Part shown: in pieces, positions 1 to 64,000 of the stretch
How the letters are laid out: every line of letters begins with the position of its first letter
Numbering within the stretch: position 1 is the first letter of the stretch
Source of the DNA: Halanaerobium congolense
GTDB lineage: Bacteria > Bacillota > Halanaerobiia > Halanaerobiales > Halanaerobiaceae
Assembly (NCBI RefSeq): GCF_004366375.1
Contig: NZ_SOEF01000001.1
Location: 1 to 64,000 of the forward strand
DNA length: 64,000 bases
Direction: 5' to 3'
Made by a program: the position numbers and the translations under genes
Notes under the pieces: generated by a model
What the model saw: only the letters and a program-made list of their open reading frames with translations
Databases searched by the model: none
What the model was told of the DNA's origin: nothing

Positions 1-2
1 GT

Positions 3-57
3 TTATTCCTTTCATATTTGTTGTAGGTAACAAATATTATATCAAAAGAAGGAATAA
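3..57. repeat. Interrupted inverted repeat at the broken end of pilM
   Basis: TTATTCCTT at 3-11 pairs with AAGGAATAA at 49-57, and ATATTTGTT at 14-22 pairs with AACAAATAT at 29-37. It lies immediately past the premature pilM stop. It could be a hairpin at the operon end or part of an insertion junction. The window edge prevents a decision. Confidence 0.4.
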
Positions 58-69
58 GTCGCCAATTTT

Positions 70-480
70 TTATCTAATTTTTTTGTAAAGTGGTGTAATA
101 TAATCTAAAGCAATTTTTTCCACCTCAATATCCATAAAATCCTGAACCTCCCAGACCAAGGCCTCTTTTAACTCATCTTCAGGCATTTTAGGCATTTTAA
201 GATTTCTAACAAACTCCTGTCCAGAAGCTGGTGTAACCAATAAAACACCTGGTTTCATATCTTTTTCATTAAAAATATCTGCAATAATTTTTGTTAAAAG
301 ATGAGTATCGATAATCTTACCATCTTTAATTGTTCCAGGAGGTAATTCTCTCCTACCAGATGCAAGCAGCTTTAGCTTGCCATTTTTTGCTCTGCTGCTT
401 AAATATTTAATACTATTGTGTCCAAAATCAAGACTAACATACTTTATTCCTTTGATTAAAGATAATGGACTTACTGCCAT
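70..480 (-). CDS. pilM: PilM-like pilus assembly protein, N-terminal part only
   Basis: The product matches the start of PilM, the actin-like cytoplasmic protein that docks the inner-membrane alignment complex of type IV pili. The fold-typical opening (VSLDFGHNSIK, an ATP-site beta hairpin) and the PKMPEDELKEALVWE segment are visible. Only about 136 residues are present, against about 350 in the family. The frame stops at 70, and neither other frame in the last 69 bases continues PilM, so the gene is truncated rather than simply frameshifted. I chose the ATG at 480 because the AGAAGGGAG ribosome site abuts the ATG at 489 but sits about 9 bases from this one. It follows the PilX-like gene by 25 bases and is the last pilus gene seen. 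It may be a pseudogene. Family call is fairly sure; functionality is doubtful. Confidence 0.7.
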   Translation of the reverse strand: MAVSPLSLIKGIKYVSLDFGHNSIKYLSSRAKNGKLKLLASGRRELPPGTIKDGKIIDTHLLTKIIADIFNEKDMKPGVLLVTPASGQEFVRNLKMPKMPEDELKEALVWEVQDFMDIEVEKIALDYITPLYKKIR

Positions 481-505
481 ATAATTCATCTCCCTTCTAT
501 TTTAT

Positions 506-2230
506 TTATCTAATTACGCTCCAGTCTAATCTGATAGGACCAGTTTTATCACTATTATAGCTATAGTTACCACCATGAACTCTTGTTAAATCTGCTATAC
601 CAGGATCTATACTTCCCCTTAGAGGATTATCTTCAGAGTAAGTTTTAACACTTGAAATATCCTGATCTGTATAATTTATTTCATTAAATATCATTGAAGA
701 AGCATAACCACCACTAAAATCATTACTTGTATAAGTTGCAAAAGGAGCAAAATATGCTAAATTAATATCAGATTCCCAAGGCATAGTAATATGACCATTT
801 TCAAACGAAACTGTCTCAGCAGTTGTATAAAAAATTATATTTGCATTTCCATCAAGAGAAAGATTTGCATAAGGACTTATTTCTCCATCAACTAAAATAT
901 GAAGTACATCATCTGCTTTTGAAAAATCCATACTTGCTGCTACATTAGGTGTCAAATCTCCATCAATGTAAATATAATTTCCATCATTGTAAAATTGGTT
1001 ATTGTCATCTATAAAAGCCTGACCTGCATTCATTTCTACCCAATAATCTCTCCAACCATTATAATCCTCTGAATCAGGTTCTAAATCAGGTTGTGGTTCA
1101 GGCTGAGGAATTTTATATATCGGTATTCCAAAAACAGTACGATAATTATCTTTAGCAACCTTATACACTTTACCATTATAATTAATTTTTGTACCAACAG
1201 AATAAGATTGATTACTCCAATTACTATAACTTCCCTGATCATCTTCATAAGTGTAGCCGCCTTCTTCATCTAATCTTCTCTTAAATTCTTCTACAATTTT
1301 TTCTTGATAATCATAATCTTTCGGATCAGGAAGTGATGTTTGATTATAATCAACCTTTCCCTTAGCAAGTCCTACTTTTGATATATCTGGATCATTTATT
1401 TCCCAATAATCATTATTAGGATTATCAGGATCCGGTTGTGTTTCATTATCATTAACTTTACTTGTATAAATTTCGTTATCATAAATCACTTTTTCTCGTG
1501 ATCTATAAATCTTATCATTATTCCATTCTTTAAAAGAATTATCAATCATCCAGTTATCCTGCCAGTTATCTTCTCCAGGTTCTACTGCTTCACCTGCAGA
1601 ATAATCACCTTTGCTGACATAAACCTTATTATCATGGACTACTAATTCTCCCTCAAAATAAGAGGAACTGTTAGACCATTTACTATATAAAACTTCAGCA
1701 GTTCCAAAACTGTGATCATCTACATTATAAAATCGATTATACCCATTGAGATTAATTTTATTTGCAAATCTAGAATATTTAAAATAATCAATTAAATGCT
1801 CAATTAAATATTCAACTCTAATAGTCTCACTTTCATTACCATTATCAGCTGTAATTTCATAGATATAAATATTATTTTCTTCATAATTAGAATGTGGATT
1901 AAATTCAATAGTAATACCATAACCCGCAATATTTAAATCATCTTCAAATTGGCTTTGCAATTTCTGCAGCTCTTTATAAATTTTTTCAGCTGAAAAAAAA
2001 CCTTTACCAGCAATATTATCTTGATAAAATTTATTTAACTTTAAATCAAGATAATTTGCTCCACCTTCAGCTGCATAAAATGCCTGACTGCGTGCAGCTG
2101 CATCCTGTACTAAACCTATATTTGAAGAATACATAAGCATCATAGCAGTAGCTAAACTTCCAACCAAAGCTAATAATAAAATAACCATTACTAAAGCTAT
2201 ACCGTCATTATTTTTAATATTTTTTTTCAT
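506..2230 (-). CDS. PilX-like minor pilin with three carbohydrate-binding-like modules
   Basis: The N-terminus has a class III-type signal region (GIALVMVILLLALVGSLA) followed by the AFYAAEGGANY motif near residue 51-60, typical of PilX-type minor pilins that sit at the pilus tip or prime assembly. Unusually, three segments (roughly residues 183-227, 235-276 and 335-397) repeat the pattern W-x(n)-G/Y-x-V-x-Y/H-x-x-K/E-x-Y-x-x-K followed by P-rich D/N and D-x-W. This resembles small CBM5/12 chitin/cellulose-binding modules. The rest is a beta-rich, Asn/Asp-rich secreted region. At about 574 residues it is far longer than ordinary PilX. I chose the ATG at 2230 because GGAGG lies 8 bases before it; an upstream GTG overlaps that site. 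It lies 5 bases after the preceding gene and is likely co-translated. Substrate binding is inferred. Confidence 0.75.
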   Translation of the reverse strand: MKKNIKNNDGIALVMVILLLALVGSLATAMMLMYSSNIGLVQDAAARSQAFYAAEGGANYLDLKLNKFYQDNIAGKGFFSAEKIYKELQKLQSQFEDDLNIAGYGITIEFNPHSNYEENNIYIYEITADNGNESETIRVEYLIEHLIDYFKYSRFANKINLNGYNRFYNVDDHSFGTAEVLYSKWSNSSSYFEGELVVHDNKVYVSKGDYSAGEAVEPGEDNWQDNWMIDNSFKEWNNDKIYRSREKVIYDNEIYTSKVNDNETQPDPDNPNNDYWEINDPDISKVGLAKGKVDYNQTSLPDPKDYDYQEKIVEEFKRRLDEEGGYTYEDDQGSYSNWSNQSYSVGTKINYNGKVYKVAKDNYRTVFGIPIYKIPQPEPQPDLEPDSEDYNGWRDYWVEMNAGQAFIDDNNQFYNDGNYIYIDGDLTPNVAASMDFSKADDVLHILVDGEISPYANLSLDGNANIIFYTTAETVSFENGHITMPWESDINLAYFAPFATYTSNDFSGGYASSMIFNEINYTDQDISSVKTYSEDNPLRGSIDPGIADLTRVHGGNYSYNSDKTGPIRLDWSVIR

Positions 2231-2235
2231 AATGA

Positions 2236-3009
2236 TCACCTCCAGAAACTAAAGTTACGAGGATATACAGTTTTTAATTCTTCAATAACATTACCATTTC
2301 CTAAATCTACTCTTATCTCAAATTCAAATGCATTGTTATTAAAATCAATTTCTATACCATCAACAATAATTTTTCTAACATTATCTCGATTTATTTTTGT
2401 GTTATCTTCCAATCTTATCTCATTACCTTCAATAAGCCTTATTTCGGTACCACCTGTAAAAGTTTTTTCTTTATTATTACCACTACTATCTACATATTTT
2501 ATTTTAATATCATCAGTGAATTTTATCTTGTCATCTTCAAAAACTATTGTGGTTCCATTTTTAAATTTGATTATACCAGTTCCATCTTTGTATCTTTTAT
2601 AAAGAATAATTTTCTCACCTGCATAATTTTTTAACTTAAATTCTACTAAATTGGTTAGAGCCCTTTCTTTATTTAAAGGTAGATTTTCAGCTACTTTCTT
2701 TTTTAATTCTAATTTATTAGTATTTTTTAGAATTACAAAATCTGCATTTTCAGCATCTTTATCAATTTCATCATACCAAAATTTCCAAGTATCAGGAGTA
2801 GTAAAATCAAAATATTTATATTCTCTAATATTCTGAGTAATATCTTCAATCATAATTTGGGTTAAACGATTATTACTAACCCGCTCTGTGCTATCTCTAA
2901 AAATATCAAATGACTGAACTAAAATAGCAGCCATCAAAGTCAGAACTATTAATAAGATTGTAAAGGTAATTAACACTTCAACTAAAGTAAACCCTCTATT
3001 ATTTTTCAT
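2236..3009 (-). CDS. PilW-like minor pilin / pseudopilin with prepilin leader
   Basis: It has a short basic leader followed by NNRGFTLVEVLITFTI, a canonical type III prepilin cleavage site (cut between G and F, Glu at +5) and a hydrophobic helix that packs in the pilus core. The remaining ~220 residues are a poorly conserved, Lys/Asp/Asn-rich head with several beta-strand repeats of the form KFKNGTTI/IVFEDDKI. Length (~257 residues) and position between a PilV-like and a PilX-like gene suggest the minor-pilin role of PilW, which with PilV and PilX primes assembly. An upstream in-frame GTG exists, but ATG 3009 gives the normal short leader. It starts 1 base after the previous stop, so it is translationally coupled. 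Confidence 0.75.
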   Translation of the reverse strand: MKNNRGFTLVEVLITFTILLIVLTLMAAILVQSFDIFRDSTERVSNNRLTQIMIEDITQNIREYKYFDFTTPDTWKFWYDEIDKDAENADFVILKNTNKLELKKKVAENLPLNKERALTNLVEFKLKNYAGEKIILYKRYKDGTGIIKFKNGTTIVFEDDKIKFTDDIKIKYVDSSGNNKEKTFTGGTEIRLIEGNEIRLEDNTKINRDNVRKIIVDGIEIDFNNNAFEFEIRVDLGNGNVIEELKTVYPRNFSFWR

Positions 3010-3010
3010 T

Positions 3011-3514
3011 TTAATCAGCACCCATCATTGTTTCGATTTCGTATGTCCCTTCCCCCTGCTCTTCCTCCCAAAAAATAGTTAATTTAATGTTATATAAATC
3101 TAAATCATCAGAAACTTCTGATTCAGAAATTTCTATTTCTGATTTTTCTAAATAATTAAATCTATTATTAGCTATATGATCATCAAAAATATCTGAAAGT
3201 TGTTGCTGTATTATAGAAGGCGAAACAGTATCTAAATCATCTTCTATAAAACTCCTTATATCACTTGAATAACTTCCACTGATTAGATCAACTCCATCTG
3301 AATTTATAATATTTTTCAGATTTTTAGAGTTAGCTAAATAATCAAGTATACTTGCAGACATTGAAGAAGCCAGATCTATATTTCTGGTAGTTCTTTCACT
3401 TCTAAATCCAACAAGAACAGCCCCAGCAAATGTTGTAATTAAGAGAATTATTATTGTAAAAGCTAATATAACTTCTACTAATGTAAATCCTTGATTATTT
3501 TTTAAAATCTTCAT
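3011..3514 (-). CDS. PilV-like minor pilin with prepilin leader
   Basis: The leader NNQGFTLVEVILAFTI is a canonical prepilin peptidase site with the conserved Glu at +5, followed by a ~20-residue hydrophobic helix. The soluble part is acidic (many Ser, Asp and Glu) and ends in EEEQGEGTYEIETMMGAD. At 167 residues it fits PilV/PulG-type minor pilins exported to the cell surface after leader removal and N-methylation. GAGAGGAG lies just upstream of the ATG. It sits 17 bases after pilD and is followed at once by the PilW-like gene, forming a minor-pilin set. The exact subfamily cannot be set by eye. Confidence 0.75.
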   Translation of the reverse strand: MKILKNNQGFTLVEVILAFTIIILLITTFAGAVLVGFRSERTTRNIDLASSMSASILDYLANSKNLKNIINSDGVDLISGSYSSDIRSFIEDDLDTVSPSIIQQQLSDIFDDHIANNRFNYLEKSEIEISESEVSDDLDLYNIKLTIFWEEEQGEGTYEIETMMGAD

Positions 3515-3531
3515 TTAGGCTTCTCCTCTCA

Positions 3532-4275
3532 TTAAAAAATAAGTGATAAATACATAGCAAATAGTTCTTCTGAATAAAACCAAAGTATTAAAGAAGCCAC
3601 AGCCAAAAATGGTCCAAAAGGTAATTTAGTTTTCATACCAGTTTTTCCAGAAATAACACCAGGTAGATGGGCCATCAAAGCAATTAAAGCACCTAAAAAG
3701 ACTGCAGTTACAGCAATTACTGGCCCTGTAAAACTACCAACCATTGCCATCATTTTGATATCTCCTCCACCCATACCACCTTTACTTAAAAAAGCTATTA
3801 AAAATAGTAAACCTCCAGCTGCTAAAATACCCAATAAAGAATAAATAAAAGTTATATCAGTTCTAAAAAAGCTAAAACTTAATCCTGCTACAAGGCCACC
3901 AAGAGTTAATTGATCTGGAAGTATTTGATGATCAAAATCAATCATTGTCAGTACTATCATCAGCGACGAAAATACTAAACCTGCAGCTAATATGATTAAA
4001 TCAGATATATAAATATAATTTATAATAAATATAATTCCGGTTAACAATTCGATAATAGGATATCTGATTGAAATATCTGCTTTACAGTTTTTGCATTTCC
4101 CTCTTAAAAAGATATAACTTAAAACTGGAATTAGTTCCAGCGGGCTTAACTTATGTTCGCAGTCTGGACAGTGCGATGGTGGATAAATAATTGATTTCCC
4201 TGTCGGCAGTCTATAAATAACTACATTTAAAAAACTACCAATTACCAATCCTGTTATAAATAATAAAAATATCAT
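3532..4275 (-). CDS. pilD: Prepilin peptidase / N-methyltransferase
   Basis: This integral membrane aspartyl protease cleaves prepilin leaders and methylates the new N-terminal Phe. Visible hallmarks are the N-terminal zinc site made of two CxxC pairs (CPDC and CKNC), the first catalytic aspartate in MIDFDHQILPD, and the GGGDIKMMAMVG motif with the second. About eight hydrophobic segments and a length of 247 residues match full bifunctional PilD/ComC. GGAAGG lies 7 bases before the ATG. It lies inside the pilus operon between the second pilin and the minor pilins, so it probably processes all five pilin-like products here. Confidence 0.93.
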   Translation of the reverse strand: MIFLLFITGLVIGSFLNVVIYRLPTGKSIIYPPSHCPDCEHKLSPLELIPVLSYIFLRGKCKNCKADISIRYPIIELLTGIIFIINYIYISDLIILAAGLVFSSLMIVLTMIDFDHQILPDQLTLGGLVAGLSFSFFRTDITFIYSLLGILAAGGLLFLIAFLSKGGMGGGDIKMMAMVGSFTGPVIAVTAVFLGALIALMAHLPGVISGKTGMKTKLPFGPFLAVASLILWFYSEELFAMYLSLIF

Positions 4276-4309
4276 ATAAACCTTCCATTCATTTTATATA
4301 TTTAAATAA

Positions 4310-4747
4310 TTATTCTAAATTTAAATGACTGTTTAAACCTTCTTCTAAATCACCGTTAGATTTAATACCTACATATTCAGTTTCACTTTCACCTGGGAGT
4401 TTAACTGAAAAAACAAAACTATCACCATCACTGTTATAATGATATGGTTCATAACTTTCTATTCCTATTTCCTGAACTATACTATCTAATGCATTAAATT
4501 CATCTCTAAAATTAGTAATAAAAGTTGAAGTATTGGCAGCAGTAGGATATGTTCCTTCTTTAAATCTATATACTTCTATCTCTGTTAATAAGGTCCTGGT
4601 ATTAAAAATTACAGCTTCTCGTCGAGCTTCTTCTCTAATCCCCATTAAATTAGGCATGGCTATTGAAGCTAAAACTCCTATTATAACTATTACGATTAAT
4701 AATTCAATTAAAGTAAAACCACTATTACTAGTTATAACTTTAAACAT
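4310..4747 (-). CDS. Type IV pilin (second major-type pilin)
   Basis: A short leader ends in SNSGFTLIELLIVIVIIG, giving a G/F cleavage site, Glu at +5 and the long hydrophobic helix of type IVa pilins. The head domain (~110 residues) is soluble and contains YPTAANTSTF, a common pilin alpha-beta-loop sequence. It lacks a cysteine pair in the D-region. GGAGG lies upstream of the ATG. It is separated from the other major pilin at 6573-6968 by the O-antigen-ligase-like gene. The two share a near-identical first 30 mature residues but have different heads, so they may be alternative or co-assembled subunits. Which one is the main fibre subunit cannot be told. Confidence 0.85.
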   Translation of the reverse strand: MFKVITSNSGFTLIELLIVIVIIGVLASIAMPNLMGIREEARREAVIFNTRTLLTEIEVYRFKEGTYPTAANTSTFITNFRDEFNALDSIVQEIGIESYEPYHYNSDGDSFVFSVKLPGESETEYVGIKSNGDLEEGLNSHLNLE

Positions 4748-4766
4748 AAATCAACCTCCAAATAAT

Positions 4767-6518
4767 CTAATTTCCCTTTGCTAAAATCGTTAAAGAAATA
4801 CCTAAACCTAATATAATCCAGAAAACAGGAGCTACAGATATAACACTGTCATTAAAAAATCCTGCAACTAAATAAGCACTAACTGCTCCCAGCAGTGCAA
4901 TCCCCAATCTATTCTGCCAGCTGCTTAAATCACTATTATTATACAAAACAAATGACGAAAATATATAATTCCCCCATAAATACAATAAAACTAGTAGTGA
5001 AATAATACCTGTATTAATAGCTATCTGTAAATATAAATTGTGGGGTTTATCCACTATAATTTTAGGATTACTAAAAAATTTAAGTTTTCCGATTACATCA
5101 TCTTGGGGAAAATACATTGCATAAGTATCAGGACCGTGGCCAATGAAAATTGTATCTTTTAGTAATGGTAAAGTTCTTGACCAGATATAGGCTCTGGATG
5201 AACCTAATCTTTCATAACCCTTAAAGCCAATGCTTTCAACTTTCTTTAAAGGATATAAATTATTATGCATTCCTGCCATTAAAATCTGCCCATCCTGATA
5301 ATAAAACTGGGCACTCTTAGCACCATAATTCCAGATTAGATAATTTTCCTTTTCATTTATCTGAAAGCTGTGATGAAGATATTGTTTACCCTTAAAAATA
5401 ATTTCTTTAACTTCATCTTTTGAGTTGTAAACATTGAGCGGCTGTTTATTCAAAACTTTAATCTGATCTGAAGCCATTATTATCTCAAATTCTGCTTCAG
5501 CTGTTTTTAATTTCAATTTACCAGCTTCAGAACTCACTTCTGTTATTGGCGGCAAAATCTCCCCTTCTAGATATTTTTCCTGCTCAGTTTTGGGAAATAG
5601 AACATCACTAAAAATTTCATCCAGATTTCTAGCATTCATGGTAATAAAAACTAAAGTAAAAACAGTAAAAATAACAAAAATTCTTATCCAGTGTTTTTTT
5701 AAAAACTGCCGCTGCATATATAATATAATTACTGTTCCAGCGATAAAACCCATAAACCCAGCCCGGGAGCGAGACCCAATTAAAAATGCAAATAACAGTG
5801 TACTCAAAATACCTGATATAAATAATTTCTTTTTCTTTTGAGAACTGCTGTATAAACCAAGTGCTAATATTCCCACCATGGAAGCATAACTGCCCACATA
5901 ATTGGGATTATACATGGTTGAATAAATAATTCTTCTCCCAATAAAGCTCAGACGGTCTACAAAAAAATCCAGTCCATCAGGTGTAATTAATTTTCTACCA
6001 AATTCTGTTGTCAGTAAATCATAGTTATAAAACTGAAGTATACCGTGAATAGCTAAAATAAAAGCTGATATAAATAAAGCTTTTAAAATCAGTTTAAATG
6101 ATTTTTTATTGTCAACTATATTAACAGCCACTACCACCAGCAGTAAATATCCCAGTAAAACAAATATATTTTCATAGCGATCCGGAAAACCCTTAATCAC
6201 TATTTCTTTATATTCTGCCTTAAATGAAGACAAAACTACGAAAATACTGTAAACAGCTGCTGGAAGATAATAATTTGTCTTTTTGATTCCGTTTAAATCA
6301 ACATATTTAAGAAAAGTGATTAAAAGAAAAAATGAGGCAGTTAAGAAAAATATCATTTTATAATATGAATAAAAATCAAGATTAATGAAACTGCCCCAAA
6401 ATTGTGTTACTTTACCATCTAACATTACTAAATGACATCTTACTATATAAATAATTAAAGATGTAATAAATATAAAAAGAGCAAGATTAATAACTTTAAT
6501 TGTATTTTTTAAACTCAA
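4767..6518 (-). CDS. O-antigen ligase-like (Wzy/WaaL/PglL superfamily) membrane protein
   Basis: About 583 residues with some eleven hydrophobic segments and one large hydrophilic insert (around residues 295-425), the layout of O-antigen ligases, polymerases and protein O-oligosaccharyltransferases. C-terminal Wzy_C-like hallmarks are visible: an Arg-rich SSRAYIWSRTLPLL segment, IGHGPDTYAMYF, and DKPHNLYLQIAINTGI with the conserved His. These enzymes move lipid-linked glycans on the outer face of the inner membrane. Its place between two pilin genes mirrors TfpO/PilO next to pilA in Pseudomonas, so pilin glycosylation is a reasonable inference; capsule or envelope glycan transfer is the alternative. 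The start is TTG, chosen because GGAAAGGG lies about 9 bases upstream. Confidence 0.72.
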   Translation of the reverse strand: MSLKNTIKVINLALFIFITSLIIYIVRCHLVMLDGKVTQFWGSFINLDFYSYYKMIFFLTASFFLLITFLKYVDLNGIKKTNYYLPAAVYSIFVVLSSFKAEYKEIVIKGFPDRYENIFVLLGYLLLVVVAVNIVDNKKSFKLILKALFISAFILAIHGILQFYNYDLLTTEFGRKLITPDGLDFFVDRLSFIGRRIIYSTMYNPNYVGSYASMVGILALGLYSSSQKKKKLFISGILSTLLFAFLIGSRSRAGFMGFIAGTVIILYMQRQFLKKHWIRIFVIFTVFTLVFITMNARNLDEIFSDVLFPKTEQEKYLEGEILPPITEVSSEAGKLKLKTAEAEFEIIMASDQIKVLNKQPLNVYNSKDEVKEIIFKGKQYLHHSFQINEKENYLIWNYGAKSAQFYYQDGQILMAGMHNNLYPLKKVESIGFKGYERLGSSRAYIWSRTLPLLKDTIFIGHGPDTYAMYFPQDDVIGKLKFFSNPKIIVDKPHNLYLQIAINTGIISLLVLLYLWGNYIFSSFVLYNNSDLSSWQNRLGIALLGAVSAYLVAGFFNDSVISVAPVFWIILGLGISLTILAKGN

Positions 6519-6572
6519 TATTAATAGCCCTTTCCAATTAAGATTATAAAACTTAAAGAATCATTAATTTTA

Positions 6573-6968
6573 TTATTCACCAGTAGTAATAGTTCCACCT
6601 GTTGTGATTTGACCTCCTGAACTTAGTGTATATGAAAAGTCACCATTATTTTCTTCTACTACAATGTTGTATCCATCATATGTGTTCTCACCATTATTAT
6701 TAACTGAAATACTATCCATATTATTTAACTCATTCCAACCATTATAATTTTCTAAACTGAAATTATCACCATTTGCCCTATGAGATTCAATTTCAACAGC
6801 TAAAGTTCTTAAATTTGCTCTAACAGCCTCTTCATTAGCACTATCTCCCAATCCAGCTATATTAGGTACAGCTATTGCCGCCAGCACACCGATAATAACA
6901 ATAACAATTAACAACTCAATTAAAGTAAAACCTTCATTTCTTTTTAAAATATCTCTTATTTTCTTCAT
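6573..6968 (-). CDS. pilA: Type IV major pilin
   Basis: A 131-residue prepilin with leader KRNEGFTLIELLIVIVIIGV: cleavage after Gly, mature Phe1, Glu5 and a classic hydrophobic alpha-helix. The short head is rich in Asn and Gly and ends in repeated GGQITTGGTITTGE, a low-complexity Thr/Gly tail that could be a glycan acceptor (inference). GAGGAGG sits close before the ATG. It follows pilC directly and precedes the O-antigen-ligase-like gene. First pilin position in the operon, strong ribosome site and small size suggest the main fibre subunit. Confidence 0.85.
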   Translation of the reverse strand: MKKIRDILKRNEGFTLIELLIVIVIIGVLAAIAVPNIAGLGDSANEEAVRANLRTLAVEIESHRANGDNFSLENYNGWNELNNMDSISVNNNGENTYDGYNIVVEENNGDFSYTLSSGGQITTGGTITTGE

Positions 6969-7052
6969 TTTTTATTCCTCCTCATTTTGTTAAAAAATTA
7001 ACTGAAATTTCAACTACAAGCTCTTTTTTTGTCCTTCACCTCCTTTTTTAGC

Positions 7053-8297
7053 TTAGAAATTACTGTAAATACTGAACAGCGGCAAAATAACCGAAGCTAC
7101 AATTCCACCAACAATTACAGCTAAAACAATTATCATTACCGGCTCAATTAAAGAAATACTGCCTTCAATTGCATTTGCAACTTCCATGTCATAATAAGCG
7201 GATATTTTATTCAACATATCCTCTATATTACCACTTTCTTCACCAACTTTTAACATCTGGACTACCATTGGTGGAAATTCTCCGCTCTGACGAATTGGTT
7301 CCGAAAGTGTTGATCCCTCTCTAACTCTCATTCTGGTTTCTAATAAAACATCTGCAAAAACTTCATTATCTACAACTTCTTCAATAACAGGCAGTGCATT
7401 GATTATATTAACTCCACTTTTAATTAAAAGTGCCATAGTACTGGCAAATCTTGCTATTACAACTTTTCTAATCAAATCTCCTATAACAGGAATTTTCAAT
7501 AATAACTTATCCTTATTTAATTTACCTTTAGGAGTTTTAATATAAGTGCTCAGTAAAAATAACCCTGCTAATAAGACAATTAAGATTGCCCACCAGTAAG
7601 AAGAAATAATATTACTGACAAAAATTAATATTTTTGTTGGCAGAGGAATCTCCCCTCCAAAATTAACCAGCATCTTTAAAATATTTGGCAGAACAAAACC
7701 AATCAATATAAATACAGCTATAACAGCAACAATCACTATCACAATTGGATAATAAAGAGCAGATTTAACCTGCTTATTAGTTTTATCACGCTCACGATAA
7801 TACTCTACTAATTCAGATAATACTTCATCTAAAACACCACCGGTTTCCCCGGCTTTTATTAAATGAATAAATAATTTAGGAAAATATTTAGGATGTTCTT
7901 TTAAAGCAGAAGATAATGTCTCTCCGGCTTCAACTCTGGATAAGAGTTTTTCTAACATATTTTTTTCATGTTTAGAATTTGACTGCTTTTTAATTATGGT
8001 AATGGATCTGACAATGGGTATCCCGGCTGTGATTAAAACAGAAAGCCTCTGAGCAAAATTTGCAAGCTCCGAAATCTTATATCCACCACCAAAAATATTG
8101 AATTCAGATAAATTTATATCCCTTGTCAGCCTTGATTCTTTTCTTTCTCTATCACTTTCAACTGCTTTAATAGATACAGCATATAAATTTCTTTCTCTTA
8201 GCTGATTAGCGGCATCTTCTCTACTTGCTGCTTCTAAATTTCCATTTAAAACCTGTCCTGACTGTCCACGAGCCTTATAACTATAAAGTTGAGCCAT
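7053..8297 (-). CDS. pilC: Type IV pilus inner-membrane platform protein PilC
   Basis: 414 residues with two GspF domains (around 75-198 and 280-402), each with GETGG/GEESG-type motifs (KAGETGGVLDEVL and KVGEESGNIEDML), and three strong membrane segments. PilC is the polytopic protein on which PilB and PilT act to insert or remove pilin subunits. Length is typical. GGAGGTG lies 5 bases before the ATG. The order pilB-pilT-pilC-pilA is the conserved motor block. No unusual features. Confidence 0.95.
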   Translation of the reverse strand: MAQLYSYKARGQSGQVLNGNLEAASREDAANQLRERNLYAVSIKAVESDRERKESRLTRDINLSEFNIFGGGYKISELANFAQRLSVLITAGIPIVRSITIIKKQSNSKHEKNMLEKLLSRVEAGETLSSALKEHPKYFPKLFIHLIKAGETGGVLDEVLSELVEYYRERDKTNKQVKSALYYPIVIVIVAVIAVFILIGFVLPNILKMLVNFGGEIPLPTKILIFVSNIISSYWWAILIVLLAGLFLLSTYIKTPKGKLNKDKLLLKIPVIGDLIRKVVIARFASTMALLIKSGVNIINALPVIEEVVDNEVFADVLLETRMRVREGSTLSEPIRQSGEFPPMVVQMLKVGEESGNIEDMLNKISAYYDMEVANAIEGSISLIEPVMIIVLAVIVGGIVASVILPLFSIYSNF

Positions 8298-8327
8298 TTT
8301 GCACCTCCTTTAACTTAGAAGATAAAA

Positions 8328-9395
8328 CTACCGCAGGTTTTCATTAACATATTTAATATCATTACAGTGATGTAAAACTGATTCCCTTGATATTTTTCCC
8401 CGCTTATATAATTTTAGAAGAGAATTATCCATTGTAGTCATATTATAGCGACCTCCAGTTTGGATTGCCGAATAAATCTGATTAGTTTTCCCTTCACGAA
8501 TAATATTTCTGATAGCCGATGTCGCCATCATTATTTCAAAAGCTGCAGCTCTTCCACTCTGATCTCTAGTTGGAATTAACTGCTGAGCTATTACAGCACT
8601 GATGACTGAAGCAAGCTGTATTTTTATTTGATCCTGCTGAGCCGCTGGAAAAACATCTATTATTCGATCTATGGTTGCTGGAGCACTGTTGGTGTGCAGA
8701 GTAGCCAGTACTAAATGTCCCGTTTCTGCTGCTTCTAAAGCAATCTGAATTGTCTCTAAATCTCTCATTTCTCCTACTAAAATTACATCAGGATCCTGTC
8801 TAAGACAGGCTCTTAATCCTCTCTTAAAATTATTAGTATCACTGCCAATTTCTCGCTGATGAACAAGGCTTTTATTATGTTTATGAAGATATTCTATTGG
8901 ATCTTCTAATGTCATAATATGCAGCTGTCGATTATGATTTATTTCATTAATTATTGCTGCCTGGGTTGTAGATTTACCACTTCCAGTTGGACCAGTGCTT
9001 AAAACAAGCCCCATTCGCTGATAGGCAAGCCTTTTAAATACATCCGGAAGATTCATGCTGTCAATTGTAGGTACCTCATTGGGAATTATTCTTAAAGCAA
9101 TTCCTACACTACCTCTTTGATGATAAGCATTAACTCTAAATCTAGATGTACCAGGAATTCTATATGAAAAATCAATTTCTCCTTTTTCCTTAAATTCTTT
9201 GTACTGTTTATCACTCATCATTTCTTTAGCTAAATTTTCAGTATCTTCAACACTTAATTCTTTATTATACTTATCATAGGGTCTAAGCTTCCCATTTTTC
9301 CTAATATAAGGGGGAGAAAATACTGTTAAATGAAGATCAGAAATCTGATCTTCCTGAGATACTATTTTTAATAGCTCTTCAAATTCCAAAAACAT
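8328..9395 (-). CDS. pilT: Pilus retraction ATPase PilT
   Basis: Hexameric cytoplasmic ATPase that drives pilus retraction and twitching. Visible are Walker A GPTGSGKST, the Asp box region LEDPIEYLH, Walker B VILVGEMRD, the His box HTNSAPATIDR, and the PilT signature AIRNIIREGKTNQ with downstream GRYNMTTMDNSLLKLY. The length of ~355 residues fits PilT. Start choice is not certain: ATG 9395 is only 4 bases from GGAG, and a TTG at 9389 would be better spaced. It follows pilB by 17 bases and precedes pilC. Presence of a dedicated PilT argues for dynamic, retractable pili. Confidence 0.95.
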   Translation of the reverse strand: MFLEFEELLKIVSQEDQISDLHLTVFSPPYIRKNGKLRPYDKYNKELSVEDTENLAKEMMSDKQYKEFKEKGEIDFSYRIPGTSRFRVNAYHQRGSVGIALRIIPNEVPTIDSMNLPDVFKRLAYQRMGLVLSTGPTGSGKSTTQAAIINEINHNRQLHIMTLEDPIEYLHKHNKSLVHQREIGSDTNNFKRGLRACLRQDPDVILVGEMRDLETIQIALEAAETGHLVLATLHTNSAPATIDRIIDVFPAAQQDQIKIQLASVISAVIAQQLIPTRDQSGRAAAFEIMMATSAIRNIIREGKTNQIYSAIQTGGRYNMTTMDNSLLKLYKRGKISRESVLHHCNDIKYVNENLR

Positions 9396-9412
9396 CACTC
9401 TCCAATCTATTG

Positions 9413-11113
9413 TTAATATATAATTCTTTCAACCTCAGAAACATCTGTTTCTCCTGCTTTAATTTTGGTAATTCCATCTTCTTTTAAAGTTATCATTCCA
9501 TTGTTTTTTGCATATTCACTTATTTTTTCTTTAGAAATATTATCACTTATCATTTCTTTTACCCTATTATCTACCTCAAAAATTTCCTGAATTGCTAAAC
9601 GTCCATTATAGCCAGTATTATTACACTTTTCACAACCGACTGCAAAATATGCTTCTTCAATTTCAGGATCTCCCAGGTATTTTAAATCAAGCTTATCCAA
9701 TTTTCTTTTTTCTTTACAATGAGGACAGAGCCTTCTAACAAGCCTCTGAGCTACTACACCATTTAAAGAAGCAGCTACAAGATATGGTGCTAACCCAATA
9801 TCAACCAATCTAGTAATTGAACTAACGGCATCGTTTGTATGGAGAGTACTAAAAACGAGATGCCCAGTTAAAGCAGATCGGACAGCTATTTCTGCAGTTT
9901 CTTCATCTCGCATTTCTCCAATCATTATTATATCTGGATCCTGTCTTAAAATTGACCTAAGTGTTTTAGCAAAAGTTAATCCTGCCTTTACCTTAGCCTG
10001 AACCTGATTAATACCAGAAATTTGATATTCAACTGGATCTTCAATTGTAACGATATTTATTTTAGGGCTATTAAGTTCATTTAAAGCTGCAAAAAGAGTT
10101 GTTGACTTTCCACTCCCAGTTGGTCCAGTTAGTAATAGAACACCATTCGGTTTTTTGATTAAATTTCCAAATTTAACTCTATTATAATCTGATAAGCCTA
10201 AATTATCTAAATCTAGAAGGTTCGTATTTCTTGCTAAAAGACGAATAACTACCTTTTCCCCTTTAATTGTTGGTAAAGTAGAAACACGCATATCCAGATT
10301 TTCTCCTTTAAAAATCATCTTTATTCGGCCATCCTGGGGTACTCGATGTTCGGTAATATCTAGATTAGCAATAATCTTAATTCTGGAAACTAAAGCTCTA
10401 TGAGAAGATTTTGGTGCTGTCATTTCCTTTTTTAAAACACCATCAATTCTGAATCGAACTCTAATATTATTTTCTTCAGGCTCAATATGAATATCACTTG
10501 CACCTTTTTGATAAGCTTTAGAAATAACATAATTTGCCAATTTTATTATTGGTGCTTCATCAACCATTTCTCTGAGCTCTGCCTCTTCATATATCTCTTC
10601 ATTTTGGTTGTCAGATACATCTTCTACATCATCTAAATTAAAATCTTCGAAAATATTGGAAATGTCTATATCTTCACTACCATACAGCCTATTTATAGCT
10701 GAACGAATTTGATTAGGAGCACCATAAAGTGGTTCAATAGTTAAATTGCTTAACATTTCTAAATCATCTATAGCTACCAGATCTGTTGGATCTGCCATTA
10801 CAACCTTTAATTTGCTTTCTCCTTTTTTTTCAATAGGAACCGCTAAATATCTTCGTGCCATATTTTCAGGAATTAATTCTGATAGAGAAGGATCAAAAAA
10901 ATATTTATCCAAATCTGCGTGTGGAATTCCTCTTTGAAATTCCAAAACTTCTATTAAATCTTCTTCCCGAATATACCCTAATTCAACTAAAACTTCTCCA
11001 ATTTTTTTGTCAGTGTTCTTCATCTTTTCTAAAGCTAGATCTAACTGTTCTCTATTTATATATTCATGGTCTAATAAAAGTTCTCCTATTTTTTTGCGGT
11101 TTCCGAAAGCCAA
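9413..11113 (-). CDS. pilB: Pilus extension ATPase PilB
   Basis: GspE/PilB-type assembly ATPase. The first ~150 residues form an MshEN-like N-terminal domain (KKIGELLLDHEYI, then KKIGEVLVELGYI, two tandem half-repeats), a fold that binds c-di-GMP in MshE. Then come Walker A GPTGSGKST (about residues 331-339), IEDPVEY, Walker B IIMIGEMRD and a C-terminal four-cysteine zinc site (CPHC, CEKC). I start at TTG 11113 because GGGGTG lies 7 bases upstream; the longer TTG at 11128 has no ribosome site. About 566 residues, normal for PilB. It is the first gene after the riboswitch, so c-di-GMP may act both on its RNA and on the protein (second part inferred). Confidence 0.94.
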   Translation of the reverse strand: MAFGNRKKIGELLLDHEYINREQLDLALEKMKNTDKKIGEVLVELGYIREEDLIEVLEFQRGIPHADLDKYFFDPSLSELIPENMARRYLAVPIEKKGESKLKVVMADPTDLVAIDDLEMLSNLTIEPLYGAPNQIRSAINRLYGSEDIDISNIFEDFNLDDVEDVSDNQNEEIYEEAELREMVDEAPIIKLANYVISKAYQKGASDIHIEPEENNIRVRFRIDGVLKKEMTAPKSSHRALVSRIKIIANLDITEHRVPQDGRIKMIFKGENLDMRVSTLPTIKGEKVVIRLLARNTNLLDLDNLGLSDYNRVKFGNLIKKPNGVLLLTGPTGSGKSTTLFAALNELNSPKINIVTIEDPVEYQISGINQVQAKVKAGLTFAKTLRSILRQDPDIIMIGEMRDEETAEIAVRSALTGHLVFSTLHTNDAVSSITRLVDIGLAPYLVAASLNGVVAQRLVRRLCPHCKEKRKLDKLDLKYLGDPEIEEAYFAVGCEKCNNTGYNGRLAIQEIFEVDNRVKEMISDNISKEKISEYAKNNGMITLKEDGITKIKAGETDVSEVERIIY

Positions 11114-11259
11114 ATTATCACCCCACAATAAAATTTTTTATCGATTTTTGAAATAATTTGTAAATTATTTTGCTATTATAACAAAATTCGACAGAATATT
11201 AATTTTTCCTGCACTTTTCTAATTTAATTTTAATCTTTTTGATAATTTAAGTTTATAAA

Positions 11260-11301
11260 GCAAAAAATTGCCATTAGTATATTCACTTTGGCAATTTTTT
11301 A
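11260..11301 (-). terminator. Intrinsic terminator between riboswitch and pilB
   Basis: Read on the minus strand, AAAAATTGCCA pairs with TGGCAATTTTTT across a 14-16 base loop, followed by a T run. It starts right after the riboswitch aptamer and well before pilB, so it is the likely expression platform of the switch. Confidence 0.8.
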
Positions 11302-11302
11302 C

Positions 11303-11392
11303 ACCTGAGGCAAACATAACAATCATAGGAATCATCCCTTAGACTTATGTTTTTGCGTCACAGCCTTTAAACTGCTTTGCTTTTAGTATTTA
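11303..11392 (-). promoter_or_regulatory. Class I cyclic-di-GMP riboswitch (GEMM-I) for the pilus operon
   Basis: The minus strand reads AAAGCAAAGC, a small stem-loop, then GTGACGCAAAAAC, then GTCTAAGG ... CCTATGATTG and a closing TTTGCC. This matches the GEMM-I layout: GCAAA-C, P2 hairpin, GACGCAAA, CUAA, second hairpin, AUGGUAGC-like segment and closing GCC. An intrinsic terminator follows directly, then pilB. The order implies that c-di-GMP controls readthrough into the pilus operon. Whether the ligand turns it on or off cannot be read by eye. Confidence 0.82.
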
Positions 11393-11467
11393 ATTTATAA
11401 TTCCCTCACTTTAATTTAATTATAAAATATTTTTTTATAAAAATATATTACCCAAAAGAGTAATTTT

Positions 11468-12358
11468 TTAGGATTCAGCCTCTATTTTAGCTACTGCTGC
11501 CTCTGCTATCTGATACCATTTTTTCTTAGGTGGCATCTCCTGTGTCCAGAGTTTAAATGAAGCTTCTGCTTGATAAATCAAAGTCGGCAGTCCATTTCCA
11601 ATCTGAGCTCCTCTTTTTTCTGCTTCCTTTAAAATCTCAGTCTTTAGAGGATTATAAACTAAATCGATTACCAGCTGATCTTTGTGTAGGTACTCAGGAT
11701 TGATTACTAAATTATTTTTGATATTATTACTATACATCCCAACTGGAGTTGTATCAACTACCAGATCGGCTGCTTTTAGAGGGTCTGCATATTCCTGCTC
11801 TTCCAAACTGCAGAAATCAATATTTTGCTTAGGATTATCTTCTCTGAAAAGTCCTGCTAATTCTTCTGCATTCTCTACAGTCCGGTTAATTATCGTGATA
11901 TCAGCTAAATCAAGCTGGATTAAAGCTGCAATTACTGCTCTTGCTGCTCCACCGGCTCCAATCACAACTGCCCGCTTATCTTTAGCAGCAAAGCCTGATT
12001 CTTCTACCTGTCGCTGAAATCCAATCACATCAGTGTTATAGCCGGTCAAACGGCCTCTTCGATTTAAAACAGTATTGACAGCTCCTGAGGCTCTGGCTAA
12101 AGAAGAAAACCCATTTAAATAGGGGATTATACTTTCTTTATAGGGAATGGTCACATTCCAGCCGGAAAAACCCAGGGTTTTTAGTGAATTAATATACTCT
12201 TCTAAGTTCTTTTCTTTTGTTTCCAGCATTAAGTAAACAGCGTTGAGTCCTAAGTCTCTAAACCCATTATTATGCAGGGATGGCGAAATCGAATGGCTTA
12301 AAGTTTTACCTAATAAACCATATAACTTTGTTTCACTATCTGGTATAAAAATACTCAT
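11468..12358 (-). CDS. aroE: Shikimate dehydrogenase
   Basis: NADP-dependent reduction of 3-dehydroshikimate in chorismate biosynthesis. Hallmarks: GLLGKTLSHSISPSLHN at the N-terminus with the shikimate-binding Ser pair, NVTIPYKE with the catalytic Lys, NTDVIGF with its Asp, the dinucleotide loop VIGAGGAARAV, and the C-terminal GLPTLIYQAEASFKLW. At 296 residues it is normal for a stand-alone AroE. AGGAGG lies upstream of the ATG. It sits alone between a Crp-family gene and the pilus operon, separated from both by terminator-like hairpins, and has no other aro gene nearby. Confidence 0.95.
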   Translation of the reverse strand: MSIFIPDSETKLYGLLGKTLSHSISPSLHNNGFRDLGLNAVYLMLETKEKNLEEYINSLKTLGFSGWNVTIPYKESIIPYLNGFSSLARASGAVNTVLNRRGRLTGYNTDVIGFQRQVEESGFAAKDKRAVVIGAGGAARAVIAALIQLDLADITIINRTVENAEELAGLFREDNPKQNIDFCSLEEQEYADPLKAADLVVDTTPVGMYSNNIKNNLVINPEYLHKDQLVIDLVYNPLKTEILKEAEKRGAQIGNGLPTLIYQAEASFKLWTQEMPPKKKWYQIAEAAVAKIEAES

Positions 12359-12392
12359 CTTCTGCCTCCTAAAATCTTAAATTAAAAATGTT

Positions 12393-12433
12393 TAAAAAAT
12401 CAAAACACGCCAGAATGATATACTACCAGCGTG
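12393..12433 (-). terminator. Hairpin between crp-family gene and aroE
   Basis: ACACGC and GCGTGT pair across ~18 bases. On the minus strand the right arm is followed by TTTTGATTTTTT. It probably ends the Crp-family transcript. Confidence 0.55.
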
Positions 12434-12480
12434 TCTGTTATGTATTATTTCAGACCACAGGAATTATCTCCAACTGAAAG

Positions 12481-13173
12481 TTAAAAAATTGTCTGCAGTC
12501 TTTCTCCCAGTGATTCAAAGTCTTTAATAATAATTTTTCTTTTTTTAATTGTAATCATGCCGTCATCTATAAACTTATTAATCAACTTAGTAACTGTAAC
12601 TCTGGAAGAACCAATTAAATTAGCAATCTCCTGATGTGTTAAAACTAAATCGATAACTGTTCCCTCTTCAATTTCTCGGCCAAAATCTTCGGCCAATCGG
12701 GAGAGTAAACTGGCTAATCTTCCTGCAGCATCCTGAAACACTAATTCTCTAACCTGACTTGTTAAGAGGCGTGTCTTTTTGGATAAAGCCTCAATTATTT
12801 TAATTGCCAGAGAAGGTCTTTTAATAATCATTTTTTCCATTTCATTCCAGGGAATGATTAACAAACGGGCATCATCCATTGCCTCAGCGGTAAGAGGGTG
12901 AGGATCTTCATCAAATAAAGAAAGCTCACCAAAAATATCTCCCTCCTGCAGAATTGTCAGCACTTTTTCTTTACCTTCTGCAGAAAGCATAGAGAGTTTA
13001 ACCTTACCGTTTATTAATAAGTATAGTTTTTTTACACTGTCATTTTCAAAAAAGATGATCTCATCTTTTTCGTAAAGTTTAGCATAAGAATTTTGACATA
13101 ATAATTCTAATTCTTCTGGATCCAGGTTTTGAAATACGATTAAATCTTTTAAACACTGTTTTGTCTCTTTCAT
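12481..13173 (-). CDS. Crp/Fnr-family transcription regulator
   Basis: 230 residues: a cyclic-nucleotide-binding-type beta-roll (about 12-130, with GDIFGELSLFDEDPHPLTAEA as the phosphate-cassette-like turn), a dimer helix, and a C-terminal winged helix with LTHQEIANLIGSSRVTVTKLI, a canonical Crp recognition helix. The cassette has Glu-Leu in place but lacks the Arg-Thr/Ser pair that would firmly indicate cAMP binding. Only two scattered cysteines are present in the N-terminal region, so an FNR-type Fe-S cluster is unlikely. The ligand is unknown. It lies alone, upstream of aroE and downstream of fur, on the same strand. Confidence 0.88.
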   Translation of the reverse strand: MKETKQCLKDLIVFQNLDPEELELLCQNSYAKLYEKDEIIFFENDSVKKLYLLINGKVKLSMLSAEGKEKVLTILQEGDIFGELSLFDEDPHPLTAEAMDDARLLIIPWNEMEKMIIKRPSLAIKIIEALSKKTRLLTSQVRELVFQDAAGRLASLLSRLAEDFGREIEEGTVIDLVLTHQEIANLIGSSRVTVTKLINKFIDDGMITIKKRKIIIKDFESLGERLQTIF

Positions 13174-13253
13174 AACTCAACCTACCTCTCTTTACTTCTA
13201 TATTATCATATTCTTTATAGATGAATAAATTCCTCTTTTCTGAATAAATTTCT

Positions 13254-13682
13254 TTACTTGCAATCTCTACAATAACCGTAAAATCTTAATTTATGCTCTG
13301 TAACCTTAAAATCATACTTAGCTTCCAGCTCTGATTCTAAATAATCTATATCTTGATCGCTGAACTCTACCAGTTTACCACATTTTTTGCAGATCAGATG
13401 GTGATGGTGTGATTCTTCTGAGTATAATTCATAGATGCGAGAATCTTCATTAAAGTCGTGGACATTTATAATCTTCAAATTCTGCATTAGCTCCAGAGTT
13501 CTGTAAATAGTGGCCATTCCGATATCCTGATCTTTTTTCTTGACAGCAGCAAAAAGATCCTCAGCTGTAAAGTGCCAGTTTTTATTTCCCAGAATGGTTC
13601 CTAAAATAACTTCCCGCTGTTTTGTTAATTTATAATTATTTTCGGCTAATTTACGCTTAAACTTTTCTTTTAGATTCTCCAT
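13254..13682 (-). CDS. fur: Fur-family metal-responsive repressor
   Basis: 142 residues with an N-terminal winged helix (KLTKQREVIL, GMATIYRTLELM) and a C-terminal dimer domain with the HHHHLICKKCG metal/zinc segment and a closing YGYCRDC, giving two CxxC pairs for structural zinc. The position that is Asp in PerR (RFDF in B. subtilis) is Glu here (RIYELY), as in iron-type Fur, so Fur is favoured over PerR. Zur is not excluded. ATG 13682 is chosen since AGAGG lies 8 bases upstream; an upstream GTG overlaps it. Divergent from abrB. Confidence 0.88.
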   Translation of the reverse strand: MENLKEKFKRKLAENNYKLTKQREVILGTILGNKNWHFTAEDLFAAVKKKDQDIGMATIYRTLELMQNLKIINVHDFNEDSRIYELYSEESHHHHLICKKCGKLVEFSDQDIDYLESELEAKYDFKVTEHKLRFYGYCRDCK

Positions 13683-13804
13683 AATTAACACCTCTTTTAA
13701 ATGACTATTTACATTCTATCATAAATCTACGCAGATATTAATAAGTTTTTTTAATTTTTCCGCTTAAATATCCATATTTTACTTTAAAAAATAACATTTG
13801 GCTA

Positions 13805-13833
13805 TTGACTAAGGGTCTATTTAATTATATAAT
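13805..13833 (+). promoter_or_regulatory. Sigma-A promoter for abrB
   Basis: TTGACT at 13805-13810 and TATAAT at 13828-13833 with a 17-base spacer, about 50 bases before the abrB ATG. Confidence 0.85.
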
Positions 13834-13883
13834 GTAATAAATAGAAATATTTTGTCGAAATATGTTAAGAAAGGAGAATTAAC

Positions 13884-14138
13884 ATGAAATCTACTGGTAT
13901 CGTCCGTAAAATTGATGATTTGGGTAGAATGGTAATTCCAATTGAGCTCAGAAAAACTATGAATATCAATAAAAAAGATCCTATGGAAATTTTTGTTGAT
14001 GAAGAAAAAATTATTCTAAAAAAATATGAGCCTGCCTGCATATTCTGCGGTAGTGCAGATGACACTATAGAATATAAAGGTAGAACTATCTGTGGCGAAT
14101 GTATGGAAAATATGAAAGAACTGCAGGAAGAAAAATAA
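13884..14138 (+). CDS. abrB: AbrB/SpoVT-family transition-state regulator
   Basis: 84 residues. The first ~48 form the swapped-hairpin AbrB DNA-binding domain: STGIVRKIDDLGRMVIPIEL, then MEIFVDEEKIILKKY. The C-terminal part carries CIFCG and CGEC, two CxxC pairs as in clostridial AbrB-like proteins, likely a small zinc-stabilised dimer domain. These proteins repress post-exponential and sporulation genes. AAAGGAG lies 9 bases before the ATG and a near-consensus promoter lies at 13805-13833. It is one of the few plus-strand genes, flanked by divergent fur and convergent with the SleB-like gene. Confidence 0.92.
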   Translation: MKSTGIVRKIDDLGRMVIPIELRKTMNINKKDPMEIFVDEEKIILKKYEPACIFCGSADDTIEYKGRTICGECMENMKELQEEK

Positions 14139-14183
14139 ATTTTTACCTAGATAACAAAAATTGGATATCAATCTCTTAAAAAA

Positions 14184-14212
14184 TAGCACCCTATTAGGGT
14201 GCTATACTTTTA
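14184..14212. terminator. Bidirectional terminator between abrB and the SleB-like gene
   Basis: TAGCACCC-TATTA-GGGTGCTA forms a tight hairpin with A-rich flank on one side and a T-rich stretch on the other, placed between two convergent genes. Confidence 0.8.
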
Positions 14213-14266
14213 TTTATCTGTATTTTTTATTTTAAAATTCATCTTTTTTATAGTTTTTTTATAGTC

Positions 14267-14956
14267 TTATCTCAAAAATACATGTCCACCGATTCGGGTC
14301 ACAAAGTTTCGCTGAGATATCCAGGCTGTATTTGTAGCTATATCCGGATTATAGAAATAGATCGAACCCATTGTTGGATCATAACCCAATAAAGCCGCTC
14401 TTGCCGCCTGCAGTTCTTCTTCTCCTGGATAGTAGTTAGCCTGACCATCCATTAAACTGCTGAACTGTCCCTTCTGTAAGATAACATCTCTAATAGAATT
14501 GGGAAAGTGGTTACTCTTAATTCTATTTAAGATTACCGAACCAACTGCTACTTTACCTTTAAAGTCCTCACCTCTGGCTTCTCCGTGGATTATTCTGGCC
14601 AGCAAGATTATGTCATCTCTTGATATGTTATAATTTAAATCTGCCTGCAGTTCAGGCAATTTATCAAATGAACTCTGACCAAAAACTCCATCAACCTGAA
14701 GCTTATTGTCTCTCTGGAATTTTTTGACAGCTTCGACTGTGCCACCACCGTAAATACCATCTATACTTCCCTGATAATAATTTAACTGCTTTAATTTCTG
14801 CTGTAAAACTGCTACATCTATTCCTTCGTCGCCTCTGCTCAACGCTCTGCTGCCAAATTCAGCTAAATCCAGAGCTTCTGCTTCCTCGAGATTGACAAAA
14901 GACACCATTATGAGGAGTAACATTACCGAGATTAAAACTTTATTTCTGCTCAGCAT
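14267..14956 (-). CDS. SleB-like spore cortex/cell wall hydrolase
   Basis: A signal peptide (about residues 1-28, cleavage near AEALDL) is followed by a peptidoglycan-binding type 1 domain (about 38-95, LQQKLKQLNYYQGSIDGIYG) and a Hydrolase_2 domain (about 118-229) with the catalytic Glu in RIIHGEARGE. This is the SleB layout: an exported lytic transglycosylase that cuts muramic-lactam cortex at germination. CwlJ-like enzymes lack the export signal and binding domain. No ypeB follows, so a vegetative wall role is possible. It lies alone with a terminator on its 3' side. Confidence 0.85.
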   Translation of the reverse strand: MLSRNKVLISVMLLLIMVSFVNLEEAEALDLAEFGSRALSRGDEGIDVAVLQQKLKQLNYYQGSIDGIYGGGTVEAVKKFQRDNKLQVDGVFGQSSFDKLPELQADLNYNISRDDIILLARIIHGEARGEDFKGKVAVGSVILNRIKSNHFPNSIRDVILQKGQFSSLMDGQANYYPGEEELQAARAALLGYDPTMGSIYFYNPDIATNTAWISQRNFVTRIGGHVFLR

Positions 14957-15211
14957 GATATATTACCTCCCTGTTGTAAACTGATAGTAAAATGTATAAT
15001 ATAATCTTCCTCCTTTAATTTTCTTCTGACAAAACATCATTTCCTTATAAGCTTATTAATAATTATATGTGATTAGTAACTTAATAATAAACAATTAACT
15101 GCTGCTTGTCAAATGTTCTTATTTTACAATTTTACAGCCTTTATTTTTTAATTCTATGATGCCTGTCAAATCAGGCTTCAAGCGGATAAATTATATTGCA
15201 GTCAGCATTGA

Positions 15212-15433
15212 CTATTCTTCATAAATTAATTTAACCTTAAATTCCTGCCCTAAATCAGCCATTACCTCTTTTACTTCTTTTTTAGTACCTTTAGTGACAT
15301 CAATCCAAATTTGGCCGGGTTTATTATGGTCTACATTAACCTTACCTATTCCTTCATAGGCCTTAATTATCATGTCTATATAGTTAATTTCTGTGGGGTC
15401 AACCTCATATCTTAATTTTAGAGTATCTTTCAT
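15212..15433 (-). CDS. DUF4911-type small protein
   Basis: 73 residues, no membrane segment. It begins KDTLKLRYEVDPTEINYIDMIIKAYEGIG and contains a beta-alpha-beta pattern that looks like a DUF4911 member, a family often placed right after a U32 peptidase gene. It starts 1 base from the U32 stop, so it is probably translated with it. Function is not known; a helper role in tRNA uridine hydroxylation is a guess from position only. Confidence 0.7.
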   Translation of the reverse strand: MKDTLKLRYEVDPTEINYIDMIIKAYEGIGKVNVDHNKPGQIWIDVTKGTKKEVKEVMADLGQEFKVKLIYEE

Positions 15434-15434
15434 T

Positions 15435-16664
15435 CTAATTCTCCTTCTGGCGGCGAAGTAAGGAACCGATTGGAACTTCTTCAGTCAGCGGTATTTTGAT
15501 CAGCTGTTTTGGATGCGGAGCTGCTTCAATTTCTGCTCCCTCTTCATCTAAGAGATAATCAGCTCTGATAGTAAAGGTTTTCTGGCCAGGAACTATAAAT
15601 TCCAGTTCATCACCTTTAAAAATCTTATTTCTAACCTCAACCACTGCTTCTTGGGCTTCAGGATCATAAGCTTTTACTACTCCCATAAAATCGTAAGTTC
15701 TTAAATAGGAAGAGCTTTCATATCTCTGACCTTCTGAACCAGGTTTACCGTAATAAAAACCTTTGGTATAATCCCTGTGGCTGATCTTTCTGAGCTCGGC
15801 TAAAAGTTTAGGATCAGCCTGATAGTTTTCCGGATCAGCATAGTACTGATCAATTAGCTGCCTGTAGGTGTTAACAACTGCAGCTGCATAGTGGACACTT
15901 TTCATTCTGCCCTCTATTTTGAGGCTGCTTAAACCGATTTCTATTAGCTCAGGTATTTCTTCTGCCAGGTTTAAATCCCGGGAGTTCATAATAAAAGTTC
16001 CCTGATCGTTTTCCTCAATTGGATAATATTCTCCTGGCCGCTTTTCTTCTACCAGATGGTACTTCCAGCGGCAGGACTGGGCACAATCACCCTTGTTTGC
16101 ATCGCGACCGACAAAGTAGTTGCTCAAAAGACAGCGGCCGGAATAAGAAATACACATTGCTCCGTGGACAAAATATTCCAGTTCAACTTTGCCCTCTGTT
16201 TTAGCTGCAATCTCCTTAATTTCATCTCTATCCAGCTCACGAGCCAGAATAATTCTTTCCGCACCCTGCTCAGCCCAAAATAGAGCTGAAGCCCAGTTAA
16301 CATTATTAGCCTGGGTGCTGATGTGAATTTCCATCTCCGGCATTTCTTTTTTGACAAAGGCAAAAACACCGGGATCAGAAATAATTAAAGCATCTAAATT
16401 AAGTTCTCTAATTTCTTCTATATACTCTGGAAGTTGAGCCAGTTCCTTATTGTGGGGAATCATATTTAAGGTCATATACACCTTTTTATCACGCTGGTGA
16501 GCAAATTCTATTCCCTCTTTTAGTTCCTCAACACTAAAGTTATCTGCTCCGGCTCTTAAGCCAAAGTTTAAACCTCCACAATATACAGCATCTGCCCCAA
16601 ACAAAATGGAAGTTTTTAATTTTTCTAAACTTCCCGCCGGTGCCAGTAATTCTATTTTATTCAT
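15435..16664 (-). CDS. U32-family peptidase, likely tRNA uridine-34 hydroxylation factor
   Basis: The U32 signature HGAMCISYSGRCLLSNYFVG and the following CAQSCRW cysteines are clear, as is the N-terminal LLAPAGSLEKLK with AVYCGG. Family members TrhP/YrrO use prephenate-derived chemistry and an iron-sulfur site to make 5-hydroxyuridine at tRNA position 34; the old peptidase name reflects collagenase activity of some relatives. At 409 residues it matches YrrO-type proteins with a C-terminal beta-barrel. It overlaps the trmR-like gene by 8 bases, the same neighbourhood as B. subtilis yrrM-yrrN-yrrO, but only one U32 gene is present. Shikimate-pathway need (aroE nearby) is a coincidence I would not lean on. 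Confidence 0.85.
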   Translation of the reverse strand: MNKIELLAPAGSLEKLKTSILFGADAVYCGGLNFGLRAGADNFSVEELKEGIEFAHQRDKKVYMTLNMIPHNKELAQLPEYIEEIRELNLDALIISDPGVFAFVKKEMPEMEIHISTQANNVNWASALFWAEQGAERIILARELDRDEIKEIAAKTEGKVELEYFVHGAMCISYSGRCLLSNYFVGRDANKGDCAQSCRWKYHLVEEKRPGEYYPIEENDQGTFIMNSRDLNLAEEIPELIEIGLSSLKIEGRMKSVHYAAAVVNTYRQLIDQYYADPENYQADPKLLAELRKISHRDYTKGFYYGKPGSEGQRYESSSYLRTYDFMGVVKAYDPEAQEAVVEVRNKIFKGDELEFIVPGQKTFTIRADYLLDEEGAEIEAAPHPKQLIKIPLTEEVPIGSLLRRQKEN

Positions 16665-17301
16665 TTATATCTTTCCTCCTGCTAATTGCCATCCCATCAC
16701 CTGCAGTTACAATTGTTGAATCAAGTTCTGGGTGGTTCATTATTATTTTTAAATATTTTTTTAAATTTTTTACCATTGTTCTAATTTTAGGCCGCTGTTC
16801 TTTCTTTTCTAAAACCTTTCCTTTATATAGAACATTATCTGCAATTAAAATTCCACCAGGAGCTAAAAGCTCCATTATATATTCAAAAAGATAAAAATAC
16901 TGCCCCTTAGCAGCATCAAGAAAAATAAAGTCATAATCATTTTTTAAATACATTAAAACATCAAAGGCATCTCCAAGTTTTAAATCTATTTTTTTCTGAT
17001 AATTATATTTAGCAAAGTTTTCTCTGGCCTTTAATGCCCGCTGTGAATCTAATTCGACTGCAGTAATCTTAGCAGTCTCTGGGCTTGCCTCGGCTAAAAG
17101 CAAGGTAGAAAAACCGTGAGCGGTGCCAATCTCTAAAATTCTTTGGGGCTGCTTTAATTTAAGCTGCAGCTTCAAAAGAGCCGCCGCATCTCGATCGATA
17201 ATTGGAATATGATTTTTTCTGCATTCGTTTTCTACCTTTTTAAATTTAGGCTCAATATATTTGCTTTCCGAAAATTTGCTGTTGATATCAGTCAGTTTCA
17301 T
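16657..17301 (-). CDS. trmR: SAM-dependent O-methyltransferase, TrmR/YrrM-like
   Basis: 214 residues, a class I Rossmann methyltransferase of the COMT-like family: SAM loop ILEIGTAHGFSTLLLAE, acidic AVELDSQRA, DYDFIFLDAAKGQY with the metal-binding Asp, and GGILIADNVLYKGKV. Close relatives TrmR methylate 5-hydroxyuridine at the tRNA wobble base to 5-methoxyuridine. Direct overlap with the U32 hydroxylation gene supports that role over a small-molecule catechol role. The start is ATG. It sits after mltG in the conserved yrrL-yrrM order. Confidence 0.88.
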   Translation of the reverse strand: MKLTDINSKFSESKYIEPKFKKVENECRKNHIPIIDRDAAALLKLQLKLKQPQRILEIGTAHGFSTLLLAEASPETAKITAVELDSQRALKARENFAKYNYQKKIDLKLGDAFDVLMYLKNDYDFIFLDAAKGQYFYLFEYIMELLAPGGILIADNVLYKGKVLEKKEQRPKIRTMVKNLKKYLKIIMNHPELDSTIVTAGDGMAISRRKDINE

Positions 17302-17352
17302 AATCTACTTCCTTTATGTTTTAACAATCTTAATTATTTGCCGCAGCTTAAT

Positions 17353-18375
17353 TTAATTTGACAGTTCCCGCTGTTTTCTAAGGTGTTCTTCGTATGTTTT
17401 AGTAAAAACATGGCTGCCGTCTTCTTTAGCAAAATAAAAGAAATAATCAGTTTCTGCAGGATTAACCGCAGCTTTTAATGCCGGATCACCTGGGCTGGCA
17501 ATCGGAGTTGGCGGCAGCTTATTCATCTGATAAGTATTATAAGGAGAATCAACCTTTAAGTCAGAATATAAAACTTTATCTCTCCGCTCAATTAGAGCAT
17601 ACTGCACAGTTGCATCCAGCTGGAGGGCCATTCCCTCAGCTAAGCGATTATAGATTACAGAAGCAATAGTTTTCTTTTCCTCTTCTATTTTGCCTTCCTT
17701 TTCAATTAGAGAGGCGATAATTAGAATTTCATAAGCTGAATATTCACTTTCAGCTGCTGCTTCTTTTAAAAAGGGAAGTCTGTTATTTTTAAAATAATTG
17801 ATTAGAGAAACAGCTATATCTTCTTCCTGATAGCTCATTGGAAAATTATAGGTAGTAGGCACAATAATTCCTTCTGCCGGATAAATTAATTCTGGATCAG
17901 CTTCGACTGACTCCAAATTTTTTTCTAGATCCAGTTTTGAAATTTCCAGATTAATTTTTTCCCGCAAAAGCTCTTTTTCGTATTCGGGAATTATTAACCC
18001 TTCAAAGCGGTTTAAAATCTCTGCCAAAGTAAAACCCTCTGGTATTGTAACATTAAAATTTTCTTCATCTCCCCGACGCAGCTTATCTATGATTTCCAGA
18101 GAGGAATCTGAAGTTGAAAAACGATAATATCCGGCCTGTAAATTATTAAAATTCTGCAGACGCAGCAGCAGATAAAAGGTCGTCGAAGATTTAATAACTC
18201 CCTCTTCTTCCAGCAGATTGGCAATTGCTCGGCCGCTCATCCCTGGTTCTATCTCCACCATGATGTCAATCGGCTCAACCTCATTTATAGGCTCAATTAA
18301 AGAATAAACCCTCAGCGAAAAGCTGAGTATTATAATAAAGATTAAAAATATAAAAGCTGCTCTTTTCAACTTCAA
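17353..18375 (-). CDS. mltG: Endolytic murein transglycosylase MltG
   Basis: An N-terminal membrane anchor (residues 5-25), a LysM-like subdomain (IEPGMSGRAIANLLEEEGVI, NVTIPEGFTLAEIL) and the YceG catalytic domain with the Glu in IASLIEKEGK. The later QLDATVQYAL and YNTYQMNKLPPTPIASPG motifs are diagnostic. MltG cuts nascent glycan strands and sets their length, acting with class A PBPs. About 340 residues is usual. Starts at TTG with AGAGGA upstream. It belongs to the alaS-ireB-ruvX-DUF1292-mltG-trmR chain. Confidence 0.93.
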   Translation of the reverse strand: MKLKRAAFIFLIFIIILSFSLRVYSLIEPINEVEPIDIMVEIEPGMSGRAIANLLEEEGVIKSSTTFYLLLRLQNFNNLQAGYYRFSTSDSSLEIIDKLRRGDEENFNVTIPEGFTLAEILNRFEGLIIPEYEKELLREKINLEISKLDLEKNLESVEADPELIYPAEGIIVPTTYNFPMSYQEEDIAVSLINYFKNNRLPFLKEAAAESEYSAYEILIIASLIEKEGKIEEEKKTIASVIYNRLAEGMALQLDATVQYALIERRDKVLYSDLKVDSPYNTYQMNKLPPTPIASPGDPALKAAVNPAETDYFFYFAKEDGSHVFTKTYEEHLRKQRELSN

Positions 18376-18447
18376 AATCTTCCTCTCATTTAAATTAACT
18401 AAAACTGCTGACCTGCTTTAAAGTGCTGCTGGCTTTAATGCTTAAAT

Positions 18448-18714
18448 TTATTCCATATCTTCTAAATAGGCTGCCTGTACCTTTTCGAATTCTTCTTTTT
18501 CTTCAACCGGAACTATAATTTCTTCTTCACCTTCATTTAAAATCTTAATTACTGTTGCATCTGCATCTTCGCCGGCTCTAGCATCAACAATAATTAAATA
18601 CTTAACTCCATCAATCACTAAATCATCTTCTATAATAAAACGGCTTTCACCTGTGCCATCTGATAAAACTAATTCCTTTTGATCTTCATCGATCCAAAAC
18701 TTACCATTACTCAT
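18448..18714 (-). CDS. DUF1292 family protein (YrzB-like)
   Basis: 88 residues, strongly acidic, with ELVLSDGTGESRFIIEDDLVI and KYLIIVDA, the DUF1292 beta-sheet pattern seen in B. subtilis YrzB. Biochemical function is unknown. It is invariably placed with ruvX and ireB in Firmicutes, as here, and the same strand and short spacing suggest one transcription unit unless the palindrome at 18761 acts as a break. Confidence 0.85.
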   Translation of the reverse strand: MSNGKFWIDEDQKELVLSDGTGESRFIIEDDLVIDGVKYLIIVDARAGEDADATVIKILNEGEEEIIVPVEEKEEFEKVQAAYLEDME

Positions 18715-18760
18715 CTTAAAATACCCCTTTCATTTTGTTGGTTTGTGATTTAATTCTTCT

Positions 18761-18796
18761 GTACCAGGTACAAATCAGCTGATTTGTACCTGGTAC
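18761..18796. repeat. Perfect 36-bp palindrome
   Basis: GTACCAGGTACAAATCAG is followed directly by its exact reverse complement, with CAGCTG at the centre and no mismatch. It lies between ruvX and the DUF1292 gene. There is no T run, so it is not a simple terminator. It might be a repeat-family unit, a protein-binding site or an mRNA processing hairpin. Confidence 0.9.
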
Positions 18797-18819
18797 CTAT
18801 CGTTTGGTACCTATCGTTT
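18792..18819. repeat. Two tandem 14-base repeats
   Basis: GGTACCTATCGTTT occurs twice head to tail. It overlaps the last bases of the palindrome and ends at the ruvX stop codon. The GGTACC core is shared with the palindrome arm. Confidence 0.85.
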
Positions 18820-19226
18820 TACTTTGAGTTAAGATAGGACTGCAGAATTAAAGCAGCTGCCATCTTGTCTATCACTTTTTTTCTGCCTTTACGGCTGACA
18901 TCTGCCTCCAGTAAAATGTTTTTTGCCTGACTGGTTGTCAATCTTTCGTCCTGAATTACAATTGGAAGCTCCAAATTATTTTTTAAAAAATTAATAAAAG
19001 CCTGAGTTATTTCTGCTCTCTTGCCCCGGCTGCCGTCCATATTGAAGGGCATTCCGACCACTATTTTTTCTACATCATATTTTTCTAAATAAGCTTTAAT
19101 CTCTGTTAATAACTCCTGATGTCCATGCATCGCAAGAGTATCCAGCGGCTGAGCCGTCCAACCCAGAGCATCACTAACAGCAACCCCCACTCTTTTATTT
19201 CCATAATCTATTCCTAAAATTCTCAA
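18819..19226 (-). CDS. ruvX: RuvX/YqgF-type Holliday junction resolvase homolog
   Basis: RNase H-fold protein with ILGIDYGNKRVGVAVSD (first catalytic Asp), VVGMPFNMDGSRG and DERLTTSQA, the YqgF pattern. Family members cleave Holliday junctions or mature 16S rRNA; the latter is the best supported role of E. coli YqgF. I start at TTG 19226: GGAGG lies 8 bases upstream, and the 135-residue product begins at the usual RILGIDYG. A longer reading from 19289 adds a non-conserved tail without a ribosome site. It follows ireB and precedes the palindrome. Confidence 0.92.
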   Translation of the reverse strand: MRILGIDYGNKRVGVAVSDALGWTAQPLDTLAMHGHQELLTEIKAYLEKYDVEKIVVGMPFNMDGSRGKRAEITQAFINFLKNNLELPIVIQDERLTTSQAKNILLEADVSRKGRKKVIDKMAAALILQSYLNSK

Positions 19227-19385
19227 ATCAAATGCCTCCAATTTCATACTTCGATAAATTATTATATAATCATTTGCAGCAATAAGCAAATTTATCGACT
19301 TTAAATTTTTGCTGTATTTTGAACAATATACTATGACAAAAAAATTAGCAGCTGAAATTTCCAGCTGCCTTTAATCTGTCTGCTG

Positions 19386-19646
19386 CTAGTCATTTAAATA
19401 ACTGCGCAGTAATTCTTCTATTAACTCATCTCTATCAATAGTTCTAATCATTGTCCTGGCATCCTTATAACTTGTTATATAAGCTGGATCTCCAGAAAGT
19501 AAATATCCGACAATTTGATTAATAGGATTATATCCTTTTTCTTCCAGGGCCTTAGATACCTTATTCAAGACAAATGCGGCTTCACTTAATTCTTCTTTAT
19601 TGATTTTAAATCGCATTGTTTTATCACTAAAATCTTCTGCGGCCAT
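19386..19646 (-). CDS. ireB: IreB family regulatory phosphoprotein
   Basis: 86 residues, UPF0297/YrzL type: [23 protein letters not shown] with Thr near the N-terminus (the family's phospho-acceptor region) and [29 protein letters not shown]. IreB dimers are substrates of PASTA Ser/Thr kinases and tune cell-envelope stress and cephalosporin resistance in Enterococcus. No kinase gene lies here. It is next to alaS and ruvX, the standard Firmicute arrangement. Confidence 0.92.
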
Positions 19647-19766
19647 TTATATCACATCCTGTATTTAAATTTGTCTTATTTTAATATTTCTGCAGTCAGC
19701 TTAAAAATCCTTGTTTTTTTAAAAATTTAATTTTAATTTAATTTTAAAAAGATGCCTTAGAAATGA

Positions 19767-22403
19767 TTAACCAGCTATTTCTTTAACAATTTTTTCTACT
19801 TCTGCCAGTGCCGCAGCAGTTTTTTCCGGTTTTGAACCTCCTGCCTGGGCCATATCAGGACGTCCTCCACCACCACCGCCGGCAACTTTAGCTGCTTTGG
19901 CAATAATATCTCCAGCTTTAAAGCCTTTTTCGATTAAATCCTTAGTTACCGAAGCAACAAAAATCACCTTATTTTCGCCTTTGCTGGCCAGTACAATCAC
20001 TGCAGAATCAATTTTATCTTTCAGCTGATCATTTAAATTCCTCAAAGCAGAGTTATCTAGATTTTCAAGTTCTGCTGTCAGCACATTAATTCCTTCAATC
20101 TGCTGCAGCTGATCGATTAACTCATCTTTTTTAGAACCCGCTAACTTTTGTTTTAAAATTTCAAGTTCTTTTTCCAGCTCTTTTTGGTTTTTCTGCAGCT
20201 GTTTGACTCTGTTTAAAAGATTATCAGGGTCTGTTTTTAATTCAGCTGCTGTCTGATCCAGAATTTCTAGTTTTGAATTAAAATAATCCAGAGCATATTC
20301 CCCGGTTAAGGCTTCAATTCTTCTGACACCTGCTGCAATACCGCTTTCAGAAACTATTTTAAAAGCTCCAATATCTCCGGTTGCATTGACATGGGTTCCT
20401 CCACATAATTCCATGCTGAAATCTCCCATTCTGACAACCCTAACTTCTTCACCATATTTTTCACCAAAGAGTGCGGTTGCTCCCATTGCTTTGGCTTCAT
20501 CCAGGGTTTTGTATTCAGTTTCTACCGAATAGTTTTCCAGCACAGCCTGATTTACCTTTCTCTCTATCTCATCAATTTCCGCTTCTGTCAGAGCAGAAAA
20601 ATGAGTGAAGTCAAAACGCAGTCTGTCAGGAGCTACCAGAGAACCTGACTGGTTAACATGGTCACCTAAGACTTCTTTTAAAGCTTTATGCAGTAAATGG
20701 GTTGCTGAGTGATGTCTGGCTGTTGCCTGACGTCGATTATTATAGACTACAGCTTCTACCTCATCTCTGAGCTCAACCTGACCTGATTTAACCTCAACCC
20801 GATGTACAAAAACTTCTGCTTTTTTTACTGTATCATTAACTTCTGCTTCGAAGTTATCAGTTTTGATTACACCTTTATCACCGATCTGGCCTCCACTTTC
20901 TGCATAAAATGGAGTTTTTGCAAGTATAATCTCTCCCTGATCTCCCTCTGTCAGTTTACTTACTTTCTGATTATCCCGAAGCAGCCCTACAACTTCGGTT
21001 TTTTCCTTTAATGAATGATAACCGGTAAAGTTATCTTCTTTAATTTGATCTTTAAATTCAGCGTATAATTTTTCTACTTCTCCACTGCTGAAAGAAGTTT
21101 CGGCTCTGGCTTCTCTAGCTCGCTTACGCTGAGCTGCCATTTCTTTTTCGAAACCTTCCTGGTCAACCTTAATTCCAGCTTCAGCTGCAATATCTTCTGT
21201 TAAATCAAGTGGAAAACCATAGGTATCATATAATTTAAAGGCACTTTTTCCACCTAAAATTTCTTTACCTTCTGCTTTGAGATCATTCAGCATAGTTTCT
21301 AAAATATTTAGACCCTGTTCTAAGGTTTTGAGAAAACTTTCTTCCTCAGATTTTAAAACATTTTTAACATGGGCCAGCTGTTTTTTGAGATTAGGTGCGA
21401 CTCCTTTAACAACTTCAGCAGTTTTTTCTACCAATTTATATAAAAAAGGTTCTTCAAAACCTAATTTGCGGCCGTAGCGGGCTGCTCTTCTGATTAAACG
21501 GCGGATTACATAGCCGCGACCTTCGTTTGAAGGTAGTGCTCCATCAGAAATAGCAACAGAGGCTGAGCGGATATGATCAGCAATAACCCTGTAAGCAGTT
21601 AGACTTTCCTCATCCTTTTGGTAAGGAATACCTGCCATGTCTACTGCCTGATCAATTATCGGCTTAATTAAATCTGTTTCAAAGTTGGTTTCTGTTTCCT
21701 GTAAAATAGAAGCTACTCTTTCCAAACCCATCCCTGTATCAATATTTTTATTAGGGAGTTCCTTGTATTCTCCCTCTTCAGTATAGTTGTACTGAGTAAA
21801 AACCAGGTTCCAAATTTCTAAATATCTATCTCCCTCACCACCAAGTACATCTTCTTTACTGTCACCGGCTTCTGCACCGCGGTCATAATGAATTTCAGAG
21901 CAGGGACCACAGGGTCCAGTTCCAATCTGCCAGAAATTTTCTTTTTTACCCATTCTAACGATTCTTTCTTTGGGGAGGCCAACTTTATCGTGCCAGATAG
22001 CAAATGCTTCGTCATCATCCTCGTAAATTGTAATCCACAATTTATCCGGATCAAGCTCCAGCACTTCAGTTACAAACTCCCAACCCCAGATAATAGCTTT
22101 TTCTTTAAAGTAATCACCAAAAGAAAAATTACCCAGCATCTCAAAGTAGGTGTGGTGGCGTGCTGTTTTACCTACATTTTCTATATCATTTGTACGGATA
22201 CACTTCTGGCTGGTAGCAATACGTTTTTTAGGTGGCTCAAGACTGCCGTCAAAATAAGGCTTAAAGGGAGCCATCCCCGCATTTATCCATAACAGACTTG
22301 GGTCATTCTTTGGAACCAGGGGTGCACTATCTAAAATCAGGTGTCCCTTTGATTTAAAAAAATCAAGATAAGCCTGTCTTATTTCATCTCCACTTTTAAT
22401 CAT
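19767..22403 (-). CDS. alaS: Alanyl-tRNA synthetase
   Basis: 878 residues, full length. Class II core motifs at the N-terminus (DPSLLWINAGMAPFKPYF, then GMGLERVASILQ), an editing domain with the HxxxH zinc site ARHHSATHLLH and ELCGGTHVNATGDIG, a coiled coil (QKNQKELEKELEILKQKL) and a C-Ala domain ending in the Gly-rich GGGGGGRPDMAQAGG. Charges tRNA-Ala and clears mischarged Ser/Gly. No T-box is visible upstream; instead a nested inverted-repeat element lies at 22470-22625. It heads the ireB-ruvX-mltG cluster. Confidence 0.97.
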   Translation of the reverse strand: MIKSGDEIRQAYLDFFKSKGHLILDSAPLVPKNDPSLLWINAGMAPFKPYFDGSLEPPKKRIATSQKCIRTNDIENVGKTARHHTYFEMLGNFSFGDYFKEKAIIWGWEFVTEVLELDPDKLWITIYEDDDEAFAIWHDKVGLPKERIVRMGKKENFWQIGTGPCGPCSEIHYDRGAEAGDSKEDVLGGEGDRYLEIWNLVFTQYNYTEEGEYKELPNKNIDTGMGLERVASILQETETNFETDLIKPIIDQAVDMAGIPYQKDEESLTAYRVIADHIRSASVAISDGALPSNEGRGYVIRRLIRRAARYGRKLGFEEPFLYKLVEKTAEVVKGVAPNLKKQLAHVKNVLKSEEESFLKTLEQGLNILETMLNDLKAEGKEILGGKSAFKLYDTYGFPLDLTEDIAAEAGIKVDQEGFEKEMAAQRKRAREARAETSFSSGEVEKLYAEFKDQIKEDNFTGYHSLKEKTEVVGLLRDNQKVSKLTEGDQGEIILAKTPFYAESGGQIGDKGVIKTDNFEAEVNDTVKKAEVFVHRVEVKSGQVELRDEVEAVVYNNRRQATARHHSATHLLHKALKEVLGDHVNQSGSLVAPDRLRFDFTHFSALTEAEIDEIERKVNQAVLENYSVETEYKTLDEAKAMGATALFGEKYGEEVRVVRMGDFSMELCGGTHVNATGDIGAFKIVSESGIAAGVRRIEALTGEYALDYFNSKLEILDQTAAELKTDPDNLLNRVKQLQKNQKELEKELEILKQKLAGSKKDELIDQLQQIEGINVLTAELENLDNSALRNLNDQLKDKIDSAVIVLASKGENKVIFVASVTKDLIEKGFKAGDIIAKAAKVAGGGGGGRPDMAQAGGSKPEKTAAALAEVEKIVKEIAG

Positions 22404-22469
22404 TTAAACCTTCCTTTCAAATTTATTTATTTCTCTCAGATATTAATCTCCACGACGCTTTTCATGAAA

Positions 22470-22625
22470 AATTAATTATGAATTGTTCTAACTCCTTCGC
22501 TTTTATTAAACTCAAAACTATTTAAAAAGCTCAGTTTGACGCACCGCTGTGCAAATGCAGAACCGTCCATGCGTCTATAAAAGGAGGTTCAGTGAGACAT
22601 CGAACAATCTATTCCATAATTAATT
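22470..22625. repeat. Nested inverted-repeat element between tyrS and alaS
   Basis: The outer arms AATTAATTATGAATTGTTC (22470-22488) and GAACAATC...CATAATTAATT (22602-22625) are inverted. Inside, AACTCCTT...TTTTAT pairs with ATAAAAGGAGGTT, and GACGCA (22538) pairs with TGCGTC (22570). No ORF is present. It could be a foldback or MITE-like element, or a structured leader of alaS. It occupies most of the 384-base gap. No canonical T-box motif is present. Confidence 0.6.
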
Positions 22626-22787
22626 CTATTCAAAGTTGTTCCGATTTAAAATATCTAAGAGAAAGCAAAAATTTATCCTTCTCCTTGTTCCTTAAGTATA
22701 TATTCTTCTCCTAATAACTAATGCAGCTGACCTTTTGATAACGGCTGCAGCTAAAATTCAATTAGTTACATTAAAGTTATATTTATT

Positions 22788-24008
22788 TTAAACTAATTTA
22801 ATTTTAGCGAAGCGGCGCTTTCCAATTTGAATAATCATTCCATCTTTCACTTCAAGGTCCAGATTTATTTTTTCATATTTTTCGTCATCTATTGTTACAG
22901 CCCCCTGTTTAATCAGCCGGCGGACCTGACTGTTGGAATCAACTAAACCGGTAGCAGCTACCAGCTTAACTATCCAGAGTTCACCATCTTCTAAATCAGA
23001 TTCTGCAATCTCAATCACAGGAATATCTTCCGGTAAATTACCCTTAGAAAAGACACTTTCAAATTCCTGACGAGCCTCAACTGCAGCTTCTTTATCATGA
23101 TATTCTTCTACAATTTGAGCTGCCAGTTCTTTTTTGAGCTCCATTGGATTAAAGTCATCCCGCTTAAGTGCTGCTTTAATCTCATCAAGACGCTCAATTG
23201 AAATATCGGTTAGAAGTTCAAAATAACGGACAATCATATCATCCGGAATTGACATTACCTTACCAAACATGTCGGCTGGCTCATCGTAAACTCCTATATA
23301 GTTGTCTAAACTCTTACTCATTTTATTGACACCATCTAAACCTTCTAAGAGAGGCATCATTAATACAACCTGAGGCTCCTGACCGTATTCCTGCTGCAGC
23401 TTACGTCCAACTAAAAGGTTAAAACGCTGATCAGTTCCACCAAGCTCAACATCAGCTTCAATTGCAACTGAATCATAACCCTGCATTAAAGGATAGAAAA
23501 ATTCGTGAATACCAATTGGCTTACCTGCACTATAGCGCTTGGAAAAGTCATCACGCTCTAACATTCTGGCAACTGTATAATGGGCTGAAAGTTCTAAAAC
23601 ATCGGCAAAATCCATTTTACCTAACCACTTACCATTAAAAACAACATTAGTCTTTTCCGGATCTAAAACTTTAGAAAACTGTTCCTGATATGTATGCGCA
23701 TTTTCTAAAACTTCCTCTTTGGTCAGCTGGTTTCTTGTTTCAGATTTGCCGGTTGGATCTCCAATCATACCGGTGAAATCTCCAATAATTAGATAAACCT
23801 CGTGACCTAAATCCTGAAACTGCTTTAACTTGCGCAGAACCACTGTATGACCTAAGTGAATATCCGGGGCAGATGGATCAAGTCCGAGTTTAACTTTTAA
23901 AGGTCTCCCTTCTTTTTTAGCTTTTTTTAATTTCTTTTCCAATTCTTCCTCAGAGATAAGATCACTTACCCCTCTTTTTAGTATCTTTAACTGTTCATTA
24001 ATTTCCAT
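22788..24008 (-). CDS. tyrS: Tyrosyl-tRNA synthetase
   Basis: Class I synthetase of about 406 residues: [20 protein letters not shown] (HIGH-type motif), [19 protein letters not shown] (KMSKS) and a C-terminal S4 RNA-binding domain ([19 protein letters not shown]). The HIGH pattern and the ~410-residue length resemble the TyrZ-like branch. I prefer ATG 24008, with AGGTG 7 bases upstream. The ATG at 24026 has its GGAGG about 20 bases away. A short hairpin, ACCTGTT...AACAGGT, covers the ribosome site of the chosen start. No T-box is seen. Divergent from the PBP gene. Confidence 0.96.
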
Positions 24009-24071
24009 AAAAAACACCTGTTCCATATTCTGAGCAACAGGTACTTCACCTCCTGTATCCTTTGTCTTTAC

Positions 24072-24100
24072 ATTATAACAGATAGATTAATTAACAACAA
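24072..24100 (-). promoter_or_regulatory. Probable promoter for tyrS
   Basis: On the minus strand TTGTTG (24095-24100) and TATAAT (24072-24077) are spaced by 17 bases, about 65 bases before the chosen tyrS start. Confidence 0.65.
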
Positions 24101-24107
24101 GGGGTAC

Positions 24108-24133
24108 CATAAACAGCTGTTTTATGTTATAAT
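24108..24133 (+). promoter_or_regulatory. Promoter region of the PBP gene with a small palindrome
   Basis: TATAAT at 24128-24133 is a good -10. Just upstream, CATAAACAGCTGTTTTATG is a near-perfect palindrome around CAGCTG, in the position of the -35 box, where a regulator could bind. No convincing -35 hexamer is seen. Confidence 0.5.
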
Positions 24134-24157
24134 ATTTTAGTGACGGGAGGTTAAGTA

Positions 24158-26614
24158 ATGAAGAAAAAAACAAAGGCAATATTTTTAATAAGTTTTTTAA
24201 TTATTTTTGCCCTGGGAGCAGGCGCTATCTTAGGTGCTGTCACCTGGATTATTCAGGATTCTCCTGATATTACAGATTATAAGGGTTCAAGTGAGGCAAC
24301 TATGATTTATGATGCTGAGGGTGAACTTTTAACAAAATTATTTAAAGAAAATAGAGTTTATGTTCCTTTAGAAAGAATTCCGGAAGATTTAAAAAATGCA
24401 ATTATAGCTATTGAAGATACTAAATTTTATGTGCACCACGGTATTGATTTCTGGGGCATCGGAAGAGCAATGATCAATAATATAATTAAGGGAGATCTCA
24501 CAGATCAGGGTGCAAGTACAATCACCCAGCAGCTGGCGAGAAATGCTTTTTTAAGTCTGGATAAGACCTATCTGCGTAAAATTCAGGAGGTTTATCTGGC
24601 GATTCAGTTTGAAAGGCTGTATACCAAATCTGAAATTTTAGAGATGTATTTAAATGAAATCTTTTTAGGCCACAGTGCTTATGGAGTTGAAACTGCTTCT
24701 CTGCAGTATTTTGGCAAAAGTGTAGAAGATTTAACTCTGGCTGAATCAGCTTTAATTGCGGGACTGCCGCAGTCACCGAATAATTATTCTCCCCTGCGCA
24801 ACCCAGAATTAGCAGTCAAAAGAAGAAATGTTGTTCTGGATAGAATGTATGAACTAGATTATATTACTGAAGCTGAAAGAGATCAGGCTAAAAACGCAGA
24901 ATTAAACTTAGATACTGCAGAAGAGGAAGAAAAAGAAAATATAGCTCATTATTTTATTCTTTATGTTAGAGATCAGCTAATTGATCGTTTTGGTGCTTCT
25001 TTGGTCTATAATGGTGGTTTAAAAGTACATACAACTTTAGATCCCAAGATGCAGAGATTAGCAGAAACTACAATCAAAAATAAGATTAAAAATGGCTTTA
25101 TTCCTTCTTTTCAAAGCAGAGGCAGTCAAAATTTACAGCCACAGCTCTCACTAGTCAGCTTAGATGTTAATTCCGGTGCAGTTAGAGCGATGGTTGGGGG
25201 TCGAGGTACTGATCAGTTTAATCGTGCCTATCAGGCGGTAAGACAGCCTGGTTCAGCTTTTAAACCCTTTGTCTATTCTACAGCCCTAATTGAAGGGGGT
25301 TATACAACCGGAACTATAATTAATGACCTACCGATGCTGGCTTCTGACAGCAATAAAGGTGATAACTTAAGTATCTGGCCCAGAAACTATGGTGACCGCT
25401 ATCGGGGTTTAATTAATGTCAACACAGCTCTTACCAATTCTGTTAATGTGGCTGCAGTTAAGTTAATCAAAGATGTTGGAGTTAAAAGTGTAATTGACTT
25501 TACCGAAAAGTTAGGTATTTCCACCTTTACTAAGTCAGATGGACATAGTGACCATTATTCTCTGGCACTTGGTGGCTTGAATCGAGGGGTAACTCCGATT
25601 GAAATGGCTGCTGCTTATAGTGTTTTTGCAAATAAGGGAATTTACACTGAGCCACATGCCATCACAAAGGTTTATGATAAACATGAAAACTTAATTTACG
25701 AAGCAGAACCTAAAAGTAAAATGGTAATGTCTCAGGCTGACAGCTATTTAATTAAATCAATGTTAAAAAGTGTTGTTGATAATGGAACTGGACGTAGAGC
25801 TCAAATGGACCGTGATGTTGGCGGTAAAACAGGTACAACTAACGATTATACTGATGCCTGGTTTGTCGGCTTTACCTCCCAAATTGCAACAAGTGTCTGG
25901 ATTGGTGAGGATACAAGACGCTCAATGGAATATGATATTAAAACTGTTGGTAGTGGTGAAGCAGCTCAAATCTGGGGAGATTATATGCGGGCAGCTGTTA
26001 AAGATATGCCGATCATTAATTTCCAGATGCCGGATAATGTAATTGAAGTAGATGTTGATCCATATACCGGTTTACTTTCAAATGAATATTCACCAAGAAT
26101 CGATGTTTTACCATATAAAAAAGGAACTGAGCCAACTGAAAAAGAGAGCCTGCACGGTCCTGTAGAAACTGTTAGAGTTGACCGCCAAAGCGGCCTTCTG
26201 GCGACAGCTGACTGTCCTGCTGATCAGATCGAAGAAAGACATTATATCAGAAAATCTGGAATCAGAATAGGACCAGCTCAAAAATCTTTTAGAGAAGTCA
26301 ATTCTGCCAAAGATAGTGAGGATCTGGTAAAAGGTACTTATACCATAGCTGCCGGAGAACCGGTTCAGCAGATTGATCAGGAATACGGAATTCCAAAAAT
26401 GCAGAGAAATGGTAATCCACGTTATGAAACTAAACCAACTCGAAGCTGTAACATACATTCGGGTGGTGGATCATCAATTCCTTTCTTAAATAATGATAGT
26501 CAATCAGAATCAGAATCTGAACCAGATTCTGGTGGTGGCTCTGAATCAGAAAGTGAAGAGGAAGAAGATGAAAGTCCATTCAACAGTATCTTTGATATTT
26601 TCGGTAATGATTAA
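24158..26614 (+). CDS. Class A penicillin-binding protein (PBP1A type)
   Basis: An 818-residue bifunctional wall synthase. Transmembrane anchor at residues 7-30; GT51 glycosyltransferase domain with catalytic Glu in AIEDTKF (E86), then GASTITQQLARN and IQFERLYTKSEILEMYLN; transpeptidase domain with Ser366 in GSAFK, SVN in the NSVNVAAVK segment and KTGTT. The C-terminus is a long Ser/Glu/Gly-rich acidic tail. GGGAGG precedes the ATG. Acts outside the inner membrane in peptidoglycan polymerisation, with MltG as plausible partner. It is divergent from tyrS and convergent with mutS2. Confidence 0.95.
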   Translation: MKKKTKAIFLISFLIIFALGAGAILGAVTWIIQDSPDITDYKGSSEATMIYDAEGELLTKLFKENRVYVPLERIPEDLKNAIIAIEDTKFYVHHGIDFWGIGRAMINNIIKGDLTDQGASTITQQLARNAFLSLDKTYLRKIQEVYLAIQFERLYTKSEILEMYLNEIFLGHSAYGVETASLQYFGKSVEDLTLAESALIAGLPQSPNNYSPLRNPELAVKRRNVVLDRMYELDYITEAERDQAKNAELNLDTAEEEEKENIAHYFILYVRDQLIDRFGASLVYNGGLKVHTTLDPKMQRLAETTIKNKIKNGFIPSFQSRGSQNLQPQLSLVSLDVNSGAVRAMVGGRGTDQFNRAYQAVRQPGSAFKPFVYSTALIEGGYTTGTIINDLPMLASDSNKGDNLSIWPRNYGDRYRGLINVNTALTNSVNVAAVKLIKDVGVKSVIDFTEKLGISTFTKSDGHSDHYSLALGGLNRGVTPIEMAAAYSVFANKGIYTEPHAITKVYDKHENLIYEAEPKSKMVMSQADSYLIKSMLKSVVDNGTGRRAQMDRDVGGKTGTTNDYTDAWFVGFTSQIATSVWIGEDTRRSMEYDIKTVGSGEAAQIWGDYMRAAVKDMPIINFQMPDNVIEVDVDPYTGLLSNEYSPRIDVLPYKKGTEPTEKESLHGPVETVRVDRQSGLLATADCPADQIEERHYIRKSGIRIGPAQKSFREVNSAKDSEDLVKGTYTIAAGEPVQQIDQEYGIPKMQRNGNPRYETKPTRSCNIHSGGGSSIPFLNNDSQSESESEPDSGGGSESESEEEEDESPFNSIFDIFGND

Positions 26615-26682
26615 TTAGACTAAATAATCTTTGATACTCTTCGGCCAATAAAGTCTAAGCTATTTTTAAATCAAATAAAAAT

Positions 26683-26724
26683 AAAAGGGATTTCCCAGTT
26701 TTAAAGCTGGTGAAATCCCTTTTT
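26683..26724. terminator. Bidirectional terminator between the PBP gene and mutS2
   Basis: AAAAGGGATTTC and GAAATCCCTTTTT are inverted around an inner CCAG/CTGG stem, with A and T runs on opposite sides, lying between convergent genes. Confidence 0.88.
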
Positions 26725-26756
26725 AACAGCACTTAAATTTATTTAAATTAAGCTGA

Positions 26757-29132
26757 TTATTGGATTTTAACTATAGTAACTCCCATTCCACCTTCTTTTT
26801 GCCTTCCCAGACGGTAATCTTGAACGTGAGAGTTTTTTTCTAAGACTTCTTCAACAGCATTTCTTAAAGCACCAGTTCCCTTTCCATGAACAATTTCAAC
26901 TTCATTTAAGCCGGCCAGAAAAGCATCATCTAAGTATTTATCAACCTTATACTGAGCCGCTTCATATCTTTCACCTCTTAAATCAAGCTTTGGCGAAACA
27001 TGCTGGGCTTTTTTAACACGATAATTTTTGAGCTGTTTTTCTTCACTATCATCAGGAATATCTACCTTTACCAGGTCGGCAAGTGAAGCTGTAACCTGCA
27101 TGATTCCTGCTTGAATTTGAGCTTCTTTTTTGTCGCGGTCAATGGATGTTATCTCACCTTTGCGGCCGATACTGCGGACCCTGACCTGATCTCCTTCTTT
27201 AAATTCATCTGCATCGATTTTTTCTTTTTCCTTTTCATTTTCAGCTTCTAAAATCTCGCTCAATTCTTTTAAGTTCTGGTTGGCAGAAGTTTGAGCTCTA
27301 TCAACCTCAGATCGCTGGGTAAAATCTTTTGATTTCAGATTAGAAATTATCCTCTTAGTTTCTTTTTTAGTTTCTTCTACAATGGCTTCTGCTTCTTCCC
27401 GAGCAGCCTTCATTTCTTTCTCATGTTTCTGCTGCTGTTCTTCGATCATTTTTTCGTATTTTTCTTTTAATTTTTTTTCATGATCTCTTAATTCTTCCAT
27501 TTCCTCCCGCAGCTTCTGATAGCGATTTCTTTCCTGATTTAATTCATTTATAATATCTTCTACTTTAATTGATTCATCACTTAAAAGGGTTCTGGCTCGG
27601 TCAATTATTTCCTGAGGAATCCCTAACCTTAGTGCAATCTCAAAAGCATTTGAACCACCTGGAACTCCCATGATCAGCTTATAGGTTGGTTTTAAGGTCT
27701 CAATGTCAAATTCAACCGAAGCATTTTCTACCTCATCAGTTGTATAAGCATAACTTTTAAGCTGGCTGTAGTGAGTGGTAGCAATGGTCACTGCATTTTT
27801 CTGCTGCAGTTTTTCTAAAATTGAGATACCTAAGGCAGCACCCTCTTCCGGGTCTGTTCCTACTCCCAGCTCATCCATTAAAACCAGAGTCGAATCATCA
27901 GACTCAGCTAAAAATTCTCTAATCCTGTGCATATGAGAAGAAAATGTACTTAAACTCTGTTCGATGCTCTGTTCATCACCGATATCAGCAAATATCTTTT
28001 TAAAGACTGCTACTGTAGAATTAGCAGCTGCCGGAATATGCAGTCCAGTCTGGGTCATTAAAGTCAGCAGACCAACTGTTTTTAAGGCAACTGTTTTACC
28101 ACCTGTATTAGGACCGGTAATTACTAAAGTCGTAATATCATCACCCAATTTTAAATCTATAGGTACCGGATCTTCCTTCAGCAGTGGGTGGCGGGCCTGA
28201 TTTAATTCGATTAAACCTTTTTCGTTGATCTCAGGTGCATTACACTCAAAATCAAGGCTGAATTTTGCTGCAGCTGCAATACTGTCCAGTCTGGTGATAA
28301 TCATTAAATCTCTTTTGATTATTTTTTCATCCTGGGCTATTTTAGAGCTGAGCATCTGTAAAATACGCTGAATTTCAGCACTTTCTTTGGCTCTAACCTC
28401 CCGCAGCTCATTATTTAAGCGGACCACTGCCATCGGCTCCATAAAAAGGGTTAAACCACTGGCAGACTGACCGTGGACTATTCCATCAAAGTTATTTCGC
28501 TGCTCCTGTTTAACTGGAACCACATATCTATTTTCTCTTCTGGTCACGATATTTTCCTGCAGCATATCCTGATAATGATTGCTTTTGATGATCGAATCCA
28601 GCTTATCTCTAATAGAATTTTCTATAGAATCCATTTTAGAGCGCAGTGACTTTAGTTTAGCGCTGGCATCATCTGCAAGCTCACCGTATTCATTAATACA
28701 GCGGTCGATTTCTCGGGCCAACCCTGGTCGGTTCTGCAGATCAGAGCATAAGTCATAAATTAGCTGGTATTCCCTCTCTACTATTCTGGGATCCAAATCA
28801 GCTTTGATACTTTCTAAATACCGCTGCAGCTCTGAAACTCCCCTGAGCGTACTTCTAACCCTGCTGATTGCATCTGTGGAAAGAACTGAGCCCTTAGCTG
28901 CTTTCTTTAAGTCATCTCTAATATCACGCACTCCACCAAAGGGAGGAGTAGAAAACTCAGCAATCATCGACTTCATGGCGGTAACTTCAGCTAATCTCTC
29001 CTGAATATAGTCGGCATTATTTACCGGCTTTAAATTATTAACAATTTCCTGACCTATATTTGTAGCTGCTCTATCGGCTGTCATTTTTATTATTTTTTTG
29101 TATTCTAATACTTCCAGACTGTGCTCTTTCAA
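26757..29132 (-). CDS. mutS2: Endonuclease MutS2 / ribosome-rescue ATPase
   Basis: 791 residues. MutS core with Walker A GPNTGGKT at 340-347, Walker B LVLMDELGVGTDPEEG and a clamp region, then a long coiled coil (about 520-630), a KOW-like segment (EGDQVRVRSIGRKGEI) and a C-terminal Smr nuclease domain with LDLRGERY and HGKGTG. It lacks the MutS mismatch-recognition domain. Known roles are suppression of homologous recombination and, in B. subtilis, splitting collided ribosomes. Starts at TTG with GGAGG 8 bases upstream. It follows polX by about 27 bases, likely the same operon. Confidence 0.96.
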   Translation of the reverse strand: MKEHSLEVLEYKKIIKMTADRAATNIGQEIVNNLKPVNNADYIQERLAEVTAMKSMIAEFSTPPFGGVRDIRDDLKKAAKGSVLSTDAISRVRSTLRGVSELQRYLESIKADLDPRIVEREYQLIYDLCSDLQNRPGLAREIDRCINEYGELADDASAKLKSLRSKMDSIENSIRDKLDSIIKSNHYQDMLQENIVTRRENRYVVPVKQEQRNNFDGIVHGQSASGLTLFMEPMAVVRLNNELREVRAKESAEIQRILQMLSSKIAQDEKIIKRDLMIITRLDSIAAAAKFSLDFECNAPEINEKGLIELNQARHPLLKEDPVPIDLKLGDDITTLVITGPNTGGKTVALKTVGLLTLMTQTGLHIPAAANSTVAVFKKIFADIGDEQSIEQSLSTFSSHMHRIREFLAESDDSTLVLMDELGVGTDPEEGAALGISILEKLQQKNAVTIATTHYSQLKSYAYTTDEVENASVEFDIETLKPTYKLIMGVPGGSNAFEIALRLGIPQEIIDRARTLLSDESIKVEDIINELNQERNRYQKLREEMEELRDHEKKLKEKYEKMIEEQQQKHEKEMKAAREEAEAIVEETKKETKRIISNLKSKDFTQRSEVDRAQTSANQNLKELSEILEAENEKEKEKIDADEFKEGDQVRVRSIGRKGEITSIDRDKKEAQIQAGIMQVTASLADLVKVDIPDDSEEKQLKNYRVKKAQHVSPKLDLRGERYEAAQYKVDKYLDDAFLAGLNEVEIVHGKGTGALRNAVEEVLEKNSHVQDYRLGRQKEGGMGVTIVKIQ

Positions 29133-29159
29133 CTTAAATACCTCCGGAATAAATTACTT

Positions 29160-30899
29160 TTATTTTTTTGAATTTAAAAACTCCATTAATTCTTTCACAG
29201 AATAAGTGTTAATTACATCTTCTTTTTCCAGCCAACCGCGGCGGGCTGTGGCAATTCCCAATTCCATATCAGCATACTCTTTGTAGTGGTGAGCATCTGT
29301 ATTAATAGATATTTTGCCTCCCGCTTTTTTAACCTTACGGGCCCACTCAGCATTAAGATCCAGCCGCTGAGGTGAGGCATTGATTTCTAAGGCGGTATTA
29401 TATTCAGCTGCAGCTGCAATAACTTTATCTAAGTCAACTGCATAAGGCTCTCTACCGCCAAGCATTCTGCCGCTGGGATGGCCGATTAATTTTACATGGG
29501 GGTTTTTAACCGCTTTAATTATTCTGGCTGTCATTTCTTCTTCTTCCAAATTAAAGTAGCTGTGGATAGAAGCGATAACAAAATCAAGCTGATCTAAAAG
29601 GTCGTCTTCAAAATCAAGTTCCCCATTTTTTAGAATATCAACTTCTACTCCTTTCAATACTTTGAAATTTTCTAATTCTTCGTTTAAAGCGTCAATTTCC
29701 TGGAGCTGTTCTTTTAATTCTTTGATGCTCATCCCGCTGGCAACAGTTAAAGACTGAGAGTGGTCGGTTACTGCAATATATTGATAGCCCATTTGATCTC
29801 TGGCAGCTTCTGCCATTTCTTTGATCGAAAAAGCTCCATCACTATAGCGAGAGTGGAGGTGCAGATCCCCTTTAATATCTTTGAGTTCAATACTTTTTGG
29901 CAGCTCTCCTTTTTGAGCTGCTTCAATCTCACCCTGATCTTCTCTTAGTTCAGGAATGATATAGTCCAGGCCCAATCTGTTAAAGATATCCACTTCAGAT
30001 TTAATTTTTTCCTTTGTTCCATCTTTTTGAAAGAGGCCGTATTCACTTAATTTTAAACCGTTATCCTTAGCCAGCTGCCGCATCCGCACATTATGAGCTT
30101 GAGAACCGGTAAAATAGTGGAGGGCAGAAGGAAATTCCTCCTGGCTGACCAGACGAAAATCAGTCTGCATACCTTTGTCAGTTCTGATGCTGATTTTGGT
30201 ATCACCAGCACCTATTACTTCGGCTGTAAAATTTAAGTTTTTAAGTTTTTTAGAAAGTTCTTGCGGCTGATCGGTGGCGATTAAGATATCCAAATCACCT
30301 GTTAATTCTTTAGCTCTCCGGCTGCTGCCGCAGATTTCAATAGTTGAAAAAAGTTTGGAGTCTAATTTATTTTTTATTGTTTCAATAATTTTTTTGGCTG
30401 TTTTTAAGGCCTGGGCCAGCATTATTTTATCAACATATTTCTCATGATTTTTTAAAGCATTTAAGAGCTGTGCTTCCGATTTCTTACCAAAACCCTTAAG
30501 TTTCTGCACCCTCCCCTCAGTCAGAGCCTTTTCTAAACTGATTAGATCTTCGATTTCCAGCTCATAATAAAAGCGGTGAGCAGTTTTGGGTCCTAAGCCC
30601 TGAATATTTGTCATCTCAATGACCCCGGGTGGCAGCTCCGCTTTGATTGCTTCCATCTCTTCAATAACTCCATTCTGCAGCAGCTCCTGGATTGACTCGG
30701 CAATTCCACTGCCAATCCCCTTAATCTCTTTTAACTGATCTGCTGCTGCCAGCTCTGCAATTGCTTCCGAATAAGACTCAATTTTACGCGCAGCATTAGT
30801 ATAGGCTCTAATTTTAAAATCATTTTCTCCCTTAATCGCCATTAAATCAGCAAATTCAGAGAGAACTTTAGCAATTTTTTTGTTGCTCATTTCCTGCAT
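29160..30899 (-). CDS. polX: DNA polymerase/3'-5' exonuclease PolX
   Basis: 579 residues. The N-terminal half is a family X DNA polymerase with helix-hairpin-helix motifs (LKEIKGIGSGIAESIQ, IQGLGPKTAHRF) and the active site GSSRRAKELTGDLDILI. The C-terminal half is a PHP phosphoesterase domain with metal-binding HLHSRYSDG, VTDHSQSL, GHPSGR and NTDAHHYKEY. It does gap filling and end trimming in base-excision repair. GAGGTG precedes the ATG. The cluster zapA-cvpA-polX-mutS2 is a common Firmicute order. Confidence 0.95.
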   Translation of the reverse strand: MQEMSNKKIAKVLSEFADLMAIKGENDFKIRAYTNAARKIESYSEAIAELAAADQLKEIKGIGSGIAESIQELLQNGVIEEMEAIKAELPPGVIEMTNIQGLGPKTAHRFYYELEIEDLISLEKALTEGRVQKLKGFGKKSEAQLLNALKNHEKYVDKIMLAQALKTAKKIIETIKNKLDSKLFSTIEICGSSRRAKELTGDLDILIATDQPQELSKKLKNLNFTAEVIGAGDTKISIRTDKGMQTDFRLVSQEEFPSALHYFTGSQAHNVRMRQLAKDNGLKLSEYGLFQKDGTKEKIKSEVDIFNRLGLDYIIPELREDQGEIEAAQKGELPKSIELKDIKGDLHLHSRYSDGAFSIKEMAEAARDQMGYQYIAVTDHSQSLTVASGMSIKELKEQLQEIDALNEELENFKVLKGVEVDILKNGELDFEDDLLDQLDFVIASIHSYFNLEEEEMTARIIKAVKNPHVKLIGHPSGRMLGGREPYAVDLDKVIAAAAEYNTALEINASPQRLDLNAEWARKVKKAGGKISINTDAHHYKEYADMELGIATARRGWLEKEDVINTYSVKELMEFLNSKK

Positions 30900-30961
30900 A
30901 ATTACACCTCAATTTCTTTAAAATATAGATTCAGTTAAGATGGCAAAAGGCCATGAATAGC

Positions 30962-31453
30962 TCATGGCCGAAAAATTTCTTCAATCTTTGATTGTATTAA
31001 TGGTGATGCCTCAATGATTCTTTCAGCAAAAAATGACTGGCTTAAAACATCATCAACCTTTGGGTGTGGTATTTGGGCCAGAATTAGAATCAATAAATAA
31101 ACGATTATTCCGGCTTTAAATATACCCAACAAAAAACCGGCAACCCGATCCACCGGCTGCAGAAAAATAGCATCTACAATTTTTTTGAGTGTAATACCTA
31201 AAACATGAATCACAATATTAACTACAATAAAGATTACTGCAAAAGATATAAACTGAAGCAGTGAAGTAGATAAATCTAAATATGGTTCTAAAAACTGGGT
31301 AAAATAAACATACTGTCTGACTGCAACAAATAGAGCGGCCAGCAGTCCGAGTATTGTACTTGTCTGGTCTATAAAACCTCTTCTAAAACCATTATAAGCG
31401 AAAAAGAGTGTAAGAACTAAAATAATGATATCGAGGAAATTAATGATATCCAA
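30962..31453 (-). CDS. cvpA: CvpA family membrane protein
   Basis: 163 residues with four hydrophobic segments and the typical CvpA opening (NFLDIIILVLTLFFAYNGFRRGF), VDAIFLQPVDRVAGFLLGIFKAG and a short cytoplasmic tail. CvpA proteins are linked to colicin V export and envelope homeostasis, but their biochemical role is unsettled. The start is TTG, 8 bases after GGAGG. The zapA stop lies within that site, so translation is coupled. Equivalent to YshB beside zapA and polX in B. subtilis. Confidence 0.87.
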   Translation of the reverse strand: MDIINFLDIIILVLTLFFAYNGFRRGFIDQTSTILGLLAALFVAVRQYVYFTQFLEPYLDLSTSLLQFISFAVIFIVVNIVIHVLGITLKKIVDAIFLQPVDRVAGFLLGIFKAGIIVYLLILILAQIPHPKVDDVLSQSFFAERIIEASPLIQSKIEEIFRP

Positions 31454-31804
31454 TTAATCTACCTCCTCAAGTAGATTAGTTAACTCCTCATTTTCCTGAC
31501 GCAGCTTTTTTAACTCCTGATGCAGGCTCTGATTAGCTTCTTTGAGTCTTTCTTTTTCTTTGCTCAAATCAACACACTGACTTCTGAGCTTAAAATATTC
31601 ATCAGCCAGATTGATCATCATCAGATATGAGAGGCGCCTAAAAGGAAGCTTGGGATAGGCGTTTCTAATCTCGAGACCAGTTTTTTCTACATGACCAGCC
31701 AGTTTTTCGATATATTCTTCACTGAAATCTCCGGTTACAGTAAAGCTTTCTCCCAAAATATTCAATTTAAACTTCTTTTTATCTTGATTTTTTTCTTCTA
31801 GCAT
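31454..31804 (-). CDS. zapA: Cell division protein ZapA
   Basis: About 116 residues: an N-terminal beta-rich head (KFKLNILGESFTVTGDFSEEYIEKLA) and a C-terminal coiled coil (LRSQCVDLSKEKERLKEANQ onward). ZapA binds and bundles FtsZ at the division ring. ATG 31804 is chosen because GGAG lies 9 bases upstream; earlier in-frame starts overlap that site. It lies directly before cvpA and after pheT, the usual Firmicute neighbourhood. Confidence 0.9.
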   Translation of the reverse strand: MLEEKNQDKKKFKLNILGESFTVTGDFSEEYIEKLAGHVEKTGLEIRNAYPKLPFRRLSYLMMINLADEYFKLRSQCVDLSKEKERLKEANQSLHQELKKLRQENEELTNLLEEVD

Positions 31805-31876
31805 TAGCAACATCTCCAACTATAGTAGTCTACATTATTATATTCATTACAAAAGTCTAAATTCCTGCCTGAAATT

Positions 31877-34306
31877 TTAATTTCCTCTAATTTCTGCGGA
31901 ATATTCTTCTTTAAGATGTTTTACAATCTGATTAAAACGCCTATTTACCTCCTGATCGGTCAAAGTTCTGTCATCTGCCTGAAACTTTAATTCGAAAGCT
32001 GCACTCTTATGACCTTCTTTAATTTGGTCTCCCTGATAGATATCGAAAAGCTCTAAGTTTTTAAGCATAGCTCCCCCAATATTTTGAATTGCCTGATGAA
32101 TTTCTCCAACTGCGATTTCTTCTTTAAGCACTACAGCTAAATCACGTGCAAGTACCGGGTACTTGACCAATTTTTGGTAACTGTATTCCTTAGCAGCAGT
32201 TACTTTAAATAAGAAATCTAAGTCCAATTCAAAAATAGTTGTACCTTGAGGTAAGTTATTCTGATCAGCCAGTTCCGGATGGATTTCACCAATAAAACCA
32301 AAGGTCTGAATCTGATTATATTTAATCTCAGCTCTGCGGCCCGGATGCAGAAAATCTCTATTATCATTATCAGGGATAAACTGATAATTATCAAGCTGAA
32401 TTCTTTCAAAGAGCATTTCTAAAACTCCTTTTAGAGCAAAGAAGTTAGGAGCACCCTGCTGCCAGATATCATTTTCTACTCCAAAAATTCCCCCACCAAG
32501 CATATTTAGTTCTTCCGGTCTGTTATTTCCACCTTTATTTCTAAAGACTGTTCCCGTTTCAAAAATAGCCATCTCAGATCCCTGTCGGCGGGCATTGGAG
32601 GATAAAACATCAATTAATCCCGGCACCAAAGTGGTTCTTAAAACAGCAAAAGCTTCACTCAGCGGATTTTTTATGCTGACAAACTTAGCGTAATCTTCAA
32701 ACTGACACAGATTTAAGTCATCATAGCTTTTCTTAGCCTGCAGACTGTAGGTGATCACCTCATCTAAGCCACCTGCCTGCAGCAGTTCTTCTACTCTTTT
32801 TTCAAATTTCTGTTGGGGAGTTCTTTTACCCCGCTGCTTGGAGATTGGCCTGGTAGAAGGTATTTTATTATAGCCGTAAACTCGGGCAATTTCTTCAACT
32901 AAGTCAGCTGCCTGTTCAACATCTGTTCTATAAGAAGGGACTGTTACTTCAAATTTATCTGCTGCAGCTGCTTTAACTTCAAATCCTAAACGTTCCAGAC
33001 TTTTTCTAACATCTGCTGCTTTTAATTCGATTCCTAAAAGTTCATTTACTCTTGCAGTTTCCAGCTTAATTACAACCGGCTCATATTTTAGCGGATATTG
33101 ATCAATAACCCCCGGCACAACTTTAGCACCATCACACTTTGCCAGCATCTGGCAGGCACGGTTGTTGGCCTCAACCGCCTTTTCAATATCTACTCCTCTT
33201 TCGAAGCGGTGAGAAGAATCGGAATGCATTCCTAATTTTTTAGCAGTTTTACGGATGCTGACAGGGTTGAAATAAGCGGACTCAATTAATACATCAGTAG
33301 TTTCTTCGGTTACCTCGGTGTTGGCTCCACCCATAACTCCACCAACTGCAACTGCTTTTTCTGGATCAGAAATTACGAGCATTTCGTCATCTAAAGCTCT
33401 TTCTTCATCATCTAAGGTCATTATTTTTTCTTCAGCTTCAGCCCGGCGGACAACAATTTTTCCGTCTTTAATTTTATTATAATCAAAGGTGTGCAGAGGC
33501 TGATTGTATTCCATCAAAACAAAGTTAGAAATATCAACTACATTGTTAATTGGTCTGATTCCGGCTGCTTTAAGTCGACGTTGAATCCACTCCGGTGATT
33601 CTTTAATTTCAACATTTTTAACTAAACGAGCTGTATAGCGAGGACATAAATCAGGGTCTTCTATTTCTACCTCAACATAATCATTAATAGTTCCCAACTC
33701 TTCCGCTTCTTCAAAAGAAATTGGAGGTGTATTTAAAGTTTTTTCCTGTGCATATAATGATTTAAGTTCTCTGGCTACACCAATCATCCCTAAACAGCGG
33801 GCATAATTTGGTGTTAAGTCCAGTTTGAATACATAATCATCCAGCCTTTTATATTTAAGAAAACTGGCTCCCAGTGGTGCAGATTCTTCTAAAACCATAA
33901 TACCTGCTGCTCTTTCTTCCTGCAGTCCTAACTCATCTTTGGAACAGATCATTCCCTGGGAAAGCTGACCTCTGAGTTCTATTTCTTCAATTTTCATTCC
34001 GTTTGGTAGGGTTGTACCTACTTCTGCAAAAGGAACCATCTGTCCTGCTTCAACATTTGGAGCTCCTGTAACAACAGGGATTGGCTCTTTATCTGCTGCA
34101 GTTTTTACCATACAAATTACAAGTTTATCTGCATCTGGATGTGCTTTGATTTCCTCAATTTTTGCAATTTTAATATCTTCTAAACCTTCTCCTAAGTACT
34201 CTACTCCTTCAACTTCCAGGCCGGCCATTGTCAGCTTTTCTGAAAGATCTGCTGGAGTATAATTTATATCAATATATTTTTTTAACCAGTTATATGATAT
34301 CTGCAA
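31877..34306 (-). CDS. pheT: Phenylalanyl-tRNA synthetase beta subunit
   Basis: About 809 residues with the tRNA-binding EMAP-like domain (IKAHPDADKLVICMV), B3/B4 editing region (ESAYFNPVSIRKTAKKLGMHSDSSHRFERGVD), B5 and the C-terminal anticodon-binding domain (YPVLARDLAVVL). It pairs with PheS as alpha2beta2 and hydrolyses Tyr-tRNA(Phe). I start at TTG 34306, giving MQISYNWLKKYI, the family-typical opening; AAGG lies 9 bases upstream, while ATG 34315 abuts it. It follows pheS by about 100 bases and shares its T-box control. Confidence 0.96.
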   Translation of the reverse strand: MQISYNWLKKYIDINYTPADLSEKLTMAGLEVEGVEYLGEGLEDIKIAKIEEIKAHPDADKLVICMVKTAADKEPIPVVTGAPNVEAGQMVPFAEVGTTLPNGMKIEEIELRGQLSQGMICSKDELGLQEERAAGIMVLEESAPLGASFLKYKRLDDYVFKLDLTPNYARCLGMIGVARELKSLYAQEKTLNTPPISFEEAEELGTINDYVEVEIEDPDLCPRYTARLVKNVEIKESPEWIQRRLKAAGIRPINNVVDISNFVLMEYNQPLHTFDYNKIKDGKIVVRRAEAEEKIMTLDDEERALDDEMLVISDPEKAVAVGGVMGGANTEVTEETTDVLIESAYFNPVSIRKTAKKLGMHSDSSHRFERGVDIEKAVEANNRACQMLAKCDGAKVVPGVIDQYPLKYEPVVIKLETARVNELLGIELKAADVRKSLERLGFEVKAAAADKFEVTVPSYRTDVEQAADLVEEIARVYGYNKIPSTRPISKQRGKRTPQQKFEKRVEELLQAGGLDEVITYSLQAKKSYDDLNLCQFEDYAKFVSIKNPLSEAFAVLRTTLVPGLIDVLSSNARRQGSEMAIFETGTVFRNKGGNNRPEELNMLGGGIFGVENDIWQQGAPNFFALKGVLEMLFERIQLDNYQFIPDNDNRDFLHPGRRAEIKYNQIQTFGFIGEIHPELADQNNLPQGTTIFELDLDFLFKVTAAKEYSYQKLVKYPVLARDLAVVLKEEIAVGEIHQAIQNIGGAMLKNLELFDIYQGDQIKEGHKSAAFELKFQADDRTLTDQEVNRRFNQIVKHLKEEYSAEIRGN

Positions 34307-34410
34307 ATTTATCATCCTTTCTCAATTCAACCTTTATCAATTATATTTCAATTATTTAGTGCTGCCTTAATATTTATCTATTTCAGTTATTTTTTTAACC
34401 AGCAGTACAA

Positions 34411-35436
34411 TTAAAACTGATGTAAAAAGCGCTTGTCATTTTCATATAAAACTCTAATATCATCAATTCCATATTTCAATAAAACCAGACGGTCAAGTCC
34501 AACTCCAAAAGCAAAACCGCTGTAGACATCCTTGTCATAACCGGACATCTCCAGAACATTTGGATGAACCATACCAGCTCCCATAATCTCCAACCAGCCC
34601 GTGTGAGAACATAAAGGACAGCCTTCTCCTCCACAGACAATACAGGAAACATCTACTTCAGCACTGGGCTCTGTAAAAGGGAAATAGCTGGGACGGAATC
34701 TTACATCACGCTCCTTACCAAATAAGGCTTCTACAATTAACTCAATTGTTCCCTTCAAATCACTAAATGAAATATCCTTATCAATTACCAAACCTTCAGT
34801 CTGATGAAAAATTGGTGAATGAGATGCATCTAATTCATCTGAACGGTAAACTCTACCTGGAGCAATAATTCTGACCGGCGGCTCTTCTGCTTCCATTGTT
34901 CTAATCTGAACCGGTGAAGTGTGGGTTCTCAGCAAATAATGGTCATCAATATAGAGCGTATCCTGCAGGTCACGAGCCGGGTGATGAGCCGGAATATTTA
35001 AGGCTTCAAAGTTATAATACTCACTTTCGACCTCAGGTCCCTCTGCAATATCAAAGCCCAAACCAATGAAAATGTCTTCTAATTCTTTGGTTACTAAAGA
35101 TAAGGGATGGCTTCTACCTGCTTCAACCTCACTTCCGGGTAAGGTGACATCAATTTTTTCTGCCTCAAAACGCTTTTGGACAGCTTCTTTTTCTAATCTT
35201 TCCTTATGCTCACCCAGCCAGCCTTGAATTTTTTCTTTTAAAATATTAGCTTCTTTTCCAACTACAGGCCGCTGGTCAGCCTCAATCTTTCCCATCTGTG
35301 AAAAAATGGCTTGGATTTTTCCTTTTTTACCTAAATACTTAATTCTCATTTCTTCTAGTTGGTCAAGATCGGCAACCTCTTTTAATTCTGCCTCTGCTTC
35401 TTTTTCAATCTTTTTTAGATCATCTAATAGATCCAA
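34411..35436 (-). CDS. pheS: Phenylalanyl-tRNA synthetase alpha subunit
   Basis: About 341 residues: an N-terminal coiled coil (LKKIEKEAEAELKEV), class II motif 2 (HTSPVQIRTMEA, IAPGRVYRSDELDASHSPIFHQ) and motif 3 (GFAFGVGLDRLVLLKYGIDD), plus the CIVCGGEGCPLC four-cysteine site found in many bacterial PheS. TTG 35436 is preferred since GGAGG sits 8 bases upstream; the ATG at 35451 overlaps that very site. Controlled by the T-box leader upstream. Confidence 0.96.
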   Translation of the reverse strand: MDLLDDLKKIEKEAEAELKEVADLDQLEEMRIKYLGKKGKIQAIFSQMGKIEADQRPVVGKEANILKEKIQGWLGEHKERLEKEAVQKRFEAEKIDVTLPGSEVEAGRSHPLSLVTKELEDIFIGLGFDIAEGPEVESEYYNFEALNIPAHHPARDLQDTLYIDDHYLLRTHTSPVQIRTMEAEEPPVRIIAPGRVYRSDELDASHSPIFHQTEGLVIDKDISFSDLKGTIELIVEALFGKERDVRFRPSYFPFTEPSAEVDVSCIVCGGEGCPLCSHTGWLEIMGAGMVHPNVLEMSGYDKDVYSGFAFGVGLDRLVLLKYGIDDIRVLYENDKRFLHQF

Positions 35437-35487
35437 AACTAACACCTCCATGTTATATGTATGTGATTAATATTTTTATAGCCTAAA

Positions 35488-35730
35488 TACAAAAAATCCC
35501 GCCCTAAAGGGACGAGATACCGTGTTACCACCCTGATTATCCCACAAAGATTGTGGAATCACTTTTATTTGTTAACGAAAGCATTTACTTCCGGACAAGC
35601 CTACTGATTTCAGCTCTCAGCTCCAGAGCGAACTTCACTAAATTCAATATTTTAACTGCTTTCAGCTGCTGCAGTTAATCTCTCTTAAAATCTTATTTAG
35701 TTACTTTCTCCTTCTCTGCCTTTAAATATT
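35488..35730 (-). promoter_or_regulatory. T-box leader of pheST
   Basis: On the minus strand, AGGGTGGTAACACGG (around 35518-35533) is the T-box antiterminator motif. It is followed by a hairpin CGTCCC-TTTA-GGGCGGG with T6 (35490-35516). A stem I-like region with AGAGAAGGAG lies further upstream. Uncharged tRNA-Phe would favour readthrough into pheS. I did not assign the specifier codon securely. Confidence 0.9.
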
Positions 35731-35787
35731 AGATTCTTAAACGATTATACCATAGAAAAAAATATCAAACAAGCTAAAAATATAAAA

Positions 35788-36597
35788 TTACTTATCTTTC
35801 TGCAGCTGCTGAGAAAGTATTTCAAAAGAAATTACCGATGCTGCAACCGCTGCGTTCAGTGATTCAATTTCTCCAGCCAATGGAATCTTTATTTTAAGGG
35901 TAGCGGAGTCCATTAATTTAGAATCAAGGCCATTTGCTTCATTGCCGATCATTAAAATTAACTTATCCTGATATTGATGTTCAAAATAATATTCTTCTGC
36001 CTCAATGTCAGCTGCCAGCAGCTCGTAATCTGCTGCCTCTGCTGCAATTTCTGTTAAAAATTCTTTTTGACTCAGCTTCTGCCTAATAGCTATTGAAAAA
36101 ATTCCGCCCATAGTAGAGCGTATAACCTTCTGATTATAAATGTCTACAGATCCTTTGAGAGCAATTATGCCGTCAAAGCCTGCAGCGACAGCTGTCCGAA
36201 TCATGGTTCCCATATTGCCGGGATCTTGAATTCTATCCAAAAGCAGTATTTTATCTGCCCGCCTGTAAAAATCATCACCTTTAAAAATAGATTCTTCAAC
36301 CACTGCTAAAATCCCCTGGGGATTAACCGTAGAAGCTATCTCTTTTAAAAGATATCCTTTAAGATAAATAAATTCTGCCTTTGATTTTAAATCAGCCAGC
36401 AGTTCATCATTTTCAGCTGATTTAAAAAAAGCAGGAGTGAGAAAGACCTGCTTAAAATCTGCTCCTCCTGCTGACGCAGCCTCAATAAGTCTTTTACCTT
36501 CGAGAATAAAGACACCTTCTTTGCGCCTGTTTCTACTCCGATAAAGCTTATTTAGATATTTTACTTTATCATTTTGAGAACTGCTAATTATATTCAT
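35788..36597 (-). CDS. TrmH/SpoU-family RNA 2'-O-methyltransferase
   Basis: 269 residues with an N-terminal substrate-binding domain (SRNRRKEGVFILEGKRLIEAA) and a SPOUT knot: motif 1 LLDRIQDPGNMGTMIRTA, motif 2 LMIGNEANGLD and motif 3 IKIPLAGEIESLNAAVAASV. Such proteins methylate ribose in rRNA or tRNA using SAM. The target cannot be told; YsgA in B. subtilis occupies the same place between rplT and pheS. Starts 5 bases after the rplT stop. Confidence 0.9.
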   Translation of the reverse strand: MNIISSSQNDKVKYLNKLYRSRNRRKEGVFILEGKRLIEAASAGGADFKQVFLTPAFFKSAENDELLADLKSKAEFIYLKGYLLKEIASTVNPQGILAVVEESIFKGDDFYRRADKILLLDRIQDPGNMGTMIRTAVAAGFDGIIALKGSVDIYNQKVIRSTMGGIFSIAIRQKLSQKEFLTEIAAEAADYELLAADIEAEEYYFEHQYQDKLILMIGNEANGLDSKLMDSATLKIKIPLAGEIESLNAAVAASVISFEILSQQLQKDK

Positions 36598-36601
36598 CTA
36601 A

Positions 36602-36961
36602 TTAATTTCCTAACTTCTCTTTTGCTAAATCTACTAAATCAGCAAAACCATCAGAATCATTAACTGCTAAATCAGCTAACATTTTGCGGTCAATTTCCAC
36701 ATCTGCCTGTCTTAAACCATTGATGAAACGGCTGTAAGAAAGACCTTCATTTCTAGCTGCAGCATTGATTCTGGTGATCCATAATCTTCTAAAATTTCTC
36801 TTTTTAGTTCTTCTATCTCTATAAGCATAATGTAGAGACTTCATTACCGCCTGGTTTGCAGGACGATATAATTTACTGCGGGAGCCAAAATATCCCTTAG
36901 CCATCTTTAAAACTTTTTTTCTACGCTTACGCGCTTTATTTCCTCTTTTTACACGTGGCAT
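36602..36961 (-). CDS. rplT: 50S ribosomal protein L20
   Basis: 119 residues starting [18 protein letters not shown], the invariant L20 N-terminus that threads into 23S rRNA, ending in [11 protein letters not shown] moved the start to ATG 36961 since the longer reading adds seven non-family residues that lie in the ribosome site (GGAGTG). L20 also represses the infC-rpmI-rplT operon in Bacillus through the leader RNA, and a comparable leader is present here. Confidence 0.97.
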
Positions 36962-37067
36962 CTTAAATGACACTCCTTCCAAAAATTTAACATTTATTAT
37001 TTTTTATCTTATTTTTATTATTTACATTTAGGACAAATGTCCTTATTTATAGTATTAAAATTACAAT

Positions 37068-37262
37068 CTATCGATGTAGTAACTGCTTGTAACGCTTCTG
37101 ATATGATTTGCTTAATAATTTAGCTTTACGCAGTTGTCTTTTTCTATTACCGGATTTCTTGGTTAAAATATGACTGTGAAATCCTTTATGGTGCTTAAGC
37201 TTACCATTAGCTGTAGTCTTTACTCTTTTAGCAATACCTTTGTGTGTTTTTTGCTTTGGCAT
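37068..37262 (-). CDS. rpmI: 50S ribosomal protein L35
   Basis: 64 residues, very basic, with [20 protein letters not shown] and [19 protein letters not shown], the L35 signature. It sits between infC and rplT in the invariant order and is surely co-transcribed. GGAGG precedes the ATG. Confidence 0.96.
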
Positions 37263-37339
37263 GATTTAACCTCCTAATACTGTAATAATTATAAATATAA
37301 ACAGCAGCAATCAATGAATAATATTGGCTATCTAATTAT

Positions 37340-37858
37340 TTATTGTTTGTCACTTTCTGGAGTTAGAAACATCATCATATTTCTACCTTCCATCTTCGGC
37401 TTGCTTTCTACCTTACCGATATCTTTTGTCTGTTCAATTAGACGCTCCATTAGATCATAGCCTAATTCTTTATGCATCATTTCTCTTCCTCTAAACCGAA
37501 TTCTTACCTTAACTTTATCCTTGTTGTTGAGGAATCTGCGGGCCTGCTTTAATTTAACATTAAAATCATGATCTTCAATTTTAACACCCATCTGAACTTC
37601 TTTTACATTCATTACATTCTGGTTCTTTTTGGCTTCTTTTTCTTTCTTAGCTTGTTCGTACTTATACTTACCATAATCCATAATTCTGCATACAGGTGGA
37701 TTAGCCTGTGGAGCAACTTCTACTAAGTCCAAACCCCGTTCTGCTGCACTATCCAATGCTTCATTCAGTGACTTGATACCAATTTGCTCTCCTTCTTGAT
37801 CGATCAGACGAACCTCTTTTGCTCTAATGCGATCATTAACTCTTAAATCATTAACGAT
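37340..37858 (-). CDS. infC: Translation initiation factor IF-3 with an AUC start
   Basis: The family N-terminus (VNDLRVNDRIRAKEVRLID) lies upstream of any ATG, GTG or TTG and begins at ATC 37858, placed 7-8 bases after AGGAGGTG. IF-3 genes are known for rare AUU/AUC/AUA starts that let IF-3 repress its own translation by rejecting non-canonical initiation. The full product is 172 residues: N-domain, basic linker (KYEQAKKEKEAKKNQNV) and C-domain (EVQMGVKIEDHDFNVKL, VRIRFRGREMMH). A call from the first TTG (37756) would lose 34 residues including most of the N-domain. First gene of the infC-rpmI-rplT operon. Confidence 0.93.
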   Translation of the reverse strand: MVNDLRVNDRIRAKEVRLIDQEGEQIGIKSLNEALDSAAERGLDLVEVAPQANPPVCRIMDYGKYKYEQAKKEKEAKKNQNVMNVKEVQMGVKIEDHDFNVKLKQARRFLNNKDKVKVRIRFRGREMMHKELGYDLMERLIEQTKDIGKVESKPKMEGRNMMMFLTPESDKQ

Positions 37859-37869
37859 ATTTATGCACC

Positions 37870-38064
37870 TCCTGAGTGATATAAAAACGACAAATATACA
37901 AAAAACGAGTGGTAGAAACCACCCGTTAAATTCAATAATCAGCTAAAGATAGACTATCCTAAAGATAAGCCTACTATTCCCACAGAAAGCCTAAAGCTCC
38001 GGCGAAAATACTGATATTAACCAGTTCTGACTGGTGAGAAACAGGTGTTTCTACTTTCTTTTCC
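37870..38064 (-). promoter_or_regulatory. L20-type leader RNA of infC-rpmI-rplT
   Basis: About 190 bases of untranslated leader with several hairpins, including GTAGAAACACCTGTTTCTC near its 5' end, followed by a strong terminator at 37899-37926. Leaders of this operon in Firmicutes bind L20 and end transcription early. The operon context and hairpin/terminator layout fit; exact L20 contacts were not traced. Confidence 0.75.
37899..37926 (-). terminator. Attenuator in the infC leader
   Basis: Minus strand AACGGGTGG-TTTCTA-CCACTCGTTTTTT forms a hairpin with a T6 tail, 40 bases before the infC start, inside the leader. It would stop transcription unless antitermination occurs. Confidence 0.88.
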
Positions 38065-38070
38065 TTAATT

Positions 38071-38099
38071 AGTATAGCACAGCGGTCTGACTCTGTCAA
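38071..38099 (-). promoter_or_regulatory. Strong sigma-A promoter for infC
   Basis: TTGACA (38094-38099) and TATACT (38071-38076) on the minus strand with a 17-base spacer, at the head of the L20-type leader. Confidence 0.9.
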
Positions 38100-38239
38100 G
38101 AAATAAAAGACCAGTCTGAATTTTAATAATAATGTTAATCATAAATTACATGAAAATTAAGATGTTATACTACAGCTTAAGATATATAGGAATTAACCAA
38201 AATATAAAAGATCAATCAACAAAAAACTTTTATTTATAA

Positions 38240-38266
38240 AAAGCCAGGGTTTAAATCCCTGGCTAA
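38240..38266 (-). terminator. Terminator after the chemoreceptor gene
   Basis: GCCAGGGATTTAAACCCTGGC on the minus strand is a tight hairpin followed by a T5 run, just past the chemoreceptor stop. Confidence 0.88.
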
Positions 38267-38272
38267 TTTATA

Positions 38273-40273
38273 TTAAATATCGAATTTTTTAATTATCTCT
38301 TCAAGGTTTTCAGCTCTACTTGATAATTCATCTGCAATTGAAGACATTTCTTCAACTGTAGCATTTTGTTCTTCACTGGCTGCTGCCACTTCTTCAGCAG
38401 AAGCAGAAGTTTCTTCGGATACTCCAGCAATATTTTGAGCTTCTTCTGATATTCCAGAACTTAACTTATTTGTTTTCTTAAATTCTTCTACAGAATTTGA
38501 CATTCCCTGATTTATTTTTTCTAAAGTTTTTCTAATATCCTTAAATGTTTTATTAGATTCATTTACAAGTTTTTCTCCACTTAAAATTTCTTCTTCACTT
38601 CTATTCATTTCTTCTCCAACTTTATCGGTTGTTTTTGAAACTTCATCGATTAAGTCTTTGATTTGATCAGCAGAATTAGAAGATTCTTCAGCTAAATCTC
38701 TAATTTCATCAGCAACAACGCTAAATCCCCTACCAGCTTCACCAGCCCTTGCTGCTTCAATAGCTGCATTTAATGCTAATAAATTAGTTTGATCTGCTAT
38801 ATTATTTATTAAATCAATAATGCTTTTTATTTCGTCAGAAATAGATTGTAATTCAACAATATCTGTAGAAACAGTTCTCATTGCTTTAACTATATTTTCC
38901 ATTTGTTGATTTAAATTATCCATCTTCTGAGAACCTTCATTAGTTACAACATTCATATCGTCTGTATAATTTTGTACTTCTTGATTGTTTTTATTTAAAT
39001 TGTTTAAGCTATCAACTAACTTTTGAATATTTAAAGATACATTTTCTACACTTTTAGCCTGACTATCTGCTCCTGTTGCAACTTCCTGGATAGACATAGC
39101 AACTTGTTCTGATGTATTTCCTACTTCTTTTGAACTAACATCTAATGTTTTAGATGTTTCAGTAACATCTTCTGAAGTGTTTTTAATATTTTGTACTAAA
39201 GTTTTTAAGTCTTTTACCATTAAATTAAAAGATTTTCCTAAACTTCCTAGTTCATCTTTTCTGTTCACTTCTATACTGACATTTAAATTCCCGTTAGCAA
39301 CCTTATCCATTTCTTTTGAGTATTCTAAAATAGGTTTTACTACCTGTTGTGAAATATATAGGATTATAGTTCCTAATAAAACAATTAAAACTATAATAGA
39401 TAATATTGTGGTTGTTTTTAAAACTTTTTGATTTGCTTGATAAGCTTCTTTAGTTGGTATTTGAGCAAAAATAGTTCCTCCAATTTCTTCAATCGGTAAA
39501 TATGAAGTTAACATTTTTTTGTTATCATTCTGATATTCAAATACCTCATTATTTGAATTAAAAACATCTTTTAAATTAAACCAATTACTAACATTAAACT
39601 TATTCTCTACAAGGTTTTGATCCGGATGTGCTAAAAGCTGCCCCTCTTTATTTACAAGAAAAGTATTTCCTGTTTCTCCCACTTTTGTTTCATTAATTAA
39701 AGTGCTTATTTGTTTTAATGAAATGTCTCCACCGATAACACCAGATATTTGTCCTTTATCATTAACTACTTTTTTAGCAATAGTAATAATTAATTCACCA
39801 GTTGCTGCATCTGTATAAGTTTCTGTCCAAATAGATGAATTGGAGTTTAAAGCATCTTTATACCAACCTCTATTTCTTGGATCATAATCATCTGCAAAAG
39901 TAGCATCAGGATAAGTCAACATTTCCCCGTTTTTAGTCCCAATATAAATTAAATTAAATTGAGAATATTTTTTTCCAATATTAGTTAATGTTTTTTTTAT
40001 TTCAGGTTTATTTAAATTTTTAAAAATCGTTTCATCTGCTGTATAATTTACAATTTTTTTGCTTTCTCCTAAAAAAGAATTAATTTGTGATTGAACATTT
40101 TTTGTTATGTTTTTATTCCTTTGTTTAGCCAAAAATGTTATTTCATCTTTTACTACAGAATTAGTAAAATAGCCTAATGTTGTCAAACCAATTATCATAA
40201 TTAGTGTAACAATAACAATAATTTTCAAATTAAGTTTTTCTTTAATATTCAAATTTTTAATAATATTTTTCAT
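38273..40273 (-). CDS. Methyl-accepting chemotaxis protein with Cache sensor
   Basis: 666 residues. TM1 near 17-37; a periplasmic double-Cache-type sensor (about 40-280) with [33 protein letters not shown] and [18 protein letters not shown], features of dCache_1 domains that often bind amino acids; TM2 near 290-312; HAMP; and a signalling hairpin with the tip [25 protein letters not shown]. It relays ligand occupancy to CheA. No other che genes lie here. It begins one base after the racemase-like gene, so the two are co-translated, hinting at an amino-acid ligand (inference). Confidence 0.93.
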
Positions 40274-40274
40274 A

Positions 40275-40961
40275 TTATAGCTCCTCTTTTGATAGATTAA
40301 TAGTTAAGCTATCTTTTAAAAGCAGCTCCAAAATTTCAGCTGCTGGATCAATAATTTTATTAAAATCAGCTTTAATTTCACTTTTTAGATAAGGCAAATG
40401 GGTACAGCCCAATAAAAGCTGATCTGCCCCCACTTTTTGAAAAGAATCAATTAGTTCTTTCAACCCGTATTGCTGATATATTTTTTCCGCCTCAATCTCT
40501 GCTTCAATTGCATTAATAATCGGCATAATTCCAGCTGTTATAAATTCCAACTGGGGGTTATTGGCCGCTATAATTTTCTCAATTTTAACTGCACTCTGAG
40601 AATTAGCTGCCAGAACTGCTATTTTCTGCGGCTCTGAAATTGAAAGAGCCTGGTAGACATCTAAAGGAGTCAGCAGCGGTAATTTTGATTTTTGAATTAA
40701 ATCACTCTTATCTAAAACCGCACTTAATGAGTTGCAGTAGATAATAACTGCTTTGGCTCCAGCTGCCTTCAACTTCATAATTTTATTTAATGTAATCTGC
40801 TGCAGTTTCTCTGGATTACTGTACTGGAGTCTATTCTGTTCAGCCGGGCTTTCTGAGGTGTAATCTGAAAGAACTTCATATCCCTGAGAACTATAATAAC
40901 TTTTTCCTAAATATGTATCATAGGGAGTACCTGCAATTACTGCTAATTTAATATCTTTCAA
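40275..40961 (-). CDS. Aspartate/glutamate racemase family protein
   Basis: About 228 residues with the two-cysteine active site of Asp/Glu racemases: VIIYCNSLS and [11 protein letters not shown], each Cys acting as base from one face of the substrate. It lacks the DSGVGGL opening of MurI, so it is unlikely to be the wall glutamate racemase; other amino acids or a related isomerase activity are possible. I use TTG 40961 because GGAG lies 8 bases before it. It forms a two-gene unit with the chemoreceptor downstream. Confidence 0.8.
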
Positions 40962-40989
40962 AGGCTCAACTCCTTTCAAAAAGTTTAAT

Positions 40990-41021
40990 TATACCCCGTT
41001 CTAAAAAACCGGGGTATAATT
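40990..41021. terminator. Terminator after thrS
   Basis: TTATACCCCG and CGGGGTATAA are inverted with a short loop, flanked by AT-rich sequence, between thrS and the racemase-like gene. Confidence 0.75.
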
Positions 41022-41084
41022 AAATTTATTACTTATTAATCAAACAGCTGCTTATTTAAACTGCTGATCATTTATAAGCTATTT

Positions 41085-43010
41085 CTAGATATTTTCCTGA
41101 CTAATAGCTTTAGCTTCAATTTCTTCTAAAATTTTAGCATTGAATTCGGAAAGTTTACTTGTACCCAAATCGCCTTCACGTCTGTCGCGAACAGAAACTG
41201 TCCCGTTTTCTTCTTCTCTACCACCTACAATTAACATATATGGAATCTGCTTTACCTGAGCATCTCTAATCTTATATCCAACCTGCTCGGAGCGGCTGTC
41301 CACTTCCACTCTAATCTTTTCTTTGCTTAGAGCTTCTTTAACCTGTAGTGCATAATCTATCTGATCATCAGAAACCGGAATAATTTCGACCTGTACCGGT
41401 GCAATCCAGGTTGGGAAGGCACCTGCAAAATGCTCAATTAAAATTCCGATAAAGCGCTCAATACTACCATAAATTGCTCTATGAATCATTGCCGGACGGT
41501 GTTCTTCTCCATCCTGACCAATATAGCTGAGGTCAAATCTTTCCGGCATTTGGAAATCAAGCTGAATAGTTCCACACTGCCAGGTTCTACCGATACTATC
41601 TTCTAAATGGAAATCAATTTTAGGACCATAAAAAGCTCCATCACCTTCGTTGATTTCATAATCTAAGTCATTTCGCTCGATTGAGTTTTTCAGGGCTTTA
41701 ATTGCTCTGTCCCACTGCTCATCAGATCCCATAGCGTTTTCGGGCTTGGTACTCAGCTCAACCTTGTAGTTAAAACCAAAGGCACTATATAATCTATCTA
41801 CAAGCTTAATAACTCCACTGAGCTCATCTTCAATCTGATCTGGCAGACAGTAAATATGAGCATCATCCTGAGTGAAGCTGCGGACTCTCATTAGACCATG
41901 TAAAGCACCTGACATTTCATGGCGGTGAACTAATCCTAATTCGGCCATTCTAATAGGAAGCTCACGGTAGCTGTGCATTGAGTCTTTATAAACTAAAATT
42001 CCACCAGGACAGTTCATGGGTTTAACAGCATGTGTATCACCATCTATTTCAGTAAAGTACATATTATCTTTGTAGTGATCCCAGTGTCCTGATTGATGCC
42101 AGAGTGATTCATCAAGAATAATTGGTGTTTTAATCTCTTCGTAACCAGCCTTGCGGTGCTCTTCTTTCCAAAAATCAACCAGTTCATTTCTTAAAGCCAT
42201 TCCTTTAGGATGGAAAAAGGGGAAGCCCTTACCTTCATCCTGAATACTGAAGAGATCTAATTCTTTACCTAATTTTCTGTGATCACGTTTTTTAGCTTCT
42301 TCCATTCTATTGATATATTTTTCTAAATCTTTTTCACTGGCAAATGCTGTACCATAAATTCGCTGCAGCATCTCATTGTTTTCATCTCCACGCCAGTAAG
42401 CTCCTGCCACATTCATCAGTTTAAAGGCTTTAACATAGCCTGTTGATGGAAGATGAGGTCCGCGGCATAAGTCAACATAATCACCCTGAAAATAGAGGCT
42501 GATCATTTGATCCTCTAATTCATCAATTAATTCCAGTTTATATTTTTCATTTCTTTCTTCCATTAAAGCTACTGCTTCAGCTCTCGGCAGAACCTTTCTT
42601 TCAATTTCAATATCTTCCTCAATAATTTTCTGCATTTCTGCTTCAATTTCTGCTAATGATTCATCATTAATTGTTTTATCTAAATTAAAATCATAATAAA
42701 AACCGTCATCAATGGCGGGTCCAATTGCTACCTGAACATTATCATATAACCTTTTAACAGCTTGTGCCATTATGTGAGAGGCAGTGTGTCTAAGAATTTC
42801 TAATGCCTCATCACTATCAATTGTAATAATTGAAAGCTCAACATCTTCTTCGATCGGATAATTAGCGTCTACCTTTTTCCCGTCCACTACACCAGCAACT
42901 GCATCTCTACCTAAACCACTACCAATTGAATAAGCTACATCTTCAACTGTTGTTCCAGCATCATATTCCTTAACTGATCCATCTGGTAGTGTTACTTCTA
43001 CTTTTTCCAT
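41085..43010 (-). CDS. thrS: Threonyl-tRNA synthetase
   Basis: 641 residues, full length. N-terminal TGS domain (VEVTLPDGSVKEYDAGTTV), editing domain with HTASHIMAQAVKRL, class II core with VKPMNCPGGILVYK, the metal-binding HRHEMSGALHGLMRVRSFTQ region (written in part), and a C-terminal anticodon-binding domain (WIAPVQVEIIPVSD). GGAGG precedes the ATG. The T-box leader upstream makes it responsive to uncharged tRNA-Thr. No tRNA-Thr gene lies in the window. Confidence 0.97.
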   Translation of the reverse strand: MEKVEVTLPDGSVKEYDAGTTVEDVAYSIGSGLGRDAVAGVVDGKKVDANYPIEEDVELSIITIDSDEALEILRHTASHIMAQAVKRLYDNVQVAIGPAIDDGFYYDFNLDKTINDESLAEIEAEMQKIIEEDIEIERKVLPRAEAVALMEERNEKYKLELIDELEDQMISLYFQGDYVDLCRGPHLPSTGYVKAFKLMNVAGAYWRGDENNEMLQRIYGTAFASEKDLEKYINRMEEAKKRDHRKLGKELDLFSIQDEGKGFPFFHPKGMALRNELVDFWKEEHRKAGYEEIKTPIILDESLWHQSGHWDHYKDNMYFTEIDGDTHAVKPMNCPGGILVYKDSMHSYRELPIRMAELGLVHRHEMSGALHGLMRVRSFTQDDAHIYCLPDQIEDELSGVIKLVDRLYSAFGFNYKVELSTKPENAMGSDEQWDRAIKALKNSIERNDLDYEINEGDGAFYGPKIDFHLEDSIGRTWQCGTIQLDFQMPERFDLSYIGQDGEEHRPAMIHRAIYGSIERFIGILIEHFAGAFPTWIAPVQVEIIPVSDDQIDYALQVKEALSKEKIRVEVDSRSEQVGYKIRDAQVKQIPYMLIVGGREEENGTVSVRDRREGDLGTSKLSEFNAKILEEIEAKAISQENI

Positions 43011-43068
43011 TTAATTTCCTCCTCAAATTTTCACTAATCCTTTTTAATGTAATAATCTTATATAAACT

Positions 43069-43325
43069 AAAAAAATCCCTCATCTCAGATTAGAGACGAC
43101 GGATTCGCGGTTCCACTCTAGTTAACAATAATTAAAAACTAATAAATTATTAAGCAGCTTAAATTATTATTCACTTAATAAGATAACGGTTTAACCGGAC
43201 AGAAATACTTGCTTCTTTCTGTCAGCTCCAGGGTGGTTTTCAAATTAATGATCAGTTATGTGCTTTCAGCCGTCGGCACAATTCTCTTTTAACTGCCAAA
43301 TAAATTTACTCTTCCCTATCAAAGC
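43069..43325 (-). promoter_or_regulatory. T-box leader of thrS
   Basis: Minus strand AGAGTGGAACCGCG at 43106-43119 is a near-consensus T-box. It is followed by a long hairpin (ATCCGTCGTCTC / GAGATGAGGGAT) with a T7 tail at about 43069-43105, and preceded by ~200 bases of stem I-type sequence. The leader ends about 60 bases before the thrS start. Confidence 0.92.
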
Positions 43326-43402
43326 TTTTATGATCTTTATTTTTTATTATTATATTCCTAATTGCTATAAAAGTCAAATATTTTCTTTAAGATTTTTGAC
43401 AT

Positions 43403-43431
43403 AAAAAAAATTCAGAGCAGAAAACTACTCT
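43403..43431 (-). terminator. Terminator after the tRNA cluster
   Basis: CAGAGTAG-TTTT-CTGCTCTG on the minus strand followed by AATTTTTTTT; it ends the eight-tRNA transcript. Confidence 0.88.
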
Positions 43432-43496
43432 GAAATATAATTTATAATTAAACTATATAACATCACTTCACAGTTCAACAATAATTAACCAAAAAG

Positions 43497-43585
43497 TGGT
43501 GCCGGGGGTCGGGCTCGAACCGACACGGGAATAAATTCCCACCGGATTTTAAGTCCGATGCGTCTGCCAATTCCGCCACCCCGGC
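43497..43585 (-). tRNA. tRNA-Leu (anticodon TAA), copy 1
   Basis: Cloverleaf with a long variable arm (class II tRNA), 7-bp acceptor GCCGGGG/CCCCGGC, anticodon loop ACTTAAAA with TAA, TTCGA in the T loop and encoded CCA. Differs from the copy at 43776 by one base in the acceptor stem. Confidence 0.96.
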
Positions 43586-43597
43586 TTGTTATTAAAA

Positions 43598-43674
43598 TGG
43601 TGTTGGTAAGTGGATTCGAACCACTGGCCTCTACGATGTCAACGTAGCGCTCTGACCAACTGAGCTATACCAAC
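43598..43674 (-). tRNA. tRNA-Val (anticodon GAC)
   Basis: Acceptor GTTGGTA/TACCAAC, anticodon stem CTACG-TTGACAT-CGTAG with GAC, T arm GTTCGAATC and encoded CCA. Confidence 0.95.
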
Positions 43675-43775
43675 TTAAAAAATTAAGTCAGCATCTTTCC
43701 AAAAGTTTTACTTTACAATTATTATTCTTTGATAATATCTGAAATTAAATAATAAAAGTTAAATATGTATAAAAG

Positions 43776-43864
43776 TGGTGCCGGAGGTCGGGCTCGAACC
43801 GACACGGGAATAAATTCCCACCGGATTTTAAGTCCGATGCGTCTGCCAATTCCGCCACCCCGGC
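43776..43864 (-). tRNA. tRNA-Leu (anticodon TAA), copy 2
   Basis: Same class II cloverleaf as the copy at 43497, 88 of 89 bases identical; the single change makes acceptor pair 6-67 G-U instead of G-C. CCA encoded. Looks like a recent local duplication around tRNA-Val. Confidence 0.95.
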
Positions 43865-43930
43865 CTATAAAATATTTAACTTAGAGCATTATGTATTATA
43901 TCAGTGAAAACTTGATTTGTAAAGTAAAAT

Positions 43931-44005
43931 TGGAGGCGGCAGACGGATTTGAACCGTCGAATAAAGGATTTGCAGTCCTCTGCCTTACCACTTGGCTATG
44001 CCGCC
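43931..44005 (-). tRNA. tRNA-Cys (anticodon GCA)
   Basis: Acceptor GGCGGCA/TGCCGCC-type stem, anticodon segment GGACTGCAAATCC with GCA, T discriminator (U73 as in tRNA-Cys) and encoded CCA. Confidence 0.95.
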
Positions 44006-44021
44006 CTAAACTACAAACAAA

Positions 44022-44096
44022 TGGAGCGGGAAACGAGATTTGAACTCGCGACCCTCACGTTGGCAACGTGATGCTCTACCACTGAGCTATTCCCGC
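44022..44096 (-). tRNA. tRNA-Gly (anticodon GCC)
   Basis: Acceptor GCGGGAA stem, anticodon arm CACGT-TGCCA-ACGTG with GCC, and encoded CCA. Confidence 0.95.
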
Positions 44097-44102
44097 ACAA
44101 GA

Positions 44103-44178
44103 TGGTGGTGGGAGACAGAATCGAACTGTCGACACGTGGATTTTCAATCCACTGCTCTACCGACTGAGCTATCCCACC
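44103..44178 (-). tRNA. tRNA-Phe (anticodon GAA), copy 1
   Basis: Acceptor GGTGGGA/TCCCACC, anticodon arm GTGGATTGAAAATCCAC with GAA and encoded CCA. A second copy lies at 58737-58812. Confidence 0.95.
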
Positions 44179-44183
44179 AAAAA

Positions 44184-44260
44184 TGGCGGAGGAGACGGGA
44201 TTTGAACCCGCGATCTCCGGCTTGACAGGCCGGCGCGTTAAACCGCTACGCTACACCTCC
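44184..44260 (-). tRNA. tRNA-Asp (anticodon GTC)
   Basis: Acceptor GGAGGTG stem with G73 (the Asp discriminator), anticodon arm GGCCTGTCAAGCC with GTC and encoded CCA. Confidence 0.95.
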
Positions 44261-44349
44261 GTGTAAAGTAAATAAGAAGTAGAATGTAGGAAGTCAATAA
44301 GAAAAAGACTCCGAACACAACTTCAAAATATTATATTTAAAAATAAAAA

Positions 44350-44425
44350 TGGTGGGCGAAACAGGGCTCGAACCTGTGACCCCCTGCTTGTAAGGCAGGT
44401 GCTCTCCCAACTGAGCTATTCGCCC
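44350..44425 (-). tRNA. tRNA-Val (anticodon TAC)
   Basis: Acceptor GGGCGAA stem, anticodon arm CCTGCCTTACAAGCAGG with TAC and encoded CCA. First tRNA after the cluster promoter. Confidence 0.95.
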
Positions 44426-44468
44426 ATCTGCAGTAATCAAAAGCATAATTACCGCATCAGCACTAATT

Positions 44469-44497
44469 AGTATATATAAAAACATAGTTCAAGTCAA
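44469..44497 (-). promoter_or_regulatory. Promoter of the eight-tRNA cluster
   Basis: TTGACT (44492-44497) and TATACT (44469-44474) on the minus strand, 17-base spacer, about 45 bases before the first tRNA. Confidence 0.82.
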
Positions 44498-44609
44498 AAT
44501 CTGATATCAGCTATTATTAGTAATTAAATTATTTTATGTTAAATATACTACTAAATACTTGTAAAATCGACTACAGATAATTTTTTCTTGAAAGCTTATT
44601 TTTTCTAAT

Positions 44610-45464
44610 TCATTCAATAAACTCTAACTCTAATTCTGAATTAGAACGTATGTAATTAAAGATCTCTGCTGCAAGAACAGCATTAATATCTGTTTCTACA
44701 GAATTATAACTTACAACAATAGTATTATATAGTTCTTTAACATTAAGCATTATATTATCTGTTTTTAATTTAGTTACTACAGCCTTAATTAACATTTTTT
44801 GTCTTTCAGATCTTGGAAGATAACTGGAACTGCTCCAGCGAACAAAATTCAAAGCTTCTTTTCCAGACAATAAATTATTACCTGCTTTTAAATCGAGTCC
44901 TAAACTTGAAACTTTAACATCTTCTTTTAACCGAAGCTGAACCCCACCTAACTCATCGATTACCTTCTCGAACCCCTGATAGTTAACATAAACATAATAA
45001 TCAATCTCTGTTTTTGTTATTTCTTCAACAGCAAGCTGAATATCTTCTTTATTGTATTCCTTTAATAATTTATTTTCATGCTCTAAATTTTCATTTATAT
45101 ATTCCAGCTGCAGGCTATTTGCTTCAGGTCGAAGTTTTCCTAAAACTATAGAATCAGCTTCAACAGTCCCTAAAACAACACTTGCTTCATCATCTAATCC
45201 GACAAATAAGATATTTAAATTTTGATTAAAATTGTTTTCTCCCATACCTAAAATAGATAAAATTTGATCCAAAAAGGACTGATTTTCTTCCATTTGAGAT
45301 AAATCATCATTACCATTAACAAGCGGTTTTAACCCACTTTCTAAATAATAACCTGTCAGACCAATAAATAATAAAAGTAAAGCTATAATTAAAATTCCCA
45401 ACCATTTATGATTTTTAGATGATTCTTGATTATCTTGATTATCATGTTTATTTTTTTCTGCCAA
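44610..45464 (-). CDS. LytR-CpsA-Psr (LCP) family envelope protein
   Basis: 284 residues with a cytoplasmic charged N-terminus, one membrane anchor (about 22-42) and an extracytoplasmic LCP domain: NILFVGLDDEASVVLGTVEADSIVLG, YYVYVNYQGFEKVIDELGGV and FVRWSSSSYLPRSERQK, which keeps the Arg residues that hold polyprenyl phosphate. LCP enzymes attach glycopolymers to peptidoglycan. The usual DxRxD after the first strand is altered (GLDDE), so activity may differ. The start is TTG, 8 bases after GGGAGG. No partner genes nearby. Confidence 0.82.
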   Translation of the reverse strand: MAEKNKHDNQDNQESSKNHKWLGILIIALLLLFIGLTGYYLESGLKPLVNGNDDLSQMEENQSFLDQILSILGMGENNFNQNLNILFVGLDDEASVVLGTVEADSIVLGKLRPEANSLQLEYINENLEHENKLLKEYNKEDIQLAVEEITKTEIDYYVYVNYQGFEKVIDELGGVQLRLKEDVKVSSLGLDLKAGNNLLSGKEALNFVRWSSSSYLPRSERQKMLIKAVVTKLKTDNIMLNVKELYNTIVVSYNSVETDINAVLAAEIFNYIRSNSELELEFIE

Positions 45465-45614
45465 TGTTATTGCCTCCCTATTCCCTTATATTCATAATAT
45501 TCGTGATTATGGGTTCAATTCCTGCATAACATCAGCTTCTTTATTGTTTTTAATTGTTTTTAAAATGAATAATTTGTTTTTTGAAAAATCTCAGCAATAA
45601 TTTTGAAAATTTTA

Positions 45615-45642
45615 TTGACAAAGAAAAATTTTATGTTATAAT
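45615..45642 (+). promoter_or_regulatory. Promoter of tRNA-Leu(GAG)
   Basis: TTGACA at 45615-45620 and TATAAT at 45637-45642, 16-base spacer, 13 bases before the tRNA. Confidence 0.88.
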
Positions 45643-45655
45643 TTATAATTGTTAT

Positions 45656-45742
45656 GCCGAAGTGGCGGAACTGGCAGACGCGCAGCGTTGAGGGCGCTGT
45701 GGGCCTCGGCCTGTGTGGGTTCGAATCCCACCTTCGGCACCA
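45656..45742 (+). tRNA. tRNA-Leu (anticodon GAG)
   Basis: Class II tRNA with a long variable arm. Acceptor GCCGAAG/CTTCGGC, anticodon arm CAGCG-TTGAGGG-CGCTG with GAG, TTCGAAT in the T loop and encoded CCA. Its 3' end is repeated at 49889-49902. Confidence 0.96.
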
Positions 45743-45743
45743 T
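45730..45743. repeat. Direct repeat at the tRNA-Leu 3' end (candidate att, left)
   Basis: ACCTTCGGCACCAT, the last 13 bases of tRNA-Leu plus one, recurs exactly at 49889-49902. Integrative elements commonly leave such a copy of the tRNA 3' end. Confidence 0.65.
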
Positions 45744-45760
45744 ACTTTAGTTAATGACTA

Positions 45761-45793
45761 AAATTCCCCCTGGTATACCAGGGGGAATTTTTT
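45761..45793 (+). terminator. Terminator after tRNA-Leu(GAG)
   Basis: AATTCCCCCTGGTATACCAGGGGGAATT is a perfect palindrome followed by T5. Confidence 0.9.
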
Positions 45794-45946
45794 AAACCCA
45801 AAACTTATATCTTATGGTTTATTATAGTTTTATGGAAGACATAATTTTTTAGTTTAATCCCCCATAAAACATTAACCAATATATTTAATACTAGTTTATC
45901 TCTTCATTTTAAAAAATAATTATTTTAAAATCCTTAATCCAATTTG

Positions 45947-47299
45947 TTATTTATTCATCCTTTCTTCATTAATATCTTTAGAAATTTCATGCCATTCAGC
46001 TGACAAATCATCAAGAAAATCAGCTGTCTTACCTTTTAAAATTTCATCTGCTCCATCATGTGTAGGCACAGCACCTGACTCTTCTACTATATCCCTTAAA
46101 GCTTTAGGATTATCAATAATTGGGCAGGGACACATTAAATTCTCACTAATGGGCTGCCTCTTTTGATAAGATTTAAACAGAGGATTCTGAAGCACTTCTT
46201 TTAATGATTTTTCTTTTATATTATCTACTGCAAAATGAGCAAATGCACAGGGCTCAACTTCTCCTTTAGCATTAATATGAAAATACCTTCTTCCTCCAGC
46301 AATACAACCCTGGACATATGTGCCATCATTCCAAAAATCCATAATAAATATATCTTTTTTCTTCCTTAATTCACTTCCTCTCCGGGCCATAGAAGCTCTC
46401 TGCTCAGGAGTAATCATCATCTCAAGATTAGGATTTCTACCTATTGGAATATAATGAAATAACCACATGTAAAGAGCACCCTTTTTAGATAAATGATCAA
46501 CAAATTCATCGGAAAAAAGTTCATCCACATTATTTTGAGTTGCAGTTACACTTGCCCCAAAAATAATTCCTCTCTCATGCAGGCGGTCCATGGCATCCAT
46601 AATTTTATCATAAGTACCCTCGCCCCGACGTTTATCAGTTTCTTCTCTAAAACCTTCCAGACTAATAGCTGGTGTAACATTTCCCACTTCAAGCATTCTA
46701 TCAGCAAATTCATCATCAATAAGTGTACCATTAGTATACATCATAAAACCAACATCATCATGTTTTTCAAAAATGTCAAAAAGCTGAGGATAAACTGTCG
46801 GCTCACCGCCTGAAAAAACTATAAAATAAATTCCCATTTCTTTAGCCTCAGTAATTATTCTATCAATTGTAGCAAAATCAAGACTATCACTTTTATTATA
46901 TTCGCCAGCCCAGCACCCTTCACAATTCAAATTACAGGCACTAGTAGGGTCAATAAGCATTGTCCAGGGCACATCTACTCCAAGATCTTCAGAAAGTTCA
47001 TACTGATATGGTATACCAAAAATAGCTGAATTTATTAAAAAATTCATTAAAAATCCACTTTTATAAGCAGGTGCAATATCATTAATTTTTTTAAGATATT
47101 TTTTTATCAAAGGAGTTGTTTTATACTTCTCCTTGATAATTTTAATAGCATTTTTGTGATTATCTCTTTTAGCTAATTTTTCTCCAATATCTAGAATCTG
47201 CAAAAAATTTTCTTCAGGATCTTTTTCCAGATATTTTAAAGCCTGTTTGAGCAGCTTATCAGCTGCATATTTTTTTGACAGTTCAAAATTAATACTCAT
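45947..47299 (-). CDS. Radical SAM/SPASM-type protein
   Basis: 450 residues. An N-terminal helical region (1-110) precedes a radical SAM core with C122-x3-C126-x2-C129 (ACNLNCEGCW), FSGGEPTVYP and the substrate region AISLEGFREETDKRRG. The C-terminal third has further cysteines (CIAGG, EPCAFAHF, MCPCPI) suggesting a SPASM-like site for extra Fe-S clusters. The substrate is unknown. It follows a TetR gene by 72 bases, and a PaaK-like adenylating enzyme lies upstream, all within the tRNA-flanked segment. An ATG start with AGGAGG upstream is seen. Confidence 0.85.
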   Translation of the reverse strand: MSINFELSKKYAADKLLKQALKYLEKDPEENFLQILDIGEKLAKRDNHKNAIKIIKEKYKTTPLIKKYLKKINDIAPAYKSGFLMNFLINSAIFGIPYQYELSEDLGVDVPWTMLIDPTSACNLNCEGCWAGEYNKSDSLDFATIDRIITEAKEMGIYFIVFSGGEPTVYPQLFDIFEKHDDVGFMMYTNGTLIDDEFADRMLEVGNVTPAISLEGFREETDKRRGEGTYDKIMDAMDRLHERGIIFGASVTATQNNVDELFSDEFVDHLSKKGALYMWLFHYIPIGRNPNLEMMITPEQRASMARRGSELRKKKDIFIMDFWNDGTYVQGCIAGGRRYFHINAKGEVEPCAFAHFAVDNIKEKSLKEVLQNPLFKSYQKRQPISENLMCPCPIIDNPKALRDIVEESGAVPTHDGADEILKGKTADFLDDLSAEWHEISKDINEERMNK

Positions 47300-47371
47300 A
47301 TTAACTCCTCCTCTTGTTTTATTCTGAATTATCTCTTTAATACTTGCTCATTCGCAGTTTTTAATTTTTCT

Positions 47372-47923
47372 TTAAATTAGATTTGCCATTTTTAAGAGAT
47401 AAGAAATATTCTTCTCCCGTTCTCCTGGAAATCTCCTGTCCAAAATCAATATCATAATAAGCAGTGCATAAACGCCGCGCTTTCTTTCTGCTTTAGCCCC
47501 CTTTTTTATCCCCTTTTTTTCTTTAAACTGTATTAATATCTGATCTACTATCTCTAATAAATCAGATCGCAGCCGGGTTACAATTTTTTTTTCTTTACTA
47601 TTTATATTTTTTTTAATGACTTCATCTATTACACCTTTTGATTTATTAATTTCATCATAGAGATGGGTAATAAACATTTCCAGATCAAGTTCTTCTTTTT
47701 GCAAATATTTATCAAAAATTTTTTTATGATTTTTAATTTTTTCTTCAATAACTTTTATAAATAACTCCTCTTTATTGGTATAATAATTATATAATGTTCC
47801 AACAGCAATACCGGTTTCTTCAGCAACAATTTTCATACTAACAGCAGAATATCCTTTTTCAGAAAATAGCTGATATGCTGCTCTAGATATTTTACTCCGT
47901 AAATTATTAATGATTTTAGGCAC
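47372..47923 (-). CDS. TetR-family repressor
   Basis: About 183 residues. N-terminal TetR helix-turn-helix: AAYQLFSEKGYSAVSMKIVAEETGIAVGTLYNYYTNKEELF. The C-terminal ligand domain is variable and Lys-rich. GTG 47923 is chosen because AGGTGG lies 8 bases upstream. Its promoter (48001-48029) is followed directly by a 26-bp palindrome that should be its operator, pointing to autorepression together with the radical SAM gene downstream. The ligand is unknown; a hydrophobic acid or CoA thioester is a guess from the PaaK-like neighbour. Confidence 0.88.
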   Translation of the reverse strand: MPKIINNLRSKISRAAYQLFSEKGYSAVSMKIVAEETGIAVGTLYNYYTNKEELFIKVIEEKIKNHKKIFDKYLQKEELDLEMFITHLYDEINKSKGVIDEVIKKNINSKEKKIVTRLRSDLLEIVDQILIQFKEKKGIKKGAKAERKRGVYALLIMILILDRRFPGEREKNISYLLKMANLI

Positions 47924-47969
47924 AACATTCACCACCTATTTTTTAAATTTTACCTTATTTTAGTGAACT

Positions 47970-47995
47970 TATATTCATAAACCTTTATGAATATA
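47970..47995. promoter_or_regulatory. Candidate TetR operator
   Basis: A 26-bp palindrome, TATATTCATAAA / TTTATGAATATA with a 2-base centre, lies just downstream of the TetR promoter and about 45 bases before the TetR start. Twelve-base arms match with no mismatch. Confidence 0.75.
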
Positions 47996-48000
47996 CATTC

Positions 48001-48029
48001 ATTATACATTATAAAAATAAATATGTCAA
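48001..48029 (-). promoter_or_regulatory. Promoter of the TetR/radical SAM unit
   Basis: TTGACA (48024-48029) and TATAAT (48001-48006) on the minus strand, 17-base spacer. A consensus promoter that would be strong unless repressed. Confidence 0.9.
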
Positions 48030-48077
48030 ATTTTTCTGAAACTTTAAAATATAGGGAGGACTGCAGCTTTAATAAGT

Positions 48078-49418
48078 TTATTTAAATTCTCTTTTTATCA
48101 ATTTAAATTTACCGGTAGTACCTGCACCGTCTATATTTTTAACTTTTTTTATCCTAAAATTAACATTTTGCAGATTTTTACTCTGAAGTATCTTTGTTAA
48201 TTCTTCTTTTATTTTCACTATTACATCTTCATTTTTACTTCCCTTTTTAATAACCGCCTTGAAAATAAAGGAAGTTTCACCCGTCTGTATCACCTGATAT
48301 TTATTCAAACCTCTAATATATAACTCTACAAATATTATCGGATGAATAAACTCTTTTTTTTCAGCTTGATTTTTAAACCATAATATATCCTCCTGGCGTC
48401 CGATAATTTCTTTTACCCTGTTAAAAGGCCATCTATCTTCATTTTTTTGTTCATTTACCGATACCAGTAAATCAGACATTCGATATCGTATAAGTGGTTG
48501 GGTATAATTATAGAGATTTGTTAGGTAATAGCCCTCTTCCGCAGTTTCAATATAATTAGCATCATCAAAAATATATAAATGATTAAACTCCTCTTTTTTT
48601 ACTCCGATCACCAGGGACTCTGAGGCAGCATAATAATTAATAAGAGAAGTATCCCAGGTCTTTTTAATAAATTTCCTGGCTGCTGCCGTCAGCGGTTCAC
48701 CCCCGCAAATTACTACCTCTGGTGATATATCTATTTTGCCAGTTCTCTGCATTTCAGCTAGAACCTTGATCCCAAAAGGATAACCTGTAAGATTATGAGG
48801 ACGGCATTCATTTAACCTTTGACAATAATCTTCTAGAGGATGATTAATATTAATGACCAGATACTGTTTATAGAAGTATTCTTCCAGAGCATTAACCGGG
48901 CTTAAAAAAAGGCTGATTCCAGCATAATGACCATCTGCTGCTCCAATAAAAGCATATCTTTTTCTCTTAAGACCAAAATTAGTAAATAATCTCAAAGAAA
49001 GAGCTTTGATAAAATCCCACTCCTTTGAATTATAAAGAAAATATCCAACTTCGCCTGAAGAACCAGAGCTATGAATAACGTGATATTTATTATTTAACTT
49101 GCTAACAGGAGAAGGGGAATTTTCAAGAAAAGAAGCAATCTTATCACAGCTGATATTTTTATCCGTTACTAATTTATCATAATTTTCCATCATTATATTT
49201 TTATCAAGAGCAGGAAGATCTGAGTGTTTAATCTCTGACAGGTCTTTTTCCTTAATTCCGTGGGCTGAATAAAAGTCATGATAAAAGGGAGAATTATTAT
49301 AAGCATAATACAGCAGCTTTCTAAATTTATTTTCTCTCAGTTTTAATATTTCACTTCGACTTTTATTTAAATTTTTATCAAGCTTATATTTATAATATAG
49401 GATTCTTGGTATGCTCAT
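48078..49418 (-). CDS. PaaK/CapK-like adenylate-forming enzyme
   Basis: 446 residues. The phosphate-binding loop HSSGSSGEVGYFLY (about 115-128), LTGYPFGIKVLAE, ICGGEPLTAAARKFIKKTW and YAASESLVIGVKKEEF follow the phenylacetate-CoA ligase / CapK pattern; IRYRMSDLL and IIGRQEDILWF mark the hinge region. These enzymes activate a carboxylic acid as an AMP ester and often pass it to CoA. The substrate is unknown. It is divided from TetR by that gene's promoter, so it is probably a separate unit. It belongs to the tRNA-flanked segment. Confidence 0.82.
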   Translation of the reverse strand: MSIPRILYYKYKLDKNLNKSRSEILKLRENKFRKLLYYAYNNSPFYHDFYSAHGIKEKDLSEIKHSDLPALDKNIMMENYDKLVTDKNISCDKIASFLENSPSPVSKLNNKYHVIHSSGSSGEVGYFLYNSKEWDFIKALSLRLFTNFGLKRKRYAFIGAADGHYAGISLFLSPVNALEEYFYKQYLVININHPLEDYCQRLNECRPHNLTGYPFGIKVLAEMQRTGKIDISPEVVICGGEPLTAAARKFIKKTWDTSLINYYAASESLVIGVKKEEFNHLYIFDDANYIETAEEGYYLTNLYNYTQPLIRYRMSDLLVSVNEQKNEDRWPFNRVKEIIGRQEDILWFKNQAEKKEFIHPIIFVELYIRGLNKYQVIQTGETSFIFKAVIKKGSKNEDVIVKIKEELTKILQSKNLQNVNFRIKKVKNIDGAGTTGKFKLIKREFK

Positions 49419-49465
49419 AATTTTATCTCCTTGATATTAATTACTCGATTTAATTTAAGACCATC

Positions 49466-49586
49466 TAACCATCTTCAATTAATTCTATAAAATTTCTAAC
49501 AGTATTTGGGGCTATTTCAGGGTACAATTCACCCTGATTTCTTCCCCCTTTTCCACTGTTATAGTTATTTCTGATTTTTTATCCAT
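49466..49586 (-). pseudogene. Decayed cyclophilin-type peptidyl-prolyl isomerase fragment
   Basis: From ATG 49586 (after AGGTG) the frame reads MDKKSEITITVEKG and, after a one-base frameshift, GELYPEIAPNTVRNFIELIEDG, followed by a stop. This aligns with the first 40 residues of the intact cyclophilin at 56925-57446 (MSKNPEITIIMESG, LELYPEKAENTVKNFIQLAEDG). Even the ribosome site region is similar. The rest of the gene is missing. Confidence 0.82.
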
Positions 49587-49672
49587 CTAAAACACCTATT
49601 ATTTATTTTTCTGTTTCTTTTACTAATTACATTATATACAAATTGAACATAAAATTAAAGTTGTTATTTAAA

Positions 49673-49852
49673 TTAGTTTTTTGCTTTGTACAGTTTTTTC
49701 TTAAAAAAGAATAAAAAATTGCAGTCTTCCGTTATCTCCGGATGAGTTTCATCAAGCTCATCTATTAGTTCATGAGCTGCCGGCTGCTCTGCATTTGAGG
49801 CTGGGGTTACTTTAAATGCTACCTGCAGTTCATATGCTGCATCCACTATCAT
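49673..49852 (-). pseudogene. Transposase fragment (DDE family)
   Basis: A 59-codon frame reads DAAYELQVAFKVTPASNAEQ and AAHELIDELDETHPEI, which resembles the internal part of IS4/IS5-type DDE transposases (xLPVAFKVTPAS...LLDELEEKHPE). Neither the catalytic residues nor IS ends are seen. It marks past transposon activity at the right end of the tRNA-flanked segment. Confidence 0.65.
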
Positions 49853-49888
49853 CTTTTAATTCTTCTATCAATTTATTTTAATAAGTCG

Positions 49889-49902
49889 ACCTTCGGCACC
49901 AT
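49889..49902. repeat. Copy of the tRNA-Leu 3' end (candidate att, right)
   Basis: ACCTTCGGCACCAT, identical to 45730-45743, with no tRNA attached. It lies 22 bases before a plus-strand terminator with no plus-strand gene in front of it. Confidence 0.65.
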
Positions 49903-49924
49903 TTAAATTTAATCAGATAATTCA

Positions 49925-49968
49925 CCCCCAAGTTTTGCCTGGTAGCGCAGGTTTCTTGGGGGTTTTTT
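49925..49968 (+). terminator. Orphan plus-strand terminator
   Basis: CCCCCAAG and CTTGGGGG enclose an inner GCCTG/CAGG-type stem and are followed by T6 on the plus strand only. All neighbouring genes are on the minus strand. It may be the original terminator of tRNA-Leu(GAG), displaced by an insertion. Confidence 0.82.
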
Positions 49969-49985
49969 GATTTGAAATTTTAAAA

Positions 49986-51113
49986 TTAATCTTTATTTTT
50001 TTCTAATTTAAATTTTTTGCTGTAAAGCCAGGCGGCAAAAATCGTAGTAATTGGTGCCACTATTATTAGGCCAATACTACCAACAAGAGTTCTTAATATT
50101 TCTGAAACAATAATTCTCAAATTAAAAATTCTTCTTAGAGTTGCTGTTCTAGTCATAAAAGCCATTATTAGTGTTAAATATCCACCTGCATAAGCCAAAA
50201 GCAGAGTTGTAGTCATAGTTCCAATTACATCACTTCCTACATTAAAACCAGATTTGATCAAATCTTTCATTTCCATATCAGGTCGCTGTTCTTTTAATTC
50301 TTTAATAGTTGTAGCCATATCCATAGCAATATCCATTGCCGCTCCAGAGGCCCCAATGACTACAGCTGCATAAAATATTTCTCTTATATTTAAATTAAAA
50401 TAACCCGCAGCCATCATCTCTCCTACATAAGGAGAAGACATCCCATCAAGTGCAAGTTTATTTCCAAAAAAGATTGTTAAAGCAATAGTTATTAAAAGAC
50501 TTGAGCTAGTACCAAAAAATGAAGCAAAACCCTTTTTAGTAAAACCAGCAATAGAAAATAAGATTAAAGCAGATAAAATTAGAAGCACAAAAGATGTAAA
50601 AATCAATGGATCTAAACCTTTTAGTAATCCGGGAATTAATATCTTCCAAATAACAAATATACTTCCTATAAAAGAAAACAGAGCTTTTAATCCTATATAC
50701 CGAGCATAAAGTATTAATAATATAATAAAAAGTGCAATTAATATTAAAATCCAGCCCTGTCTATAAACATCTAAAGCAACTGCAGCTCTAATCTCATTAT
50801 TTTCTGTTTCTGAAATTGCAACTAAAATTTCATCTCCTTCATTAAACCGATAATCCCAGCCCAAATTTCCAATTAAATGATTGGAAGCATTAATAATTTT
50901 TCCTTTGTATTTACCCTCTTTTATTTCAACTCTTACTATTTGTCGCCCAAATTTTTGAACTCCCGAACCACTGATCTCACTATCATCAACTTTTTTTACT
51001 ACAGCTCTAAGTTCTCTGGTATCATTTTGAAAACTTAAATTATAAAACAAAAATAAAAGTGATGCCGTAATAATAATTATTAGAATAATTGCTTTAATTT
51101 TTTTGCCCTTCAT
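49986..51113 (-). CDS. YibE/F family membrane protein
   Basis: 375 residues with an N-terminal signal anchor, an extracytoplasmic beta domain of ~90 residues (VVKKVDDSEISGSGVQKF, EGDEILVAISETENNE) and about seven membrane segments containing ASGAAMDIAMDMATTIKELK, the YibE/F signature. Family function is not established; a transport role has been suggested for the fold. It ends directly before the orphan terminator and follows phoA by about 90 bases, perhaps co-transcribed. Confidence 0.85.
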   Translation of the reverse strand: MKGKKIKAIILIIIITASLLFLFYNLSFQNDTRELRAVVKKVDDSEISGSGVQKFGRQIVRVEIKEGKYKGKIINASNHLIGNLGWDYRFNEGDEILVAISETENNEIRAAVALDVYRQGWILILIALFIILLILYARYIGLKALFSFIGSIFVIWKILIPGLLKGLDPLIFTSFVLLILSALILFSIAGFTKKGFASFFGTSSSLLITIALTIFFGNKLALDGMSSPYVGEMMAAGYFNLNIREIFYAAVVIGASGAAMDIAMDMATTIKELKEQRPDMEMKDLIKSGFNVGSDVIGTMTTTLLLAYAGGYLTLIMAFMTRTATLRRIFNLRIIVSEILRTLVGSIGLIIVAPITTIFAAWLYSKKFKLEKNKD

Positions 51114-51205
51114 ATTTATTCCCCCACACTCCCCACACTAAAATTTAAAGAAAGGTGAGGAAAAATTCCCCACCAATCAATCAAAGATTAATTTATATAT
51201 CTCTT

Positions 51206-52723
51206 CTAATTAAGTTCTACTTCTAATAGTTCTGCAGTGATTTTAGCTACATCAGTATTATCCATTGAGCCAGTATATCTAGCTGCACCAACACCATGGG
51301 TTCTAATAGGAATAATTTGTCCGGTGTGAGCAGAAGAAGTCCATCCAATTCTAGATCTTCTTGAAGTAATGTGAGCTATAGTTGACTGTACTGGGCTTAT
51401 CCAGGTTGCCTGTGGCCAATAACCGTTAATTTCATCAACGTCTGCTCCGCGACCTTTTGCATCCTGAAGATCCATAGCATTTTCTAAAAGTTCTTTTTCT
51501 CTCTCAGTTAATTCTGCTATTCCAAAATCTTCTTTTAAATCAGTATATAATTGTTCTCTATCACCTGTGTACTCAAAGCCTTCCTCAATAGAAGCTTTTA
51601 CCTCGCGAATAGGTGCTAGATCCATAAAGTAATCATATTCCATACCTTCACTGCTGTTTAAACCAAGACCACCAGTTTCATGGTCACCAGCAACAATTAT
51701 TAAAGTTTCATTTGGATGTTCTAGATAAAACTTATAAGCTGTTTTAACAGCATCATCAAAGGCTAAAGTATCATGGATGGTTGTAGCAACATCATTATCG
51801 TGAGCTGCATGGTCAATTCTTCCACCCTCAATCATCATAAAGAATCCTTCATTATCCTGTTTTAATAATTCTATTCCTTTTGCTGTCATTTCTGCAATAC
51901 TTGGAACTAATTTATTGTCTCTATCAATTTCGTAAGAAACATGACTCATAGTTGGTGTATAAATGACTTGATCTCCAGCCTGTGGAGTATAATCTCTAAA
52001 TGCTGCTGTTTGATCACTAGATTCAAATACTTGATAACCTTTATCTGCAAATTCTTCAAATAGATTTCTGTTATCTTCACGCTTAGAGTTATCATTATTA
52101 CCTGGTAAAAAATGTCTTGCTCCACCACCAACAAGATAATCAATTTCATTTTCTAAATACTGTACTGCTATCTCATTCTCCATTCCTCGATCAGGCACAT
52201 TAGACCCAAAAGAAGCAGGTGTAGCATGAGTGATTCTAGCAGTTGAAACTAAGCCTGTAGCCATACCTTTATCTTTGGCTGCTATTAAAACAGACTTAAG
52301 CGGCTTATCATTAAGGTCCAAAGCAATAGTATCTCTATCAGTCTTAACACCAGTCGCTAATGCTGTTGCAGTTTGAGCAGAACCAGGTACTAAAGTAAAT
52401 GATCCCGTAGTTCGTGTTGAACCTGCATGATCCAATCTATGCATCATTAATCTGTCACTATGTTCTTCTGCTTTAAGATCAATAAAGCTCTCTCCATACT
52501 CTTCATAATCATGATTAACTTCTTCTAAATTTTCAAATTGATTATAGTATTCTGCTAATGTTGCCTGAGAACTGGACATACCATCACCAATAAGAAAAAA
52601 AATATATTTTGGATTTTCTGCTTCAGTTCCAGCAGCTAAAACACTACCAGCTAAAAGCATTGCAATTAAAACAGTCATAATCATTCTAGAATAAATTTTT
52701 CTTTTTCTAATTTTTTTAAACAT
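51206..52723 (-). CDS. phoA: Alkaline phosphatase
   Basis: 505 residues with a signal peptide (about 1-30, SVLAAG cleavage region). Metal and active-site motifs: FLIGDGMSSSQ (first Zn/Mg Asp), VPGSAQTATALATGVKTD with the nucleophile Ser, MIEGGRIDHAAHDND and IIVAGDHETGGLGLN; a late His in SSAHTGQIIPIRTHGVGA completes the Zn1 site. It releases phosphate from monoesters outside the inner membrane. It lacks a disulfide pattern. Upstream at 53.1-56.7 kb lies a binding-protein/kinase/regulator set that could respond to a phosphorus compound, but no matching promoter was found. Confidence 0.93.
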   Translation of the reverse strand: MFKKIRKRKIYSRMIMTVLIAMLLAGSVLAAGTEAENPKYIFFLIGDGMSSSQATLAEYYNQFENLEEVNHDYEEYGESFIDLKAEEHSDRLMMHRLDHAGSTRTTGSFTLVPGSAQTATALATGVKTDRDTIALDLNDKPLKSVLIAAKDKGMATGLVSTARITHATPASFGSNVPDRGMENEIAVQYLENEIDYLVGGGARHFLPGNNDNSKREDNRNLFEEFADKGYQVFESSDQTAAFRDYTPQAGDQVIYTPTMSHVSYEIDRDNKLVPSIAEMTAKGIELLKQDNEGFFMMIEGGRIDHAAHDNDVATTIHDTLAFDDAVKTAYKFYLEHPNETLIIVAGDHETGGLGLNSSEGMEYDYFMDLAPIREVKASIEEGFEYTGDREQLYTDLKEDFGIAELTEREKELLENAMDLQDAKGRGADVDEINGYWPQATWISPVQSTIAHITSRRSRIGWTSSAHTGQIIPIRTHGVGAARYTGSMDNTDVAKITAELLEVELN

Positions 52724-53025
52724 TTAATATCCCCCTAATATGATTTAATATTTTTCATTAACAAATAAATAACCAATAAATAAATTAATTTTTTATTAAA
52801 ATACCCTTTTCTTATTCACCCCCAAAGCTAAAATAATTAATAACCAGGCATGCCACCTATATTTAATGCAATTTTCATACCAGAAAAGTAATATTTAATA
52901 AATTAAAATAAAAAATATATTTTTTGAAAATTATCAATAATAAATCTTATTTAAGAAAATAATTTATTGAAATTTATATCAATCTTTTTATATTTAATGC
53001 TTTATTTTTATTTTTAAATAAAAAT
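52724..53025. other. AT-rich non-coding gap upstream of phoA
   Basis: About 300 bases with no ORF of note. I looked for a sigma-54 site (GG-N10-GC) and for a Pho-type repeat and found neither. It is mostly A/T-rich runs, with one GC-rich patch (GGCATGCCACC) near 52850. Confidence 0.5.
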
Positions 53026-53070
53026 ACCAGTAAAAACTTTCCTTAAAAAAGAGTCTTTACTGGTTTAAAT
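53026..53070. terminator. Terminator after the NtrC-type regulator gene
   Basis: ACCAGTAAAAACTTT and AGTCTTTACTGGT are inverted around a short loop, with A/T-rich flanks on both sides; it lies past the response regulator stop. Confidence 0.75.
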
Positions 53071-53127
53071 ATTATAATATTCTTTATTTTGTGTATTCTT
53101 AGTAATCTTCACATTTTTGTTGTGTAA

Positions 53128-54450
53128 TTACTCAACTAAGTCTGCAACTTCTTTGTCATCTTTATACTTTTTAATCCAGTTATATAAAGTCTTTCTAGAA
53201 ATCCCTAAAATTTGAGCTGCTTTAGTTTTATTACCACTGCTTTTTGTTAAAGAATTAATAATTTTTTCTTTTTCACTTAATTTATTTTGATCAAAATTAA
53301 CTTTTTCTATAATTTCCGGGGGCAAATCTTGAACAGTAATCTCCTTATTTTTAGAAGTAACAATTAACCTTTCTGTTAAATTTTCTAACTCTCTAATATT
53401 TCCAGGCCAGTTATATTTTTTTAATAAATCAACAGCCTTATCAGAAATACTTTTTCGAGCAACCCCTTCTCGGTCCGATATTTTTTTAATAAAATGATCT
53501 ATTAAAATCTTAGTATCTGATTTTCTTTCTCTAAGAGGAGGAACATTTATGGGAATAACATTTAAGCGATAAAAAAGATCACTCCTAAACTCATTTTCTC
53601 TGACCATTTTCTTAATATCTCGATTAGTAGTTGCAATTACTCTCACATCGATATCTCTACTTATATTTTCACCAACTCTTTCAAATTTTTTCTCCTGTAA
53701 TACCCGCAGTAGTTTAGATTGAGTATCAAGGCTAATTTCAGTAATTTCATCTAACATTATAGTCCCTTGATCTGCCAATTCGAACTTTCCTTTTTTATCT
53801 TTAATAGCCCCTGTAAATGAACCTTTTTTGTGTCCAAATAACTCAGATTCGATAATATTGTGATTAAGTGCTGCACAATTTACTGCAACAAATTTATTTT
53901 CTCGGCGCTGACTCTGATAGTGTAAAGCTTTTGCTACTAATTCTTTTCCAGACCCGCTTTCACCCTGAATTAAAACCGTCGAACTATAATCGGCTGCCAT
54001 ATTAATTGTTTCTAGCAAATTATAAACTGCTTTACTTTCCCCAATTATTCTCTTATATTTTTTCCTTATTTCATCTTTTTCATCAATTTTACATTGCCCA
54101 ATTAAATTTCGAATCTTGATTTTTAACTCATCATAATCCAAGGGTTTAGTTAAAAATTCTGATGCACCTAATTTCATTGCTTTAACAGCCATCGGAATAC
54201 TGCCATAAGCAGTCATAAAAATAAATTTACTTTTAATATTCTTTTTTAACATTGTTTCATAAAACTCAATTCCACTCATTTTTGGCATTCTTATATCCGA
54301 TATAATTAGATCCGCATTCAAGCTTTTTGCTTTTCTAATTGCCTCATCTACATCATTTGCATAATCAACTATATAATTTTCAGCTTCCAATATTGCTTTT
54401 AGAACCTTAGATATATTTTCTTTGTCATCAACTATTAGTATCTTTTTCAT
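53128..54450 (-). CDS. NtrC-type sigma-54-dependent response regulator
   Basis: About 440 residues: receiver domain with phospho-acceptor D52 in IISDIRMPKMSG; AAA+ domain with GESGSGKELVAKALH, the sigma-54 contact loop GSFTGA (Ser in place of the common Ala), LDEITEI and LRERKSDT; and a C-terminal Fis helix-turn-helix (NKTKAAQILGISRKTLYNWI). ATG 54450 gives the standard start MKKILIVDD; longer readings add an unrelated tail. It overlaps the histidine kinase gene by 23 bases, so the pair is translationally coupled. It requires RpoN, which is not encoded here. Confidence 0.94.
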   Translation of the reverse strand: MKKILIVDDKENISKVLKAILEAENYIVDYANDVDEAIRKAKSLNADLIISDIRMPKMSGIEFYETMLKKNIKSKFIFMTAYGSIPMAVKAMKLGASEFLTKPLDYDELKIKIRNLIGQCKIDEKDEIRKKYKRIIGESKAVYNLLETINMAADYSSTVLIQGESGSGKELVAKALHYQSQRRENKFVAVNCAALNHNIIESELFGHKKGSFTGAIKDKKGKFELADQGTIMLDEITEISLDTQSKLLRVLQEKKFERVGENISRDIDVRVIATTNRDIKKMVRENEFRSDLFYRLNVIPINVPPLRERKSDTKILIDHFIKKISDREGVARKSISDKAVDLLKKYNWPGNIRELENLTERLIVTSKNKEITVQDLPPEIIEKVNFDQNKLSEKEKIINSLTKSSGNKTKAAQILGISRKTLYNWIKKYKDDKEVADLVE

Positions 54451-55813
54451 TATTGCTATCATCCTTATAAATAGGTAATTTAATTTTAAAAACTGTATTA
54501 TTATCAGTATTCGCTTCAATCTTTCCTTTGTGTTTTTCAATAATTTCTTTTGAGATACTTAAACCTATACCACTACCACTTTTTTTCGTTGTAAAAAATG
54601 GGTTAAAAATTTTATCAAGATCTTCGTTTTTGATTCCGCAGCCATTATCTTCAATATTAATCAAAATATAATTTTCATTATCGTCAACTTTTATTTTAAT
54701 ATAACCAGATTTTTTAATTGCTTCAATAGAATTTAAAATAATATTGGTAAAAACACTTTTCATTTTATTAATATCACCTTTAATATACTTATGTTTAGTG
54801 TTAAATTCTTTAATTAAAGTTATATTATTATTATCAGTCATTGCCTCTAATAATTTGGATATATCATTTAGAAGATTTATTATATCAATTTTTTTAAATT
54901 TATATGATTTAATCCTGGCAAAATTTAAAAATTCATCTAAAAAATTATTTAATGTATCAATTTCTTCATTTATTATTTTCAAAAACCCATTTTGAGAATT
55001 TAATTCTTTTTTTAATTTTATTACTTCGACAGCTCCAGAAATGGCTTCTAAAGGGTTACGTATTTCATGTGCTAGATAAGCTGACATTTTACCAAGAGTA
55101 GCCAGCTGTGTTTTTTCAATTAAACTTTTCCTGATGATCAGCATTTCTTCATACATCCAGATTACAGAATTATAAAGTTCTTTTAATTCCAGAGGAGGGT
55201 TTTTAGACTTTAATTTAGAAATATTAAAATCACTTTCTGGAATTTTGCGAACTATTTTAGCTAAATTAGTAATTGGTTTTAAAATATAATCAGCAGTAAT
55301 ATGAATTATAAATGCCAGCAGCAAAAAAGCTGCTGCTAAAATAATAATCATCATTCTAATCGAATAATTTATCTTATCCTTTAGAGTTTGTTGAGAAAGT
55401 GTAATTATTGTCCTGCCGATCACCTCCCCATCTATAATAATATCTTTGCTAGTTATTAACTTATCATCATCTAAATAACTCTGCTTTTCTTCAAAACTAT
55501 TTTCAATAAATTTTCCCTCTAAATCTCTATTTAATGCTGCTAAAATTCTACCATTATTATTTATTATTTTCGCTTCAACAACATCTTGTTCGCTATTAAA
55601 AGAAGTCACATTTTTAGAAAGAGTGCTAAATTCATGCACCAGCAGTGCTTCTTTACTAATTTCTGCTAAAGTCCTTGCTAAAAGTACACCTCTTCTCTCA
55701 ATTTCCTCCTGAAATATGTCCTTTTGCTGAACAATTAATACATAGGCTACTAAAATCATAATTATTAAAAATATTAACATTGTATAAGTAATCAATCTTT
55801 TTTTTAATGACAA
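54428..55813 (-). CDS. Sensor histidine kinase with extracytoplasmic domain
   Basis: 461 residues: TM1 (about 10-28), a periplasmic region (30-150), TM2 (about 153-176), HAMP-like linker (KPITNLAKIVRKIPE), a HisKA domain with AHEIRNPLEAISGAVE, and an ATPase domain with NIILNSIEAIKK, IEDNGCGIKNED and KSGSGIGLSISKEI. It autophosphorylates and passes phosphate to the NtrC-type regulator. The start is TTG with AAGGATG upstream. The PhnD-like binding protein directly upstream is likely its periplasmic input (inference). Confidence 0.93.
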   Translation of the reverse strand: MSLKKRLITYTMLIFLIIMILVAYVLIVQQKDIFQEEIERRGVLLARTLAEISKEALLVHEFSTLSKNVTSFNSEQDVVEAKIINNNGRILAALNRDLEGKFIENSFEEKQSYLDDDKLITSKDIIIDGEVIGRTIITLSQQTLKDKINYSIRMMIIILAAAFLLLAFIIHITADYILKPITNLAKIVRKIPESDFNISKLKSKNPPLELKELYNSVIWMYEEMLIIRKSLIEKTQLATLGKMSAYLAHEIRNPLEAISGAVEVIKLKKELNSQNGFLKIINEEIDTLNNFLDEFLNFARIKSYKFKKIDIINLLNDISKLLEAMTDNNNITLIKEFNTKHKYIKGDINKMKSVFTNIILNSIEAIKKSGYIKIKVDDNENYILINIEDNGCGIKNEDLDKIFNPFFTTKKSGSGIGLSISKEIIEKHKGKIEANTDNNTVFKIKLPIYKDDSNNEKDTNS

Positions 55814-55881
55814 AATTAATCATCCTTATTTTTAAAACTTCATTCAGCTGAAGTTCTATGAAGTTCTATTATAACTAATAA

Positions 55882-56733
55882 TTATTTTGAATAATCTACT
55901 AAATATTCTCTAACAATGTCATACATTTGATCATTACTAACAGCAAAACCATCAAAACCAGATTTTTGCATTGCTTTTAAACCTTCCTGATCAGTATCAA
56001 GACTTAAAAAAGCTTTTCTGAGTTTATTTATTATATCTTTTTTTATATCTTCTCTGGCTGTAATAGAAGATGTTGGTAGATAAGAAGATTTAGCAATAAT
56101 TCTAATTTGTGAACTATGTTCTTTATTAAGCTCATCTTCTAAAATGAATAACTTTATTGCTCCTGCATCAACTAATCCATAACTTACACTTTTTAAAACA
56201 TTAATATGTTTGCCTGTGTATACAACATTTAAGTCATCTTTATAATTTATGTTATTTCTATTTAAAATAGCTATTGGTAAATAATAGCCTGAAGTAGAAT
56301 CTCTTTTAGCTGTGAGGGCTAGTTTTTTACCTTTTAAATCAGTTAAATTTTTAATTTTAGAATTTTTATGTACAATAAAACCTCCTCGATAATAGGGACT
56401 ACCCAGCCTTTTTTCTAAGACTATTGGCTTACAGTTTAATTCATTACGTGCTTTTACATAAAAGACTGGAGAAAAATAACCTAAATCAATTTTTTTGTTT
56501 CTCATTAAATCTATTAATGTTTGATGATCTTTTGCAACTACCAATTCAATATCTATTCCACTTCTTTTAGACACTTCATCCAGGATAGACTGCCAACTTT
56601 CTAATTTTGATAAAGCAATTTTTTTGGAAGTGACACCTAAGGTTATAAACTCCTCGGCCTGTATTGAAATTGTAAATATTATAAAAAATAAAATTAGCAG
56701 AACTAAATAAAGATATTTTTTTAAATATTTCAT
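55882..56733 (-). CDS. PhnD-like periplasmic binding protein
   Basis: 283 residues with a signal peptide (about 5-26) and a type II binding fold of the phosphonate/phosphite PhnD group: DLGYFSPVFYVKAR, GGFIVHKNSKIKNLTDLKGKKLALTAKRDSTSGYYLP, GLVDAGAIK and SSYLPTSSITAREDI. No transporter ATPase or permease is adjacent. Instead it heads an operon with a histidine kinase and an NtrC-type regulator (gap of ~70 bases), so it is probably a sensing subunit. The ligand is unknown; the family binds phosphonates, phosphite and other anions. Confidence 0.86.
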   Translation of the reverse strand: MKYLKKYLYLVLLILFFIIFTISIQAEEFITLGVTSKKIALSKLESWQSILDEVSKRSGIDIELVVAKDHQTLIDLMRNKKIDLGYFSPVFYVKARNELNCKPIVLEKRLGSPYYRGGFIVHKNSKIKNLTDLKGKKLALTAKRDSTSGYYLPIAILNRNNINYKDDLNVVYTGKHINVLKSVSYGLVDAGAIKLFILEDELNKEHSSQIRIIAKSSYLPTSSITAREDIKKDIINKLRKAFLSLDTDQEGLKAMQKSGFDGFAVSNDQMYDIVREYLVDYSK

Positions 56734-56862
56734 TGTCCATCTCCTTAACTTACTTTTATTCTATATATATTTAAATATTTAAAATTAATTAAATAATCTG
56801 AAATTTAGTCACCTATTTTTATTATATACAATTAAGAAACAAAAAACAAAAATATTTAAGAA

Positions 56863-56888
56863 AGGCTGACAGAATTATCTGCCAGCCA
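56863..56888 (-). terminator. Terminator after the cyclophilin gene
   Basis: GGCTGGCAGA-TAAT-TCTGTCAGCC on the minus strand followed by TTTC; positioned 37 bases past the cyclophilin stop. Confidence 0.82.
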
Positions 56889-56924
56889 ATTTTTATTATA
56901 TATAATTTTTAATTTTAATACATT

Positions 56925-57446
56925 TTAAAGCTTTTCTGGAGACTTATATTCTACACCAAAAGTTTCTACCTCGACAGATTTCATTACCTGTTCTTCTTTC
57001 GGCATATCTCTAGCGCCTGTTTCTACTTCAGCTATTTGATCAACAGTTTCCATACCTTCAACAACCTCACCAAAAGCTGCATATTGGCCATCTAAGTGAG
57101 GAGAATCTTTGTGCATAATAAAGAACTGTGAACCTGCAGAATTAGGGCTCTGACTGCGGGCCATCGAAATAACTCCACGTCTGTGTTTTAAATCATTATC
57201 ATAACCATTAGCAGAAAATTCACCTTTAATTGAATAACCGGGATTACCCATTCCTGTGCCATCAGGACAGCCACCTTGAATCATAAAACCTTTTATTACT
57301 CGATGAAAAATAAGACCATCATAATACCCATCTTCAGCCAGCTGAATAAAATTTTTAACTGTATTTTCAGCTTTTTCTGGGTAGAGTTCTAATTTGATTT
57401 GATTCCCACTTTCCATTATTATTGTTATTTCTGGATTTTTTGACAT
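56925..57446 (-). CDS. Cyclophilin-type peptidyl-prolyl isomerase
   Basis: 173 residues, cytoplasmic, with the single-domain cyclophilin core: DGLIFHRVIKGFMIQGGCPDGTG (active-site Arg and the Phe/Met/Gln set), GVISMARSQSPNSAGSQFFI and HLDGQYAAFGEVVEGMETVD. Speeds cis-trans isomerisation of X-Pro bonds in folding proteins. GAGGTG precedes the ATG. A decayed copy of its first 40 codons lies at 49466-49586. It is transcribed alone. Confidence 0.94.
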   Translation of the reverse strand: MSKNPEITIIMESGNQIKLELYPEKAENTVKNFIQLAEDGYYDGLIFHRVIKGFMIQGGCPDGTGMGNPGYSIKGEFSANGYDNDLKHRRGVISMARSQSPNSAGSQFFIMHKDSPHLDGQYAAFGEVVEGMETVDQIAEVETGARDMPKEEQVMKSVEVETFGVEYKSPEKL

Positions 57447-57590
57447 TTATAACACCTCAATTTAATTTTTAATCTTTCTTTCATTATTATATATAATTTA
57501 AGCTGATATTTAAAGCTGATATTTTAAAATCTTATTAATCAACACGACTTATTTTAAAATCTGATCTTCTTAATTTCAAAAAGTTAAAAA

Positions 57591-57620
57591 TTGACAAGCT
57601 GAAGCTATTAATTATATAAT
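57591..57620 (+). promoter_or_regulatory. Promoter of the orphan ABC binding protein gene
   Basis: TTGACA at 57591-57596 and TATAAT at 57615-57620 with an 18-base spacer, 47 bases before the ATG. Confidence 0.88.
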
Positions 57621-57667
57621 TGATTTAAATAATTTGATTTTTCAAAAAGAAGGGAGTAGAAAAAAGT

Positions 57668-58642
57668 ATGAAAAATATTTTAAAGAAAAGCTATTTATTA
57701 GTTTTAATTGTTCTATTAATATCTTCATTTTCAATGAATTTAGCAGCCCAGGAATATGAGATAGGAATTTCACAGTTTGTTGAGCATCCATCTTTAGATT
57801 TGGCCAGAGAGGGTTTTATTGATCAGCTGGCAGAAGAAGGTTTTGTTGATGGTGAAAATATTGAAATAGATTTGCAGAATGCTCAGGCTGATTTTGCCAC
57901 TGCTCAGACGATTGCCCAAAGATTTAATCAAAATAAGGTTGATTTAGTTTTAGCAATTGCAACACCATCCGCTCAAACAGCAGCAAATGTTTTAAAAAAT
58001 ACGCCGGTATTAATTACAGCTGTTACTGATCCTGTAGAAGCTGGTATTGTTAAAAGCATGGAAAAGCCAGGAGCTAATATTACCGGAACAACAGATATGA
58101 ATCCGGTGGCAAAACAGTTAGAATTAATAAGAAATTTTTTACCTGAGGTAAAAGATATAGGTATTTTATATAATCCAGGTGAGGTGAATTCAACTGTTCA
58201 GGTTAAATTAGCTAAAGAAAAAGCCAAGGAAATGGGAGTTAATCTGGAAGAAGCAACAGTTAGCAACAGCAGTGAAGTTAGTCTGGCAGTTTCTTCATTG
58301 GTAGATAATGTAGATGCAATTTATGTGCCAACTGATAATATTATCGTTTCTGCAATGCCAACTGTACTTCAAATAGCACATAATAGAAAGATTCCAGTAT
58401 TTGCTTCTGAAAATAACTCAGTTGAGCAGGGTGCAGTTGCCACTTTAGGAATTGATTATTATCAGTTAGGCAGACAGACTGGATCTATGGCAGCCAGGAT
58501 TCTTAATGGTAGTGACCCTGCGAAAATGCCTGTTGAATCTTCGAAAGAATTAAAGCTTTATATTAATCAAAAATCGACTGAAGAAATTGGTTTAGAAATT
58601 CCAGCAGAACTATTAGAATCTGCTGATACTATTTTTAAGTAA
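57668..58642 (+). CDS. ABC transporter substrate-binding protein (ABC_sub_bind / TrpX type)
   Basis: 324 residues with a signal peptide (about 1-27, no lipobox Cys) and a type I periplasmic binding fold: GISQFVEHPSLDLAREGFIDQL, DLVLAIATPSAQTAANVLKNTPVLITAVTDPVEAG, ITGTTDMNPVAKQLELI and ATLGIDYYQLGRQTGSMAARIL, the PF04392-like pattern shared with tryptophan/tyrosine-linked TrpX proteins. The ligand cannot be read. Normally a permease and ATPase follow, but here the gene ends in a terminator and then tRNAs, so it is an orphan. GAAGGGAG precedes the ATG. Confidence 0.88.
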   Translation: MKNILKKSYLLVLIVLLISSFSMNLAAQEYEIGISQFVEHPSLDLAREGFIDQLAEEGFVDGENIEIDLQNAQADFATAQTIAQRFNQNKVDLVLAIATPSAQTAANVLKNTPVLITAVTDPVEAGIVKSMEKPGANITGTTDMNPVAKQLELIRNFLPEVKDIGILYNPGEVNSTVQVKLAKEKAKEMGVNLEEATVSNSSEVSLAVSSLVDNVDAIYVPTDNIIVSAMPTVLQIAHNRKIPVFASENNSVEQGAVATLGIDYYQLGRQTGSMAARILNGSDPAKMPVESSKELKLYINQKSTEEIGLEIPAELLESADTIFK

Positions 58643-58697
58643 AGCGAAATTAAAAAAGAGTTCATTATTTAGTTAAAAATTATATATGCAAAAAAAG

Positions 58698-58724
58698 AAG
58701 CCAGGCATAATGCCTGGCTTTAAT
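58698..58724. terminator. Bidirectional terminator between the binding protein and tRNAs
   Basis: AAGCCAGGCATAATGCCTGGCTT is a near-perfect palindrome with A-rich and T-rich sides, between convergent units. Confidence 0.88.
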
Positions 58725-58736
58725 ATTCTAAAAAAA

Positions 58737-58812
58737 TGGTGGTGGAAGACAGAATTGAACTGTCGACACGTGGATTTTCAATCCACTGCTCTACCGACTG
58801 AGCTATTCCACC
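58737..58812 (-). tRNA. tRNA-Phe (anticodon GAA), copy 2
   Basis: As the copy at 44103, but acceptor pair 6-67 is A-U instead of G-C (both bases changed, pairing kept) and one T-loop base differs. CCA encoded. Confidence 0.95.
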
Positions 58813-58833
58813 TAATATGTAATTAATTAAAAA

Positions 58834-58910
58834 TGGTTGCGGGGACCGGATTCGAACCGATGACCTCCAGGTTATGAGCCTGACGAGCTACCAGACTGCT
58901 CTACCCCGCG
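58834..58910 (-). tRNA. Initiator tRNA-fMet (anticodon CAT)
   Basis: Anticodon arm CAGGCTCATAACCTG with CAT. The first base C faces A at position 72 (5' CGCGGGG, 3' CCCCGCAACCA), the unpaired end that marks initiator tRNA; CCA encoded. Confidence 0.94.
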
Positions 58911-58917
58911 CTATGAA

Positions 58918-58993
58918 TGGTGAGCCATGGAGGATTCGAACCTCCGACAACCTGATTAAAAGTCAGGTGCTCTGCCAACTGAGCTAATGGCCC
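58918..58993 (-). tRNA. tRNA-Lys (anticodon TTT)
   Basis: Acceptor GGGCCAT/ATGGCTC with one G-U pair, anticodon arm CCTGACTTTTAATCAGG with TTT and encoded CCA. Confidence 0.95.
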
Positions 58994-59014
58994 ATTTCTC
59001 TTGCGACGCTTTTT

Positions 59015-59043
59015 ATAATATCAATAAACCAGGTGGTTGTCAA
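59015..59043 (-). promoter_or_regulatory. Promoter of the tRNA-Lys/fMet/Phe cluster
   Basis: TTGACA (59038-59043) and TATTAT (59015-59020) on the minus strand, 17-base spacer, about 20 bases before tRNA-Lys. Confidence 0.85.
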
Positions 59044-59092
59044 GAAAAAAGTACAAAAAAGTTTAATATAAAGTAAAATTTAGAAAAAATAA

Positions 59093-59118
59093 AAGGCAGA
59101 CAACAAATAGAGCTGCCC
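59093..59118 (-). terminator. Terminator after the M23 peptidase gene
   Basis: GGGCAG and CTGCC are inverted and followed by TTTTATTTTTT on the minus strand. Confidence 0.7.
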
Positions 59119-59164
59119 ACCTTAAAATTTAAATCATCTCAAACTGCAGTGTCACATTATTAAA

Positions 59165-60433
59165 CTAAGGTAAATAATTTTTAGGATTCAGCGGCTTTTC
59201 ATTTTGTAAAACTCCAAAATGAAGGTGGGGCCCTGTGCTTAAACCTGTATTTCCTGATAAAGCTACCACTTGTCCCTTATTAACCATTGAACCTTTAGCA
59301 ACACTTACCTTTGAGTTATGTGCATAAAGAGTTTCTATACCCCGACCATGATCAATAATAACTGTATATCCAAATCCGTTCATCCAGCCGCTATGTACAA
59401 CTTTTCCTCCTGCTGCTGCTTTTACACGAGTACCTGATGGTACAGCAATATCCAAACCATTATGAAATAATCTTGTCTTTTTAATTGGATGAACTCTCCA
59501 GCCAAAATTAGAAGTGATCCTTCCGTTAACAGGCCAGATCAAAGAGCCTCGTTCCAAAGAAACCGGGCCTCTCTGATAATCAGTAATAATTAACTTATCA
59601 CCGGCAAAAATTCGATCTCCACTTAAATTATTTGCCCGTCTAATTGCATCTACATTAGTCCCATACAGCCGAGCGATGCTGCTTAAAGCGTCTCCTCGCT
59701 GAACCTGATGTACAATCTGTTTAGAAGATGAATTAGCTTCTTTTATTTTAGCTGAACTATTATTTTTAACAGCCTTGGAATCAATTATCGGAAGCACCAG
59801 TTCCTGTCCTGCCTTAATAAAATCTGAATTTAGATTATTAGCATTCATTATTTCTTCAACAGGTAAGTTTCTGCGGGCTGCTATTGAAGATAAGGTGTCT
59901 CCGCGACGAACTGTGTAATATACCTGAGCATTTTCTGCTTTTGAAGCTGCAGAACCAGCTGTGCTCTTATTATTTGAAACAGTTTTTATTATTTTATCTC
60001 TTGGTATTTTTAAATCCTGTCCTGGCTTAATCTTAACAGAACTAAGATTATTAAATTCCATAATTTCTTTCACACTAGAATCCTTTGACCTCGCAATTCC
60101 TGACAGAGTATCTCCATTATCTACTAAGTATAGTTCATAAGATACTTTCTCAGAAATCATTTTTTTCAATAACTGGCGGGTATTATCACCAGCTATTCCA
60201 TCAACCGATAAATTCTGGCTTCTTTGAAAATCCTTAATTGCATTTTCAGTACTTCGGCCAAAAATCCCATCAGGTGCTGCATTATATCCAAGAGTTTTTA
60301 AATATTTTTGAATTTCCATTACATCTCTTCCGCGATCATTCAGTTTGACCTGAAAAGCAGAAACTGTAATAGTTATTGACAAAAGAAAAACTAATAAAAT
60401 TATTATCGTAGTTAGAAAGTTATTTTTTCCCAT
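59165..60433 (-). CDS. M23 peptidase with peptidoglycan-binding and three LysM domains
   Basis: About 422 residues. A signal peptide/anchor (about 5-28), a PG_binding_1 domain (DRGRDVMEIQKYLKTLGYNA, 35-90), three LysM repeats (each with GDTL/GDALSSIA and a closing KPGQ/KAGQ/FAGD), and a LytM domain with HNGLDIAVPSG and GPHLHFG, where the zinc ligands H-x3-D and H-x-H are intact. Zinc endopeptidases of this kind cut peptide cross-links in the wall; in sporulating relatives similar proteins act in development. ATG 60433 is used because AGGAGGGGAG lies just upstream. It precedes the second tRNA cluster. Confidence 0.93.
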   Translation of the reverse strand: MGKNNFLTTIIILLVFLLSITITVSAFQVKLNDRGRDVMEIQKYLKTLGYNAAPDGIFGRSTENAIKDFQRSQNLSVDGIAGDNTRQLLKKMISEKVSYELYLVDNGDTLSGIARSKDSSVKEIMEFNNLSSVKIKPGQDLKIPRDKIIKTVSNNKSTAGSAASKAENAQVYYTVRRGDTLSSIAARRNLPVEEIMNANNLNSDFIKAGQELVLPIIDSKAVKNNSSAKIKEANSSSKQIVHQVQRGDALSSIARLYGTNVDAIRRANNLSGDRIFAGDKLIITDYQRGPVSLERGSLIWPVNGRITSNFGWRVHPIKKTRLFHNGLDIAVPSGTRVKAAAGGKVVHSGWMNGFGYTVIIDHGRGIETLYAHNSKVSVAKGSMVNKGQVVALSGNTGLSTGPHLHFGVLQNEKPLNPKNYLP

Positions 60434-60486
60434 ATCTCCCCTCCTTTCTTCCAATTTCTTCTACAATATATATTTCTAGATAAAAG

Positions 60487-60972
60487 TTAAATCTCCTCTT
60501 TATATTTTCCTTTTTTGTTTAAATTTATAAAATTATTCTGCCTCAGGGCTTCATAAATTATAATGGAAACTGAATTAGAGAGATTGAGGGACCTCAATTT
60601 GTCCAGCATCGGAATCCTGATACAGTGTTCTAAATTTGATTCTAATAAATCTTCCGGCAAACCAGCAGTTTCTTTTCCAAATAAAAAATAATCATTTTCT
60701 TGATACTCAAAATCTGAATAAGCTGCTGGAGCTTTTGTGGTTGCATAAAAAAAGCGCCCTTCTTTATTCTTTTCAAAAAAATGATCTAAATTATCATAAT
60801 AACTGATATCTAATTTGTCCCAGTAATCAAGACCTGCTCTTTTTAAATATTTGTCTGAAGTCGAAAAACCTAAGGGCCTGACTAAGTGCAGTTTAGAATT
60901 AGTAACAGCACAGGTTCTAGCTATATTACCGGTATTTTGTGGTATTTCTGGCTCAACAAGTACAATATTCAA
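60487..60972 (-). CDS. trmL: tRNA (cytidine/uridine-34 2'-O)-methyltransferase
   Basis: 161 residues, a minimal SPOUT methylase: NIVLVEPEIPQNTGNIARTC, LFGKETAGLPEDLL and RSLNLSNSVSIIIYEALRQ. It methylates the wobble ribose of certain leucine tRNAs; tRNA-Leu genes with TAA and GAG anticodons lie in this window. TTG 60972 gives the family-typical start and follows AAGGTG by 6 bases; the GTG at 60981 overlaps that site. It is followed by the M23 gene after about 50 bases. Confidence 0.9.
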   Translation of the reverse strand: MNIVLVEPEIPQNTGNIARTCAVTNSKLHLVRPLGFSTSDKYLKRAGLDYWDKLDISYYDNLDHFFEKNKEGRFFYATTKAPAAYSDFEYQENDYFLFGKETAGLPEDLLESNLEHCIRIPMLDKLRSLNLSNSVSIIIYEALRQNNFINLNKKGKYKEEI

Positions 60973-61038
60973 TTCGATCACCTTATTGTAATTAATTTAT
61001 GTTAGTTAATTTATATTACGTTATTTTAAATTTTTTGA

Positions 61039-61797
61039 TCAGACATTTATAACCAAACCATCATAAGCAGGACTTACATGGTCCGGCAAATAATCATCTA
61101 ATTGCTCGTGGTCTAATCTATGTGACAGATGAGTTAAATATCCATGTTTTAAAGATAATTTATCAATTAATTCGACAGCCTGATCAACAGACATATGAGT
61201 TGGATGGTCTTCAAATCTAAGCGCATCTACAGCAGCATACTCAATTCCCTCTAAAAGTTTTAATGAACTATCAGGAATATAGCTGCAGTCAGTTAAATAG
61301 GCAAAATTATTGATCCGATAAGCTAAAATTTGGTTATCTCCATGATAGATTGGAACAGCTTTAATTTGAAGATCTTTGAATGTGAATTCTCTCTCTACTT
61401 CTTTTATAATAACCTGAGGTATTCCTCCACCTGGATTATTATCTGAAAAAATATAAGGGAAAATCCTTTTAATATGATTTAAGGTTTTTAAATCTCCATA
61501 AACAGGCATTTCTTTACCCTGATACCAGTTAAGAGCCCTTATATCATCAAAGCCCATAATATGATCTGCATGAGCATGAGTCATTAAAACTGCATCAACA
61601 TTCTTTATCTTATTATTTATCAGTTCCAGCCTCATCTCAGGTGGAGTATCTATCAATAAATTATATTCTTTACTTTTAATATGAATGGAAGTACGCATTC
61701 TTTTGTTTTTTGGATTATCAGACTGACAAACCTCACAATCACAGGCAATAACAGGTACCCCATGAGAGGTTCCTGTTCCTAAAAATGTTATCTGCAA
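61039..61797 (-). CDS. PhnP-like metallo-beta-lactamase-fold hydrolase
   Basis: About 252 residues: FLGTGTSHGVPVIACDCEVC near the N-terminus, whose cysteines form the structural zinc site seen in PhnP, then MTHAHADHIMGFDDIRAL (HxHxDH), IPIYHGDN-like VPIYHGDN and LSHRLDH for the di-metal centre. PhnP hydrolyses cyclic ribose phosphates such as phosphoribosyl 1,2-cyclic phosphate; the actual substrate here is unknown since no C-P lyase genes are present. TTG 61797 is chosen because AGGAG lies 8 bases upstream. Confidence 0.85.
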   Translation of the reverse strand: MQITFLGTGTSHGVPVIACDCEVCQSDNPKNKRMRTSIHIKSKEYNLLIDTPPEMRLELINNKIKNVDAVLMTHAHADHIMGFDDIRALNWYQGKEMPVYGDLKTLNHIKRIFPYIFSDNNPGGGIPQVIIKEVEREFTFKDLQIKAVPIYHGDNQILAYRINNFAYLTDCSYIPDSSLKLLEGIEYAAVDALRFEDHPTHMSVDQAVELIDKLSLKHGYLTHLSHRLDHEQLDDYLPDHVSPAYDGLVINV

Positions 61798-61851
61798 AAA
61801 AACATCTCCTCTCATAAAAATTTTATCTTAAAATTGGGGTATTTGTCAAAC

Positions 61852-62406
61852 TTATTCTTTTAGTTCTCCCCGTTTAATTAGGGATTTACTACGCATAAAG
61901 TTAGACAGTTTTTTATAAATTAAAACTGTAATCACAGAATTAATAATAGCTTTTGTTAAGTTAAAGGGTAAAATCCCTGGTAACATCATCTGTAAAACCT
62001 GTTCTCTAGGAATCCCATAAAATATAGGATTTAAAATCAAATTAGCTCCTGCCATTACAGCAGTCATTGCAATTGAACCAATAACCAGACCTTTGATAGC
62101 ACCAAGCTTATTATGATGCTGCTGATAAAAATATCCGGCACACCCGGCAAATACACCGGTTGCTAAAAAATGCATAAAAGCTCCAAACGGACCTCCAAGA
62201 CCTGTAAAAACAGCCATTAAAATTGATAAAATAAAAGTTGCTCCCAGTGCTGCGCCAGGGCCAAACAAAAATGCAATTATCAATATCGGAATATCTCCTG
62301 GTTCATAAATTAAAAATGGTAAAAAGATCGGAAAACGAATCAGCAGCATTAAAACTAAAGAAAAAGCTGCTAGAACTGCGGTTGTAGTTATTTTTTTAGT
62401 ATCCAT
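61852..62406 (-). CDS. ribU: ECF transporter S component, RibU-like riboflavin uptake
   Basis: 184 residues with about six hydrophobic segments, the small S-component layout: TAVLAAFSLVLMLLIRFPIF, the loop FLIYEPGDIPILIIAFLFGP, LGGPFGAFMHFLATGVFAG and a terminal helix after FNLTKAII. The EPGDIP loop and family are typical of RibU. ATG 62406 fits GGAG 7 bases upstream; the longer reading has no site. An FMN riboswitch with terminator lies directly upstream, so uptake is shut off when FMN is plentiful. The shared ECF ATPase module is not in the window. Confidence 0.9.
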   Translation of the reverse strand: MDTKKITTTAVLAAFSLVLMLLIRFPIFLPFLIYEPGDIPILIIAFLFGPGAALGATFILSILMAVFTGLGGPFGAFMHFLATGVFAGCAGYFYQQHHNKLGAIKGLVIGSIAMTAVMAGANLILNPIFYGIPREQVLQMMLPGILPFNLTKAIINSVITVLIYKKLSNFMRSKSLIKRGELKE

Positions 62407-62448
62407 TCTCTGTCTCCTCGTATATTTATTTATTATCTTCAATTTTGG

Positions 62449-62482
62449 CAAAAAATTAACCCTGCTTAAAAAACAGGGCCTC
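62449..62482 (-). terminator. Terminator of the FMN riboswitch
   Basis: CCCTG-TTTTTTAAG-CAGGG on the minus strand, followed by TTAATTTTTT, between the aptamer and ribU. It is the regulated expression platform. Confidence 0.85.
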
Positions 62483-62494
62483 TAAATAATTTAA

Positions 62495-62606
62495 TCTTCT
62501 TTATTCCGGACTTTACCGTCGGTACTGGAATTTCACCAGTTCAGCTCAAGCTCGTGGACTATACCACCGGTTAGGATTTGCTAAAAGCTCACCATACCCT
62601 GAAGAT
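62495..62606 (-). promoter_or_regulatory. FMN riboswitch (RFN element) for ribU
   Basis: The minus strand carries the conserved RFN pieces in order: TCTTCAGGG at the 5' end, ACCGGTGGTATAGTCCACGAGC, CTGGTGAAATTCCAG, ACCGACGGTAAAGTCCGG and the closing AAGAAGA. A terminator and a RibU-like gene follow. Confidence 0.95.
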
Positions 62607-62656
62607 AATATTTTATTGATATTTTAATTATAAGGAATAACTGCTGTAAAAGCAAA

Positions 62657-64000
62657 TTATTTTTGTAAATTATAGTTAATTATTTCAACTCCGGGATAAA
62701 AATGCTGAATAATCTCCCGATAATCCCAATCAGCTGCAGCCATTCCAGCAGAAGCAGATTGATCAAGTCCTAAATTGTGGCCCCAGCCTGATCCAAAAAC
62801 AAGTAGTTCTTTTAAATAGCCATCTTTATCATAATGGCTGTTAAAATAAAAACGGCTGCTTTTTAAACCACCAAGAACTCTTCTAATCTGGGATACACTG
62901 TAATTTTTTTCTGACTCTTCTCCATAAATTGTTAAAGAAGTTATTGTTCCACCTCGAGCCCGCTGATTAACTTCGATCCTTTTTATTTTATCTAAACCAC
63001 TGCGGTATTCGATTATTTCTGCAGGAACTTTTAGCTGCCAGCGGTAATTACTGCTGCCATAATCTTTAGAATATGATTCTGGAGCAGAAAAAAGCCACTG
63101 CTGCAGTTCTAAAGGAGTTAAAGGAAAATCATAGTTATCTTCCTTCATCTGATTTGAGCCCCTAAGATAAGGTAAGTCTGCTGACCAAATTTGATCACTG
63201 CGCTCAGTATAACCGCCACTATTGCTGCTGAAAACCGCCTCAATAATTCGGCCTTCATAAACTGCAGTTTCTCCCTGGGTCTCCAATACAGCTTCAGTAG
63301 TCCGCTGATCCTCACTTATAATTCCATTATAAGCGGCACAGTGAACACTGGAACAGAGATCATATCCCTCTCTGCTGTGGCGTCCTAAATTATTTAAGGT
63401 ATAACTTCTTGCTGCTATTGCCTGAGCTTTCAATGCTTCTTCAGGCCAGCTGGCATAAATTTCAGAAGGAACTACAGAAATCAAATATGAAGTTAATTCT
63501 ACCTGATTTATTAAAGTAAAATTATCTCCTTCACCTTTAATAATCATATTACCTCTATATTGTCTATTACCACTTCCCTGCCAGAAATATCCCTGACCAT
63601 AGTTGATATTATAAACATAAAATGAAGAGTTTTCCTGACTGCTGTAAAGCTGATATTCTAATTTCGAGTCACCAAGTTTAATTTTTTGATCACGACTGCT
63701 GATATAAATTGATTCATTATCAAGCTCCAATAAATAATTTTCTTTAGCCCTACCTTTAAATATTATTCTTCCCTGATAAATAATAGCAAAGGGATCCGAA
63801 TACTGAAAAAGTAAGTGTTCATTAGCTTCCTGCAGCCCTATTCTTAACATCTCTATTTTTTTCTGATTTTTAAGTTTTTGCGGCTCCTGCCAGGAAGCTT
63901 CCAAACCAAAAGGGTCAACTTCTTCAGGCTGATCTAAATCTTCTGTTTTTTGTTTTAAGTTCGGATATTTTTCCTGATAAAAGTTAATTTTTTGATAGGC
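62657..64000 (-). CDS. SpoIID/LytB domain protein, 5' end beyond the window
   Basis: The frame is open to the right edge, so the gene is partial; an internal TTG at 63904 is not a good start. Visible is a SpoIID/LytB domain (about the last 300 residues): VPSEIYASWPEEALKAQAIAARSYTL, AVFSSNSGGYTE, YDFPLTPLE, and a C-terminal SGWGHNLGLDQSASAGMA. SpoIID-like proteins are glycan-strand lytic transglycosylases acting on denuded peptidoglycan, essential for engulfment in spore formers but also present in vegetative amidase-enhancing forms. Linker residues in the visible N-terminal part are charged and Gln-rich. Role here is uncertain. Confidence 0.85.
   Translation of the reverse strand, partial: AYQKINFYQEKYPNLKQKTEDLDQPEEVDPFGLEASWQEPQKLKNQKKIEMLRIGLQEANEHLLFQYSDPFAIIYQGRIIFKGRAKENYLLELDNESIYISSRDQKIKLGDSKLEYQLYSSQENSSFYVYNINYGQGYFWQGSGNRQYRGNMIIKGEGDNFTLINQVELTSYLISVVPSEIYASWPEEALKAQAIAARSYTLNNLGRHSREGYDLCSSVHCAAYNGIISEDQRTTEAVLETQGETAVYEGRIIEAVFSSNSGGYTERSDQIWSADLPYLRGSNQMKEDNYDFPLTPLELQQWLFSAPESYSKDYGSSNYRWQLKVPAEIIEYRSGLDKIKRIEVNQRARGGTITSLTIYGEESEKNYSVSQIRRVLGGLKSSRFYFNSHYDKDGYLKELLVFGSGWGHNLGLDQSASAGMAAADWDYREIIQHFYPGVEIINYNLQK

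Follow-up and report, generated by a model that had tools for sequence, protein, structure and literature searches.

A GEMM-I riboswitch and terminator with adenine at the selectivity position upstream of the pilB operon of Halanaerobium congolense

Control of type IV pili by a GEMM-I riboswitch has a known precedent in the pilM leader of Geobacter metallireducens, a GEMM-Ib RNA that responds to cGAMP and acts as an ON switch. The leader described here, which precedes the pilB operon of Halanaerobium congolense, shares with pilM the GEMM-I fold, an adenine at position 20 (A20, Vc2 numbering), a terminator, and type IV pilus genes downstream (PMC9262584). In Geobacter, A20 marks the cGAMP-selective GEMM-Ib RNAs; the pgcA switch prefers cGAMP by approximately 1200-fold, and the A20G change converts the Gmet_0970 switch from cGAMP- to c-di-GMP-selective (PMC6456294). 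This base is considered to bias selectivity without acting as a strict filter. The Cd1 aptamer retains c-di-GMP binding when A or C is put at its position 20, and a protonated adenine allows cGAMP riboswitches to bind c-di-GMP as well (PMC9262584).

Two riboswitches of Clostridioides difficile are also closely related to the present case. Cd1, located before flgB, is a class I OFF switch for c-di-GMP that, like the Halanaerobium RNA, is without a stable P1 stem and is followed by a separate and complete terminator (PMC9262584, PMC6366702). Cd1 differs in that it carries G20, has a defined antiterminator, and serves flagella rather than pili. The functional class I switches of C. difficile are all OFF switches, and class I ON switches exist in other bacteria (PMC6366702). 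The second, Cdi-2-4, is a class II ON switch for c-di-GMP before pilA1 and is likewise a terminator-type dinucleotide riboswitch at pilus genes, also from a Bacillota relative (PMC6366702). However, its aptamer class is unrelated, and it stands before the major pilin gene and not before pilB. The earlier note on this DNA, made from the sequence alone, was therefore correct in setting the locus apart from the class II control of pilA1.

The window, by which we mean the whole stretch of 64,000 nucleotides that was analyzed (contig NZ_SOEF01000001.1, positions 1 to 64,000), carries the aptamer on its minus strand. The earlier note had proposed a class I c-di-GMP riboswitch upstream of pilB and had called for an Infernal search with RF01051. 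That search, made with Rfam 15, returned a significant match to RF01051 (c-di-GMP-I, class I, GEMM-I) at 11391-11306, with a score of 55.7 bits against a gathering threshold of 35 bits, an E-value of 3.6e-08 by cmscan of the whole window, and an E-value of 4.5e-10 in a local search. The model is covered end to end (positions 1-87 of 87), and in the cmscan against Rfam 15 the next best families at this site scored at chance level. The assigned class thus stands, but c-di-GMP is only its probable ligand, given an A20 like that of the Geobacter GEMM-Ib RNAs. On the same strand, two T-box leaders and an FMN riboswitch also score above gathering (43089-43331, 35505-35725, and 62490-62610).

Stems P2 and P3 of the aptamer are complete, and P1 is weak or absent; a P1 formed by 5′ UGAGG pairing with CCUCA was rejected, as this pairing is present in some genomes only. 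The conserved A47 is found within GACGCAAA, and the cytidine at 11310 (RF01051 model position 83) is equivalent to C92, the Watson-Crick partner of the ligand guanine (PMC9049102, PMC9262584). This residue is conserved, with an exception in one relative (G022), where the Rfam alignment places a U. Further upstream, a TATAAT at 11419..11424 on the minus strand is, as read from the sequence, a likely -10 element of a promoter upstream of the aptamer. It has no good -35 hexamer at 16-18 nt and was not among the sites reported by a promoter scan at 9/12, and several relatives also have a TATAAT upstream of the aptamer.

The intrinsic terminator that the earlier note had placed behind the aptamer is present at 11262..11300 on the minus strand. 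Its stem is a perfect 12-bp helix of AAAAAATTGCCA (11300-11289) with TGGCAATTTTTT (11273-11262), enclosing a loop of 15 nt and ending in U6, with a predicted hairpin energy near -12 kcal/mol and a gap of 10-11 nt from the aptamer core. An automatic terminator scan did not report the hairpin at 11300-11262 because its loop falls outside the 3-8 nt range of that scan. The stem core ATTGCC/TGGCAATTTTT is identical in all nine pilB leaders compared.

These nine leaders come from nine Halanaerobium-family genomes, including that of the window, in which the aptamer, terminator, and pilB form a unit; RF01051 itself is carried by 34 of the 38 genomes of the order. The aroE gene was detected just upstream of the leader in eight of the nine and appears to have its own terminator-like hairpin. 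Within the aptamer, both partners of seven P2 and P3 base pairs have changed in one or more of the nine genomes, which constitutes compensatory change, and the ACGCAAA strand is invariant. The linker CUCAGGU is nearly invariant as well. The identity of PilB among these genomes falls to as low as 54%, and therefore the leader has been kept by selection rather than through recent common descent. This comparison confirms that the riboswitch and its terminator are genuine.

Because it brings a 5′ arm of its own, the terminator is compatible with a folded aptamer, whereas the terminator and aptamer of the pilM switch are mutually exclusive (PMC9262584). Because a terminator of this kind can coexist with a folded aptamer, as in Cd1, we lean by analogy toward a switch that the ligand would turn OFF, and give this direction about an even chance. 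An ON response is possible but would be less expected, and a leader without any ligand response seems unlikely. Among the pilB leaders, no antiterminator was found that beats shuffled sequence. Pairing of the aptamer 3′ strand UUUGCC with the terminator 3′ arm GGCAA is broken in two relatives (G014 and G022) and is not conserved, and pairing of CUCAGGU with UUGCC(AGUG) gave energies equal to or worse than those of shuffles, with G014 as the exception. For a third candidate, in which the GCAAA of the aptamer 5′ strand would pair with the UUGCC of the terminator 5′ arm, inspection by eye indicated that A20 costs one pair and is not compensated. Because no antiterminator beats shuffles, the coupling between aptamer and terminator is left without an explanation.

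A feature of this leader that was absent from the earlier note is the base equivalent to G20 of Vc2, which reads one of the ligand purines. In the window this base, at 11381 on the minus strand (RF01051 model position 11, in J1/2), is an A where the consensus is G; the leader thus lacks the G of c-di-GMP-selective class I RNAs and has the A of GEMM-Ib cGAMP riboswitches. Of 95 aptamers that were read out, the nine before pilB have eight A, one C, and no G, aptamers elsewhere in the family 36 G and 13 A, and those from other families of the order 37 G. At position 20, Fisher's test gives a p of 5e-5, a value uncorrected for shared ancestry. The window's genome has two GEMM-I aptamers, one with G20 before flgB and the other with A20 before pilB. 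We also considered A20 as a rare, Geobacter-like signature and rejected this idea, as a strict A20 pattern gives aptamer-like matches in many phyla. Among 398 Bacillota genomes, this pattern occurs in 25 (at some sites that are not aptamers) versus 174 for G20.

Some loci appear to be locked at position 20, and others, including flgB, flip between close relatives. The flgB leaders (loci L001, L050, L058, L061, L067-L069, L081, L084, L088, and L097) carry a GEMM-I aptamer with G20 in five genomes and with A20 in four, the genomes being G011, G013, G014, G015, G017, G018, G019, G022, and that of the window. In Halanaerobium relatives, GEMM-I aptamers, some of them in tandem, lie a few bases before the Shine-Dalgarno sequences of genes for small secreted proteins (L053, L055, L064, L072, L074, L076, L083, L089, L090, and L096), and all listed members have G20. 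Another locus has A20 in three of three members. An A20 aptamer before a gene for a GGDEF-domain protein (L049, G010:C1:314539-314628) suggests feedback on dinucleotide synthesis. The sole pilB leader with C20 (L071, G015:C20:38943-39027) would be informative with regard to its ligand behavior.

A20 confers a strong preference for cGAMP in the one natural context in which it has been tested, that of Geobacter, and this observation counts against c-di-GMP as the ligand (PMC6456294). Other features point in the opposite direction. The P2 pair that adjoins the junction is G-C in the window's aptamer, as in Vc2, whereas P2 closes with C-G in the pilM switch and the lower closing pair of the solved cGAMP aptamer is C15-G40 (PMC6274999), although a C-G pair at this place may not be common to all GEMM-Ib RNAs. 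Geobacter metallireducens uses cGAMP, whereas no cGAMP synthase was found in Halanaerobium. GGDEF domains were examined in the window's genome (G000, 15 matches) and in two complete relatives (G010 and G013, 48 matches). None of the intact domains in these three genomes has the Hypr serine at the base-reading site, and this includes G013, even though all of its aptamers are A20. Intact sites have Asp at this position, with one exception (L013) that has Asn and has also lost a metal-binding Asp, and Ser or Thr occurs in degenerate copies only. A strict Hypr DNA pattern, which would miss approximately one-fifth of GGDEF domains, had no match in the remaining genomes of the family. Searches for AGS_C domains in the window's genome and for SMODS domains in 14 genomes of the family also found none.

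Neither a Hypr GGDEF protein nor a CD-NTase was thus found among the genomes read, with some chance left that another enzyme makes cGAMP. Because no cGAMP maker was found, with canonical Asp in intact GGDEF sites and no CD-NTase domain, c-di-GMP is the likelier ligand of the pilB switch, perhaps read at a different affinity.

The placement of the switch before a type IV pilus operon, as the earlier note had described, is upheld by Pfam matches to a series of minus-strand genes. These begin with pilB at 9413..11113 (PF00437, 460 bits; PF05157, 71.7 bits), whose likely start is the TTG at 11113-11111 behind GGGGTG. The longest open reading frame opens at 11128, and the PilB ortholog of G022 begins at the same TTG position as 11113. 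There follow a pilT-like retraction ATPase at 8328..9398 (PF00437, 167.5 bits), the platform protein gene pilC at 7053..8297 (PF00482, 203.6 bits), a type IV pilin at 6573..6968 (PF07963, 36.5 bits), a second type IV pilin at 4310..4747 (PF07963, 32.7 bits), the prepilin peptidase gene pilD at 3532..4275 (PF06750, 125.9 bits; PF01478, 64.2 bits), and two minor pilins at 3011-3514 and 2236-3021 (PF07963, 24.6 and 34 bits). Between the two pilin genes sits a membrane protein of the O-antigen ligase/Wzy_C type at 4767..6518 (PF04932, 47 bits), which might serve as a ligase for pilin glycosylation in this lineage of diderm Bacillota. The 577-residue product of 506..2239, encoded where the minor pilin genes end, combines a pilin-like N-terminus, as judged by eye, with a CBM5/12-like module (PF02839, 28.4 bits) and could be a tip adhesin for polysaccharide. 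A pilM-like gene, identified by reading, comes after it at 489-70.

The MshEN-like N-terminus that had been proposed for PilB is also supported. PF05157 matches residues 67-153 with 71.7 bits, and upstream of that match are two 24-residue motifs, KIGELLLDHEYINREQLDLALEKM and KIGEVLVELGYIREEDLIEVLEFQ, which lie five residues apart and both start with KIG. The MshEN (GSPII) domains of MshE and Thermus PilF share with this PilB N-terminus the layout of two 24-residue motifs five residues apart (PMC11731258). The window's PilB conforms to the two-copy pattern ((R/K/L)LGxx(LVI)(LVI)xxG..., five residues apart), with some positions that deviate. Its Lys at motif position 1 fits an extended consensus that admits Lys in place of Arg (PMC11731258), whereas position 2 is Ile rather than the consensus Leu, and motif I carries E, Y, and M at positions 10, 11, and 24. 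The complete motif pair is found in seven of the nine PilB orthologs, and the strict pattern detects one copy in G011 and none in G014. On these grounds, control by c-di-GMP at two levels, through the riboswitch and through the MshEN region of PilB, is plausible.

The earlier note also held that the whole operon follows the switch, and this part requires qualification, as exclusive control is weakened by promoter-like sites between the terminator and pilB. For sigma-H we used the B. subtilis consensus RNAGGAWWW-N11/12-RNNGAAT, and the site GCAGGAAAA-N11-GTCGAAT at 11186..11212 on the minus strand is scored as a full match to it (13/13). The window has three such matches versus 0.46 expected, the genome has 49 versus 10 for a reversed control, and most of the sites examined stand shortly upstream of an open reading frame. 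A site at the same place with 12-13 of 13 positions matched occurs in eight of the nine pilB leaders, G018 being without it, and the window's genome encodes SigH (336.7 bits, above the curated cut-off). Judged by sequence, the pilB leader therefore has both a sigma-H-type motif upstream of the start and the cognate factor in the genome. A second candidate, a TATAAT with an extended -10 TG (TGTTATAAT) at 11175..11180 on the minus strand (10/12 with the TG), is a possible sigma-A promoter; such sites are not more numerous than in shuffles, and this one is not conserved in most relatives. In non-sporulating Bacillota, sigma-H is known to activate competence pilus genes (PMC3364868).

Because one or more promoters are predicted between the terminator and pilB, the operon would not depend wholly on terminator read-through, and it can probably bypass the riboswitch. 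A transcription start between the hairpin and pilB is what the earlier note had named as evidence against its proposal, and the sigma-H-type site provides such a start in predicted form only. Elsewhere in the window's genome, sigma-H-type sites stand before genes that were identified by eye as those for ferritin, Hfq, rubrerythrin, and a ribosome hibernation factor (L298, L304, L307, and L319). A second sigma-H-like gene (C9:62146-62733, 208 bits) is close to the site of the ribosome hibernation factor.

We favor, with a probability of roughly 0.6, a reading that joins these elements. A GEMM-I riboswitch and its terminator would attenuate the growth-phase transcript of the pilB-pilT-pilC-pilin-pilD operon, most likely in response to c-di-GMP in vivo, with A (or C) in place of G as the selectivity base of the aptamer. 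Such a base would relax selectivity and probably shift affinity, so that the threshold for pili would differ from that of switches with G20, of which the flagellar switch of this genome is one. The sigma-H-type promoter may allow transcription independent of the riboswitch during starvation or in stationary phase, and the MshEN motifs of PilB could add a post-translational input from c-di-GMP.

One challenge to this reading comes from A20 itself. Present in eight of the nine pilB leaders, this base sets selectivity in the Geobacter GEMM-Ib RNAs, which also occur at pilus and surface genes (PMC6456294, PMC9262584), and researchers anticipate that further bacteria will prove to have cGAMP riboswitches (PMC8835794). 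Perhaps, then, the leader belongs to the GEMM-Ib type and selects cGAMP, which Halanaerobium would produce by an enzyme outside the Hypr and CD-NTase signatures. We consider this improbable, given that intact GGDEF domains of three genomes are without the Hypr serine, no SMODS or AGS_C domain was found, the lower P2 resembles that of c-di-GMP switches, one ortholog has C20, and G and A flip between close relatives at the same flagellar and other loci. A related idea, which we regard as slightly less probable, is that position 20 is an evolvable dial by which one genome sorts its GEMM-I switches between c-di-GMP and cGAMP from an unrecognized enzyme; A20 would then be fixed at the pilus operon, with G or A at other loci.

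The occurrence of both A and C at position 20 could alternatively mean that the aptamer is a relic, relaxed at this base in an AT-rich genome, with the terminator serving mainly to shield pilB from transcription that enters from upstream and the sigma-H promoter driving the operon. The weak P1, the lack of a supported antiterminator, the well-conserved sigma-H-type site downstream, and the apparent terminator-like hairpin of aroE upstream all fit such a history. However, A47, C92, the GCAAA and ACGCAAA strands, P2, and P3 are kept, with compensation, down to 54% PilB identity, and the linker CUCAGGU is nearly invariant. Because a relic would not keep these aptamer features and the linker, we find this explanation unlikely. 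The simplest proposal, that of the earlier note, is a plain class I c-di-GMP switch in which A20 is of no consequence and on which the operon depends wholly. It agrees with the RF01051 match, with the many GGDEF genes in the genome, and with the c-di-GMP binding of Cd1 position-20 mutants (PMC9262584), but pilB leaders retain a base other than G in genomes whose other loci have G, and a second promoter is predicted. It is the reading to which we give the least weight.

A question for the field is whether cGAMP riboswitches occur beyond Geobacter and related bacteria. A natural series for this purpose is provided by Halanaerobium, with orthologous leaders that differ at the selectivity base in genomes without a recognizable cGAMP synthase. 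If c-di-GMP is the ligand of its A20 aptamers, cGAMP signaling cannot safely be told from A20 alone; if cGAMP is, then a synthase that has escaped recognition exists. Moreover, if the predicted sigma-H bypass is real, the pilus genes of these organisms would respond to starvation as well as to a dinucleotide.
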